From a virus, in IMG/VR virus record IMGVR_UViG_3300033153_004377, positions 1-36,237 of that record: a DNA stretch of 36,237 nucleotides. One strand, given 5' to 3'. The position numbers were made by a program, and so were the translations under genes. The notes beneath the pieces were generated by a model. That model was not told the origin of the DNA, searched no databases, and worked only from the letters and a program-made list of their open reading frames with translations. This document shows, in pieces, positions 1 to 36,237 of the stretch (the stretch's first letter is position 1; every line of letters starts with the position of its first letter).

Positions 1-1
1 C

Positions 2-343
2 GCAACAGTGCTGTTGGCAGGCTGTGTGTCTGCTATCGCAGGGCTAGGCCGCCCTACTATTAGTATGAGCCCTGCTGGCACCTGTAAACTGAGCCTGCGC
101 AAGAACGGCGGCGGTATGACGATAAAAGACTGTAACCAAGTTACTGATACAGTGACCGTAGAGGTCTCAGAAGGGTCATTAACTTTTGATTCGAGCTGCA
201 GCGGTGGTACAATGGTAGCAAGAGGTAATTGTAAGTTCGTGGATGAAACCACAGGAGCGGCGGTTACTAATGAGACGATACCAGAATTGACATGGGCGCA
301 CAGAAAAGCCCTATCCGTAGCTAAGTTCTTAGGGCTTAAATGA
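2..343 (+). CDS. Putative lipoprotein, 5' end cut by window edge
   Basis: The frame is open from the first bases, so the true start lies upstream. The visible N-terminus reads ATVLLAGC, a good lipobox (LAGC) at the end of a signal peptide, so the protein is probably lipidated at that cysteine and membrane-anchored. The mature part (about 105 residues) has four more cysteines and no recognised domain. Its place before three small membrane proteins at the end of a late operon suggests a lysis or envelope role, but it does not look like a short proline-rich Rz1. Function unknown. Confidence 0.6.
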   Translation, partial: ATVLLAGCVSAIAGLGRPTISMSPAGTCKLSLRKNGGGMTIKDCNQVTDTVTVEVSEGSLTFDSSCSGGTMVARGNCKFVDETTGAAVTNETIPELTWAHRKALSVAKFLGLK

Positions 344-344
344 T

Positions 345-593
345 ATGGTTAAGATGGACGCGCAGTGGGTGGGGCGTATCGACGAGAAAGTCTATCACTG
401 CGAGATAGAAGTCGGAGCGCTGAAAGATAAGGTAGACAGCATCAGAGCTGAGAACCAAGAGTGTCGTATGGAGCTGAAGTCAGAGATACATGATTTGGCG
501 AAATGGCGCGAAAGAATATTAGTGTATTTAGTGATAGGCGGTTTTATAACAGCATATGCCGCTAAACATATACTAGATATATACTTTAAATAG
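345..593 (+). CDS. Small C-terminally membrane-anchored coiled-coil protein (XhlA-like?)
   Basis: This 82-residue protein has a charged helical N-terminal part (about 1-53, heptad-like, likely coiled coil) and one hydrophobic segment near residues 57-76 (ILVYLVIGGFITAYAA), then a short tail. The layout resembles the XhlA/hemolysin-type accessory lysis proteins, but that is inferred from topology only. It starts 1 nt after the lipoprotein stop and is followed by two more small membrane genes, as in a lysis cassette. Confidence 0.6.
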   Translation: MVKMDAQWVGRIDEKVYHCEIEVGALKDKVDSIRAENQECRMELKSEIHDLAKWRERILVYLVIGGFITAYAAKHILDIYFK

Positions 594-607
594 TAAGAGC
601 AGAGATT

Positions 608-805
608 ATGGGTGAGTACATCGGGGTGTTCTGGGCGTTAGTGGCGGGGGTTTTTCTGCTGTACTTATGGTGGAGAGATCCGTACCGTAAAAGAGCGAAC
701 AAGATAATGGGTGATTGCAGGCGTAGGACTGATACCTTTAATATCCTACAAGGGAAGCACTGCAACCAACCGGACAGTGTGCACCACGTAAAACATCTGG
801 TATGA
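608..805 (+). CDS. Small single-TM protein
   Basis: The 65-residue product has an N-terminal hydrophobic segment (about residues 4-22, GVFWALVAGVFLLYLWW), followed by a basic cytoplasmic-type tail with two cysteines. AGAGCAGAGATT precedes the start and can act as a ribosome site. Its stop overlaps the next start (ATGA-type, 4 nt), so the two are translationally coupled. No family recognised. The context suggests a holin, antiholin or spanin helper. Confidence 0.55.
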   Translation: MGEYIGVFWALVAGVFLLYLWWRDPYRKRANKIMGDCRRRTDTFNILQGKHCNQPDSVHHVKHLV

Positions 806-996
806 CTGAAGTACTATCTACTTACCGAGTGTTCCCACGGCTGTTTAGTATATTTTATTTATATGGGATGTACGAAGCCAATACATGGTTCATGGCGTTA
901 GAGATACCGACTACTGAACAGTCAGCTTTTGTTGTGACGATTACTACCGTTGCGGCTGCTTGGTTTAAGTTCTACGTTGATGGGGGTCAGCGCTAG
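802..996 (+). CDS. Holin-like membrane protein
   Basis: The 64-residue product has two hydrophobic stretches (about 12-35 and 40-58) and the pattern WFMALEIPTTEQSAFV...AAAWFKFYV. I recall this pattern in small phage membrane proteins often annotated as holins, though this was not checked by search. It would form lesions in the inner membrane at lysis. It is the last gene of the rightward operon. Its 3' end overlaps the end of the convergent leftward gene by about 75 bp. Confidence 0.6.
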   Translation: MTEVLSTYRVFPRLFSIFYLYGMYEANTWFMALEIPTTEQSAFVVTITTVAAAWFKFYVDGGQR

Positions 997-1278
997 AGAA
1001 CGCATATTAAACGCTTTACGTATATCAAACCCCATCCTTTCTTTAGCAGCATAAGCACTTAACTCGCTTTTACGCTGCTGCTTAGTGCGAGACTCGTTAA
1101 ATCTAGGCTTAATAAGCCCTACGACCATCTCATTACATATCGTATTCTTAGTACGAGTATATCGAGCTAAAATAGTATCTGATCGCGTATTAGTGATCGC
1201 GCTCCATTCTGTAATACTGCGACATTGAGGGCTACCATTCTGCATCGCAGTTATTAGTGTTTCGTCAAATCTACTCAT
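922..1278 (-). CDS. Putative HTH DNA-binding protein
   Basis: A 118-residue basic protein. Residues about 18-45 (CRSITEWSAITNTRSDTILARY) look like a helix-turn-helix in which a first helix is followed by a recognition helix. The rest is basic and low in hydrophobics. The ATG overlaps the stop of the preceding small gene (ATGA). It is the last gene of the leftward block and runs about 75 bp into the convergent holin-like gene. A transcriptional regulator is possible. Function not established. Confidence 0.5.
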   Translation of the reverse strand: MSRFDETLITAMQNGSPQCRSITEWSAITNTRSDTILARYTRTKNTICNEMVVGLIKPRFNESRTKQQRKSELSAYAAKERMGFDIRKAFNMRSLALTPINVELKPSSRNGSNRHNKS

Positions 1279-1454
1279 TGTTTTTTAGCCTTCTGTAACA
1301 TTCGTCGTTTGAACTCAACCACTCGAGCATCTGTGGACTTAACATCTCTATCCATCGTCGTTGTCGCCGTACGAGGAATACCGTCAGCGTCTTTAAAGAT
1401 GAGCGTTACCTCAGCGAACAAGGCCTTGCGTTTTATGTGTATCCTGCCGTTCAC
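1275..1454 (-). CDS. Small basic protein, GTG start
   Basis: This 59-residue frame begins with GTG at 1454, about 10 nt after GGGAG. It overlaps the 3' end of the DUF3310 gene by 44 nt and ends in an ATGA overlap with the HTH gene. It fills an otherwise empty 130-bp gap. The product (MNGRIHIKRKALF... ending in QKAKKQ) is basic with no recognised domain. The tight coupling on both sides supports it. The long overlap and GTG start keep confidence moderate. Confidence 0.5.
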   Translation of the reverse strand: MNGRIHIKRKALFAEVTLIFKDADGIPRTATTTMDRDVKSTDARVVEFKRRMLQKAKKQ

Positions 1455-1908
1455 GTTTCTTTAACTCCCGTTCTATGTACCAAATAGCTTTGTGCATATC
1501 TTGGTCAGATGTGCCTTTAAGATCAGCACGCCAGATGTATTTAAGCGCGTTACCCAGATTAAACCCCATGTGCTCGGTTATCTGTATGCACTCTATGCCG
1601 CTAGGGTGTTGAGTATAGTGAGGTGGATGGTTGACCATATCGGCAGCCGGCTGCTCAGTGCTACGTGCGACAGGGTCTACGTCCCACATGTCTTTTTCTT
1701 TTTGGGTCAGCGCTATACTGTCTGTATTATCAGGGTGTTCTTTAGGGTCCGGTGAGGACATAGGGGGCTCCTTTTCAGGGGTTGTTTGAGTTATACGCGT
1801 ATTAGAAACCTTCGGCATCATCGGTATTTCGTGTGTGCAGTAAGGGCATACCTCGTCAAATCTGACCATGTGTATGCAGTACTTTTCAGGCGGTTGTTGG
1901 CAATTCAT
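1411..1908 (-). CDS. DUF3310-domain protein (nucleotide-kinase-like family)
   Basis: 165 residues. The C-terminal half (about 92-150) carries the DUF3310 signature VNHPPHYTQHPSGIECI..., then ALKYIWRA and a terminal KAIWYIERELKK helix. The domain is widespread in phages and is shared with the T7 gp1.7 nucleotide kinase. An N-terminal Cys/His cluster (C11, H13, C21, C24) could bind zinc. The middle (about 35-85) is acidic and disordered. The start overlaps the preceding nuclease gene by 4 nt (ATGA). A role in nucleotide metabolism during replication is inferred. Confidence 0.8.
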   Translation of the reverse strand: MNCQQPPEKYCIHMVRFDEVCPYCTHEIPMMPKVSNTRITQTTPEKEPPMSSPDPKEHPDNTDSIALTQKEKDMWDVDPVARSTEQPAADMVNHPPHYTQHPSGIECIQITEHMGFNLGNALKYIWRADLKGTSDQDMHKAIWYIERELKKRERQDTHKTQGLVR

Positions 1909-2327
1909 AACATACCTCCTAAAACCATGCTGTTACCTGCCATGAAATCATCGATACCTTTAATAAAGTCGGTACGTGTAACTATGTGGGGCTCCAGCTC
2001 TTCGCGCGTATATTCTTCGTCCCACGCGAGATCGATAAAGCTCACCACTTCGTTTCTGCCGAAGCCTACCGCTACCGCTACGTTAATCCCATTATTATAT
2101 GCGCGTTCTAGCCAGCATTTTTGTAGGGCTGAAAGCTTCTGCGATAGTCGGTATATTTTAGGCATCTGTTTTTCGTATTTATATTCAATCCACAGCGCCA
2201 TATTACGTGATTCGTAGTAGCAATCAGGCGTCCCTGCCGTGTACGGTGTGTACATTGATTGCACGTGGATGTTTGTATTGATACGAGTGTTTATGTATCG
2301 TACAAACGTTGCTTCTGGTTTAGCCAC
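1905..2327 (-). CDS. PD-(D/E)XK endonuclease (VRR-NUC/resolvase-like)
   Basis: The 140-residue protein has the nuclease core GTPDCYYES...LWIEYKYEK, giving the PD...ExK metal-binding triad, followed by a helix with SALQKCWLERAYNNG and a VAVAVGFG strand. This order is typical of small VRR-NUC/phage Holliday-resolvase-like nucleases. It probably cuts branched or recombination DNA during replication or packaging. It overlaps the exonuclease C-terminal fragment by 8 nt and the DUF3310 gene by 4 nt. Confidence 0.75.
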   Translation of the reverse strand: MAKPEATFVRYINTRINTNIHVQSMYTPYTAGTPDCYYESRNMALWIEYKYEKQMPKIYRLSQKLSALQKCWLERAYNNGINVAVAVGFGRNEVVSFIDLAWDEEYTREELEPHIVTRTDFIKGIDDFMAGNSMVLGGML

Positions 2328-2616
2328 GAGTAAGCGCCTGATACATTTTTGCTACGTAACTAGCTTGATGTACTGCATCGTCGTCAGCTCTGTGAGGAAC
2401 ACCTATAAAGGGCACATCACATTTCTCGACGCGTCTGCTTGTCGGTAAAGCTGCCGCGAGCTGTACAATAGTACGTACGTCTCGCACATCCCAGAACATC
2501 CATGGGATGGGGAGTTCTAGCATGCGATAGGCGTTTTCTAGCATTGAGACATCGAAGGTAGCTCCGTTGCCCCAGATAAGCGATTTCTTAGGTATGTACT
2601 TTGAAAATTCTTCCAT
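2320..2616 (-). CDS. DnaQ-fold 3'-5' exonuclease, C-terminal part (split gene)
   Basis: 98 residues from ATG. It contains SLIWGNGATFDVSMLENAY, an FWDVRDVRTI strand/helix and a terminal HRADDDAVHQA, which are the second and third exonuclease motifs of the Rv2179c-like 3'-5' exoribonuclease group. The first motif (VDLETLGT) lies in the upstream overlapping frame 2588-2824. The two frames overlap by 29 nt and this one is +1 relative to the other. Together they make about the usual length of a single protein (roughly 170-180 residues). It is either two separately started subunits, a programmed frameshift or a broken gene. Confidence 0.7.
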   Translation of the reverse strand: MEEFSKYIPKKSLIWGNGATFDVSMLENAYRMLELPIPWMFWDVRDVRTIVQLAAALPTSRRVEKCDVPFIGVPHRADDDAVHQASYVAKMYQALTRG

Positions 2617-2824
2617 CTGATTGCTGAGTCCACCATTGAATGGTGGCGGGGGTCGTCGTTCTACCTAAGCTTTGTTGGTCTTTTTGGTTTATGTGTGCGT
2701 AGAAGATGTCTTTTATCTCACCAGTTTTCAGTGAGAATATACAGGCACCTATGATGGGGAAGATGGCGTCTTGGTGCGTACCAAGAGTTTCCAAATCCAC
2801 CATGACAGATAGTTGCTCTTTCAT
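2588..2824 (-). CDS. DnaQ-fold 3'-5' exonuclease, N-terminal part (split gene)
   Basis: 78 residues with the exonuclease I motif VDLETLGTHQDA and the typical IGACIFSLKTGEI strand, ending in ATIQWWTQQSD followed by an out-of-family tail (GRIFKVHT). In the Rv2179c-like family the WW..QS segment is followed by about 20 residues and then an EEF helix. Here that linker looks shortened and the reading frame changes. The catalytic aspartates in the other frame are needed for activity. The start has AAGAGC upstream. Confidence 0.7.
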   Translation of the reverse strand: MKEQLSVMVDLETLGTHQDAIFPIIGACIFSLKTGEIKDIFYAHINQKDQQSLGRTTTPATIQWWTQQSDGRIFKVHT

Positions 2825-2833
2825 ATATAGCTC

Positions 2834-3073
2834 TTATTGTTGTTGGTTATTTTTTGGTGCGAGCGGATAGTAATCTGAGGTGTTGCTACATTCGAGATAG
2901 TTACCATCATTCGGAACTTCCACCTGATGAGGCAGTTCTCCGGATGTCGGATTATATACATCGAAATAGCTGTACGGAGCATGAGCGATAGATTGACGTG
3001 CTATGACAGCCGCGTCTTTAGGGTTCTCCGCTAGTACTTCGCATACCCACATTACTGTGTATTTCTTAGCCAT
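2834..3073 (-). CDS. Hypothetical protein
   Basis: A 79-residue protein beginning MAKKYTVMWVCEVLAENPKDAA. This is a beta-alpha start resembling small phage proteins with an amphipathic DAAVIARQSI helix. No family can be named. It follows a hairpin terminator-like dyad (3082-3104) and precedes the exonuclease pair by 9 nt, so it may head its own sub-operon. Confidence 0.6.
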   Translation of the reverse strand: MAKKYTVMWVCEVLAENPKDAAVIARQSIAHAPYSYFDVYNPTSGELPHQVEVPNDGNYLECSNTSDYYPLAPKNNQQQ

Positions 3074-3081
3074 AATAAATA

Positions 3082-3104
3082 ACCCCTACAATATATGTAG
3101 GGGT
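3082..3104 (-). terminator. Hairpin terminator/attenuator
   Basis: A 9-bp perfect stem (ACCCCTACA / TGTAGGGGT) with a 5-nt ATATA loop. On the minus strand it is followed by TTATTTATTATGG, which is only moderately U-rich and includes the next start codon. On the plus strand it is followed by CATTTT. It lies between two leftward genes, so it may reduce read-through rather than stop it. Confidence 0.55.
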
Positions 3105-3114
3105 CATTTTACAC

Positions 3115-3360
3115 CTATTTCGCGGAGCGAACGGCAGTAGCTTTTTTCTTCAGCTTAGCTACTTCTTTGGTGCCTGCGGCAACAGCCCGTTCAGCTGTTT
3201 TTTGTGCCTGTTTTGCGGATGTAACATTTTTCTTTGCTTGCGACAGTCGAGCTTTTTGAGCTCTCAGATCGTCAGCTGCTTCGTTAACTGCTGCTCGTGC
3301 ATCAGCTACTGCTACTTTTTTGTCCGCAGCGGACATTACTTTGGATTGTGCGCGTGGCAT
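3115..3360 (-). CDS. Ala/Lys-rich coiled-coil, histone-H1-like protein
   Basis: 81 residues, almost entirely Ala, Lys, Arg, Asp, Glu, Gln and Val with no aromatic residue. It is predicted to be a single long helix or coiled coil with a basic C-terminal end (KLKKKATAVRSAK). GGAGG lies 9-10 nt before the ATG. Composition suggests nucleic-acid binding or a structural helix; function unknown. It is flanked by two hairpins, so it may be expressed separately from its neighbours. Confidence 0.6.
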   Translation of the reverse strand: MPRAQSKVMSAADKKVAVADARAAVNEAADDLRAQKARLSQAKKNVTSAKQAQKTAERAVAAGTKEVAKLKKKATAVRSAK

Positions 3361-3390
3361 AATCTCACCCTCCTTTTGGGATAAAATGGA

Positions 3391-3413
3391 GGCGAAGGAA
3401 AATTTCCTTCGCC
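3391..3413 (-). terminator. Inverted repeat, likely intra-operon terminator
   Basis: GGCGAAGGAAA and its complement form a near-perfect palindromic stem (9-10 bp after allowing a loop). It lies 12 nt downstream of the stop of the 244-residue gene. On the minus strand TCCATTTTATCC follows, a weak U tract. Probably a terminator or RNA-stabilising 3' hairpin for the abundant upstream gene. Confidence 0.5.
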
Positions 3414-3425
3414 ATACTTACTTGT

Positions 3426-4160
3426 TTAGCGACGACGTGTCGCTTTCTTTTTAACGGTGCGTTTCTTCACTACTTTAGACTTCGCCGCAGGGGCTTCTGC
3501 CGGAGTAGCTTCAGGCTCAACAGTTAATAGATCTTCCGCTTCACTACGACGAGCGAAATCTTCAGCATAATTTTCATTAGGCTGTGGATTACCGAACATG
3601 AGTGATGGGTAGCTTTTCTCAGGATGGAACATCGCTTCTGTAATAACACGGACAGGCGGCGCTTTAAACATCTTAGCAATACTGCCGACATATGCATCAA
3701 ACGCTTTGATAGCAGTAGGGCTTACTGACATAGTATAAATGTCATCACCTTCTACATTAGGCAGCGTAACTGCAAGTACACGAGTGTTCTTACATGCTTT
3801 ACCATTACCGTCAGAACCAAACTCGTTCATTGGGCAGCTATTACAATCGTCTGCTTGTGGATCAGTAGCGTTCTCACTAGGTGCCATATCGCTAACGGTT
3901 TTGCTGATAGCGAAACAGGCTGGAGCTTCGATGTTGTTTTCGTTGTACGCGTTTTCATAGAATTTATTCTGACTAATGAAGTCAATAATAACAATCTGAA
4001 GCGGCGCTTGGATGATTTGACCATCAGGTAATGTGAACACTTTATCGCGCACTTTAATCTGGTTGGTCGATGGTTTGCCGATACTATCGGCGATGCTCGC
4101 AGCTTCAGCAGCTAGTTGCTCAGTGACATTAGCGAGTTCTTTGGAGTTGGCTTTTGCCAT
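3426..4160 (-). CDS. Conserved phage protein, putative ssDNA-binding protein
   Basis: 244 residues. Residues about 28-75 form a strand-rich segment (VRDKVFTLPDGQ, IVIIDFISQNKFYE). A cysteine cluster follows at about 104-122 (CNSCPMNEFGS...GKACKNTR), then a LAVTLP strand, and the protein ends in an acidic then strongly basic tail (KKRTVKKKATRRR). The Cys pattern C..C...C suggests a metal site. I recall similar proteins in replication modules of podovirus- and siphovirus-like phages, but the ssDNA-binding role is inference. It is followed by a hairpin, as for a highly expressed gene. Confidence 0.65.
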   Translation of the reverse strand: MAKANSKELANVTEQLAAEAASIADSIGKPSTNQIKVRDKVFTLPDGQIIQAPLQIVIIDFISQNKFYENAYNENNIEAPACFAISKTVSDMAPSENATDPQADDCNSCPMNEFGSDGNGKACKNTRVLAVTLPNVEGDDIYTMSVSPTAIKAFDAYVGSIAKMFKAPPVRVITEAMFHPEKSYPSLMFGNPQPNENYAEDFARRSEAEDLLTVEPEATPAEAPAAKSKVVKKRTVKKKATRRR

Positions 4161-4208
4161 AATAAGAGTACCTCTTTATTATATTTTTTGGTTTGGCTTC
4201 TCTTGGTA

Positions 4209-4304
4209 TTATATCACGAGTACGCATATTACAGTTATTAATGTAGTAAACAAAACTACTATAACGGATATTCCTACGTACGCGAGTACTTCTTCGGGCG
4301 TCAT
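4209..4304 (-). CDS. 31-residue membrane micropeptide
   Basis: MTPEEVLAYVG followed by one hydrophobic stretch (ISVIVVLFTTLITVICVLVI). It starts in a TAATG overlap with the stop of the upstream gene, so it can be translated by termination-reinitiation. It fills most of a 140-bp gap. Size is below normal gene-calling limits. It is one of several such micropeptides in this genome. Confidence 0.55.
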   Translation of the reverse strand: MTPEEVLAYVGISVIVVLFTTLITVICVLVI

Positions 4305-4708
4305 TATTTAGACACTCTTAGATTTAGACCTATTTTAACAAAGGGCTCAGTACCGGGGATGTCTCGACCTTTACGATCTTCCAGCAGCTCTCGATATGCG
4401 AGATCAGACACTCGCTTCTGCAACAGGAAGAACGCTTTGTTACGGGAGATGTACCGGTAGAATTTTTCCCAGTCTGTGACCTGAGCGACTTTGGTAAAGC
4501 GCAAGCTCGCTGATGCGACATCACTGCCAGTAGAAGTAGTTTCTTCTGCCTGCATGATCTCGATCATCTGTTGCGCTAATGTGTCGTATTCTTCTTTGTA
4601 TTTTTTGACTACTTCATCAGCGGCGCGTATCTCATTACGTTTACTGATGAGTTTCTTTAGGAGGGGACCTTTTTTATCTGCCATTATTTTATACTCGTTA
4701 GGTGCCAT
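4304..4708 (-). CDS. Conserved phage protein with N-terminal coiled coil
   Basis: 134 residues from the ATG at 4708 (AAGAG about 9 nt upstream). An earlier ATG at 4726 is in frame but less well placed. Residues about 10-50 are a charged helical coiled coil. The C-terminal half has DWEKFYRYISRNKAFFLLQKRVS and a PGTEPFVKIGLNLR strand. I recall this arrangement in many unannotated phage replication-region proteins. No function is assigned. It overlaps the zinc protein upstream by 25 nt. Confidence 0.65.
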   Translation of the reverse strand: MAPNEYKIMADKKGPLLKKLISKRNEIRAADEVVKKYKEEYDTLAQQMIEIMQAEETTSTGSDVASASLRFTKVAQVTDWEKFYRYISRNKAFFLLQKRVSDLAYRELLEDRKGRDIPGTEPFVKIGLNLRVSK

Positions 4709-4896
4709 GATTGACACTCTTTGCAAAGATAGCTTCTCATTTCTTTACGTTTTTTATGTTGTTTAAATTTCTTTCGGGCGTACTTCATTTTGCTGAGAGT
4801 AATCCTAGCTCCAGCTTCAGAGTACTTATGCTTTTTGCACGGCTCCCATTTACCTAAGAGGAAGTGTTCTAAACCATTCGGAGTTACTGTACTCAT
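4684..4896 (-). CDS. Small zinc-ribbon protein
   Basis: 70 residues with CKKHKYS near the N-terminus and YLCKECQSWHLTS near the C-terminus. The likely ligands are one Cys/His pair on each side of a lysine-rich helix (KMKYARKKFKQHKKRKEM). This C..K..Y...YLC..C..WHLT layout recurs in small phage zinc proteins. Its ATG overlaps the upstream stop by 4 nt. DNA or RNA binding is likely from charge and zinc motif. Confidence 0.7.
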   Translation of the reverse strand: MSTVTPNGLEHFLLGKWEPCKKHKYSEAGARITLSKMKYARKKFKQHKKRKEMRSYLCKECQSWHLTSIK

Positions 4897-5099
4897 TTAG
4901 CACCTATATGTCTCCAGAACCTTTGTTCTAGGTCCTGCTTTAAGCGGGCCCGCAGCTCTTTACTTTTAGTGAGCGCTTTTCGTTGGCGTGTAGTTAGTAG
5001 ATGTGCAGCAGTATACCACCCATGGTTAACACTGATGACATATCCGACAAGTCTCAAGTCGCTAATGGTGCCTATGCTAAATTTAAAGTCAGGTTTCAT
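4893..5099 (-). CDS. Hypothetical basic protein
   Basis: 68 residues: a strand-rich N-terminus (FKFSIGTISDLRLVGYVISV) and a basic helical C-terminus (RQRKALTKSKELRARLKQDL). It overlaps the genes on both sides by 4 nt, so it belongs to a tightly coupled cluster. No family recognised. Confidence 0.6.
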   Translation of the reverse strand: MKPDFKFSIGTISDLRLVGYVISVNHGWYTAAHLLTTRQRKALTKSKELRARLKQDLEQRFWRHIGAK

Positions 5100-5287
5100 G
5101 GCAATAAATACTCCTTGATATTTACGTCGTGTTTTTTAGCGAAGTCTGCAACCTCGTTATCAGTATTTAAGTTTTCCATAGTTAGGTATAGATACTGGTA
5201 AGCCATGTCAGCCAGCTCTGCTTCAGTAGAACGTTTAACAGTTTCTGTAGCGATCTTGTCCATCGCTCCGCTTAGGTCTTCGATCAT
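5096..5287 (-). CDS. Hypothetical helical protein
   Basis: 63 residues, mostly helical and acidic (TEAELADMAYQYLYLTMENL). It is coupled by a 4-nt overlap to the next gene and sits 4 nt downstream of the previous stop. No domain recognised. Confidence 0.6.
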   Translation of the reverse strand: MIEDLSGAMDKIATETVKRSTEAELADMAYQYLYLTMENLNTDNEVADFAKKHDVNIKEYLLP

Positions 5288-5291
5288 TTAC

Positions 5292-5546
5292 TTATCCCTT
5301 TGACGTTGCTGCACGGTTAATTTCTTTAAGTTCTGCTAATGTAGTATCGTCAAACACACATACAGCGCATTGCGCCCAGCCTAGCCATCGCTGGGCTTTA
5401 TTTCCAGTAATATACCCGCAGATAATACCGTCTAATAGCCATATAATATGTGCTTTAGATAGACCCTCTTTACACATCGAGTTATATTCCCGCATAGGTT
5501 CTATCATTGTAGTTTTAGTTTGTCGTGCAGCCTCTTTTATATCCAT
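5292..5546 (-). CDS. Hypothetical protein
   Basis: 84 residues from ATG at 5546, 2 nt past the polymerase stop. A longer frame upstream would overlap the polymerase by about 100 bp and lacks a ribosome site, whereas AGAAG lies about 7 nt before 5546. It contains a semi-hydrophobic middle (AHIIWLLDGIICGYITG) and the tail AELKEINRAATSKG. No family recognised. Confidence 0.6.
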   Translation of the reverse strand: MDIKEAARQTKTTMIEPMREYNSMCKEGLSKAHIIWLLDGIICGYITGNKAQRWLGWAQCAVCVFDDTTLAELKEINRAATSKG

Positions 5547-5548
5547 AA

Positions 5549-8323
5549 TTACATCTTCTGATAATAGTCTACGATTCCGCCTTCGCCGGCTACCGGTAAC
5601 TCGGGTAGCCACTTGGGCGGCGTATGGAACGCGTTCATCATCTGTTTGAAGCAACGATTAGCTGAGCGTTCGCGTACACAACAAACAAGTTCATCGTGTA
5701 CCAGTAATACGTTTTTATACTTTTCCTCTACCATGAGTATCTGTTCAGACACTACTATTCGAGCCAGTGCTTGGATGATGTTATTAAATAATAGGCCGGG
5801 GTATATCTTGCTGCCTTTGCCTGAACCATAGACTGTTTCTATGTATCCAGAATCTTCATCAACACGTGTACGCAGATTAGGGTACATAAGGTACAGCCCA
5901 TTGGGCAGGTGTATATATTGCCCATCATATGAGATAGGGCCGTAGTCACCTGAGCGCCCACAGCGCATCTCGTTTATGATGAGGTCCATGTCCGTCCACG
6001 CCTGATTGATCGCTTGATATCGCTGCCGATAACCAGTGACAATTTTCTTGTACATAGTCTTATCTTTAAAAGATACCGCAACTCCCATGGCACCGGACTC
6101 AAGCGTATGCTGGAGTTTTTTATGCCCTGTTTGATACTGCAGCGAGAGTAGCCCCACTTTTCCCACGAACCTTTCCTTCCAGTGGTCGGCTTTGTTGATC
6201 GGCTTATGATAGATAGATTCCGAAGCGAATTCACAGTAAGGGTCACGGGCAGGGTCACGGCAGGCCTCTATTAATTGTTCTTCGCCGGCAACAGTTGCGG
6301 CGACGTGTAATTCTATAGATGTGCTATCTACGATAACTAGCTTATATCCCGGCGGTGCTTTAATGGCATTACGTAATTTAGAAGCCCTCGGTAAGTTCTG
6401 GGCATTCATTTTATCGCCACCACTGTTACCTGTGATATGTATTGCTCCTCTGTAACGAACAATAAAGAAACCAGTATCAACAGTGGGACAGTACACAGCT
6501 CCAGAGTATTCTCGCATATGCCACTGATCGGCATTTGTGCGGCTAGTTAAACGACTACCATACCCTACAGTGTATTTAGTCGCCCATTTAGGGTTCTCTT
6601 TTTCTTCGATGCATATATGCGCTTTTTTCCCTGTTATATTAGCTAGTGTTTGTATTATTTCTGCGTTGTTTTTATTAGTAGTGCTGTACTGCACAAAACC
6701 TTTGCCTTTATCGCATCCGTCCCAGTATTTAATTTCTGATAATATGATATTCCTACAACGAAGGTTTAGGTTCATTAAATTATATGAAAAGTTTTTATCT
6801 AGCCCTAGTATTCTGTCGTATTGAAAAGATACTTCTGTTTCATGCGTAGCTATTATTTTTTTATACGTAGATAATATTTTTTGAGGTATTTTATATTTAG
6901 TTATTCTAAATAAGATACCTGCATCGTTTAATATTTGTTTTAAGCGCTCTATTTTCCTGTGTTTTCTAAATTTAAAGCGTACTCTATTTCCATGGAATGA
7001 GCCGTCTGCTTGGAAAGCTATCTGTAAACGTAGTATGTTTTCATCAACGGCTATATTTTTTCCATGAAGGACGCCCGTGTTAGGTATAGTTAAGTGTCTT
7101 CCATGCGCTGTTTTTGCAGTATGTACAACAAAGCGTTTTTTAGAATTAAATAAAGGCATTTTATGTTCTGGAGTAAACGCGCCTTTTACATACTGGCTAT
7201 CTATTACATGCAGTTCTCCGTCGAATAAAAATCGATTCATACTTGCATTATTGCACCAACTTAATGTACCGTTTTCTTCCCATTGCATAATAGGCTGGTT
7301 ATCATATTTAAACATATGTACCCAGCCTTTAGGGGTGAGTACTTCAGCATTAGGCGGCATACACCAGCGTAACGTATGTGCTTTACCATAGTTTAAATAA
7401 ATAGGGAGAGTGGGGTTGCCATGTTCGAGGATACGAAGCGCGCGGGTAGCATCGATAGAGCTACTAGCGATCTGACGAGCTCTAACTAACTGTCGGACTC
7501 TTTTATTAGGGTGGTGGAACAGGGCTTGGAAGTCGAGGTTGTTTTTATTGAAGGTGGTTTTGGTTTGACCTTTGTGCTTTGGGTCAGGAATCTGAGGAGG
7601 CTCGCCACCGGCTTCGATGAGAACTTCAGGGAAAGTTTTACGACTTCTGAGTTGGGTGAGTGTGAGTCCGGTTTCCCGAACGATACGTTGACGTTTACGT
7701 CGTTCTCGTTTGTGTTCATTTTGACAGATCTCTTTATCGATTATTAGTATTGGATCGCAGAATGCAGATATAGTGCGGTGAATTAGATCAAGCTCATCGT
7801 CGGGATACTTCACCAGCATCTTATGGAATATCCCCCACATGATCTCGACGTCAACATCACAATACGCGCCGAGACTCCGTCGGAGCTCAGGGGGCAGATC
7901 ACGTACACCTTTAGTTTGTTCCAACACGTCCGTTAATTTATTTTGCAGTCCATAGAACTTAGCCAGCTCATTTAAGCTGTTTCGTATTTGACCGCCATGT
8001 ATGGGACGCGCCATAGATAAGGTGCACATATAATATGCAGGTATTATGTCGTAATGTTGAGAAAGGATGAAACCGTCGAACTGCGTGTGATGACACATCA
8101 GTGCAGTAGTCTTCCAGTCGATAGCGTTTAACGCTTTTGCTATACCCTTACCGTGATAATTCTTAGGTCGTTTCTGGCGATCAGTTTGGATGCTTACACA
8201 CTGGACCTTGAAACGTTCATCACGTACATAAGATGTGTTGGACATCTTACGCAGGGTATATTCTTGATCATAGTAGGTCTCAAAATCGAGTCCGACGATG
8301 CGCTTGAATTTTTTATTTGCCAT
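5549..8323 (-). CDS. Family A DNA polymerase with 3'-5' exonuclease domain, interrupted by an intein
   Basis: The precursor is 924 residues from the ATG at 8323 (GGAG 8 nt upstream; an ATG 33 nt earlier lacks one). Exonuclease motifs are LDFE (about 12-15) and YCDVDVE (about 154-160). After removal of the 313-residue intein, a 611-residue polymerase remains. Motif A is VDSTSIELH, where SQIE is usual. Motif B is the K/R-rich helix around KERFVGKVGLLSLQY, and motif C is VHDEL. The intein splits the conserved RWSGG...QNLPR block. It replicates the phage genome with the primase/helicase at 21962-24220. A 33-residue frame overlaps its start. Confidence 0.93.
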   Translation of the reverse strand: MANKKFKRIVGLDFETYYDQEYTLRKMSNTSYVRDERFKVQCVSIQTDRQKRPKNYHGKGIAKALNAIDWKTTALMCHHTQFDGFILSQHYDIIPAYYMCTLSMARPIHGGQIRNSLNELAKFYGLQNKLTDVLEQTKGVRDLPPELRRSLGAYCDVDVEIMWGIFHKMLVKYPDDELDLIHRTISAFCDPILIIDKEICQNEHKRERRKRQRIVRETGLTLTQLRSRKTFPEVLIEAGGEPPQIPDPKHKGQTKTTFNKNNLDFQALFHHPNKRVRQLVRARQIASSSIDATRALRILEHGNPTLPIYLNYGKAHTLRWCMPPNAEVLTPKGWVHMFKYDNQPIMQWEENGTLSWCNNASMNRFLFDGELHVIDSQYVKGAFTPEHKMPLFNSKKRFVVHTAKTAHGRHLTIPNTGVLHGKNIAVDENILRLQIAFQADGSFHGNRVRFKFRKHRKIERLKQILNDAGILFRITKYKIPQKILSTYKKIIATHETEVSFQYDRILGLDKNFSYNLMNLNLRCRNIILSEIKYWDGCDKGKGFVQYSTTNKNNAEIIQTLANITGKKAHICIEEKENPKWATKYTVGYGSRLTSRTNADQWHMREYSGAVYCPTVDTGFFIVRYRGAIHITGNSGGDKMNAQNLPRASKLRNAIKAPPGYKLVIVDSTSIELHVAATVAGEEQLIEACRDPARDPYCEFASESIYHKPINKADHWKERFVGKVGLLSLQYQTGHKKLQHTLESGAMGVAVSFKDKTMYKKIVTGYRQRYQAINQAWTDMDLIINEMRCGRSGDYGPISYDGQYIHLPNGLYLMYPNLRTRVDEDSGYIETVYGSGKGSKIYPGLLFNNIIQALARIVVSEQILMVEEKYKNVLLVHDELVCCVRERSANRCFKQMMNAFHTPPKWLPELPVAGEGGIVDYYQKM
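6425..7363 (-). mobile_element. Intein with LAGLIDADG (DOD) homing endonuclease in the DNA polymerase
   Basis: 313 residues. The N-terminal splice block starts Cys1 (CMPPNAEVLTPKGW). The block B-like TPEH lies about 63 residues in. AFQADGSF (about 116-123) and YWDGCDK (about 213-219) are LAGLIDADG-type motifs. The C-terminal block VYCPTVDTGFFIVR...AIHITGN is followed by extein Ser+1. The penultimate residue is Gly rather than His, as in other phage inteins ending ITGN. Excision restores HTLRW-SGGDKMN. The segment is visibly more AT-rich than the flanking polymerase, consistent with transfer. Confidence 0.92.
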
Positions 8324-8414
8324 GATTGATACTCCGCATTCGGCGAATGTTCTCAACGATGATCAGCACTCGGACAGCGATACCGAGTACAAATATTATC
8401 TTACTTACGGTCAT
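8313..8414 (-). CDS. 33-residue membrane micropeptide
   Basis: MTVSKIIFVLGIAVRVLIIV followed by a basic tail ending in RRMRSINHGK. AGAAGAG lies 6-8 nt before the ATG, a strong ribosome site. It overlaps the polymerase start by 11 nt in another frame. One membrane segment with a positive-inside tail. Function unknown. Confidence 0.55.
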   Translation of the reverse strand: MTVSKIIFVLGIAVRVLIIVENIRRMRSINHGK

Positions 8415-8428
8415 GAGCACTCTTCTTA

Positions 8429-8602
8429 TTATTTTTGTTTTGGCTTCTTAAGTATAAAGTGTTCGCATTTTTTATGGCGAGTAGGTCCTATTGGTTCAAA
8501 GGCTCCGAATACATGAGGACGTTCGCTTTTTCGTACGCGTGTACGCGCGCAGGTCTGACGTACGTTGCAGTTGCTTATTTCACATCTTATTTTAGGGTTC
8601 AT
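8429..8602 (-). CDS. 57-residue Cys-containing basic protein
   Basis: Starts in an ATGA overlap with the helicase stop, with AAGGA about 7 nt upstream. The product has four cysteines (C7, C12, C18, C47) and many Lys/Arg, so a small zinc-bound fold is possible. It fills the gap between helicase and micropeptide. No family recognised. Confidence 0.6.
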   Translation of the reverse strand: MNPKIRCEISNCNVRQTCARTRVRKSERPHVFGAFEPIGPTRHKKCEHFILKKPKQK

Positions 8603-9957
8603 TCTGAATCCTTTAATATATCTAGTAGGCTAACCATACGTGCATTCTTTTCATTGAGACGTTCATACACCAGCTGTTCGACAGAGTTCGTTGCTTCAAC
8701 TAGCAGCGTCTCGGTCTTTTTCGTCTGTCCACCACGCCAGATTCTATGACGTGCTTGTTTGAGGAAGTCCGCTTGGTATATCGGGCTTGAGAAAATGGTT
8801 CGCGTACCACGGGTAAGGGTGAGTCCATGCGCGCCTGTTTGGGGGTGGAGGTAGACCGTTTGAAAAGCACCATCTTGATACGCGTCAACAATTTTCTTTC
8901 GTTGGGCGACAGGAGTAGTTCCGTCAATGATGGCATGAGATATTTTCCTCTTCTGTGCATGCTGAACCAGCAAGTCTTTCTGGTGTTTCCAATTAAAAAA
9001 TGTAACAGAGTGTGGATGCTCTTCGATTAAATCCGTGATTAGTTCGTACCTACCCGGATCGATCACTTTATAGTTACCTTCAGTTGTATAAACCGCCCCG
9101 CTAGCGATCTGCAATAACTTCCCACGTACTACGGCGGCGTTAACTGCTGTTACTACCTCGTTTTCGAGCATGGCGATAGCGGTGTCTAACATCTCAGTAT
9201 ATATCTTACGTAATTTATTGCTCATTACGTATGGCACATTACGAGTATAGTTCGGCGGGATGTCCATAACTTCTTCGAAGTCGTGGCGTATCGTAATATC
9301 TTTTAAAAGATATGCGACAGCATCTTCTGCGCCTTCTTTATCAGCCCACTTAATGTGGTTGATCGACGGACCGACCTGTGTAGGTGTACAGACCGAATCT
9401 CGGAAGCGGAAGAAATTGTTTCCCAGCCTTTGTCCGTCGTCCAATAATAATATCTGGTGCCAGATGTCGGTGATACTATTGCTATTAGGAGTTCCGGTAA
9501 GCAGCTCACGATATTTAAAGTTTTGCACAACAGCTTTTGCAGCTTTGCTACGTTGCGACGTGCGATGTTTAAAGGCTGTACTCTCATCTATTATCAGTGT
9601 GTCGAATCGTTTAAAGAATTTTTTAGGTTGTCCTGCTAGCCATTTAACTGCGTCGAGGTTTGTGATGTATATGTCTGCATTAGCATTGAAAGCAGCCTCA
9701 CGGTTCTGGGCATATGCGATCGAGGGCATAGCCCCGGGCAAGAACTTATTAAGATCTTCCAGCCACGCTGTTTCTAATAAAGACTTAGGAGCTAGTACGA
9801 GTGCGCATCCTTCGCCTTTATTATAACTATCTCCCCATACCTCAAGAGCACCTCGCGTTTTACCAGTGCCAGGGTCAGATGCATCAAAACGACGATCGAT
9901 CGTTTTAAACTTTTTAATGGTAGCGCTCTGATGCTTCCACGGTTTTAGTATGGCCAT
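8599..9957 (-). CDS. SNF2-type superfamily 2 helicase/ATPase
   Basis: 452 residues with all core motifs: Walker A SDPGTGKT (27-34), DESTAFK as motif II (124-130), LTGTP as motif III (153-157), GAHGLTLTRG as motif V (376-385) and QARHRIWRGGQ as motif VI (401-411). The RIxRxGQ form is typical of SNF2-like proteins. A DNA translocase or remodeller for replication or recombination is expected, located next to the polymerase as in many phages. It is shorter than bacterial SNF2 proteins and lacks accessory domains. Confidence 0.9.
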   Translation of the reverse strand: MAILKPWKHQSATIKKFKTIDRRFDASDPGTGKTRGALEVWGDSYNKGEGCALVLAPKSLLETAWLEDLNKFLPGAMPSIAYAQNREAAFNANADIYITNLDAVKWLAGQPKKFFKRFDTLIIDESTAFKHRTSQRSKAAKAVVQNFKYRELLTGTPNSNSITDIWHQILLLDDGQRLGNNFFRFRDSVCTPTQVGPSINHIKWADKEGAEDAVAYLLKDITIRHDFEEVMDIPPNYTRNVPYVMSNKLRKIYTEMLDTAIAMLENEVVTAVNAAVVRGKLLQIASGAVYTTEGNYKVIDPGRYELITDLIEEHPHSVTFFNWKHQKDLLVQHAQKRKISHAIIDGTTPVAQRKKIVDAYQDGAFQTVYLHPQTGAHGLTLTRGTRTIFSSPIYQADFLKQARHRIWRGGQTKKTETLLVEATNSVEQLVYERLNEKNARMVSLLDILKDSE

Positions 9958-9962
9958 TTTTA

Positions 9963-10367
9963 TTATTCTACTTTTATTAGCGGACAGGTTTTATCATGTA
10001 TAGCTACAATATACTTGTATAGTAGTGTAAAAAGAGTCGGAGCTCTAAGTTCAGGTAGTATATTCGCATTCATCCAGCGATCTTTATATCTTTTTTGTTC
10101 TGTAAAACTTCGAATAAATATGGCTAATAAAAATCCATCAGTTATTAATGACAGGCTCATTATGAATCCGTCATGGAAAAAGCCTAGTGCATAGGCAGGG
10201 GCTAATAATAAGAACCATATAATACCCGCAAGTATTACCACTAAAAATATATGTAGAAGCACGGCGCCAATAAAATTACGGGCGAACATACATAAATTAT
10301 CTGGATTCGATGCATGTATAGTTCTATAGAAGCGCATGTACCATGCTTTGCGTGAAATGATGATCAT
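9963..10367 (-). CDS. Predicted multi-pass membrane protein
   Basis: 134 residues with hydrophobic segments at about 30-52 (FIGAVLLHIFLVVILAGIIWFLLLAPA) and about 66-86, and a weaker third near 110-120. The N- and C-terminal parts are basic. No family recognised. It is the first gene after the 10390-10417 terminator, so its transcription may depend on read-through or a local promoter. Confidence 0.55.
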   Translation of the reverse strand: MIIISRKAWYMRFYRTIHASNPDNLCMFARNFIGAVLLHIFLVVILAGIIWFLLLAPAYALGFFHDGFIMSLSLITDGFLLAIFIRSFTEQKRYKDRWMNANILPELRAPTLFTLLYKYIVAIHDKTCPLIKVE

Positions 10368-10389
10368 CTTTTACCCTCAAAAATTAGGT

Positions 10390-10417
10390 GGGCAGGATGT
10401 CTTGGAACATCCTGCCC
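10390..10417 (-). terminator. Rho-independent terminator (leftward)
   Basis: Perfect 11-bp stem (GGGCAGGATGT with its complement) and a 6-nt loop. On the minus strand it is followed by ACCTAATTTTTG. It lies between the nuclease gene ending at 10471 and the membrane-protein gene starting at 10367. Confidence 0.75.
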
Positions 10418-10470
10418 TGCTGTTACATTTCTCTGGAAGAGAAGCCGAAACCCATTAAAATGTAACGAAC

Positions 10471-11193
10471 TCAGTAAATGCCGAAACTGCAGTCTCCTGA
10501 TCGATCTTGACGATAGGGACACCAGCGGCACGAATATTGGTTTGCGTTTGGTGGGAATGATGTGCAGGTCAACATCTTGTCGAACTTATCATCCCACGAT
10601 TTAAAGAAACGAAGGCCTTGGCTGCGTCTAAAGTGCATCGAGGTTAGTTCGTTTTGGTCAAAATAATATATTTCAGCGTATATATTTTCCAGCTCGGGAT
10701 ATTTTAAAAACGCTGCTAGTTGGTAGAGCTGTAGTTGTTGGGCGTGAGAAACTTCGTTTCCAAATTTACGGCCTGACTTATAGTCGATAATGACACCAGT
10801 AGTAGAATCCAAGAACACAGTAACATCACAAATAATACGCAGCGCGATGTCATCATATGTTTTGCCATCAACCGGCTCCCATTCACGATCGAAGCACCAC
10901 GTTTCTTCAGTGATGACCATACCGCGTTCATATAATGTGCGTAGTTTGTTAAGTTCATGTTTAAAATCCTTACATTCTCTTGGGACTACTTCTGTCTCGC
11001 CTTTAACATAGCGCTCAGCTTCATCGTGGATACGAGAGCCTCGATCATTTGCCCACTCTTTCATGCCTTTAGGCGGCGGACCACGATCGGGTTCTGGGAT
11101 CTTATTAACGAAAGCCAGCTTAGCGCGCAGGCGGCATTGTGAGAATACGTTGTACCGGGAGTACGACGCGGCAGAAATTGTTTTCATATTCAC
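10471..11193 (-). CDS. RecB/Cas4-like PD-(D/E)XK nuclease with Fe-S cluster cysteines
   Basis: 240 residues. Nuclease motifs in order: H56 in GSRIHDEAERYV, D123 in CDVTVFLD, D137-Y-K139 in GVIIDYKSGR, and the QLQLYQLA helix (152-160). One cysteine near the N-terminus (C20) and three at the C-terminus (C222, C225, C235) match the 4Fe-4S arrangement of AddB/Cas4 nucleases. It probably acts as a DNA exonuclease in replication or recombination with the helicase and polymerase downstream. No cas1/cas2 genes or CRISPR repeats are present, so a CRISPR role is unlikely. Confidence 0.85.
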   Translation of the reverse strand: MNMKTISAASYSRYNVFSQCRLRAKLAFVNKIPEPDRGPPPKGMKEWANDRGSRIHDEAERYVKGETEVVPRECKDFKHELNKLRTLYERGMVITEETWCFDREWEPVDGKTYDDIALRIICDVTVFLDSTTGVIIDYKSGRKFGNEVSHAQQLQLYQLAAFLKYPELENIYAEIYYFDQNELTSMHFRRSQGLRFFKSWDDKFDKMLTCTSFPPNANQYSCRWCPYRQDRSGDCSFGIY

Positions 11194-11225
11194 CCTCTTT
11201 ATTTACATCTTCTGCCGCTATATTA

Positions 11226-12548
11226 TCACATATTGTACATCGAGTAATCTCCCAACATATCAGCTTCATACTGGAGGGCTTCCCATTCAGCAGTCCATAG
11301 ATCGTCAGCGGTAACACCGGCATTGATTAATAGTTCGATGGCAACACGCGGTTCTCTGAGCACCAGCATAGCCAGCTTTTTTTCTGATACAGACGCTCCA
11401 ACCGGAGCTGGAGTTGGTTTATTTTGCTGGTAGCTGTTATAAGAGTTATGTCCGCCTCGGCCATATGTACCATATTGTGTTGGCTCGTATTTAGGCTTAG
11501 CAGGACCTGCCTTACGTTCTACTGGGAGTTTTTCCCAGTCCAGTTTTATCAGTATAGGGAGTATTTTTTGTAGGAAGGAGATGCTCTGTGTTTCGCTAGG
11601 CGTGTGTTGTCGCATATAGCCAACTGATAGATTAATACATTCGGGAATGCATTCATAATATTGTCCACTGTCAGTAATACTACCGAGTTTGCTGGTAGAG
11701 AATTTAGTGCCTGCTTTTTTATCAGTCAGTGCTTCAGCTAATGCGTCTCCGTATTTATCACTAGCGATAATTCCGGGAGCTTGTGCAATGATTACTTCGT
11801 CTTTACCTTTACGGTCGAAGGCTATGCATGCATCGAATTGTTTTAGCCATTTGACATTCTTTTCGAGAATATATTTAGAGCCTCTACATCCGACTTCTTC
11901 TGATCGATGGAATAAGTACGTACCCGGTACTTTGTGCTTAATCATCATTAACATGATGTAGATACCAGTACCGTCGTCTGCGCCTAAACATCCACTATCA
12001 TCAACAAACACTTCTTCAAGAGTCGTATCTAAATATAGTTTCTGATATCCATCATCTCGATGTACAGTATCAGTATGGCATGAGAACATTGTTTTAGCGG
12101 TTTCGCCTGTGCTCAATGGAATTTGTATACAGCGGTTGCCGAATTTATCGATGATAGGTTTATGTACATCGATATACTTTTTGATCATCTCTTCTTCCAT
12201 TGCAGACCCTGCAGGGCGTTTCATGGATAATATTTGATAGAGAATGTTTGTTCGTATGCCAGATGTATCTTTTGCTGACGGTAGTATGAGCGTAGCGTCT
12301 GCAATTTTTTGTTCTTTGTATGTAAGTGTTTTATTTACAGGTGCTTTAAACGGCTCGTTTTGCTTAGGAGGTTTATTTACATTGGTAGCTCTAGCTACGC
12401 CGCCAGTACGTGGTGTCCCTGATGTCGGATCGAATTTATCTATTGCATTAGTTACAACAGTATTTTTCTTTACTTCTTTAGTAACCACTTCGGTATTTAC
12501 CTCTATGCTATTTTGGCGTCTACCTCTACCTCTGTATCGTCTACTCAT
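11226..12548 (-). CDS. M20/M28/M42-like zinc metallopeptidase
   Basis: 440 residues from ATG at 12548 (GAGG about 9 nt upstream; an earlier in-frame ATG lies inside the previous gene). Predicted two-zinc ligands are present in order: H158 and D160 (SCHTDTVH), D192 (GADDGTG), E217/E218 (RSEEVG), D245 (FDRKG) and H315 (MRQHTPSE). The first about 80 residues are basic and disordered, and a Gly/Tyr/Asn-rich linker precedes a helical C-terminal domain. All catalytic residues look intact, so it is likely an active aminopeptidase-type enzyme. Its place in a replication module is unusual and its substrate is unknown. Confidence 0.8.
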   Translation of the reverse strand: MSRRYRGRGRRQNSIEVNTEVVTKEVKKNTVVTNAIDKFDPTSGTPRTGGVARATNVNKPPKQNEPFKAPVNKTLTYKEQKIADATLILPSAKDTSGIRTNILYQILSMKRPAGSAMEEEMIKKYIDVHKPIIDKFGNRCIQIPLSTGETAKTMFSCHTDTVHRDDGYQKLYLDTTLEEVFVDDSGCLGADDGTGIYIMLMMIKHKVPGTYLFHRSEEVGCRGSKYILEKNVKWLKQFDACIAFDRKGKDEVIIAQAPGIIASDKYGDALAEALTDKKAGTKFSTSKLGSITDSGQYYECIPECINLSVGYMRQHTPSETQSISFLQKILPILIKLDWEKLPVERKAGPAKPKYEPTQYGTYGRGGHNSYNSYQQNKPTPAPVGASVSEKKLAMLVLREPRVAIELLINAGVTADDLWTAEWEALQYEADMLGDYSMYNM

Positions 12549-12562
12549 TTTTCGGCCTCTGT

Positions 12563-14536
12563 TTAGAATGTTGATGATGTTGTTGATGTTGTTATTGATG
12601 ATGTGTCGAATGCTGCCCAAGTTGTGCCTCCATCAGTAAAGTCAATAGTTGCTGTGCGTTTTTTCTTTGGTTTTTCTTGTATTGTATTAGATGGGTACAT
12701 ATGTATTATTTTACGTGCGCACAATTTGTTTGTCCTAAATTTTTGATATCCGCGAAGGCTGCCTGTAAATAATTTATTATCTGCATTATCAGGGATTACA
12801 TATGCAGTAACTTTTGTGGGTAGTGGATCTGAGAATGGGTCACGCTTAGCATTAATTTTTTGTCTGCTCTCCCAGTACTCGCCATAAGAAGTAAATCCGG
12901 GTTTGTTTTTCTTACTAACTTGAGAGATTACTAGCCTGTTCATATTCGGATCTGCTAGTGAAACAAAGTAAAATGAACTGAGTTCATTAAGTATTTCTTC
13001 TGTGTCAAATCCACCAAGTGTTGTGTATTTAAAAGCACCGTCTTTTACATGTTCATTTGCTACATACATATGTTCAAGCACTGTACAGTCTTCTTTTAGA
13101 TATACTTTATCGGTGTATGATAATGATGTTACTTCTTTAGTCAGAACATACATTTTATGGTTTTCTATATATACGCTTTCATCTGGTGCTAGGTATATGT
13201 CTTCTTCTTTCCTATATTTGCGAAGGTTGGCGTTTAAAAAGGTTTCTTCATTTAAGAAATACCATTCACGTACATCTTTTCTTATTTTAGGCTCTCCGGT
13301 GTCCGTAAGATAATGCTGTATGTTTACTATTATTTTGGTGGTGTGTGTGTCGCTATATACGCTATCGACATATACTGATGCTAAACCATCATCTAGCACT
13401 CTTACCATGTGTTGATCCATACATGGTCTACAGGCGTGGTATCCTGCGTGTTCATGGAATGTAATATCTTGTTGTGCATAATGGCTGCCGCAATGATGGC
13501 ATGAAATAGTGGGCGGTGTATCAATAAAACCTTTGCCTGTGTAACTGCGTTCAGTACTGCCTACATGTTTACCAAATGTTTTGGGATCACCTTGTGGGTT
13601 AATGATGAGGTATTTTTCATCATCAGGATCTTCATGAATATTATGTTTACCTGAATCAAGGTAAGGGCCTACATGTTTAGTAACTCCGTCGCGGACTTCT
13701 ACTATCTTAAGTAATCGATGATTATTAAGCCCGCCACTGCGCATATTAGTATAATCTGCTTTTGCTAATAGCGGCACCATTATGCCGGCGTTGCCGAATA
13801 TGCGTATATATTTTTTATTTATAGCACTGACTACTGTGCGAGAGATTACTCTGTTGGGATTGTTTAGATCTCTTACGTATAAAATTTTAATATCAGGAGT
13901 TGCGTAGCCATGTGTAGGGTGCGTACGTGTATGAAATACACCGTCGAACATAGTCTTGCCCATACAGGATGATGGGCCGTTCTCATATACCCACTGGATC
14001 TGAGCAGGCGTTTTAGCTTCTTCGAGCATGTATGAGTTGTTGCGTGTAGCGAATTCATTAGATATATCAGGCAGTGCTGATTCTGGAGCGCTTGTTTGCT
14101 TAGATAGATAACGACCAATTTTCATGGTCGTATGTACGTCTTGATTAGCTTTGGCTATGTCCATCACTATAGCGATGCGTGACGAGTCTTCGCGGGATAC
14201 ATGAGGGAATTGCCCAGCGAAGTTTGCGTATAGATTAAACGCAACACTAGGAACTGGGCGGTGATAGTTTACAACGAAGCGTACCCATTCTCGTATATGC
14301 CACCAGTACTTACTATGTAACATATAAAATTGTAATGCTTCTAAATGACCTATTACTTGATTCTGTAATACTGCCGCGCATTCGGTAGTTTCGTCTTCGA
14401 ACGTAGGCAGGCTTATATCAGTCAGTAATATACGTATCTGTTGTAGTTTGGTGTGATTAATCTGACGTAAATTATCGTGCATATACCTTTTTCTACTTTC
14501 TGGAAGAACTTGCCTCCACGTATCAATCAGACTCAT
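12563..14536 (-). CDS. Large phage protein with central zinc ribbon
   Basis: 657 residues. No named family. An N-terminal helical region (1-180) is followed by WVYENGPSSCMGK (about 182-194), reminiscent of a conserved Ser-Cys-Met motif in large uncharacterised phage proteins. A zinc ribbon lies at C346, C349, C369 and C372 (CHHCGS...ACRPC). The tail is Ser/Thr-rich (ITTSTTSS). The gene has AT-rich codon use and overlaps the small gene upstream by 14 nt. Ten to thirteen kilobases away from the head genes, it is unlikely to be structural. Function unknown. Confidence 0.7.
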   Translation of the reverse strand: MSLIDTWRQVLPESRKRYMHDNLRQINHTKLQQIRILLTDISLPTFEDETTECAAVLQNQVIGHLEALQFYMLHSKYWWHIREWVRFVVNYHRPVPSVAFNLYANFAGQFPHVSREDSSRIAIVMDIAKANQDVHTTMKIGRYLSKQTSAPESALPDISNEFATRNNSYMLEEAKTPAQIQWVYENGPSSCMGKTMFDGVFHTRTHPTHGYATPDIKILYVRDLNNPNRVISRTVVSAINKKYIRIFGNAGIMVPLLAKADYTNMRSGGLNNHRLLKIVEVRDGVTKHVGPYLDSGKHNIHEDPDDEKYLIINPQGDPKTFGKHVGSTERSYTGKGFIDTPPTISCHHCGSHYAQQDITFHEHAGYHACRPCMDQHMVRVLDDGLASVYVDSVYSDTHTTKIIVNIQHYLTDTGEPKIRKDVREWYFLNEETFLNANLRKYRKEEDIYLAPDESVYIENHKMYVLTKEVTSLSYTDKVYLKEDCTVLEHMYVANEHVKDGAFKYTTLGGFDTEEILNELSSFYFVSLADPNMNRLVISQVSKKNKPGFTSYGEYWESRQKINAKRDPFSDPLPTKVTAYVIPDNADNKLFTGSLRGYQKFRTNKLCARKIIHMYPSNTIQEKPKKKRTATIDFTDGGTTWAAFDTSSITTSTTSSTF

Positions 14537-14762
14537 TACAATTAACTCCCGGAATTTTTTCGTCTTCTAGTTCTTCGATTAGTTGTGCTTGTGTTCGCAT
14601 TACTACGACAGCTGCAAACATAGGTGACATACCGTCGTGTTTTACTTGTTTAGCAATTTCTGGGAAGTGGGTAGTGATGTGTCGCATGAGCGCTGCGATA
14701 TCTGGAAGTAGCGTTCTGCTAGGGCAGTCTGCGCATATTTCTTCTAGTGTTTTCATAGGCAT
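14523..14762 (-). CDS. Hypothetical helical protein
   Basis: 79 residues with CADCPSRT near the N-terminus (one CxxC) and a helical C-terminal half ending acidic. It is the first gene after the structured non-coding stretch 14763-15439, so its leader is likely processed or regulated. No family recognised. Confidence 0.55.
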   Translation of the reverse strand: MPMKTLEEICADCPSRTLLPDIAALMRHITTHFPEIAKQVKHDGMSPMFAAVVVMRTQAQLIEELEDEKIPGVNCNESD

Positions 14763-14779
14763 CTCTTATTGTTATTGAA

Positions 14780-14947
14780 TTTGAAAGGCAGATTAAGAAC
14801 GTGGCCCCGGAGGAGCAGTCCGGATGTCGGCACTCTAGCCGGACGCTTTACTGCGAGTGCGTTGCATCATTTATATCTATTACTCCTACACCCCAGCGCT
14901 ATAGATAGAATGTAAAAGTGAGGCTGGTTGGCAACCTACCTTTCAAA
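14780..14947. other. Structured non-coding element closed by a 12-position stem
   Basis: TTTGAAAGGCAG at 14780-14791 pairs with 14936-14947 (11 of 12 positions), closing a 168-nt domain. Inside are GTCCGG/CCGGAC (14818-14823 with 14839-14844) and a small GGTT-GGC-AACC hairpin. No open frame covers it. On the minus strand it would be the leader of the 79-residue gene or an independent small RNA. The strand of expression is not shown. Confidence 0.4.
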
Positions 14948-15162
14948 ACTGAATTCGAGAAGCAGAACAGTAACGTAGAGAAAAAGCCTACAAACGGTCG
15001 CGGATACTTATCATACGGTATGCGACTTTGGTTTAACATATGATCATCTATCGAGTATTATGCGAGCAGGATCGTTACTTCTGCTAGTGCGGTGTACATT
15101 TGGGTTACGAACCCCTTACGTTTTCTCAGGTCGATACTCTACTTCTCAAAACTTTTATTGTT

Positions 15163-15239
15163 TGGTGTCCCCGGGGAGATTCGAACTCACCGTCGTCAGG
15201 TGGAAAACCTGATGTCCTAGAACGCTAGACGACAGGGAC
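15163..15239 (-). tRNA. tRNA-Glu (anticodon TTC)
   Basis: 77 nt including an encoded CCA. The acceptor stem GTCCCTG/CGGGGAC pairs fully with one G-T. The D-stem is GTCT/GGAC and the anticodon stem TCAGG/CCTGA encloses loop TTTTCCA, so the anticodon is TTC. The T-loop is TTCGAAT. Discriminator is A rather than the usual G. The T-stem has one mismatch. It stands alone in a 677-bp gene-free stretch. Confidence 0.93.
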
Positions 15240-15245
15240 AAGTGG

Positions 15246-15295
15246 GGCTGTCTGCATCGACTCCGAGCAAGGTTTCGATACAGACAGTCTTTTTT
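15246..15295 (+). terminator. Long hairpin followed by T6; rightward terminator-like
   Basis: Fifteen-position stem with one mismatch (CTGTCTG and ATCGA segments paired), a 14-nt loop, then TTTTTT on the plus strand. On the minus strand it lies directly 5' of tRNA-Glu and begins after A6, so there it could be a leader hairpin. The best reading is a terminator of antisense (rightward) transcription. No rightward gene is visible nearby. The remaining sequence up to 15439 has other small stems but no gene. Confidence 0.5.
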
Positions 15296-15439
15296 CTACG
15301 AAGAGTGCTGGTCTTATGGGTCTTCGCGGGCCGTGCATTATGCTACCAGCTAAGCAGCGTATAGTTAGTCTCACATTTCATATACACAGGTCTCGAGCGC
15401 AGATGGTACATCTTTGCAAGGTGAGCAGTCCGAATTAGT

Positions 15440-15844
15440 TTACTGGTTGTTAGACAGTGTGATCTCGCCCATATAAGGTACTAAATTCTTTTTCCAATGA
15501 TCAGAGAATTTACCCATAGAGCTCGGGTTAGAAGTAGTATCAGCTAAGATAAAACCTGTATAGGCACCGGTGTGTTTCTTTGCTGTGATCAGGAATACTG
15601 TGCCTGAAATTGGGTTTTGCATTAACATCGGAAATTCTTCTTTCCCATCTAGTGCATTGTGGTGGGTATTAATGGACATCTTTTCTTCCTCATCTATGTA
15701 GCGCTGTGCTGCGGTACGAGTTACTGGGCCGTAAACGGTAGTTTTTGTCTCTGTGTCATAAACGCACCATTGCGCATGACGGGACATAGGATAATACAGC
15801 GGTCGTGCCAATACGGCACTCAGTCGTTTTACGATTGTTAACAT
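15440..15844 (-). CDS. Hypothetical protein
   Basis: 134 residues. There is a basic N-terminus (MLTIVKRLSAVLARPLYYPM), then WCVYDTETKTTVYGPVTRTAAQRYIDEE, a DNA- or ligand-binding-like beta-helix segment, and a C-terminal strand-rich part. The next internal ATG (residue 20) is an alternative start. It is isolated between two long non-coding stretches. No family recognised. Confidence 0.5.
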   Translation of the reverse strand: MLTIVKRLSAVLARPLYYPMSRHAQWCVYDTETKTTVYGPVTRTAAQRYIDEEEKMSINTHHNALDGKEEFPMLMQNPISGTVFLITAKKHTGAYTGFILADTTSNPSSMGKFSDHWKKNLVPYMGEITLSNNQ

Positions 15845-16658
15845 GTATTTTTCCTAATTAAATTTAGACTCGACGAAATGTCACAGGGGTTTCATACATC
15901 TTGTTACCTCGGAGTTTTCTCGCCTACGCGCGTTAGTGTTACTCTGAACTGCAGTCTACACACCTTGCCAAACCCGTCTGCCAATCAGTTTATACGAGTC
16001 TTATGCCTCGCCTTCATGGTTTCTCTGTCTGCTGTACTGTGCTTCTTACGATATACATCCTGCATTGTTGCTACCCTCGGGTGTTTCCATCAGTAACCGA
16101 GTGGGCACAACGTCGAATCTAAAACTGTGAATTGGGTTGCCCCTTATCGGCATACGCTGCGCCGATTAGAGGGCTTTAGTGCAGATAAACACCTGTACTT
16201 GTAGTTCGCTCGTTCCACTTTTGTAATAGTTCTCTTCGGCGCATCGATACGCCAAATGATAATTACTCTATACCGAACTGACCACCGAGGACCATACGGG
16301 CACTGTTGGGTGAATACATTATCAGGCTCTCCAATATAACCAGAGATTAGAGCTTTCTTAAAAAACAAGAGAGATAGTATTACTAGCTAGCTATGCTATC
16401 TTTGAGTAACGAACTTACTACTCATTGGTGGAAAGATCACCCGCTCCCAGCACGGCTTTGCGAGTCGTGCCTCATTTCAGATGATCTCCCCATATAGGGC
16501 GGGGTGGTTGTACTCTCGACTCTGTTCAGTTTAAGGCTCACAAAAACTTCACAGAAGTACAACCTCCCCATAATTTTTCCCATGTCTCCGGCAACGCCCA
16601 TGGGCAGGCATTACTTTCTCGTGAGCAGTAGCTTCTTCCGAGGTGCCGTATTACTTAC
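15845..16658. other. 814-bp gene-free, hairpin-rich stretch
   Basis: No convincing coding frame: the longest (16144-16368, minus) has only TTG as start and no ribosome site. Clear dyads include an 8-bp stem at 16450-16470 (GCACGGCT with AGTCGTGC, 5-nt loop) nested in AGATCA/TGATCT (16434-16487), then CCCC/GGGG (16488-16504). ATCGGC/GCCGAT lies near 16146-16166 and AGATAG/CTATCT near 16372-16402. Such length without genes is unusual for this compact genome and suggests small RNAs, tRNA remnants or a replication or packaging site. Confidence 0.5.
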
Positions 16659-17030
16659 TTACGCGTCAGCGTCGAACTCTGCATCGTCGTCAGCATCACC
16701 ATCAAGAACTGTAACCAACGCTTTGATGTCTGCTTTTAAAGTTTTCACTTTCTTAGCAGCTGTTTTGGTTTTAGTCTTCATATCGGTGTAACGTTCGATT
16801 TGAGATTCTAAATCAGAGATTGTATTAAGGATCTCATCTTTGGTCATGCCTGTTGCGTCGCGACCACGGATGAGGGTTAGTGTTTCGATATTCTTAGCCA
16901 TTAGGGCTCCTGTAAGTGTTGGTGAATCTGCATATGCAGCTTCAATGTTAGTGACGTCAACATTAACAATGATGTCGTCGTTATCGTGGCCCGCGTACGG
17001 GTGTCTATTGAGGGTATATCCTGCTTTCAT
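16659..17030 (-). CDS. Hypothetical acidic coiled-coil protein
   Basis: 123 residues. N-terminal part with HPYAGHDNDDIIVNVDV; residues about 60-105 are a coiled coil (ILNTISDLESQIERYTDM...KVKTLKADIKAL); acidic tail (DGDADDDAEFDADA). GGAGG lies upstream of the ATG. An ATG at residue 44 is a weaker alternative. No family recognised. Confidence 0.55.
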   Translation of the reverse strand: MKAGYTLNRHPYAGHDNDDIIVNVDVTNIEAAYADSPTLTGALMAKNIETLTLIRGRDATGMTKDEILNTISDLESQIERYTDMKTKTKTAAKKVKTLKADIKALVTVLDGDADDDAEFDADA

Positions 17031-17082
17031 GCCGGTATTATTATTACCTCCGAGGGTAGGGGTGTTAGCTTCTTCTGTACGG

Positions 17083-17685
17083 TCAGTCAGCTATACGAAT
17101 TGCTGACTGAGTAAATGCATCTGCCAAGGATGTATCTGATGTGGGAGTGCTTCTTATAGAAGAAGTCCCTATATTTTGAACATATGTTATTGAATCTACA
17201 ATATCATCGTTATGAACTGTATTATTAAATTCTCCATATACTACTTTTGTACGGCTATAAGGTATGCCGGCGTATGTATAAAAAGGAGTTCTTATGCAAT
17301 GTGCTTTTTGTTCAGGTCGTAGAGAATTAAACATATAACTAACGTCTTTTGTTAGCATGTCTTTTTTAGCTATTGCGTGGTAACACATCGCACGTACAAG
17401 TTGTACGTTACCACCGGTACTTATAAGTATGCGTTTTATTAATAGTGTTTGTTTAAATCGTGATATACGATCTATTACTCCAGATATTCGACGTCGGTGT
17501 ATAAGGTCTGCAAGTTCAAAAGGTAAAAGGGTATCGTTTCGTATTGCATCAAAAAGTATCTTCGTATCTTCTGTAAGTAATACAGGTATTTTTACTATTG
17601 ATTCTGGGTGTAATGAAGCTATTAACGGGCGCCCGTCCCATCGTTGTAAAGTTTTTACATGTGCTAAAAAATTATGTATAGCCAT
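17083..17685 (-). CDS. Hypothetical protein
   Basis: 200 residues, largely helical and basic in the middle (IHRRRISGVIDRISRFKQTLLIKRIL), Ser/Thr-rich near the C-terminus. AGAGAAGC precedes the start. AT-rich codon use matches the 657-residue protein. It follows the 153-residue wHTH-like gene by 16 bp, so they probably form a pair. Function not recognised. Confidence 0.55.
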   Translation of the reverse strand: MAIHNFLAHVKTLQRWDGRPLIASLHPESIVKIPVLLTEDTKILFDAIRNDTLLPFELADLIHRRRISGVIDRISRFKQTLLIKRILISTGGNVQLVRAMCYHAIAKKDMLTKDVSYMFNSLRPEQKAHCIRTPFYTYAGIPYSRTKVVYGEFNNTVHNDDIVDSITYVQNIGTSSIRSTPTSDTSLADAFTQSAIRIAD

Positions 17686-17701
17686 ATGCTTCTCTCGTTG
17701 T

Positions 17702-18163
17702 TTAGCTGTGCGCGGCTTCGCACATACGTTTGTATTTTTGTAATACTGGTTCTGCTGTCGCTATTGCATCGAGTAGCGAATTAATTATATCGATATCAGG
17801 GTGTGCGACAGGCGGAGTAGCTGAAGTATCTTCTTCTGCGAAACTGAAGACATCGCGCTTAGGCGCGGCCTCTCCGATATATCCTGATTGTTGTACTTTT
17901 TTAATGGTGCTTTTTTGTGCTGGATGGAAGGTTACATTTTTATAATAAGCTTCTACTTTCTGTGGTATCGCTACATAGCTCCCACGTCCTGTTTTCTTCA
18001 ACGCACCTGCTTTATATAACTGATGTATACAGGTACTGGCTGTAGGCAATGTAACTTGTTGCTCATAGCCTTTACGTAGCCATGATGTAGTAATGGACTG
18101 TGTTGCCGGAGCGATCATTATTTTATCTGCGCATATATGCGGTCCTGATTTTAATTTAGTCAT
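17702..18163 (-). CDS. Putative winged-helix DNA-binding protein
   Basis: 153 residues. Residues about 20-70 read like a winged helix: ITTSWLRKGYEQQVTLPTAS, then a recognition-type helix STCIHQLYKAGALKKTGRG and a strand SYVAIP. The linker is acidic and a C-terminal helix (NSLLDAIATAEPVLQKYKRM) follows. It lies just downstream of the tRNA cluster. It may regulate transcription. Family-level homology not verified. Confidence 0.55.
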   Translation of the reverse strand: MTKLKSGPHICADKIMIAPATQSITTSWLRKGYEQQVTLPTASTCIHQLYKAGALKKTGRGSYVAIPQKVEAYYKNVTFHPAQKSTIKKVQQSGYIGEAAPKRDVFSFAEEDTSATPPVAHPDIDIINSLLDAIATAEPVLQKYKRMCEAAHS

Positions 18164-18229
18164 CTTGGATTCTCTAGTTAATTAAGAGGTGGCCCCTGCC
18201 CTATCGCTTAGGAACAGGGGCACCTACAG

Positions 18230-18302
18230 TTTTGTTAACGGGATTCGAACCCGTTACCGATACATTACAAGTGTATTGCTCTACCAAATGAGCTATAACA
18301 AA
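18230..18302 (-). tRNA. tRNA-Thr (anticodon TGT)
   Basis: 73 nt without encoded CCA. The acceptor TTTGTTA/TAACAAA pairs perfectly, the D-arm is GCTC/GAGC, and the anticodon stem ATACA/TGTAT encloses loop CTTGTAA with anticodon TGT. The T-arm ACGGG/CCCGT has loop TTCGAAT. Discriminator is A. It begins 52 bp downstream of the permuted tRNA on the same strand, so they are probably co-transcribed. Confidence 0.95.
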
Positions 18303-18354
18303 TGAGCTATTTCGATTCGCATAGTCTATCCACAGGTTTTAGTTTAATGTAATG

Positions 18355-18461
18355 CTGTTATCCTGCCACTGGACTACCTCTCGCCGATACGTTCTCCAAG
18401 AAAACGCATTGGCCGAGAGACCGGGAATCGAACCCGGGTCTACAACATAAAATACTGTTAT
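18355..18461 (-). tRNA. Circularly permuted tRNA-Lys (anticodon TTT) gene
   Basis: Reading the minus strand, 18461-18410 is a tRNA 3' half: anticodon-stem 3' side, variable loop AGAC, T-arm CCGGG-TTCGATT-CCCGG, TCTCTCG, G73 and encoded CCA. A 26-nt linker (18409-18384) follows. It folds as a 10-bp hairpin with loop TTG. Then 18383-18355 is a 5' half: CGAGAGG, TA, D-arm GTCC-AGTGGCA-GGAT. The two halves share a perfect 7-bp acceptor (one G-T). Both outer ends carry ATAACAG (18461-18455 and 18361-18355). Joining through one copy gives 74 nt with stem ACAGT/GTTGT and loop ATTTTAT (U33, UUU, A37), and keeps T8-A14, G15-C48 and G18G19. No contiguous tRNA can be drawn here. How the halves are joined is unknown. 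Confidence 0.78.
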
Positions 18462-18477
18462 GACTTTAAGCGAATTT

Positions 18478-18513
18478 ACTTCGTCTAGCTATTAAGCTGT
18501 TGTGACGAAAAGT
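18478..18513 (-). other. Stem-loop just upstream of the permuted tRNA
   Basis: On the minus strand ACTT(TT)CGTC pairs with GACGAAGT (8 bp, two bulged U), enclosing AGCT-TAAT-AGCT. It ends 16 nt before the ATAACAG repeat that begins the 3' half. It may position or protect the precursor end, or be part of an intron-like element. Function inferred from position only. Confidence 0.45.
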
Positions 18514-18630
18514 TGATTTGCAGAGCCGGCAACGATTTCATGGTCACGCCGGGTTACATATAAAGATAAATATAAAGATAAGTAAGGGGCTACGCCACCT
18601 AATTAAGCTATCACAAAAGGGTAGTGGGAA

Positions 18631-19377
18631 TTATCCACCAGAATTAATGTATGCGAATAAATATTCGCCAATATGCGCATTTGTTAGATCAACAGAATTC
18701 GCACGTTGTCGAGCTTTTTTAACTGCTCGTAATAATGTGTCGATACGTTTAATACGTACTGCTTTTTCTAAAGGTGTTAAGAAGCCACATATTTTAGTGG
18801 TATCATAACGTGCTACGTTCTGAGTACGAGGCAGTTCGCGAACCTGTGCTGGATGATGTTCATCAGCTGCAACTACAATACGGAATTCAGTATCTTTTTC
18901 TGTTTTAAAACGTACGGGTGCTGTTGTTTTATAAGTACCGGGACGTTCTTGCTCATCTAGCACCCATTTAAATCCGGGAGCGAGCGTGTGGATCTTTTCA
19001 TACAGTTTACGGATATCACCGAGCTTGCTTTCAAGTCCGAGTAAAAACGTCGCTGGGACATCAGCAGCAAGTACGGTACCGTCAATTATGATATCTGCAC
19101 GTGCGTTTTGATTAGATGCGTCTTTTTGTAAAACCGCATCCCAGTACTGGGCGATAGGGTTTATGATGTAATCAAGATTCTCGTCAACAGTTGTTACTAG
19201 CTCAACTGTTTCAGTAGTATTAAGATGTGCTTGCTCAGCATCGAACATATTTAATTTGGTAGTCATACCATTAAATAAGTTTTCTTTGCCGAGAGAACGT
19301 ACGCTCTCATCCATTAGTTTTTTAGCTGCTTGGTGCAGGGTATTCTCGACAGCGAGAACTTCGTATAGTTTTGGCAT
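18631..19377 (-). CDS. Conserved uncharacterised protein (DUF7873-like family, recalled)
   Basis: 248 residues. The block NARADIIIDGTVLAADVPATFLLGLESKL (about 92-120; only key residues listed: RAD, VPxTxLLxLE), then LRKLYEKIHTLAPG, a HHPAQV strand (about 178) and a C-terminal helix ending in NSVDLTNAHIGEYLF match a family I remember from actinobacteria and phages with no known activity. GAGGAGC lies 4-9 nt before the ATG. It directly precedes the tRNA cluster and follows a 195-nt structured leader. An RNA-related role is only suggested by that context. Confidence 0.65.
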   Translation of the reverse strand: MPKLYEVLAVENTLHQAAKKLMDESVRSLGKENLFNGMTTKLNMFDAEQAHLNTTETVELVTTVDENLDYIINPIAQYWDAVLQKDASNQNARADIIIDGTVLAADVPATFLLGLESKLGDIRKLYEKIHTLAPGFKWVLDEQERPGTYKTTAPVRFKTEKDTEFRIVVAADEHHPAQVRELPRTQNVARYDTTKICGFLTPLEKAVRIKRIDTLLRAVKKARQRANSVDLTNAHIGEYLFAYINSGG

Positions 19378-19404
19378 CGTGTGCTCCTCTAGTTAGTATT
19401 TGGA

Positions 19405-19599
19405 TGGGTGCGCAGTAGCTACCCACGGAGCTTCACGTCATGACGTGTCTGCTAGCCAATATAAATAGAGTTCACTCTGGTTTGCTTATACCTAAGCTAA
19501 GCACTCGTCGTCTCATTTTAGTAGGCTTGTATTGGGCGCAGATACGGGTCTCGAACCCGATGATGTTCAGGCATTACATGGATAGCTACTGTGCACCCA
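19405..19599 (-). ncRNA. Structured leader with 23-bp long-range stem and T-arm-like hairpin
   Basis: The arms 19577-19599 and 19405-19427 pair over 23 positions in the minus-strand transcript (one mismatch, two G-U), closing a 195-nt domain between two genes. Inside is CGGG-TTCGAGA-CCCG (19545-19559), identical in form to a tRNA T-arm. A competing 11-bp stem pairs 19593-19603 with 19529-19539, so the 19593-19599 strand can switch partners. It ends 28 nt before the 248-residue gene. It could be a regulatory leader, a tRNA-like RNA or a tRNA remnant. No complete tRNA fits. Confidence 0.55.
19434..19447. promoter_or_regulatory. 14-bp perfect palindrome, operator-like
   Basis: CACGTCATGACGTG is self-complementary over all 14 bases. 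It lies 57 bp upstream of the 248-residue gene, inside the large leader dyad. Such symmetry fits a dimeric regulator site. In RNA the structure of the leader would compete with it. No promoter could be assigned nearby. Confidence 0.4.
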
Positions 19600-19657
19600 A
19601 TACCAGACGGCGACTTACACAGGGTGGCGCCGTTCATTCCCCCAACCGGTGTCTGCA

Positions 19658-20014
19658 TTATTTGATGAAATCTTTAATCTCCATGAGTGCATAGTACTCA
19701 GGGTTTAATAGCTGTGGTAGATTTACAGCTAAAATAGCTGCTATTGATACACCGCCTACACAAAATAGTACTGCATACCCAAATCGCTCATCACCTTTAG
19801 TCTCGTCAAATAATTTCTTCGTAATATGTGTTAACCATATAAATGGGATGATTAGTGCTATATATGTGATTGCTTCGATTACTTGTTGTTGTACGATAAT
19901 CGGGTAGAAATGATCAGTAGCTAAGCCGAGTTTCTGTGCAAGTATCTGTACTGCATTGTCGATTTTATCTACTAGTACAGTACTGCTTACGTCGATGTTA
20001 AGTTCTTCTTTCAT
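19658..20014 (-). CDS. Predicted two-TM membrane protein
   Basis: 118 residues. The N-terminal about 40 residues are soluble. Two hydrophobic segments follow at about 45-64 (IEAITYIALIIPFIWLTHI) and 79-101 (YAVLFCVGGVSIAAILAVNL), joined by a charged loop (KKLFDETKGDERF). No family recognised. It could be a holin-like or membrane-remodelling early protein. Confidence 0.55.
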   Translation of the reverse strand: MKEELNIDVSSTVLVDKIDNAVQILAQKLGLATDHFYPIIVQQQVIEAITYIALIIPFIWLTHITKKLFDETKGDERFGYAVLFCVGGVSIAAILAVNLPQLLNPEYYALMEIKDFIK

Positions 20015-20053
20015 GTGAATATTTCCCAGAGGGTGTAGCAGACCAACGCGGCG

Positions 20054-20260
20054 CTACCTAGTAAAAGCAATCGGTTTATCGTTCGTTGTAATATGTACAT
20101 CTTCATCCTTACTCAGAGGCCAGAAGTGTTCACATACACCTTCAGCGCTATATTTAAATACACTATAGCTTTGACGTATAGGTGAGGGGGTTGCCATCGC
20201 TCGATGACATCTCGTTCTTTTAGGGCAATATCTATTGAGACACATACTGATATCAGGCAT
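20054..20260 (-). CDS. Small Cys-rich protein
   Basis: 68 residues with CLNRYCPKRTRCHR at the N-terminus and a further VCEHF later, giving four cysteines plus histidines that could hold one zinc. I recall similar short phage proteins with CxxxxCP...C...H. It overlaps the upstream gene by 8 nt. Function unknown. Confidence 0.6.
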   Translation of the reverse strand: MPDISMCLNRYCPKRTRCHRAMATPSPIRQSYSVFKYSAEGVCEHFWPLSKDEDVHITTNDKPIAFTR

Positions 20261-20576
20261 TTTTCACCGCTGTGTTAATTATTTGTATGAATACCCGTCG
20301 CTCGTGTTTAGTAGCACTTAGGTTGAGAACGGGAGCTTTAAGTTTTTCAAGTTGTTCTTTATAAAAACGTACCATAGCGTCAGCTGCTTGTGATATTTGA
20401 CTTATGATCTCGTCTGCAGGCAAGGTCTCTACGCCTTCCCATGCGTGGTCATTAACAAACTCATGCATCTGATCACGCTCCCATGTAGGGAATTCGTCAG
20501 GTAGATAATCAGTTAGATATTGTCCTGATGCTGCAATAAATGCTTCGTTATATAATTTAATATGTATTGGTGTCAT
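20253..20576 (-). CDS. Hypothetical helical protein
   Basis: 107 residues, mostly helical, with aromatic residues in the first half (YLTDYLPDEFPTWERDQMHEF) and a coiled-coil-like middle (AADAMVRFYKEQLEKLKA). It overlaps neighbours on both sides, in line with the coupled operon. No domain recognised. Confidence 0.6.
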   Translation of the reverse strand: MTPIHIKLYNEAFIAASGQYLTDYLPDEFPTWERDQMHEFVNDHAWEGVETLPADEIISQISQAADAMVRFYKEQLEKLKAPVLNLSATKHERRVFIQIINTAVKNA

Positions 20577-20757
20577 TTTTCACCTGCCTTACTTCAGTTA
20601 TCATGTGAGGCATGATCCACAGCACTCGATCCATATTAGTGATCGCCATGTGCCCGTCTTGGTTTACCCAAAAGCCGTTGATGATTTTCATGAGATCAGT
20701 ACGCATCGGTATAATTTTAGGTATGCCGTGTATCTCGTAAGTTACTTTAAAGCTCAT
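20557..20757 (-). CDS. Hypothetical small protein
   Basis: 66 residues, strand-rich (FKVTYEIHGIPKIIPM...VLWIMPHMITEVRQV). It begins in an ATGA overlap with the phosphoesterase stop and overlaps the next gene by 20 nt. No family recognised. Confidence 0.6.
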   Translation of the reverse strand: MSFKVTYEIHGIPKIIPMRTDLMKIINGFWVNQDGHMAITNMDRVLWIMPHMITEVRQVKNDTNTY

Positions 20758-21266
20758 TGTCTGTTTGCCTCTTGCATGATCGAATGAAATTCACGTGGGT
20801 GGTAGCCCATGACATCAGCGTTGACGTTATAATATCTACTACCTAGATGTTTGTTCTCGTGTTGGTGCCCGTGTATGTTGAGGCTCCAATTACGGTACTC
20901 AAGCTCGATAGGGTGTATCGGTACGTGTGATAGCACGGCGTTCTTATATGTCATGACACTGGCGCAATACTGTACGTTTGGATAGGCGTTCATAATTTGT
21001 CGTGTGATCTTAGGATCGTGATTACCAAGAAACCAGTGTATATGACCGTTGAGCTCGCTTATGTAGTGCAGGTTCTCGAGACCTATGACAAAGTCACCAA
21101 GGACTTTTACGGTGTCTCGTGGTCTTACTGCTGCGTTCCAGTATCTGACCATAGCTTCGTCATGATCTGTTTGACTGGAAAACTCTTTGCGCCATTTGAT
21201 ATGTATGTCAGTGTGTCCGATGTGCAGGTCTGATATTAAAAACGTTTTAGGGTTCTTATTACTCAA
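20754..21266 (-). CDS. Calcineurin-like metallophosphoesterase
   Basis: About 170 residues. All motifs of the fold are present: SDLHIGH (D, H), VLGDF (GD), FLGNHD (GNHD), LSHVPIHP (SH) and NIHGHQHE (GHxH). The start is chosen as TTG at 21266, in a TTGA overlap with the upstream stop, just before the first strand (KTFLISDLH). GTG at 21272 is an alternative, and an ATG at 21323 would overlap the previous gene by 60 bp. It would hydrolyse a phosphate mono- or diester such as a nucleotide or RNA/DNA end. Substrate unknown. Confidence 0.85.
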   Translation of the reverse strand: MSNKNPKTFLISDLHIGHTDIHIKWRKEFSSQTDHDEAMVRYWNAAVRPRDTVKVLGDFVIGLENLHYISELNGHIHWFLGNHDPKITRQIMNAYPNVQYCASVMTYKNAVLSHVPIHPIELEYRNWSLNIHGHQHENKHLGSRYYNVNADVMGYHPREFHSIMQEANRQ

Positions 21267-21523
21267 GACCACATTTCCATAGCTGCGTTGACCATTCGTC
21301 TTGCTTGGCGGATAGCTTCCCATGATTTAGTTAATTGGTTCTGCAGTGCTTCTTTATCTTTTTCTAGACTTTCGACGGTATCGTCCTGAACACGACCGCG
21401 TAATACTTGTACGATGAGCGCGTTGAGTAGTTCGTCTTTTTTCATATTGTGTAGTTTTTGTCCAAGTTCTTTGCCTACACGTAGCTCGACGTCGACCATC
21501 TCTTCTTTGCTCATATTATTCAT
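21263..21523 (-). CDS. Hypothetical coiled-coil protein
   Basis: 86 residues, almost wholly helical with heptads (VESLEKDKEALQNQLTKSWEA). ATG at 21523, or the in-frame ATG three codons later. It overlaps the next gene by 4 nt. Probably a small adaptor. Function not recognised. Confidence 0.6.
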   Translation of the reverse strand: MNNMSKEEMVDVELRVGKELGQKLHNMKKDELLNALIVQVLRGRVQDDTVESLEKDKEALQNQLTKSWEAIRQARRMVNAAMEMWS

Positions 21524-21783
21524 ATCGCTTTCACCTTGTTTAGCATCTGTTGAAGCTCGTGTTGCGAGGGTAGTTCGCCTGAGATATCTGGTGTGTTCTC
21601 CATCATCGTATCTAGGCCATCAAAGTTTTTTATATCAAGTCCTAAGCCTTTGCACGTGGGACATACTTGTGTGTTCCCGCATATATCACCCGGTTCTAGG
21701 TCATCGATCTCGCCCATGCCCTCGCATTTGCTGCATCTTACTTTATGAAGCATTGCTTTAAATAGGTCGTATGCTGTGATCAT
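21520..21783 (-). CDS. DnaJ-type zinc-finger-like protein
   Basis: 87 residues containing two CxxCxGxG-type repeats, CSKCEGMGEID (17-27) and CPTCKGLGL (41-49), the signature of the DnaJ/HSP40 central zinc domain; no J-domain is present. The remainder is acidic and helical. It probably binds one zinc ion and acts in protein or nucleic-acid contacts. Coupled by 4-nt overlaps to both neighbours. Confidence 0.75.
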   Translation of the reverse strand: MITAYDLFKAMLHKVRCSKCEGMGEIDDLEPGDICGNTQVCPTCKGLGLDIKNFDGLDTMMENTPDISGELPSQHELQQMLNKVKAI

Positions 21784-21965
21784 GCTGTCTCCGGCTTATA
21801 ATTAGGATCTTGTTTCATCATCTCTCGGATGTCTGTTAAACAGTCAGAGCATATGTGTAATCTCTTAGGGTGTGCTATCAGGCGTGTGCCTTTAGGGAAC
21901 TCGCAGTATAAACAGAACGCACACCGCGGTCTAAGTTTGACCATGTCTGTAGGCGTAGCAGTCAT
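21780..21965 (-). CDS. ClpX-type zinc-ribbon protein
   Basis: 61 residues with CAFCLYCEFPKGTRLIAHP then HICSDCLTDIREMM. The spacing and the LIAxP..ICxxC form resemble the N-terminal C4 zinc-binding domain of ClpX, without the ATPase. A phage copy could mimic or bind a host protease adaptor, but that is speculation. It overlaps the primase/helicase stop by 4 nt. Confidence 0.7.
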   Translation of the reverse strand: MTATPTDMVKLRPRCAFCLYCEFPKGTRLIAHPKRLHICSDCLTDIREMMKQDPNYKPETA

Positions 21966-24220
21966 AGACTTAACTCCTCGTTCTGTTTGATCATCTCCTG
22001 TAATTGTTTGATGTCTTTACTGGTGTACATTTTTATCACTTGTTTATGGTTACGTATTATGCGCGGGGCTACTTGTTTCTTATCGAACAGTACACGCCAG
22101 CCGGGATATACTTCAGCCATGTTTTTCCATTTCATACGGAGCATGCCCATTACTTTGTTAGTCATGACTATGTCGACGCCGGACTCGTTACATGACTGGT
22201 TGATGGCTTTCATGATCTGTTGTTTAGTAGCGATGTCTCCGTTGAGCAGTTTGATGGCGTTAGTCCATATCTCTTCAGGCAGACTAACACCGCCTGCGAC
22301 CATAGCTGCTTTGGCAGGTGTCATCGGAGGGTATATATGATTAAAGTCTTCGATGTTACGTGCCATGTACCAGTTATATAGTGTAGCGACATCGTCGGTG
22401 TTGGTCATAAACGCTTGTAGTGCTGCGTATGCCTGTATGTTACGTCGTCCTTTAGCGTTGCTTATGCAAGCGAAACGTCTGTCATCTTCAGGCAGCATGA
22501 GAGCGTTCTCGTGATTAGTGAAGAACAGGAAGTTACAGTAGACATCCGTCTCGTAGATCTTGCCGTACTTAGGCTTAACGCGTACTCCCGGGATCATGCG
22601 GGTGTCGATTACTTTCTTTAGCTGCTCGTAACTAGTGTGGTCTTCACGCCATGATGTGATCTCTTCTTTAGTCTCTTCGATCAGGCATAGTTGTGTACCA
22701 TCAGCCCAGTCGTTGTACACGGCTTGGGAGTTACCAGTGCCTGTGATGTCTTTAAGATCGATCTTGGATACGCCTGACTGAAAGACTTTGGCTAGGATAT
22801 CTCCGACAGTCGAGCGCCCGGTGCCGTAGCGATAGCCTTCTTCGCCTTCTTTAAGTGCTGCTACCATCACGATAGCGTATGAGCGTGACTCTGGCTTTTG
22901 TAGTTTCTGAGCAATCCAGTCGTGGAACAGAGCGCATTCTGTCTCATCAGGTATGAGCCATTCGATATGTTCGAGGAACGTTATGGGTGTGCCGTTCGCT
23001 TGCGAGTGGCTCGGTTTGCGGTATGTATTGAAATAAGGAACATCAGCGATGTATTTTATTGAATCGCAGGAAGGGTCGTAGACACGTCCTTTACATCTTA
23101 CCGTCTGAGGATGTTCAAGCCATAGCTCTCCGTGGTATTGCTTACCGCCGCGTTCTCCCATCTCGTAGCATCTGTGCGCTGCACGAAAAGCTGCGAGGGA
23201 TACCACCGGGTATAGTGCACCTGCTGTAACGTGTGTATCCGCCACTTCGCTCGAGTACTCCAAGAGGACGTATCTCTCAACCAGCGCGGCCACGGGGTCA
23301 AAGACTCGTACAGATGGCCCACCTTGAGTTTCCACCCAATCGAGGAAGTCAGCGGTGCTCCTATCACTGCAGTGTCCATGGAAGCAGTTAAAGACTCTCG
23401 TATTTTTGACGGAGCCTTGGCCATAAGCTGAATATCCCGCAGTATCTCCGCCTCCGGGTGAGTGCCTCTTATGCCATGGGCACTGTACTTGTGTCCATTC
23501 TCCATCGGTGCCTTGGATGAGTTTATGGTCATCAAGCCAGCCGAGTACTGTGTCTGTTGGTAGTTCTTCATTATCTTCTTCGTTTAAGTGGGGCAGGGCT
23601 GTGTTAGCAGTTTCAAGTGTAGGATCTAATTCGATACCGAACCCTTCGAGCAGTTCTTCTGGTGTGTATACATTGTCTGGATTAAATTCAGTACAAGTTA
23701 CTTCGAAGGTGTTTCTGATATTTCCAACCTTCTTACCATTGATACCGAATGGCAGACGTACGAACTTGTTAAGCATCTTGCCACCACCGTCACTGAGTGA
23801 TGATTCGTACACGGCACAAACGAGTTTAGTGGCGTATGCCCGGTCGGTAATTGGCTCTGCTAAGCAGTACCCCCATTGGAAGTTTCCTGCTGATGATTCG
23901 ATGATATATGTGGGTTCAAGATCGTTCGGATCGACCTTGGTTCCGATGTCGTCCAGTACGAGCATATGGAGCGAATGAAAGCACTCTTTGGTGTTACGAA
24001 ATTGGTGCTTCGAACTGGGTTTTGAGATCTGTGTAGAGATGTAAAAAGCAGTTGTTTTGCTCTTCTGTTTGTTGAGTGCTAATTGCCCAGCACGGGCTAA
24101 CGTAATGGGTGGCCACGGAGTATCAGAACTGGGTGCTTCGGACAGTGCGCAACACACATATTGGAGCTTTTCGGGCAGCTGTGGAGCGATTATTTCGAAG
24201 AAAGTTGGAGTATCTGACAT
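21962..24220 (-). CDS. Primase/helicase fusion (AEP-type primase plus SF3-like helicase)
   Basis: 752 residues. The primase-like N-terminus carries LHMLVLDDIGTK (85-96) and MLNKFVRLPFGING (149-162). A zinc motif spans about C247-C284 (CPWHKR...FNCFHGHC). The helicase part (about 410-620) has a Walker A-like YGTGRST (465-471) in which Arg stands for the usual Lys. Its Walker B is LCLIEE (511-516), and EDDRRF (578-583) serves as arginine-finger region. A winged-helix-like end follows. It should prime and unwind DNA for the phage polymerase. It is the first gene after the promoter at 24296-24325. Confidence 0.85.
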   Translation of the reverse strand: MSDTPTFFEIIAPQLPEKLQYVCCALSEAPSSDTPWPPITLARAGQLALNKQKSKTTAFYISTQISKPSSKHQFRNTKECFHSLHMLVLDDIGTKVDPNDLEPTYIIESSAGNFQWGYCLAEPITDRAYATKLVCAVYESSLSDGGGKMLNKFVRLPFGINGKKVGNIRNTFEVTCTEFNPDNVYTPEELLEGFGIELDPTLETANTALPHLNEEDNEELPTDTVLGWLDDHKLIQGTDGEWTQVQCPWHKRHSPGGGDTAGYSAYGQGSVKNTRVFNCFHGHCSDRSTADFLDWVETQGGPSVRVFDPVAALVERYVLLEYSSEVADTHVTAGALYPVVSLAAFRAAHRCYEMGERGGKQYHGELWLEHPQTVRCKGRVYDPSCDSIKYIADVPYFNTYRKPSHSQANGTPITFLEHIEWLIPDETECALFHDWIAQKLQKPESRSYAIVMVAALKEGEEGYRYGTGRSTVGDILAKVFQSGVSKIDLKDITGTGNSQAVYNDWADGTQLCLIEETKEEITSWREDHTSYEQLKKVIDTRMIPGVRVKPKYGKIYETDVYCNFLFFTNHENALMLPEDDRRFACISNAKGRRNIQAYAALQAFMTNTDDVATLYNWYMARNIEDFNHIYPPMTPAKAAMVAGGVSLPEEIWTNAIKLLNGDIATKQQIMKAINQSCNESGVDIVMTNKVMGMLRMKWKNMAEVYPGWRVLFDKKQVAPRIIRNHKQVIKMYTSKDIKQLQEMIKQNEELSL

Positions 24221-24295
24221 TTTGTCACCCTTAAGTGGTTTAGTTAAAAAGTCGTTATTAGACGACCTGAGACAACAGATCTGTTGCTAACCACT

Positions 24296-24325
24296 ATCTT
24301 ATGCTTGTGTTCATGTTACTGTCAA
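24296..24325 (-). promoter_or_regulatory. Sigma70-like promoter for the primase operon
   Basis: On the minus strand TTGACA (24325-24320), an 18-nt spacer and TAAGAT (24301-24296), about 75 bp before the primase start. The -35 box is perfect. It overlaps a 17-bp ATGCAA dyad (24324-24340), so a bound protein there would block or recruit RNA polymerase. Confidence 0.65.
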
Positions 24326-24473
24326 TGCAAATATTGCATTACTGCATGTTGGTGTTGATGCATTTCATGCAAAAATGCAATAACTAGGGTAGCCCCTATG
24401 GAGTACTCAGAATAACCCTTATATATACGGCTCTAGGGGGAAGGGTAGACTTTTCGCATTTATGCATTTTTTG
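24324..24473. repeat. Cluster of ATGCA boxes and dyads (operator or origin candidate)
   Basis: Within 150 bp there are at least seven TGCA-centred boxes. Dyads are AATGCAA-ATA-TTGCATT (24324-24340) and TGCATTT...AAATGCA (24359-24379), and GCATTTATGCATTT is at 24457-24470. AT-rich sequence alternates with a GC-rich block near 24505-24525. The 24221-24642 gap has no gene and sits in front of the replication operon, fitting operators or an origin with iterons. Confidence 0.5.
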
Positions 24474-24533
24474 ATTATTTGGACAATCGGCAGTTTTAGG
24501 TCCCACGGCGCCCCGCGCCCCCGCCGAAAAAGA

Positions 24534-24551
24534 AGGGGCATTTCTGCCCCT
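24534..24551 (-). terminator. Rho-independent terminator (leftward)
   Basis: AGGGGCA/TGCCCCT, a 7-bp stem with a 4-nt loop, followed on the minus strand by TCTTTTTC. It ends the transcript of the 310-residue gene about 90 nt after its stop and separates it from the primase promoter. Confidence 0.7.
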
Positions 24552-24604
24552 CCACCTACATAATTGGATGCAGGATTTTGCGGAGTCGATGGATTGATTG
24601 TGAT

Positions 24605-24635
24605 CTTGACCTAGCCGCTTTTTGGCCAGGTCAAG
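24605..24635 (-). other. 3' hairpin behind the 310-residue gene
   Basis: CTTGACCT/AGGTCAAG (8 bp) continues over one mismatch into GCC/GGC with a 7-nt loop. It begins 7 nt after the stop codon and has no U tract. It may protect the 3' end or act with the terminator further down. Confidence 0.45.
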
Positions 24636-24642
24636 GTCTCAA

Positions 24643-25575
24643 TTAATCCAGTATTACGATGCCGGCACCTTCCATGCCTTCCATGCGTGTTTTGAAGTCT
24701 TTAATGCCTTCGTGCATGTCAGTTATGATTGACTGCACGCATGCATCGCCTTGGTTTTTAGATGTGTAGCACAAATCCCAGTAGCCCTTCATAATCTTCT
24801 GAGCTTCTTTGGCTTGTGCGACATGTTCTGCATCTTTCAGATAGTAGATGCCTTCGAAGTTGGATGCGAACAGGTCAACATGTTCGTCACCGCCCATCGC
24901 CATTAAATCAACATCGAGTTTTGATGCGCTTGCTTCAGCAAAGACATTTAATTCACCACCTCTATCTTCAGTAGGCAGGTCTTTCTGGTCTTCCATAGTG
25001 GAGAAGGTTGAGTCGACGACTTCCTGCCAGTCAGATACTTGAAATGCTTCAGGTGTTCCAATTGGCACACCCAAAGATTTAAGATATTTGATGATAGGAC
25101 TTAATGCAAAGCGACAGCGTAAATCAACCCAGTCCATAATTTCTGGAGGAAAGTCATCGATTGACTCGCCTTCCAGTAATGCTGGGATGATGTGTATATT
25201 TACTAGCTTTGCAGGATTCTGCTTTGTAGATTCCCGTGACTTGATTACTGCATTGTATGCATATGGTAATGCAGACGGTGCAATCTTTATATCGTTAAGG
25301 TGTTCTGTACAGTAACTGGCAATTGCCAGATTGTTCTGTATATTCCAGATGCTACCTTTGCCCGGTGGTACTTCTGCCCATACGCCATTGTCATCGACTG
25401 CCTTCTCAACAAAGTTACGTTCAGCTTTACTCAACAGTTTTACTGTAGTATCGCTAAGTTGTTGCGGAGTGGGGAATTTAGATGGGTCAGTTGCACTGCC
25501 CATTACTTTTCCCATGTACAGCGTGAATGCTGTGTCGATTGTCATTAGTGCTGTGATATGCATAAGTTGTGACAT
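24643..25575 (-). CDS. Hypothetical protein
   Basis: 310 residues, GAGG about 9 nt before the ATG. It is mixed helical, with no transmembrane segment beyond a mild N-terminal hydrophobic patch, and acidic overall. There are no obvious catalytic motifs. GC and codon use differ little from neighbours. It has its own hairpin and terminator downstream, so it is probably well expressed in the early phase. Function not recognised. Confidence 0.6.
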   Translation of the reverse strand: MSQLMHITALMTIDTAFTLYMGKVMGSATDPSKFPTPQQLSDTTVKLLSKAERNFVEKAVDDNGVWAEVPPGKGSIWNIQNNLAIASYCTEHLNDIKIAPSALPYAYNAVIKSRESTKQNPAKLVNIHIIPALLEGESIDDFPPEIMDWVDLRCRFALSPIIKYLKSLGVPIGTPEAFQVSDWQEVVDSTFSTMEDQKDLPTEDRGGELNVFAEASASKLDVDLMAMGGDEHVDLFASNFEGIYYLKDAEHVAQAKEAQKIMKGYWDLCYTSKNQGDACVQSIITDMHEGIKDFKTRMEGMEGAGIVILD

Positions 25576-25629
25576 GTGTGTATCCTCATAATAATAATAA
25601 AAGTATTGTACGTCTTACTTTATCTATGG

Positions 25630-25848
25630 CTAATCAACAGACGTTGAATCGATTAGTTGCGCAAGCGCTTCCCTGCGCTTCTCTTCAGTGCCCATATCTT
25701 CTAAGGCCATGAAGAGTGTTTCTGGATTAGTGCCAATCGTCCCAGAGACGAATTCATCGAATGAACGTTCATTTAACTCCGTGTCGCTCATGATATCGGT
25801 TGATAAGGGTTTAGGCATTTGCGGTCTAAGAACATCTCTTAGTCCCAT
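25630..25848 (-). CDS. Hypothetical acidic protein
   Basis: 72 residues, acidic, predicted helical (SDTELNERSFDEFVSG, EEKRREALAQLIDS). GCGGAGG lies about 7 nt before the ATG. It overlaps the end of the upstream membrane gene by 10 nt. No family recognised. Confidence 0.6.
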   Translation of the reverse strand: MGLRDVLRPQMPKPLSTDIMSDTELNERSFDEFVSGTIGTNPETLFMALEDMGTEEKRREALAQLIDSTSVD

Positions 25849-26126
25849 CGAACTTCCTCCGCTTCTTCTTCATACCAGTCTTCTTCATCTTTCTTCCCGA
25901 AGACTTTGATGAACAGTTTAGATACAGCTAACATCAGGCTGATGAATATACCTGCTGTTAGAGCCGTTGCCATACCAGTAAATGTTCCAAGGAACATAAT
26001 TGTTAGTCCTCCACTGATGATTACATCAGTAAGAACTGAATGGTTCGTGAATCTACGAATACCCATCTTCATCATGAGAATGAAGAAGGCGAGTGCTGTA
26101 AGAAATGCGATTGTTAAAATAGTCAT
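25839..26126 (-). CDS. Predicted membrane protein, two to three TM segments
   Basis: 95 residues: hydrophobic segments at about 2-20 and about 34-75 (two helices), then a charged tail (GKKDEEDWYEEEAEEVRWD). GCGGAGGT lies 6 nt before the ATG, an ideal ribosome site, yet that site is inside the upstream frame, which overlaps by 74 nt. Function unknown. Confidence 0.6.
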   Translation of the reverse strand: MTILTIAFLTALAFFILMMKMGIRRFTNHSVLTDVIISGGLTIMFLGTFTGMATALTAGIFISLMLAVSKLFIKVFGKKDEEDWYEEEAEEVRWD

Positions 26127-26316
26127 AATGTACCTCCGCAGATACTTTAGGATTAGATGATGTGTAGTCGAGCGGTTGTTCTACTTCGTATTCGCCGTTG
26201 AGTTCATAATACAGTTCATAACCGTAGGTCATGAAATATCCTGTAGCTATCATTGCTATGATATATAGCGATAGCATAGCGATGCCAGATATTATAAAAA
26301 TAAAGAAATTCTTCAT
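26053..26316 (-). CDS. Single-TM protein with soluble C-terminal part
   Basis: 87 residues: one membrane segment (about 3-30, FFIFIISGIAMLSLYIIAMI) and an acidic and polar outer part. CGAGGTT precedes the ATG. Its last 24 codons overlap the start of the next gene in another frame, including that gene's ribosome site. Confidence 0.55.
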   Translation of the reverse strand: MKNFFIFIISGIAMLSLYIIAMIATGYFMTYGYELYYELNGEYEVEQPLDYTSSNPKVSAEVHYDYFNNRISYSTRLLHSHDEDGYS

Positions 26317-26495
26317 GATTGTAACCTCGACAGACTCTGGTTGGGTGCAATGACCAAGGTCCTGCCCTTGTGCTTAGCGATGAGTGTGCATTCCACACCA
26401 TCGAGCTGTTTAAGTTGCACCATGATATTGAATAAACTATTCAACTTATCTATGGTGTGTTGATTTGATGTAAGTGGCTTGTTAGTTTTACTCAT
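26313..26495 (-). CDS. Hypothetical protein
   Basis: 60 residues from the ATG at 26495, which follows CGGAGGGGCCT. An in-frame ATG at 26552 lacks such a site and lies inside the preceding micropeptide gene. The product is mildly basic with a strand pair (VECTLIAKHKGRTLVIAP). No family recognised. Confidence 0.6.
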   Translation of the reverse strand: MSKTNKPLTSNQHTIDKLNSLFNIMVQLKQLDGVECTLIAKHKGRTLVIAPNQSLSRLQS

Positions 26496-26620
26496 AGGCC
26501 CCTCCGGTCTAGTTCTTTGTTGGCACGTCTCATTACTTTGAGACGTTGCCATTCAGTGGCAATGCCTACTGCTACCCAAAGGGCAGTAGCAGACATTACG
26601 ATTACGGTTAATGGATGCAT
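26492..26620 (-). CDS. 42-residue membrane micropeptide
   Basis: MHPLTVIVMSATALWVAVGI then a basic tail (EWQRLKVMRRANKELDRRGL). It begins in a TAATG overlap with the upstream stop and ends in an ATGA overlap with the downstream start, so it exactly fills the space. One membrane helix. Function unknown. Confidence 0.6.
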   Translation of the reverse strand: MHPLTVIVMSATALWVAVGIATEWQRLKVMRRANKELDRRGL

Positions 26621-26877
26621 TATGCGAGTGCCTCGTCTTCATCTATTATTGGTAGTGTTGCCATGGTGATATCGTTAATGACAATAGCCATATTGATATC
26701 TGCGGTTGTGTTATTAATAATAACTTGTGCTTGCGCTTCATTCATTGGGAAGCGTCTAATGAACTCTTTTACTTCTGGTTTAATGAGTCCGCCTTCTTCA
26801 CGTACGATGTGTAATATATCGTGTGTAACTTTTATGGTATAGCCATTAGCACGTAATGTGTCTAGATAGATTTTCAT
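26620..26877 (-). CDS. Hypothetical protein
   Basis: 85 residues, CGCGGAGG upstream. Sequence suggests a small alpha/beta fold: MKIYLDTLRANGYTIKVTHD, then REEGGLIKPEVKEFIRRFPM and a beta-rich acidic end. No family recognised. Confidence 0.6.
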   Translation of the reverse strand: MKIYLDTLRANGYTIKVTHDILHIVREEGGLIKPEVKEFIRRFPMNEAQAQVIINNTTADINMAIVINDITMATLPIIDEDEALA

Positions 26878-26894
26878 GATATGCCCTCCGCGAG

Positions 26895-26978
26895 CTATCG
26901 TTTACAAGAGTAGTAGTGGCTCATTATCAAGCCGACTGCTGATATGATGATGATGATGTCGTTAGGAGCTATATCCAT
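26895..26978 (-). CDS. 27-residue membrane micropeptide
   Basis: MDIAPNDIIIIISAVGLIMS followed by a short basic tail (HYYSCKR). GGGGAG lies 7-8 nt before the ATG, which overlaps the end of the upstream gene in another frame. It fills the 84-bp gap. Short length lowers confidence. Confidence 0.45.
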   Translation of the reverse strand: MDIAPNDIIIIISAVGLIMSHYYSCKR

Positions 26979-27252
26979 CTAAACGCTCCCCTGTCTCTGA
27001 GTGATTAGCATTTGCTAAAAAGCGAAAGAACGTACCGCATACGAAACAGATGCGCGTGTCACCACTAATAGTTGCTTTGCTTACGTAATGACGACGACCA
27101 TTGAGTGCGCGCATTTGAGCGCCTGTATCCCATGCATGCTGTACTGCTTCATGTGATGAATCATTGAAGGTTGGAGGCATAGGCACTTTGCCACGTATGT
27201 TGATAAGTATCTGTTCGTTTTGTTTGACGTATATCGTTGTTGTTGTAGCCAT
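26962..27252 (-). CDS. Hypothetical protein with one CxxC
   Basis: 96 residues. It starts with a beta-rich stretch (TTTTIYVKQNEQILINIRG) and has RICFVCGTFFRFL near residues 69-81. CGCGGAGA lies upstream. Possible zinc knuckle but only two cysteines. No family recognised. Confidence 0.6.
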   Translation of the reverse strand: MATTTTIYVKQNEQILINIRGKVPMPPTFNDSSHEAVQHAWDTGAQMRALNGRRHYVSKATISGDTRICFVCGTFFRFLANANHSETGERLDGYSS

Positions 27253-27254
27253 GA

Positions 27255-27398
27255 TTATCTCCGCGATAATTGTTTAAGTAGCATACGTTTCTCTGTTTCA
27301 AAGAGATTACGTATGTGTTGATTAGCATGCATAGGACGGTGCTTACTTTCAAGAAAGCGATGGAAGGAATACCAGTAGATGAGATGTGTAATGCTCAT
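27255..27398 (-). CDS. 47-residue basic protein
   Basis: It begins in an ATGA overlap with the previous stop, with AGGA upstream, and ends 2 nt before the next start. The product has an aromatic N-terminus (MSITHLIYWYSFHRFLESK) and a basic helical tail (ETEKRMLLKQLSRR). Good fit between flanking genes, but no homology can be claimed. Confidence 0.55.
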   Translation of the reverse strand: MSITHLIYWYSFHRFLESKHRPMHANQHIRNLFETEKRMLLKQLSRR

Positions 27399-27592
27399 GA
27401 TTGTGTCCTATGTTTGTTTGCTTCGTTATTAGTTAACTCGTTAATTTGCCGAGTCAGTTGTTTTACTTTGTTATCACCTGCAAGGGCCGCGGCCATTAAT
27501 GCATGTGAAGGATTAGGTGTATCGAAAGCGTTATCGACAAGACAGCTGAGCTTTGCGCGTTCTAGTTTTAGGCTAGTTATTGATTCACTCAT
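27395..27592 (-). CDS. Hypothetical helical protein
   Basis: 65 residues, two helices joined by a DTPNPSHALM turn. 8-nt overlap with the upstream gene and a 4-nt overlap downstream. No family recognised. Confidence 0.6.
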   Translation of the reverse strand: MSESITSLKLERAKLSCLVDNAFDTPNPSHALMAAALAGDNKVKQLTRQINELTNNEANKHRTQS

Positions 27593-27875
27593 TAGTTTCT
27601 TCCATATCGACGATATTGATTTGAAGATTGAAGATGGCTGTTTCTAAGTCACTTAGGAGTTCCGGATTGTCTTGATGGATGTATGCGGCGGCATATTCAA
27701 GTTCCATAAGTTCAAGGTCGTGAGCCATTTCGTTTAGTGTGCGTTGCTTTATAGGCACACTGTTATTTAAGAACATACACTGTGCTTTATACGCACTATA
27801 TACATCGGTATTACCGTGCAGTGCGTAATATACTGTATGCAAAGCGTTTTCGTGTTTTATAAAGGTGATAGACAT
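27585..27875 (-). CDS. Hypothetical helical acidic protein
   Basis: 96 residues; start preceded by CGCGGAGGTTAC. N-terminal aromatic segment (LHTVYYALHGNTDVYSAY) then acidic helices. It is the first gene of a transcription unit that lies behind the 28054-28090 terminator and the first copy of the 18-bp repeat. No family recognised. Confidence 0.6.
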   Translation of the reverse strand: MSITFIKHENALHTVYYALHGNTDVYSAYKAQCMFLNNSVPIKQRTLNEMAHDLELMELEYAAAYIHQDNPELLSDLETAIFNLQINIVDMEETNE

Positions 27876-28053
27876 AGTAACCTCCGCGATTACTTATTAA
27901 TGATATTAACGATACTAGACAGCAAAAAGTTATATCTCTACGAAAATCAATAGGAGAGCATTTTTCGTTTCGGATATTGAGTGTTGTTTTCAAGCCCCGC
28001 GACCTCGCTCCCAGTTCTGAGTAGGTCTCACACGGCTCCCCGGACCGACAAAT

Positions 28054-28090
28054 AAAAAAATAAGGACGAGGCGCTTTATGCCTCGTCCTT
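28054..28090 (-). terminator. Strong Rho-independent terminator (leftward)
   Basis: An 11-bp stem AAGGACGAGGC with its complement, a 7-nt loop, then ATTTTTTT on the minus strand. It lies 6 nt beyond the stop of the gene ending at 28096. The plus side also has AGTTTTTAG, so weak bidirectional use is possible. Confidence 0.85.
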
Positions 28091-28095
28091 AGTTT

Positions 28096-28404
28096 TTAGT
28101 TACCCCAACGTATTGATACAGTGAACGGCACCTTAGCCTTTAGAGCCTTTGCTCTATCCATTACTGACTTCCGTGATTCGCCTGCTTTCTGTTGGACGAA
28201 GTTCGCTAACTGCTTAGCGTTCTGTGAAGCAGAGTCAACTACCTCTTTGCGTTTAGCACTACGTGCTCGGCTACGCAACTCTTCGGTTGCTACGTCTATC
28301 TGCTTTTGAGTACGTTCTTTGTACTCAAACTCGGGAGCCATACCTAGGAAGGTACAACCTGAAAGGTACTTGGTGTATGCGTCTTGTTTAGTGTGCTTAG
28401 TCAT
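28096..28404 (-). CDS. Hypothetical basic helical protein
   Basis: 102 residues, Lys/Arg/Gln-rich and helical (RTQKQIDVATEELRSRARSAKRKE), ending in a short strand (FTVSIRWGN). CCGCGGAGGAC lies upstream of the ATG. It is the first leftward gene from the divergent region and has its own terminator, so it is a monocistronic early unit. DNA binding is possible from charge. No family recognised. Confidence 0.6.
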   Translation of the reverse strand: MTKHTKQDAYTKYLSGCTFLGMAPEFEYKERTQKQIDVATEELRSRARSAKRKEVVDSASQNAKQLANFVQQKAGESRKSVMDRAKALKAKVPFTVSIRWGN

Positions 28405-28882
28405 GATGGTGTCCTCCGCGGACTGAGTTAGTCAATAACCTGAATGGCTATATCTACACACGATGCTCGACAGCACGAAGGTAGTGTATAACTCAACACC
28501 CAGTGCCAAGTACTGAGTGTGAGGAGACATCGGACAACACACGTGGGACGAAGTACGGGACTCCTAGGACTAGGTGCAGAATCCGAATCCGAAGCGGGGG
28601 GTGGGTTGAACCCGAAGGGGGGAGGGGTACTCCGAGACCTCGCTCCCAGTTCTTGGTACTTTTTACTTTTTATTTATTATCAGAGCTCCATCGGCACCTC
28701 TAACTTTTTTTCTAAAATTTTTTGTGGTATATTCCGAGGAACCCGTAAGGGCTAGGGGCACTGGGTGGCGAGTAACCACCCTCACTCAACACTGGGTCGC
28801 CCCGAACTAAATACTGAGAGGGTGGTTCTGCGAAAGCGGAACCTTCGTAAACTGAGAAGTCAAATTACGAGGAATTTTTATT
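28405..28882. promoter_or_regulatory. Divergent control region between early and head operons
   Basis: About 480 bp without a supported gene. Contents: the second 18-bp repeat (28636-28653), a GC-rich block (28585-28630) with a GGGTTGAACCC dyad, an AT-rich tract 28655-28735, and TGTGGTATATT near 28725-28733 as an extended -10-like element for rightward transcription (its -35 is poor). The rightward leader with alternating stems follows. Small open frames here have no ribosome site. Confidence 0.5.
28763..28843 (+). promoter_or_regulatory. Attenuator-like leader with mutually exclusive stems
   Basis: Segment 1 GGGTGG (28763-28768) pairs with segment 2 inside AACCACCCTC (28774-28783). Segment 2 can instead pair over 10 bp with segment 3 GAGGGTGGTT (28818-28827). 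The end of segment 3 belongs to an 8-bp hairpin GGTTCTGC-GAAA-GCGGAACC (28824-28843) capped by a GNRA tetraloop. This 1:2, 2:3, 3:4 design lies 40-120 nt before the RyR gene. No U tract follows, so control of translation or RNA stability is as likely as termination. Confidence 0.5.
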
Positions 28883-29458
28883 ATGAAGATCGAAACACTA
28901 GCAAGAATAGTTCACGAAGCAAATCGCGCATATTGTTTGGAGATCGAGCAATATGACCAGACGCCATGGGAAGTAACGCCCAAAATTATCCAGCACTCTG
29001 CGATACAGGGTATCAAGGCACTCGCTGCCAATCCAGAACTTACGCCGGAACAGATGCACGAGAACTGGATGGATTATAAGCTCGATGAGGGCTGGGGCTA
29101 CGGTGAAACTAAGGATATCGAGGCTAAGACCCATCCTTGTCTGATGCAGTACGACAACCTGCCAGAGTTTGAGAAGGTGAAGGACCTGTTATTTCATAGC
29201 ATTGTCCACGCGTTTTTAGATGAGCTGGAGTGGGACGAGATGGGTGGTGTAGATATTGAGGTTTCTACGGTTAGCGACGACGAAGGAGTCGCTGTTGTGC
29301 CGGGTGGTGTAGATATTGAGGTTTCTACTGAGTGGCCAGCGGAAGGTACGATAGAGACAGGACTGTCGAACAAAGTCGCTGGTTCTGCACAAGGAGCCGC
29401 TACGCACCATCATGCCAACGGCGGGATAGAGCTGAAGTTACAGGCGAATAAGCCATGA
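28883..29458 (+). CDS. RyR-domain protein
   Basis: 191 residues. Residues about 1-115 carry the RyR (ryanodine receptor repeat) signature seen in prokaryotic and phage proteins: LARIVHEANRAYC, TPWEVTPKIIQHSAI, HENWMDYKLDEGWGYG, KTHPCLMQYDNLP and KDLLFHSIVHAF. AGGA lies 9 nt before the ATG. The C-terminal tail contains a duplicated GGVDIEVST segment from a 27-bp DNA repeat. First gene of the head operon, 4-nt overlap with the next. RyR domains are thought to bind small ligands; its role in packaging is unknown. Confidence 0.85.
   Translation: MKIETLARIVHEANRAYCLEIEQYDQTPWEVTPKIIQHSAIQGIKALAANPELTPEQMHENWMDYKLDEGWGYGETKDIEAKTHPCLMQYDNLPEFEKVKDLLFHSIVHAFLDELEWDEMGGVDIEVSTVSDDEGVAVVPGGVDIEVSTEWPAEGTIETGLSNKVAGSAQGAATHHHANGGIELKLQANKP
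29242..29328 (+). repeat. 27-bp direct repeat inside the RyR gene
   Basis: The same 27 bases occur at 29242-29268 and 29302-29328, 60 bp apart, in frame, encoding GGVDIEVST twice. Perfect identity points to a recent tandem duplication in the flexible tail. Confidence 0.9.
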
Positions 29459-29769
29459 CTCCCGAACAGTTCGCTTATTGGTTGCAGGGGTTCAATGAGA
29501 TGAGCCCCGACGCGCAACCGACAACGGCGCAGTGGAAGATGATTCAGGAGCATTTGGCACTGGTGTTTACCAAGGTGACGCTTCTCCGTCCTGAGCAGGA
29601 GAAAGTGATCCGCAAGGACATAAAACCCGGTCCGATAGTGCCGATACCACCAGTAGTACCGATAAATCCGTGGGACGTTCCTCATCCGTTGTTTCCAGAT
29701 GATAACCTCCCTGATAAAGATCGTCTTAACGGCCCCGGGTTTCCGCTCGGACCAACTGTAATTTGTTAG
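29455..29769 (+). CDS. Conserved packaging-region protein
   Basis: 104 residues starting MTPEQFAYWLQGFNEMS, a beginning I recall from many small phage proteins next to terminase genes, then a helix (TAQWKMIQEHLALVF) and a proline-rich end (PIPPVVPINPWDVPHPLFP). 4-nt overlap with the RyR gene. Function unknown; perhaps a head-completion or packaging accessory. Confidence 0.7.
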   Translation: MTPEQFAYWLQGFNEMSPDAQPTTAQWKMIQEHLALVFTKVTLLRPEQEKVIRKDIKPGPIVPIPPVVPINPWDVPHPLFPDDNLPDKDRLNGPGFPLGPTVIC

Positions 29770-29780
29770 GAGAAGACATA

Positions 29781-30266
29781 ATGCCTGCCCCCGGTAGTAA
29801 TAAAGAGGATGATGAAGCTCGTAGAGAGCAGTATCTGGTTCACAGGGTAGCCGGGATAGGCCCAACACAGTCTGCACGTCTCGCAGGGTATAAAAACCCG
29901 AGAGAATCGTGCAGAGATTTGGAGACGAGGCCCGCACTGCGTGAACGTATCCAAAAAGCGCTCGCAGATCAGAGGCAGGAGGCCAAATGGACGAGGAACA
30001 AGGTGATGGAGGGCATCGAGGATGCGATTGATATGGGTAAGATCATATCAGACCCCAGTGCTATGATCAGAGGGCTGCAGGAGATCAACAAGATGCAGGG
30101 ATACCACGCGCCTGAGACTAAGGAGATCACACTGACAGGAGATAGGGCAGCTCAGCTCGACCAGATCGGGAATATGAGCGAGTCGGAGCTGCTAAGGCGG
30201 CTGAATAAGGACGCTGCGTACATCGACGCAGAGTTTGAGGTCGTGATAGAAGAGGGCGAAGGGTGA
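29781..30266 (+). CDS. Terminase small subunit
   Basis: 161 residues from ATG at 29781 (TTAGGAGAAG upstream; an earlier in-frame ATG overlaps the previous gene). An HTH-like segment (GIGPTQSARLAGYKNPRES) at about 26-44 is followed by a helical multimerisation part (WTRNKVMEGIEDAIDMGK) and a QGYHAPETKEI-type end. It recognises phage DNA and loads the large subunit. Position directly before the large subunit supports the call. Confidence 0.82.
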   Translation: MPAPGSNKEDDEARREQYLVHRVAGIGPTQSARLAGYKNPRESCRDLETRPALRERIQKALADQRQEAKWTRNKVMEGIEDAIDMGKIISDPSAMIRGLQEINKMQGYHAPETKEITLTGDRAAQLDQIGNMSESELLRRLNKDAAYIDAEFEVVIEEGEG

Positions 30267-30321
30267 AAACTCACTTACGACAGTATTATATAGCTATGAT
30301 CAGAACTTCAGGGATGGAGTG

Positions 30322-32313
30322 ATGGCTAAAAAGTGTCCTGAATGTAAACGAGAGAAGATGGCGCAATCGTTTGACCAGTGGAAATGGTACGACGAGACCG
30401 GCAAGATGCACAACGGCCCGCGTATGATCACTTGTGCGGCGTGTGTTGCAGTTCTTCGCACCGTCAGAGGCCCGGAGAAGACCCTTAAAGTACAGATGGC
30501 TATCCGAAAGCAGGAGCGCCAGCTTAAACAGGAGGGGATTAATGAGGTAAGGCGCAGAAAAACAGCCAAAGCCAACGCGGATAGGAAAGCAGTTAAGCGG
30601 AAGGAGCGAAATGCGCTGGCACGAGAGCGAAAAGCTGCCGAAGCACTAAAAAACCCTGAAAAAGAACATATAAGGTCGACCGACGACCTGCTTAATGACG
30701 AGTTGATGGAGCGCCAGCTTGCGCGGGTGTCTCTGATCGAGTTTATTAAGAAATTTAACCCTAGTTACGAGGCCGGCTGGGTGCACGAGGACATATGTCG
30801 GCGCCTTAAGAAGTTTTTGAATGCTATGGAGGCCGGCCAGAGCCCCAGACTCATGCTGTTCATGCCTCCCCGGCATGGTAAAAGTATGATAGCGAGCCAT
30901 AATTTTCCTGCATGGGCGCTCGGACAGTTCCCTGAGTACGAGATCATCGCCGCATCCTACGGTTCGAGCCTGCCTAATAAATTTTCCCGCCAAGTGAGGG
31001 CGTTCCTACGTGATAAAAAGTACAAAGACTTGTTCCCAAACACTAAGCTGGATCCAACCAACGAGAACGTGGAAGGATGGTCGACTACGAAAGGCGGCGG
31101 GTATATTCCAGCAGGTGTCGGTGGAGGTATCACCGGTAAAGGCGCGCATATATTTATCGTCGACGACCCGATCAAAGACGCCGAGGAAGCAGATTCGGAG
31201 ACGATCCGACAAAACATATGGGACTGGTGGGGCTCGACAGCTTATACAAGGCTGGCCCCTAATGCGGGGGTCTTGGTCATACAAACGCGGTGGCATGACG
31301 ATGATCTAGCAGGTCGTATGATCATGCAGATGCGCGAGGAGATGCGCGAGGCGGGTGAGATTAAGGATATGAACCGCGAGTCCGGCATGGACGAGGCGGA
31401 AGTTACCGAGCGCTACGAGCAGATGCTCAGAGAGATCGACCAGTGGGAGATAATTGACTATCCAGCGATATCGACACACGACGAGTATCTCAACAGAGAC
31501 GGCACGGTAACGACTAAACCGCTCGACGACAACTCTAAGTTCCTGCGTTTTGCTGACGAGGCGCTACATCCACAGCGCTTCGACCGAACACGTCTGATGA
31601 AAGTTAAACGGACGCTGCAGCCCCGACATTGGAGCGCGCTCTACCAGCAGAACCCCGTGCCTGACGAGGGTATGTTCTTTACTAAGAGTATGCTCAAATT
31701 CGACACGAGGCCGGAGATATCTAAATTTCCGATATGTATGGCGTGGGATTTAGCGGTCGGTCAGAAGCAGCAGAATGACTTCACGGTCGGAGTAGTGGGC
31801 GCTTTAGACTACTATGATAGGCTCGTTGTGCTTGAGGTGGTTCGGGCGAAGATGAACATACATCAGAGTGCCGAGGCTATACTCGGGTTGTATGACAAGT
31901 ACAATCGGATGATCGTCGGCAACCCCGTTATTGGTATCGAGCACGGACAGCTGAGCCTGTCCATGGGCCCGCACTTGAACAAGGTGATGGACGAGCAGCG
32001 CCTGTTCCCTAGTTTCGACGATACGCTGAAGCCGGTAACAGATAAGATAATGCGTGCCGGCCCCTTGCAGGGTCGTATGCAGCAGGGTAAAGTCCTGTTC
32101 GCTAAGGGTGAGAACTGGAACGAAGACGTACAGCACGAGTTGCTGCGCTTCCCCGGTGGCGTACATGATGATATAGTCGACGCATTAGCGTGGCTAGCGC
32201 GGATGTTCCTGAATGTGTCAGCGCCTAAACGCGTCGAGCGCAACGTTACTAAAACAGAGTCATGGCGCAAGAAACTAATATTACCCAACCACATTGATCC
32301 TATGGGAGCCTAA
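30322..32313 (+). CDS. Terminase large subunit with N-terminal zinc extension
   Basis: 663 residues from ATG 30322 (GTG at 30319 possible). ATPase motifs: PPRHGKS (about 182-188) and IFIVDDP (about 277-283). Nuclease fold residues: D476 (AWDLAVG), E540 (IEHGQ) and D616/D617 (VHDDIVDAL). Before the motor, residues 1-130 form an extra region: CPEC (5-8) and CAAC (38-41), likely zinc-binding, followed by a long basic coiled coil. It is the motor and nuclease that fills the head through the portal. Confidence 0.93.
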   Translation: MAKKCPECKREKMAQSFDQWKWYDETGKMHNGPRMITCAACVAVLRTVRGPEKTLKVQMAIRKQERQLKQEGINEVRRRKTAKANADRKAVKRKERNALARERKAAEALKNPEKEHIRSTDDLLNDELMERQLARVSLIEFIKKFNPSYEAGWVHEDICRRLKKFLNAMEAGQSPRLMLFMPPRHGKSMIASHNFPAWALGQFPEYEIIAASYGSSLPNKFSRQVRAFLRDKKYKDLFPNTKLDPTNENVEGWSTTKGGGYIPAGVGGGITGKGAHIFIVDDPIKDAEEADSETIRQNIWDWWGSTAYTRLAPNAGVLVIQTRWHDDDLAGRMIMQMREEMREAGEIKDMNRESGMDEAEVTERYEQMLREIDQWEIIDYPAISTHDEYLNRDGTVTTKPLDDNSKFLRFADEALHPQRFDRTRLMKVKRTLQPRHWSALYQQNPVPDEGMFFTKSMLKFDTRPEISKFPICMAWDLAVGQKQQNDFTVGVVGALDYYDRLVVLEVVRAKMNIHQSAEAILGLYDKYNRMIVGNPVIGIEHGQLSLSMGPHLNKVMDEQRLFPSFDDTLKPVTDKIMRAGPLQGRMQQGKVLFAKGENWNEDVQHELLRFPGGVHDDIVDALAWLARMFLNVSAPKRVERNVTKTESWRKKLILPNHIDPMGA

Positions 32314-32315
32314 TA

Positions 32316-34496
32316 ATGTCCGAAGACGTCGAACTAGCCAGAGAGAACTGGTCGCACTATGTATATGCGCGTGACCACGGCCATCTGGACTACGTACACA
32401 AAGCGACGCTCTGTGAGAACTATTTCTACGGTGAACAATGGGAAGCTAAGGTAAAGGCCAAGCTCGAAGCCCAAGGTAAACCGGTATTGACGATTAATAA
32501 GGTCTTCAGCTCCCTGCTGACGATCATGGGCGAACAGCTGAGTAACCGGGCTGGTGTCCGCTTCCTGCCTAATGATGACCTGTCAGATCCTAAGACGGCA
32601 GAGACTATCGACAAGCTCTACATGCACATCCTTAACTCTAATGCGATGGACCAGCTCGAAGCTACTCTGTTCGACGACGGGTCTATTACGAGCCGGGGGT
32701 TTATTGACTGCCGTATGAGCTTCGACAATAACCTGCGTGGTGAGGTCGACCTGTCGAGTCTTAATGGTAAGAATGTGATCGTTGACCCTGATGCTGATCA
32801 GTATGATCCGGATACATGGAACGAGGTGTTTATCACTAAGTGGATGACGCCCAACGACATAGCGAATAAATATAACAAAGCCGATGCTAAGGACTTAGAG
32901 ATTAAGACCCGCTCTGATTTTGAGTACGGCATCGACTCTATTGATACGCTGCGCAACTCGTTCAGCGGCAGACACCACAGACGCCCGGGCGTAACCTCCG
33001 GGTACGCAGACCACAAGCTGCGTCGCTATATCCGAGTGATCGAGCGCCAGTATAAGAAGATGGTGCGTAAAGAGCACTTCGTAGATATGATAACCGGCGA
33101 CATGCGCGTCGTCCCCGACTCGTGGGACCGCAACCGCATCGCAGCAGTAGCTCAGAAATACGGCCTCGGTGTGTTCCCTAAAGAGGTGCCTATTATCCAC
33201 TGGTGCGTCACCGCTGATGACAAGGTGCTGCACAACGAGGTCAGCCCGTACAAACACTTTACCCCTGTGCCGTTTTTCCCTGTGTTCCACAAGGGCTACA
33301 CTATCGGTATGGTCGAGAACCTGATCAGCCCCCAGCAGTACCTCAACAAGACTACCAGCCAAGAGCTGCACGTGGTGAACACCACGGCGAACTCCGGGTG
33401 GCAGATGGAGGAGGACCAGCTGGTGAATATGGACGGCAACGAGCTGGAGCAGCGCGGTGCTGAGACCGGCCTCGTACTTGTTCGTAAGAAAGGCAGTGCG
33501 CCGTTAGAAAAGATCAGCCCTAATCAGGTGCCCACAGGGCTAGACCGCATCGCCTATAAGGCCGATGAGTTCGTTAAAGAGTTAAGTGGTGTCTCCGACT
33601 CCGCACGCGGCTTCGACCGTGCAGACGTAGCAGCGAAAGCTATACAGGCTAAGCAGGCAGTCGGTGGTATCACTAACGCCAAGATGTTCAGCAACCTCGC
33701 GTATACGCGTAAGCTGCTTGCTAGAAACATCTTGGATCTAGTTCAGGAGTTCTACACTGAGGAGCGCGTGGTACGCATAACCGGCCCCAGTGAGACCTCT
33801 CGTAAGACCGAGGAGATAACTGTTAATCAGACCCAAGACGACGGGACTGTGCTCAACGACCTGACCATCGGTAAATACGACATCACTATAATTGACACCC
33901 CCGCACGCGATAGCCAAGAGGACGCCCAGTTTGACGAGGCGACTGCTATGCGTGAGATGGGCATACCCATACCTGACCATGTCATCGTCGAGAGCTCACA
34001 CTTACATAATAAGAAAGAGATCGCTGCTGAGATTAAAGAACAGCAGGGCGGCGGCGATGCGACTGAGACTGAGCAGCGTATGGCTGAGCTCGAGCTTCAG
34101 CTTAAAGAGCTGGAGGCTGCTGAGGCGCAGGTGAGCATCAAACAGAAAGCGGCTGATGCTAAGTACACTGAGGCGCGTGCGCTTAAGACTGTTAATGAGT
34201 CTAAGCAGAGCGGCGGACAGGAGGAGGCGCAGAAGATGCAGTTCGACGCAGCTATGCAGGCGCGTGAGCTGGACATGGAGCGTGAGAAGATCCAAGGTGA
34301 GCTCCAGTTACAGCGTGAGAAGATGCAGGGCGAGCTAGCGCTCAAACGTGAGATCGCTCGTGCTGATAGCCTCATAAAACGCGCAGCGGCTGTCGAAGAT
34401 GCTAAGATTAAGAAAGATAGTGCGAAGGCTGCAGCGACATTAAAATCAGCAGCGGCGAAAGAAAGTTCGACATCTGTTAAGAAAGATGATAAATAG
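32316..34496 (+). CDS. Portal protein
   Basis: 726 residues, following the large terminase by 2 nt as portals usually do. The N-terminal and central part (about 1-520) is mixed alpha/beta with the typical stem/wing segment (QYLNKTTSQELHVVNTTANSG, then a clip-like SGVSDSARGF). The last about 150 residues are a long Glu/Lys/Gln-rich coiled coil (QLKELEAAEAQVSIKQKAAD, QLQREKMQGELALKREIA). It should form the dodecameric vertex through which DNA is packaged. The coiled-coil tail likely acts in assembly or at the internal barrel. Confidence 0.88.
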   Translation: MSEDVELARENWSHYVYARDHGHLDYVHKATLCENYFYGEQWEAKVKAKLEAQGKPVLTINKVFSSLLTIMGEQLSNRAGVRFLPNDDLSDPKTAETIDKLYMHILNSNAMDQLEATLFDDGSITSRGFIDCRMSFDNNLRGEVDLSSLNGKNVIVDPDADQYDPDTWNEVFITKWMTPNDIANKYNKADAKDLEIKTRSDFEYGIDSIDTLRNSFSGRHHRRPGVTSGYADHKLRRYIRVIERQYKKMVRKEHFVDMITGDMRVVPDSWDRNRIAAVAQKYGLGVFPKEVPIIHWCVTADDKVLHNEVSPYKHFTPVPFFPVFHKGYTIGMVENLISPQQYLNKTTSQELHVVNTTANSGWQMEEDQLVNMDGNELEQRGAETGLVLVRKKGSAPLEKISPNQVPTGLDRIAYKADEFVKELSGVSDSARGFDRADVAAKAIQAKQAVGGITNAKMFSNLAYTRKLLARNILDLVQEFYTEERVVRITGPSETSRKTEEITVNQTQDDGTVLNDLTIGKYDITIIDTPARDSQEDAQFDEATAMREMGIPIPDHVIVESSHLHNKKEIAAEIKEQQGGGDATETEQRMAELELQLKELEAAEAQVSIKQKAADAKYTEARALKTVNESKQSGGQEEAQKMQFDAAMQARELDMEREKIQGELQLQREKMQGELALKREIARADSLIKRAAAVEDAKIKKDSAKAAATLKSAAAKESSTSVKKDDK

Positions 34497-34523
34497 TAGT
34501 TATACAAACGCGGAGAAATTGTG

Positions 34524-34712
34524 ATGGGTTCATTTTTTGGGGGCTTGCTCGGAGATACTAAGAAAAAGATGGCGGCGCACAACGCGCGCATCGCAGCTGC
34601 TGGCCGAGGAGAAACCGCGCCGCGCAAAGCATCCAGCAAAGGCAAAGTAGTAAAGAAAAAGAAGAGAACAGTTAGGAACCAGCGTAGCTTACGCAACGCG
34701 ACTAAATATTAA
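34524..34712 (+). CDS. Small basic head-operon protein
   Basis: 62 residues from ATG at 34524 (GCGGAGA upstream). Gly/Phe-rich start (GSFFGGLLGD) followed by a very basic region (GKVVKKKKRTVRNQRSLRN). Small basic proteins between portal and scaffold occur in phages and may bind DNA or portal. No family named. Confidence 0.65.
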   Translation: MGSFFGGLLGDTKKKMAAHNARIAAAGRGETAPRKASSKGKVVKKKKRTVRNQRSLRNATKY

Positions 34713-34733
34713 TATAGAGGGTGGAGAGTAAAA

Positions 34734-35675
34734 ATGTCAGATCCAATTAAACAAGAAGACGGCACGTTTAAAAACGAAGCGGGCGCAGTTACTAATGAGA
34801 CCGGCGCGCTTATCGACGACGACGGCGCACTGATCAACGAGGAGGGCTTCCTCATCAACGCAGCAGGCCAGCTACTCAACGAAGAAGGCAAAGCCGTTAA
34901 CGCTGAAGGCCTACTGGTCGACGACGACAACAAAGTGATCGACCCAGATAATGGCGACGACGCGATGATGATACCCAAACGTCGGTATGACTCAGCAGCT
35001 AACAGAGCGAAAACAGCAGAAGCTGCTCTGGACAAAGCTACTAAGGAGCTCGAGCGTGTAAACGCCAGCACTGACACTACAGGAGGTGATCCTAAAACTA
35101 CCGCGGACTTCGAGGCTAAGATCGATGAGCTGGATATTAAGATCGAAGAAGCTCGTAAGGACGGTGACGTAGACACAGTTGTGAAACTGTCTAAAGAACA
35201 GCGCACATTCGAGCGCAGTATGTACAACAACATCGCAACAGAAGCAGCGACCGGCGCGGGCACTAAAGCTCAGCAGAACATTGCGTTTGACGCACTGGTG
35301 GACAAGCTGGAGACAGACTACCCGGCCTTCGACCAAGATTCTAAAGACTTCGACCAAGACCTCGTTAACGAGGTGCTCGACATGCACGACGCGTTTGTCT
35401 CTAAAGGCGACGCACCTGCAGTAGCTATGGCTAAAGCAGTCGGGTATATTATGCCAGAGGCGAAGTCTGCACAGTTACGTAACACTGATACAGCTAAGAA
35501 CCTGAAAGCAGCTAAAGCGCAGGCTCCAGCGATGGGCGGCACCGGTGCGAATTCCGACACCGGCGGCGACACAGGTGATACGGGCGACGTGGGTAAGATG
35601 TCAGACAAAGAGTTTGACGCTATACCAGAAGATACTAAGAAACGCTTGCGTGGTGACTTGAACACGCCGGCGTAA
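34734..35675 (+). CDS. Scaffolding-like protein with nine N-terminal heptapeptide repeats
   Basis: 313 acidic residues in the scaffold position between portal and capsid. Residues 11-73 are nine tandem heptapeptides of the form x-hydrophobic-hydrophobic-N/D-x-x-G (ALIDDDG, ALINEEG, FLINAAG, QLLNEEG). Then comes a coiled-coil middle (ANRAKTAEAALDKATKELER, about 85-150), a helical part, a Gly/Asp/Thr-rich linker and a short C-terminal helix (SDKEFDAIPEDTKKRLRG). The charge and helical layout fit an internal scaffold that guides capsid assembly. GGAGAG upstream. Confidence 0.75.
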   Translation: MSDPIKQEDGTFKNEAGAVTNETGALIDDDGALINEEGFLINAAGQLLNEEGKAVNAEGLLVDDDNKVIDPDNGDDAMMIPKRRYDSAANRAKTAEAALDKATKELERVNASTDTTGGDPKTTADFEAKIDELDIKIEEARKDGDVDTVVKLSKEQRTFERSMYNNIATEAATGAGTKAQQNIAFDALVDKLETDYPAFDQDSKDFDQDLVNEVLDMHDAFVSKGDAPAVAMAKAVGYIMPEAKSAQLRNTDTAKNLKAAKAQAPAMGGTGANSDTGGDTGDTGDVGKMSDKEFDAIPEDTKKRLRGDLNTPA

Positions 35676-35865
35676 AGAATAACGTGCGAGGGCTTCCGAG
35701 AGCCTGAGTGCGACCAAACGCTTACCTGTGACGACAACAGGTCGGAAATCGTAACTCCGTAACGGTTCGTTTTCGAGGTCAGCACGATACGCTGTGAACA
35801 GCTTGCGACACTGTATGTCGCTAAACGTACTTTATATTTTCGTCAACTTGAATAGGAGATGACTC
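35676..35865 (+). promoter_or_regulatory. Capsid-gene leader with hairpins
   Basis: A 190-bp gap in front of the capsid gene with no open frame of note. It holds ACCTGT/ACAGGT (35724-35742, 6 bp, 7-nt loop) and GGCT/AGCC near 35694-35707, then AT-rich sequence and AGGAGATG 6-13 nt before the ATG. No U tract, so not a simple terminator. Likely a processed or stabilising leader that raises capsid expression. Confidence 0.45.
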
Positions 35866-36237
35866 ATGTCATTAACCAACTTTGCCAAGTTAACCAACGA
35901 AGAGCTTACTATCTGGTCGAAAGACGTATGGAAAGAAGCTCGGAACTGGATGTTCTTGGAAAAATTTACCGGTAGTGGTCCGGGCGCCATGGTGCAAAAA
36001 ATCACAGAGTTGACCAAGAGTGAAAAGGGCGCACGCGCTGTTTTGACCTTGGTCTCGGATCTGGAAGGTGATGGTACCGCAGGGGACCGTACACTTGAAG
36101 GTAATGAAGAAGCAATGAAAAGCTTTGACCAAGTTATCCAGTTGGATCAACTTCGTCATGCTAACCGTCATGAAGGCCGTATGGCTGATCAGAAGTCTGT
36201 TGTTACATTCCGCGAAAACTCGCTGGACGTACTGGCA
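35866..36237 (+). CDS. N4-gp56-family major capsid protein, 3' end cut
   Basis: The first 124 codons. The start TNFAKLTNEELTIWSKDVW followed by ARNWMFLEKFTGSG, then ITELTKSEKGARAVLTLVSDL and GNEEAMKSFDQVIQLDQLRHA, is the typical N-terminus of the N4-gp56 capsid group, whose members are usually about 300-400 residues. AGGAGAT gives a strong ribosome site. The frame is open to the end of the window. It builds the icosahedral head with the upstream scaffold. Confidence 0.9.
   Translation, partial: MSLTNFAKLTNEELTIWSKDVWKEARNWMFLEKFTGSGPGAMVQKITELTKSEKGARAVLTLVSDLEGDGTAGDRTLEGNEEAMKSFDQVIQLDQLRHANRHEGRMADQKSVVTFRENSLDVLA

What the first reader, a model, noticed from the sequence alone, without database searches (positions are those of the whole stretch)
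18355..18461. Circularly permuted tRNA-Lys(UUU) gene in a phage
On the minus strand a tRNA 3' half with encoded CCA comes before the matching 5' half. The acceptor strands CGAGAGG and TCTCTCG are perfect partners. The 26-nt linker between them folds into a 10-bp hairpin stacked on the acceptor end. Both outer ends carry the identical ATAACAG exactly 100 bp apart. Collapsing the repeat gives a 74-nt tRNA with U33-UUU-A37 and all tertiary-contact bases. Permuted tRNAs are known from algae nuclear genomes and some archaea, where BHB splicing joins them. I know of no established phage case, though I could not check. A bacterial host lacks the BHB endonuclease, so the joining would need another route such as a ligase or an unknown self-splicing element. 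C1-G72 and G73 are unusual for bacterial Lys. The 7-nt flank repeat could also be the scar of a recombination through a circle.
Basis: partly seen in the sequence, partly recalled or inferred. Interest (0 to 1): 0.9.

Follow-up and report, generated by a model that had tools for sequence, protein, structure and literature searches.

The report
Phage Y-RNA-like tRNA mimic beside DUF7873
The 'inside-out' tRNA is real, but it is most likely the tRNA-shaped tip of a Y-RNA-like non-coding RNA that many phages and some bacteria encode directly behind one uncharacterised protein gene (DUF7873), not a split tRNA waiting to be spliced.

Summary
The permuted tRNA (18461-18355, minus strand) is really there: T arm, acceptor 3' strand, G73-CCA, 26-nt linker, acceptor 5' strand, D arm. 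It is conserved. It sits 169 nt after a DUF7873 gene (PF25283), and the same RNA follows DUF7873 in 13 of 14 named phages, 98 of 101 viral loci and 66 of 79 bacterial loci, often as two tandem copies. Bases on both sides of its acceptor, T and D stems covary. A 5-bp anticodon-type stem and two outer helices join the flanks, each strongly supported against swapped-partner controls. This layout is that of Rfam YrlA, the bacterial Y RNA: YrlA matches full length at the site in most loci scanned (up to 48.7 bits; window 18.1), always below its cut-off of 69. In 151 Nocardia-family genomes the best hits of a model of this RNA lie beside DUF7873, the next best beside Ro60. Best reading: a Y-RNA-class tRNA mimic whose protein partner is DUF7873 instead of Ro60. 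The encoded CCA and conserved C74 suggest the acceptor loop may be opened as in permuted tmRNA. Splicing into tRNA-Lys is not supported: no conserved U33, junction repeat or RNA ligase. The DUF7873-RNA contact is inferred.

The parts
18631..19377 (-). DUF7873 (PF25283) gene, 248 aa; presumed protein partner
   Evidence: Pfam E 2e-67; AlphaFold2 pLDDT 94.2; directly upstream of the permuted RNA in most relatives
18470..18475 (-). outer helix 2, 5' strand ATTCGC, pairs with 18320-18315
   Evidence: present in the unconstrained MFE; the helix is supported in the family
18455..18465 (-). outer helix 1 region, 5' strand (AGTC-ATA-ACAG), pairs with CTGT 18335-18332 and GACT 18326-18323; holds the upstream ATAACAG copy
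   Evidence: helix 1 supported in the family, weak in the window itself
18442..18446 (-). anticodon-type stem, 3' strand GTTGT
   Evidence: pairs with ACAGC 18358-18354; family-wide 98 of 182 perfect against 8% in control
18421..18437 (-). T arm CCGGG-TTCGATT-CCCGG
18414..18420 (-). acceptor stem, 3' strand TCTCTCG
18410..18413 (-). G73 and encoded CCA
   Evidence: CCA encoded in 91 of 182 unique elements, C74 in 192 of 210 elements
18384..18409 (-). 26-nt linker (closed acceptor loop), hairpin
   Evidence: linkers of 1 to 167 nt in relatives
18377..18383 (-). acceptor stem, 5' strand CGAGAGG
18360..18374 (-). D arm GTCC-AGTGGCA-GGAT
18354..18358 (-). anticodon-type stem, 5' strand ACAGC; overlaps the downstream ATAACAG copy
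18315..18335 (-). 3' strands of outer helix 1 (CTGT, GACT) and helix 2 (GCGAAT)
18325..18473 (-). whole conserved RNA as matched by covariance model R1, 53.6 bits, E 5.7e-13 (window not in the training set)
18229..18302 (-). normal tRNA-Thr(UGU) just downstream
   Evidence: a normal tRNA lies within 400 nt downstream in 75 of 149 unique loci

Best explanation
The element is the tRNA-mimic tip of a structured non-coding RNA of the bacterial Y RNA (YrlA) kind, encoded together with DUF7873. Shown from sequence: the RNA's 5' and 3' ends pair at the anticodon end (two outer helices and an anticodon-type stem), and the acceptor end is closed by N73-CCA plus a linker, so that the tRNA body reads 3' half first. 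Inferred: DUF7873 binds the outer helices and loops of this RNA, as Ro60 binds those of Y RNAs, and the tRNA-like tip docks enzymes that recognise tRNA elbows. In YrlA these are PNPase and tRNA-modifying enzymes; here RNase P, CCA-adding and 3'-processing enzymes are also possible. Inferred with less certainty: RNase P and 3' trimming open the acceptor loop and give a two-piece RNA with a CCA end, as in permuted tmRNA. No joining of the halves is needed.
For: Linkage: behind DUF7873 in 84 of 101 viral and 64 of 79 cellular loci by strict scanner, 98 and 66 with the covariance model, 13 of 14 INPHARED phages. The second phage found (L003) shares only DUF7873 with the window apart from a 23% terminase match. 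Structure: 15 of 16 predicted pairs of the acceptor, T and D stems show changes on both sides; anticodon-type stem perfect in 54% against 8% swapped; outer helices 1 and 2 own against swapped p 6e-20 and 3e-15 in single-copy elements, 3e-16 and 6e-15 in second copies. Y RNA class: full-length YrlA matches at the site in 6 of 8 and 8 of 11 loci scanned, with the alignment showing the same order of helices. In 151 Nocardia-family genomes the five best model hits lie beside the five DUF7873 genes and the next four sites lie beside Ro60. Rhizobium phage RHph_Y65 has one permuted tRNA behind DUF7873 and three in front of Ro60.
Against: YrlA matches are all below its gathering score of 69, and the window gives only 18.1 bits (E 0.28), so homology with YrlA rather than shared tRNA-derived shape is not proven. 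In the window alone the MFE prefers a local hairpin ATAACA/TGTTGT in the 3' half (-58.6 kcal/mol) over the family structure (-52.0 when enforced). Most Cytophagales (Bacteroidota) DUF7873 genes lack a detectable permuted RNA. DUF7873 has no recognised fold (no PDB or BFVD match below E 0.001). RNA binding by DUF7873 is inferred from linkage only.
Confidence: 0.66

Rival explanations
1. A two-piece, CCA-ended, possibly aminoacylated tRNA-like RNA that arose independently of Y RNAs, like permuted tmRNA: RNase P and 3' processing remove the linker, the halves stay paired, and DUF7873 plays a SmpB-like role in translation.
For: CCA encoded in 91 of 182 unique elements, C74 in 192 of 210. Position -2 is a purine in 86 of 95 single-copy elements and -1 is often U. 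CCA encoding follows that of neighbouring normal tRNAs (Fisher p 0.002 over all loci, not significant within viral or cellular loci alone). T-loop TTC and D-loop GG were scanner requirements but are met throughout. Permuted tmRNAs work unligated in two pieces (PMC3978253).
Against: YrlA fits the full layout better than tmRNA or permuted tmRNA. Ro60-linked Y RNAs also show the CCA-like loop (TCCA, CCCA). No tag-peptide frame was recognised. Acceptor pairs and N73 vary, so no single amino acid is indicated.
Confidence: 0.22
2. A true circularly permuted tRNA-Lys(UUU) gene whose halves are joined (ligase, BHB-like or self-splicing route) to give a decoding tRNA, as first read.
For: The collapsed sequence is called tRNA-Lys(ttt) by ARAGORN. 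No normal tRNA-Lys in the window.
Against: U33 and the junction repeat are not conserved. The loop strands between the anticodon-type stem and outer helix 1 are long and belong to a larger conserved structure. RtcB in 2 of 15 and Rnl1-type ligase in 2 of 15 (a third below cut-off) of the linked phages. G73 and C1-G72 do not fit bacterial tRNA-Lys (established knowledge).
Confidence: 0.05
3. A recombination scar, decayed tandem tRNA duplicate or assembly error.
For: [quoted passage not shown] The 7-nt direct repeat is present.
Against: Same arrangement conserved with compensatory changes in about 150 loci from phages, Actinomycetes, Acidobacteriota, Myxococcota and others.
Confidence: 0.02

Closest known systems
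YrlA bacterial Y RNA (Rfam RF02553)
   Same: Basal stem of the RNA ends, internal loops, short anticodon-like stem, then T arm, closed acceptor stem and D arm in the same permuted order; full-length covariance matches; reported as a tRNA mimic of 90-150 nt (PMC8394870).
   Different: Sub-threshold scores; beside DUF7873, with TROVE present in only 4 of 20 DUF7873 genomes or records searched. The protein-side loop seen in the Ro60-linked phage copies (5' TTGCGA, 3' CATCT or ATCTC) is missing: TTGCGA and CATCT together in 0 of 182, TTGCGA in 1 of 182. Often two tandem tRNA-like units.
Permuted (two-piece) tmRNA, ssrA of alphaproteobacteria, cyanobacteria and others
   Same: 3' CCA strand before 5' strand, acceptor loop between them, halves not ligated (PMC3978253).
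   Different: Complete D arm, no tag-peptide reading frame recognised, DUF7873 in place of SmpB, only weak partial tmRNA matches.
Circularly permuted tRNA genes of red and green algae and Thermofilum pendens
   Same: Halves in inverted order with an intervening sequence between CCA and the 5' end.
   Different: Those are ligated through a BHB motif into normal tRNAs (PMC3978253); here no canonical anticodon loop and no ligase is conserved, and no BHB-type junction was recognised.

Membership tests
YrlA Y RNA | tRNA-like domain (T, acceptor, D) at the end of a stem made by the RNA's two ends | tested here: met
YrlA Y RNA | score above the Rfam gathering cut-off (69 bits) | tested here: not met
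   window 18.1, best relative 48.7; the Ro60-linked copies examined also miss it (37.3 at best)
YrlA Y RNA | Ro60/Rsr (TROVE) partner encoded nearby | tested here: not met
   no TROVE in 16 of 20 DUF7873 genomes or records; where present it is a separate locus
YrlA Y RNA | binds Ro60 through the basal stem and PNPase through the tRNA-like domain | not testable with these tools
   needs biochemistry
Permuted tRNA gene (algal or archaeal type) | halves in inverted order with encoded or added CCA | tested here: met
Permuted tRNA gene (algal or archaeal type) | joining yields a canonical 7-nt anticodon loop with U33 | tested here: not met
   U33 not conserved, long loop strands; the window alone can be collapsed to one
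Permuted tRNA gene (algal or archaeal type) | circular intermediate and mature ligated tRNA | not testable with these tools
   needs RNA sequencing
Permuted tmRNA | covariance match to RF04321 or other tmRNA families | tested here: not met
   12.9 bits against a cut-off of 47, T arm only
DUF7873 (PF25283) | profile match above cut-off | tested here: met
   227.9 bits against 27

The most novel reading that the evidence does not exclude
DUF7873 with one or two permuted, CCA-ended tRNA-like RNAs is a previously undescribed ribonucleoprotein, spread through phages and scattered in bacterial chromosomes, that uses a matured two-piece tRNA mimic (possibly aminoacylated) and is not simply a Ro60 particle with another protein.
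Probability: 0.3. Interest if true: 0.87.

Novelty: new variant of a known kind. Interest (0 to 1): 0.72.

Why it matters
It suggests that permuted tRNA mimics are not tied to Ro60: a second, unrelated protein family appears to have its own Y-RNA-like partner, and this pair is common in phages. It gives a function lead for DUF7873, which has no recognised fold, and explains unannotated gaps and some false tRNA calls next to it. Because a cultured Gordonia, Arthrobacter, Rhodococcus or Rhizobium phage can be used, RNA binding, acceptor-loop cutting and the role in infection are directly testable. I found no paper that describes it, but the library holds open-licence papers only.

Tried and rejected
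Exact DNA search of the window element in IMG/VR and blastn in INPHARED gave nothing, so relatives had to be found through the neighbouring protein. Portal-based relatives of the window (G003-G011) carry neither DUF7873 nor the RNA, which fits an accessory module, though some are fragments. Alignment A1 of all DUF7873 proteins was too diverse for pattern search; sub-alignments worked. Foldseek against PDB and BFVD gave no reliable relative of DUF7873. A weak YicC C-terminal hit in 2 of 16 members did not recur among the top families of 80 members and was dropped. A group I intron or small ribozyme between the halves was considered, but Rfam shows none at the site. A regular expression for an upstream motif was too strict to be useful. 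Searching IMG/VR with the RHph_Y65 Ro60 found no relatives, so the Ro60-linked comparison rests on a few loci.

Full report
What was checked. The window is a 36,237-bp IMG/VR fragment of a tailed phage with a P22-like portal and terminase. ARAGORN and Rfam at gathering cut-offs see only tRNA-Thr and tRNA-Glu. ARAGORN calls tRNA-Lys(ttt) if the repeat is collapsed by hand.

Conservation. DNA searches found nothing similar. The gene directly upstream, 18631-19377, is DUF7873. The first IMG/VR relative of that protein (L003, 42% identity), from a phage that otherwise shares only a 23% terminase match with the window, has a different permuted tRNA at the same place, followed, as here, by a normal tRNA. 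In 14 INPHARED phages with DUF7873, infecting or associated with Rhizobium, Vibrio, Klebsiella, Arthrobacter, Rhodococcus, Gordonia, Pseudanabaena and Microcoleus, 13 have one or two permuted tRNAs in the unannotated stretch behind the gene. A strict scanner (T stem, acceptor pairing, T8, R9, D stem with GG) finds the element within 900 nt behind DUF7873 in 84 of 101 viral and 64 of 79 cellular loci, with no strict hit on the opposite strand of any locus. A covariance model built without the window recovers 14 more viral and 2 more cellular loci and scores the window 53.6 bits, E 5.7e-13. The exceptions are one contig end, a locus with only a 3' half (L081), L109, and mostly Cytophagales genomes. 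Some loci are near-duplicates, so the counts are not independent events.

Structure. The scanner demanded acceptor, T and D pairing, but the pair types vary freely: 15 of 16 predicted pairs show changes on both sides. Features that were not demanded are better tests. A 5-bp anticodon-type stem between the end of the 5' half and the start of the 3' half is perfect in 98 of 182 unique elements (54%), against 8% when partners come from different loci. Beyond an internal loop lies an outer helix, and beyond a second internal loop another: own against swapped partners p = 6e-20 and 3e-15 for single-copy elements, 3e-16 and 6e-15 for second copies, weaker for first copies. In the window these are ACAGC/GTTGT, ACAG/CTGT with AGTC/GACT, and ATTCGC/GCGAAT. 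The unconstrained fold of the window contains the last helix and the acceptor but prefers a local hairpin over the cross-strand anticodon-type stem (-58.6 against -52.0 kcal/mol), so the window is a weak example of that part. The ATAACAG repeat is not a conserved junction, and would-be position 33 is not U.

What it is. This layout is that of YrlA, the tRNA-mimicking bacterial Y RNA, described as a basal stem of the RNA ends plus a domain like the D, T and acceptor arms (PMC8394870). Rfam YrlA aligns full length to the site in most loci tested: 48.7 bits (E 6.6e-8) in L103, 45.0 in L085, 43 in L078 and L058, down to 18.1 bits (E 0.28) in the window. All are below the gathering score of 69. In 151 Nocardia-family genomes, DUF7873 is in five, and the five best covariance hits lie right behind those five genes. 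The next four sites by score (58.8, 48.3, 44.0 and 43.6 bits) lie within about 1.2 kb of Ro60/TROVE genes; below that, many hits look like tandem normal tRNAs. Rhizobium phage RHph_Y65 carries one permuted RNA behind DUF7873 and three in front of Ro60, two of the latter with CCA in the acceptor loop. The loop motif of those Ro60-linked copies (TTGCGA on the 5' side with CATCT or ATCTC on the 3' side) is absent from the DUF7873-linked ones (both TTGCGA and CATCT in 0 of 182). This comparison rests on few Ro60-linked copies.

How it most likely works. Shown from sequence: conserved RNA, conserved linkage, permuted tRNA fold at the tip, ends at the anticodon side. Inferred: DUF7873 binds this RNA as Ro60 binds Y RNAs, and the tip recruits tRNA-recognising enzymes. 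DUF7873 is predicted as a confident mixed helix-strand fold (pLDDT 94.2) without a recognisable relative. The acceptor loop carries tRNA-end signals: CCA encoded in half of the elements, C74 in 91%, a purine at -2 in about 85-90% and often U at -1. This suggests that RNase P and 3' processing may cut it into two pieces, as in permuted tmRNA, whose halves work unligated (PMC3978253). No ligase is consistently present, so joining is unlikely. In bacteria the pair stands alone among ordinary metabolic genes in the loci examined and is sporadic (5 of 151 and 2 of 149 genomes), which fits an accessory, horizontally moving module.

Verdict. The interpretation as a spliced tRNA-Lys is not supported. 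The best reading is a new variant of the Y RNA kind with an unrelated presumed protein partner. The literature searches found no description of permuted tRNAs in phages or of DUF7873; the library is limited to open-licence papers, so prior description elsewhere cannot be excluded. No RNA or protein data were available.

Noticed in passing
L252 (Rhizobium phage RHph_Y65, record 137300-143500), about 1385, 1540 and 2126: Three permuted-tRNA Y-RNA-like RNAs directly upstream of a Ro60/TROVE gene in a phage that also carries the DUF7873 module about 6 kb away.
   Followed up: partly
L247 about 2037-2393 and L248 about 1879-2011 (minus): Permuted tRNA units without DUF7873 in Nocardia-family genomes, flanked by the inverted repeat GCGGGTGGGC/GCCCACCCGC in L247; Ro60 genes lie a few hundred bases downstream.
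   Followed up: partly
L049 4018-4097 (Klebsiella phage FBKp24): Annotated 'tRNA-Sup-TTA' overlaps the second permuted 3' half and is probably a false tRNA call.
   Followed up: no
L164-L173, L177, L181, L182: Most of these DUF7873 genes of Cytophagales and other Bacteroidota lack a detectable permuted RNA; in L164 the next gene follows within about 100 nt. Possibly a different subfamily.
   Followed up: partly
L081 about 3390-3450: Only the tRNA 3' half (T arm, acceptor, TCCA) remains behind DUF7873, a possible decaying copy.
   Followed up: no
window 18552-18526 and 18511-18492 (minus strand): Hairpin CCGGC...GCCGG and a motif TTTTCGTCACAACAGCTTAA upstream of the element; similar motifs lie about 73 nt before the T loop in some relatives, and the first tRNA-like unit occupies the hairpin's place in two-copy loci.
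   Followed up: partly
BFVD entry A0A7M1RW91 (uncultured phage cr118_1): Best structural neighbour of the DUF7873 model (probability 1.00, TM 0.42/0.56, E 0.006) is an uncharacterised phage protein.
   Followed up: no
control genome Deinobacterium chartae: The only one of 14 control genomes with DUF7873 is also the only one with TROVE/Ro60.
   Followed up: no
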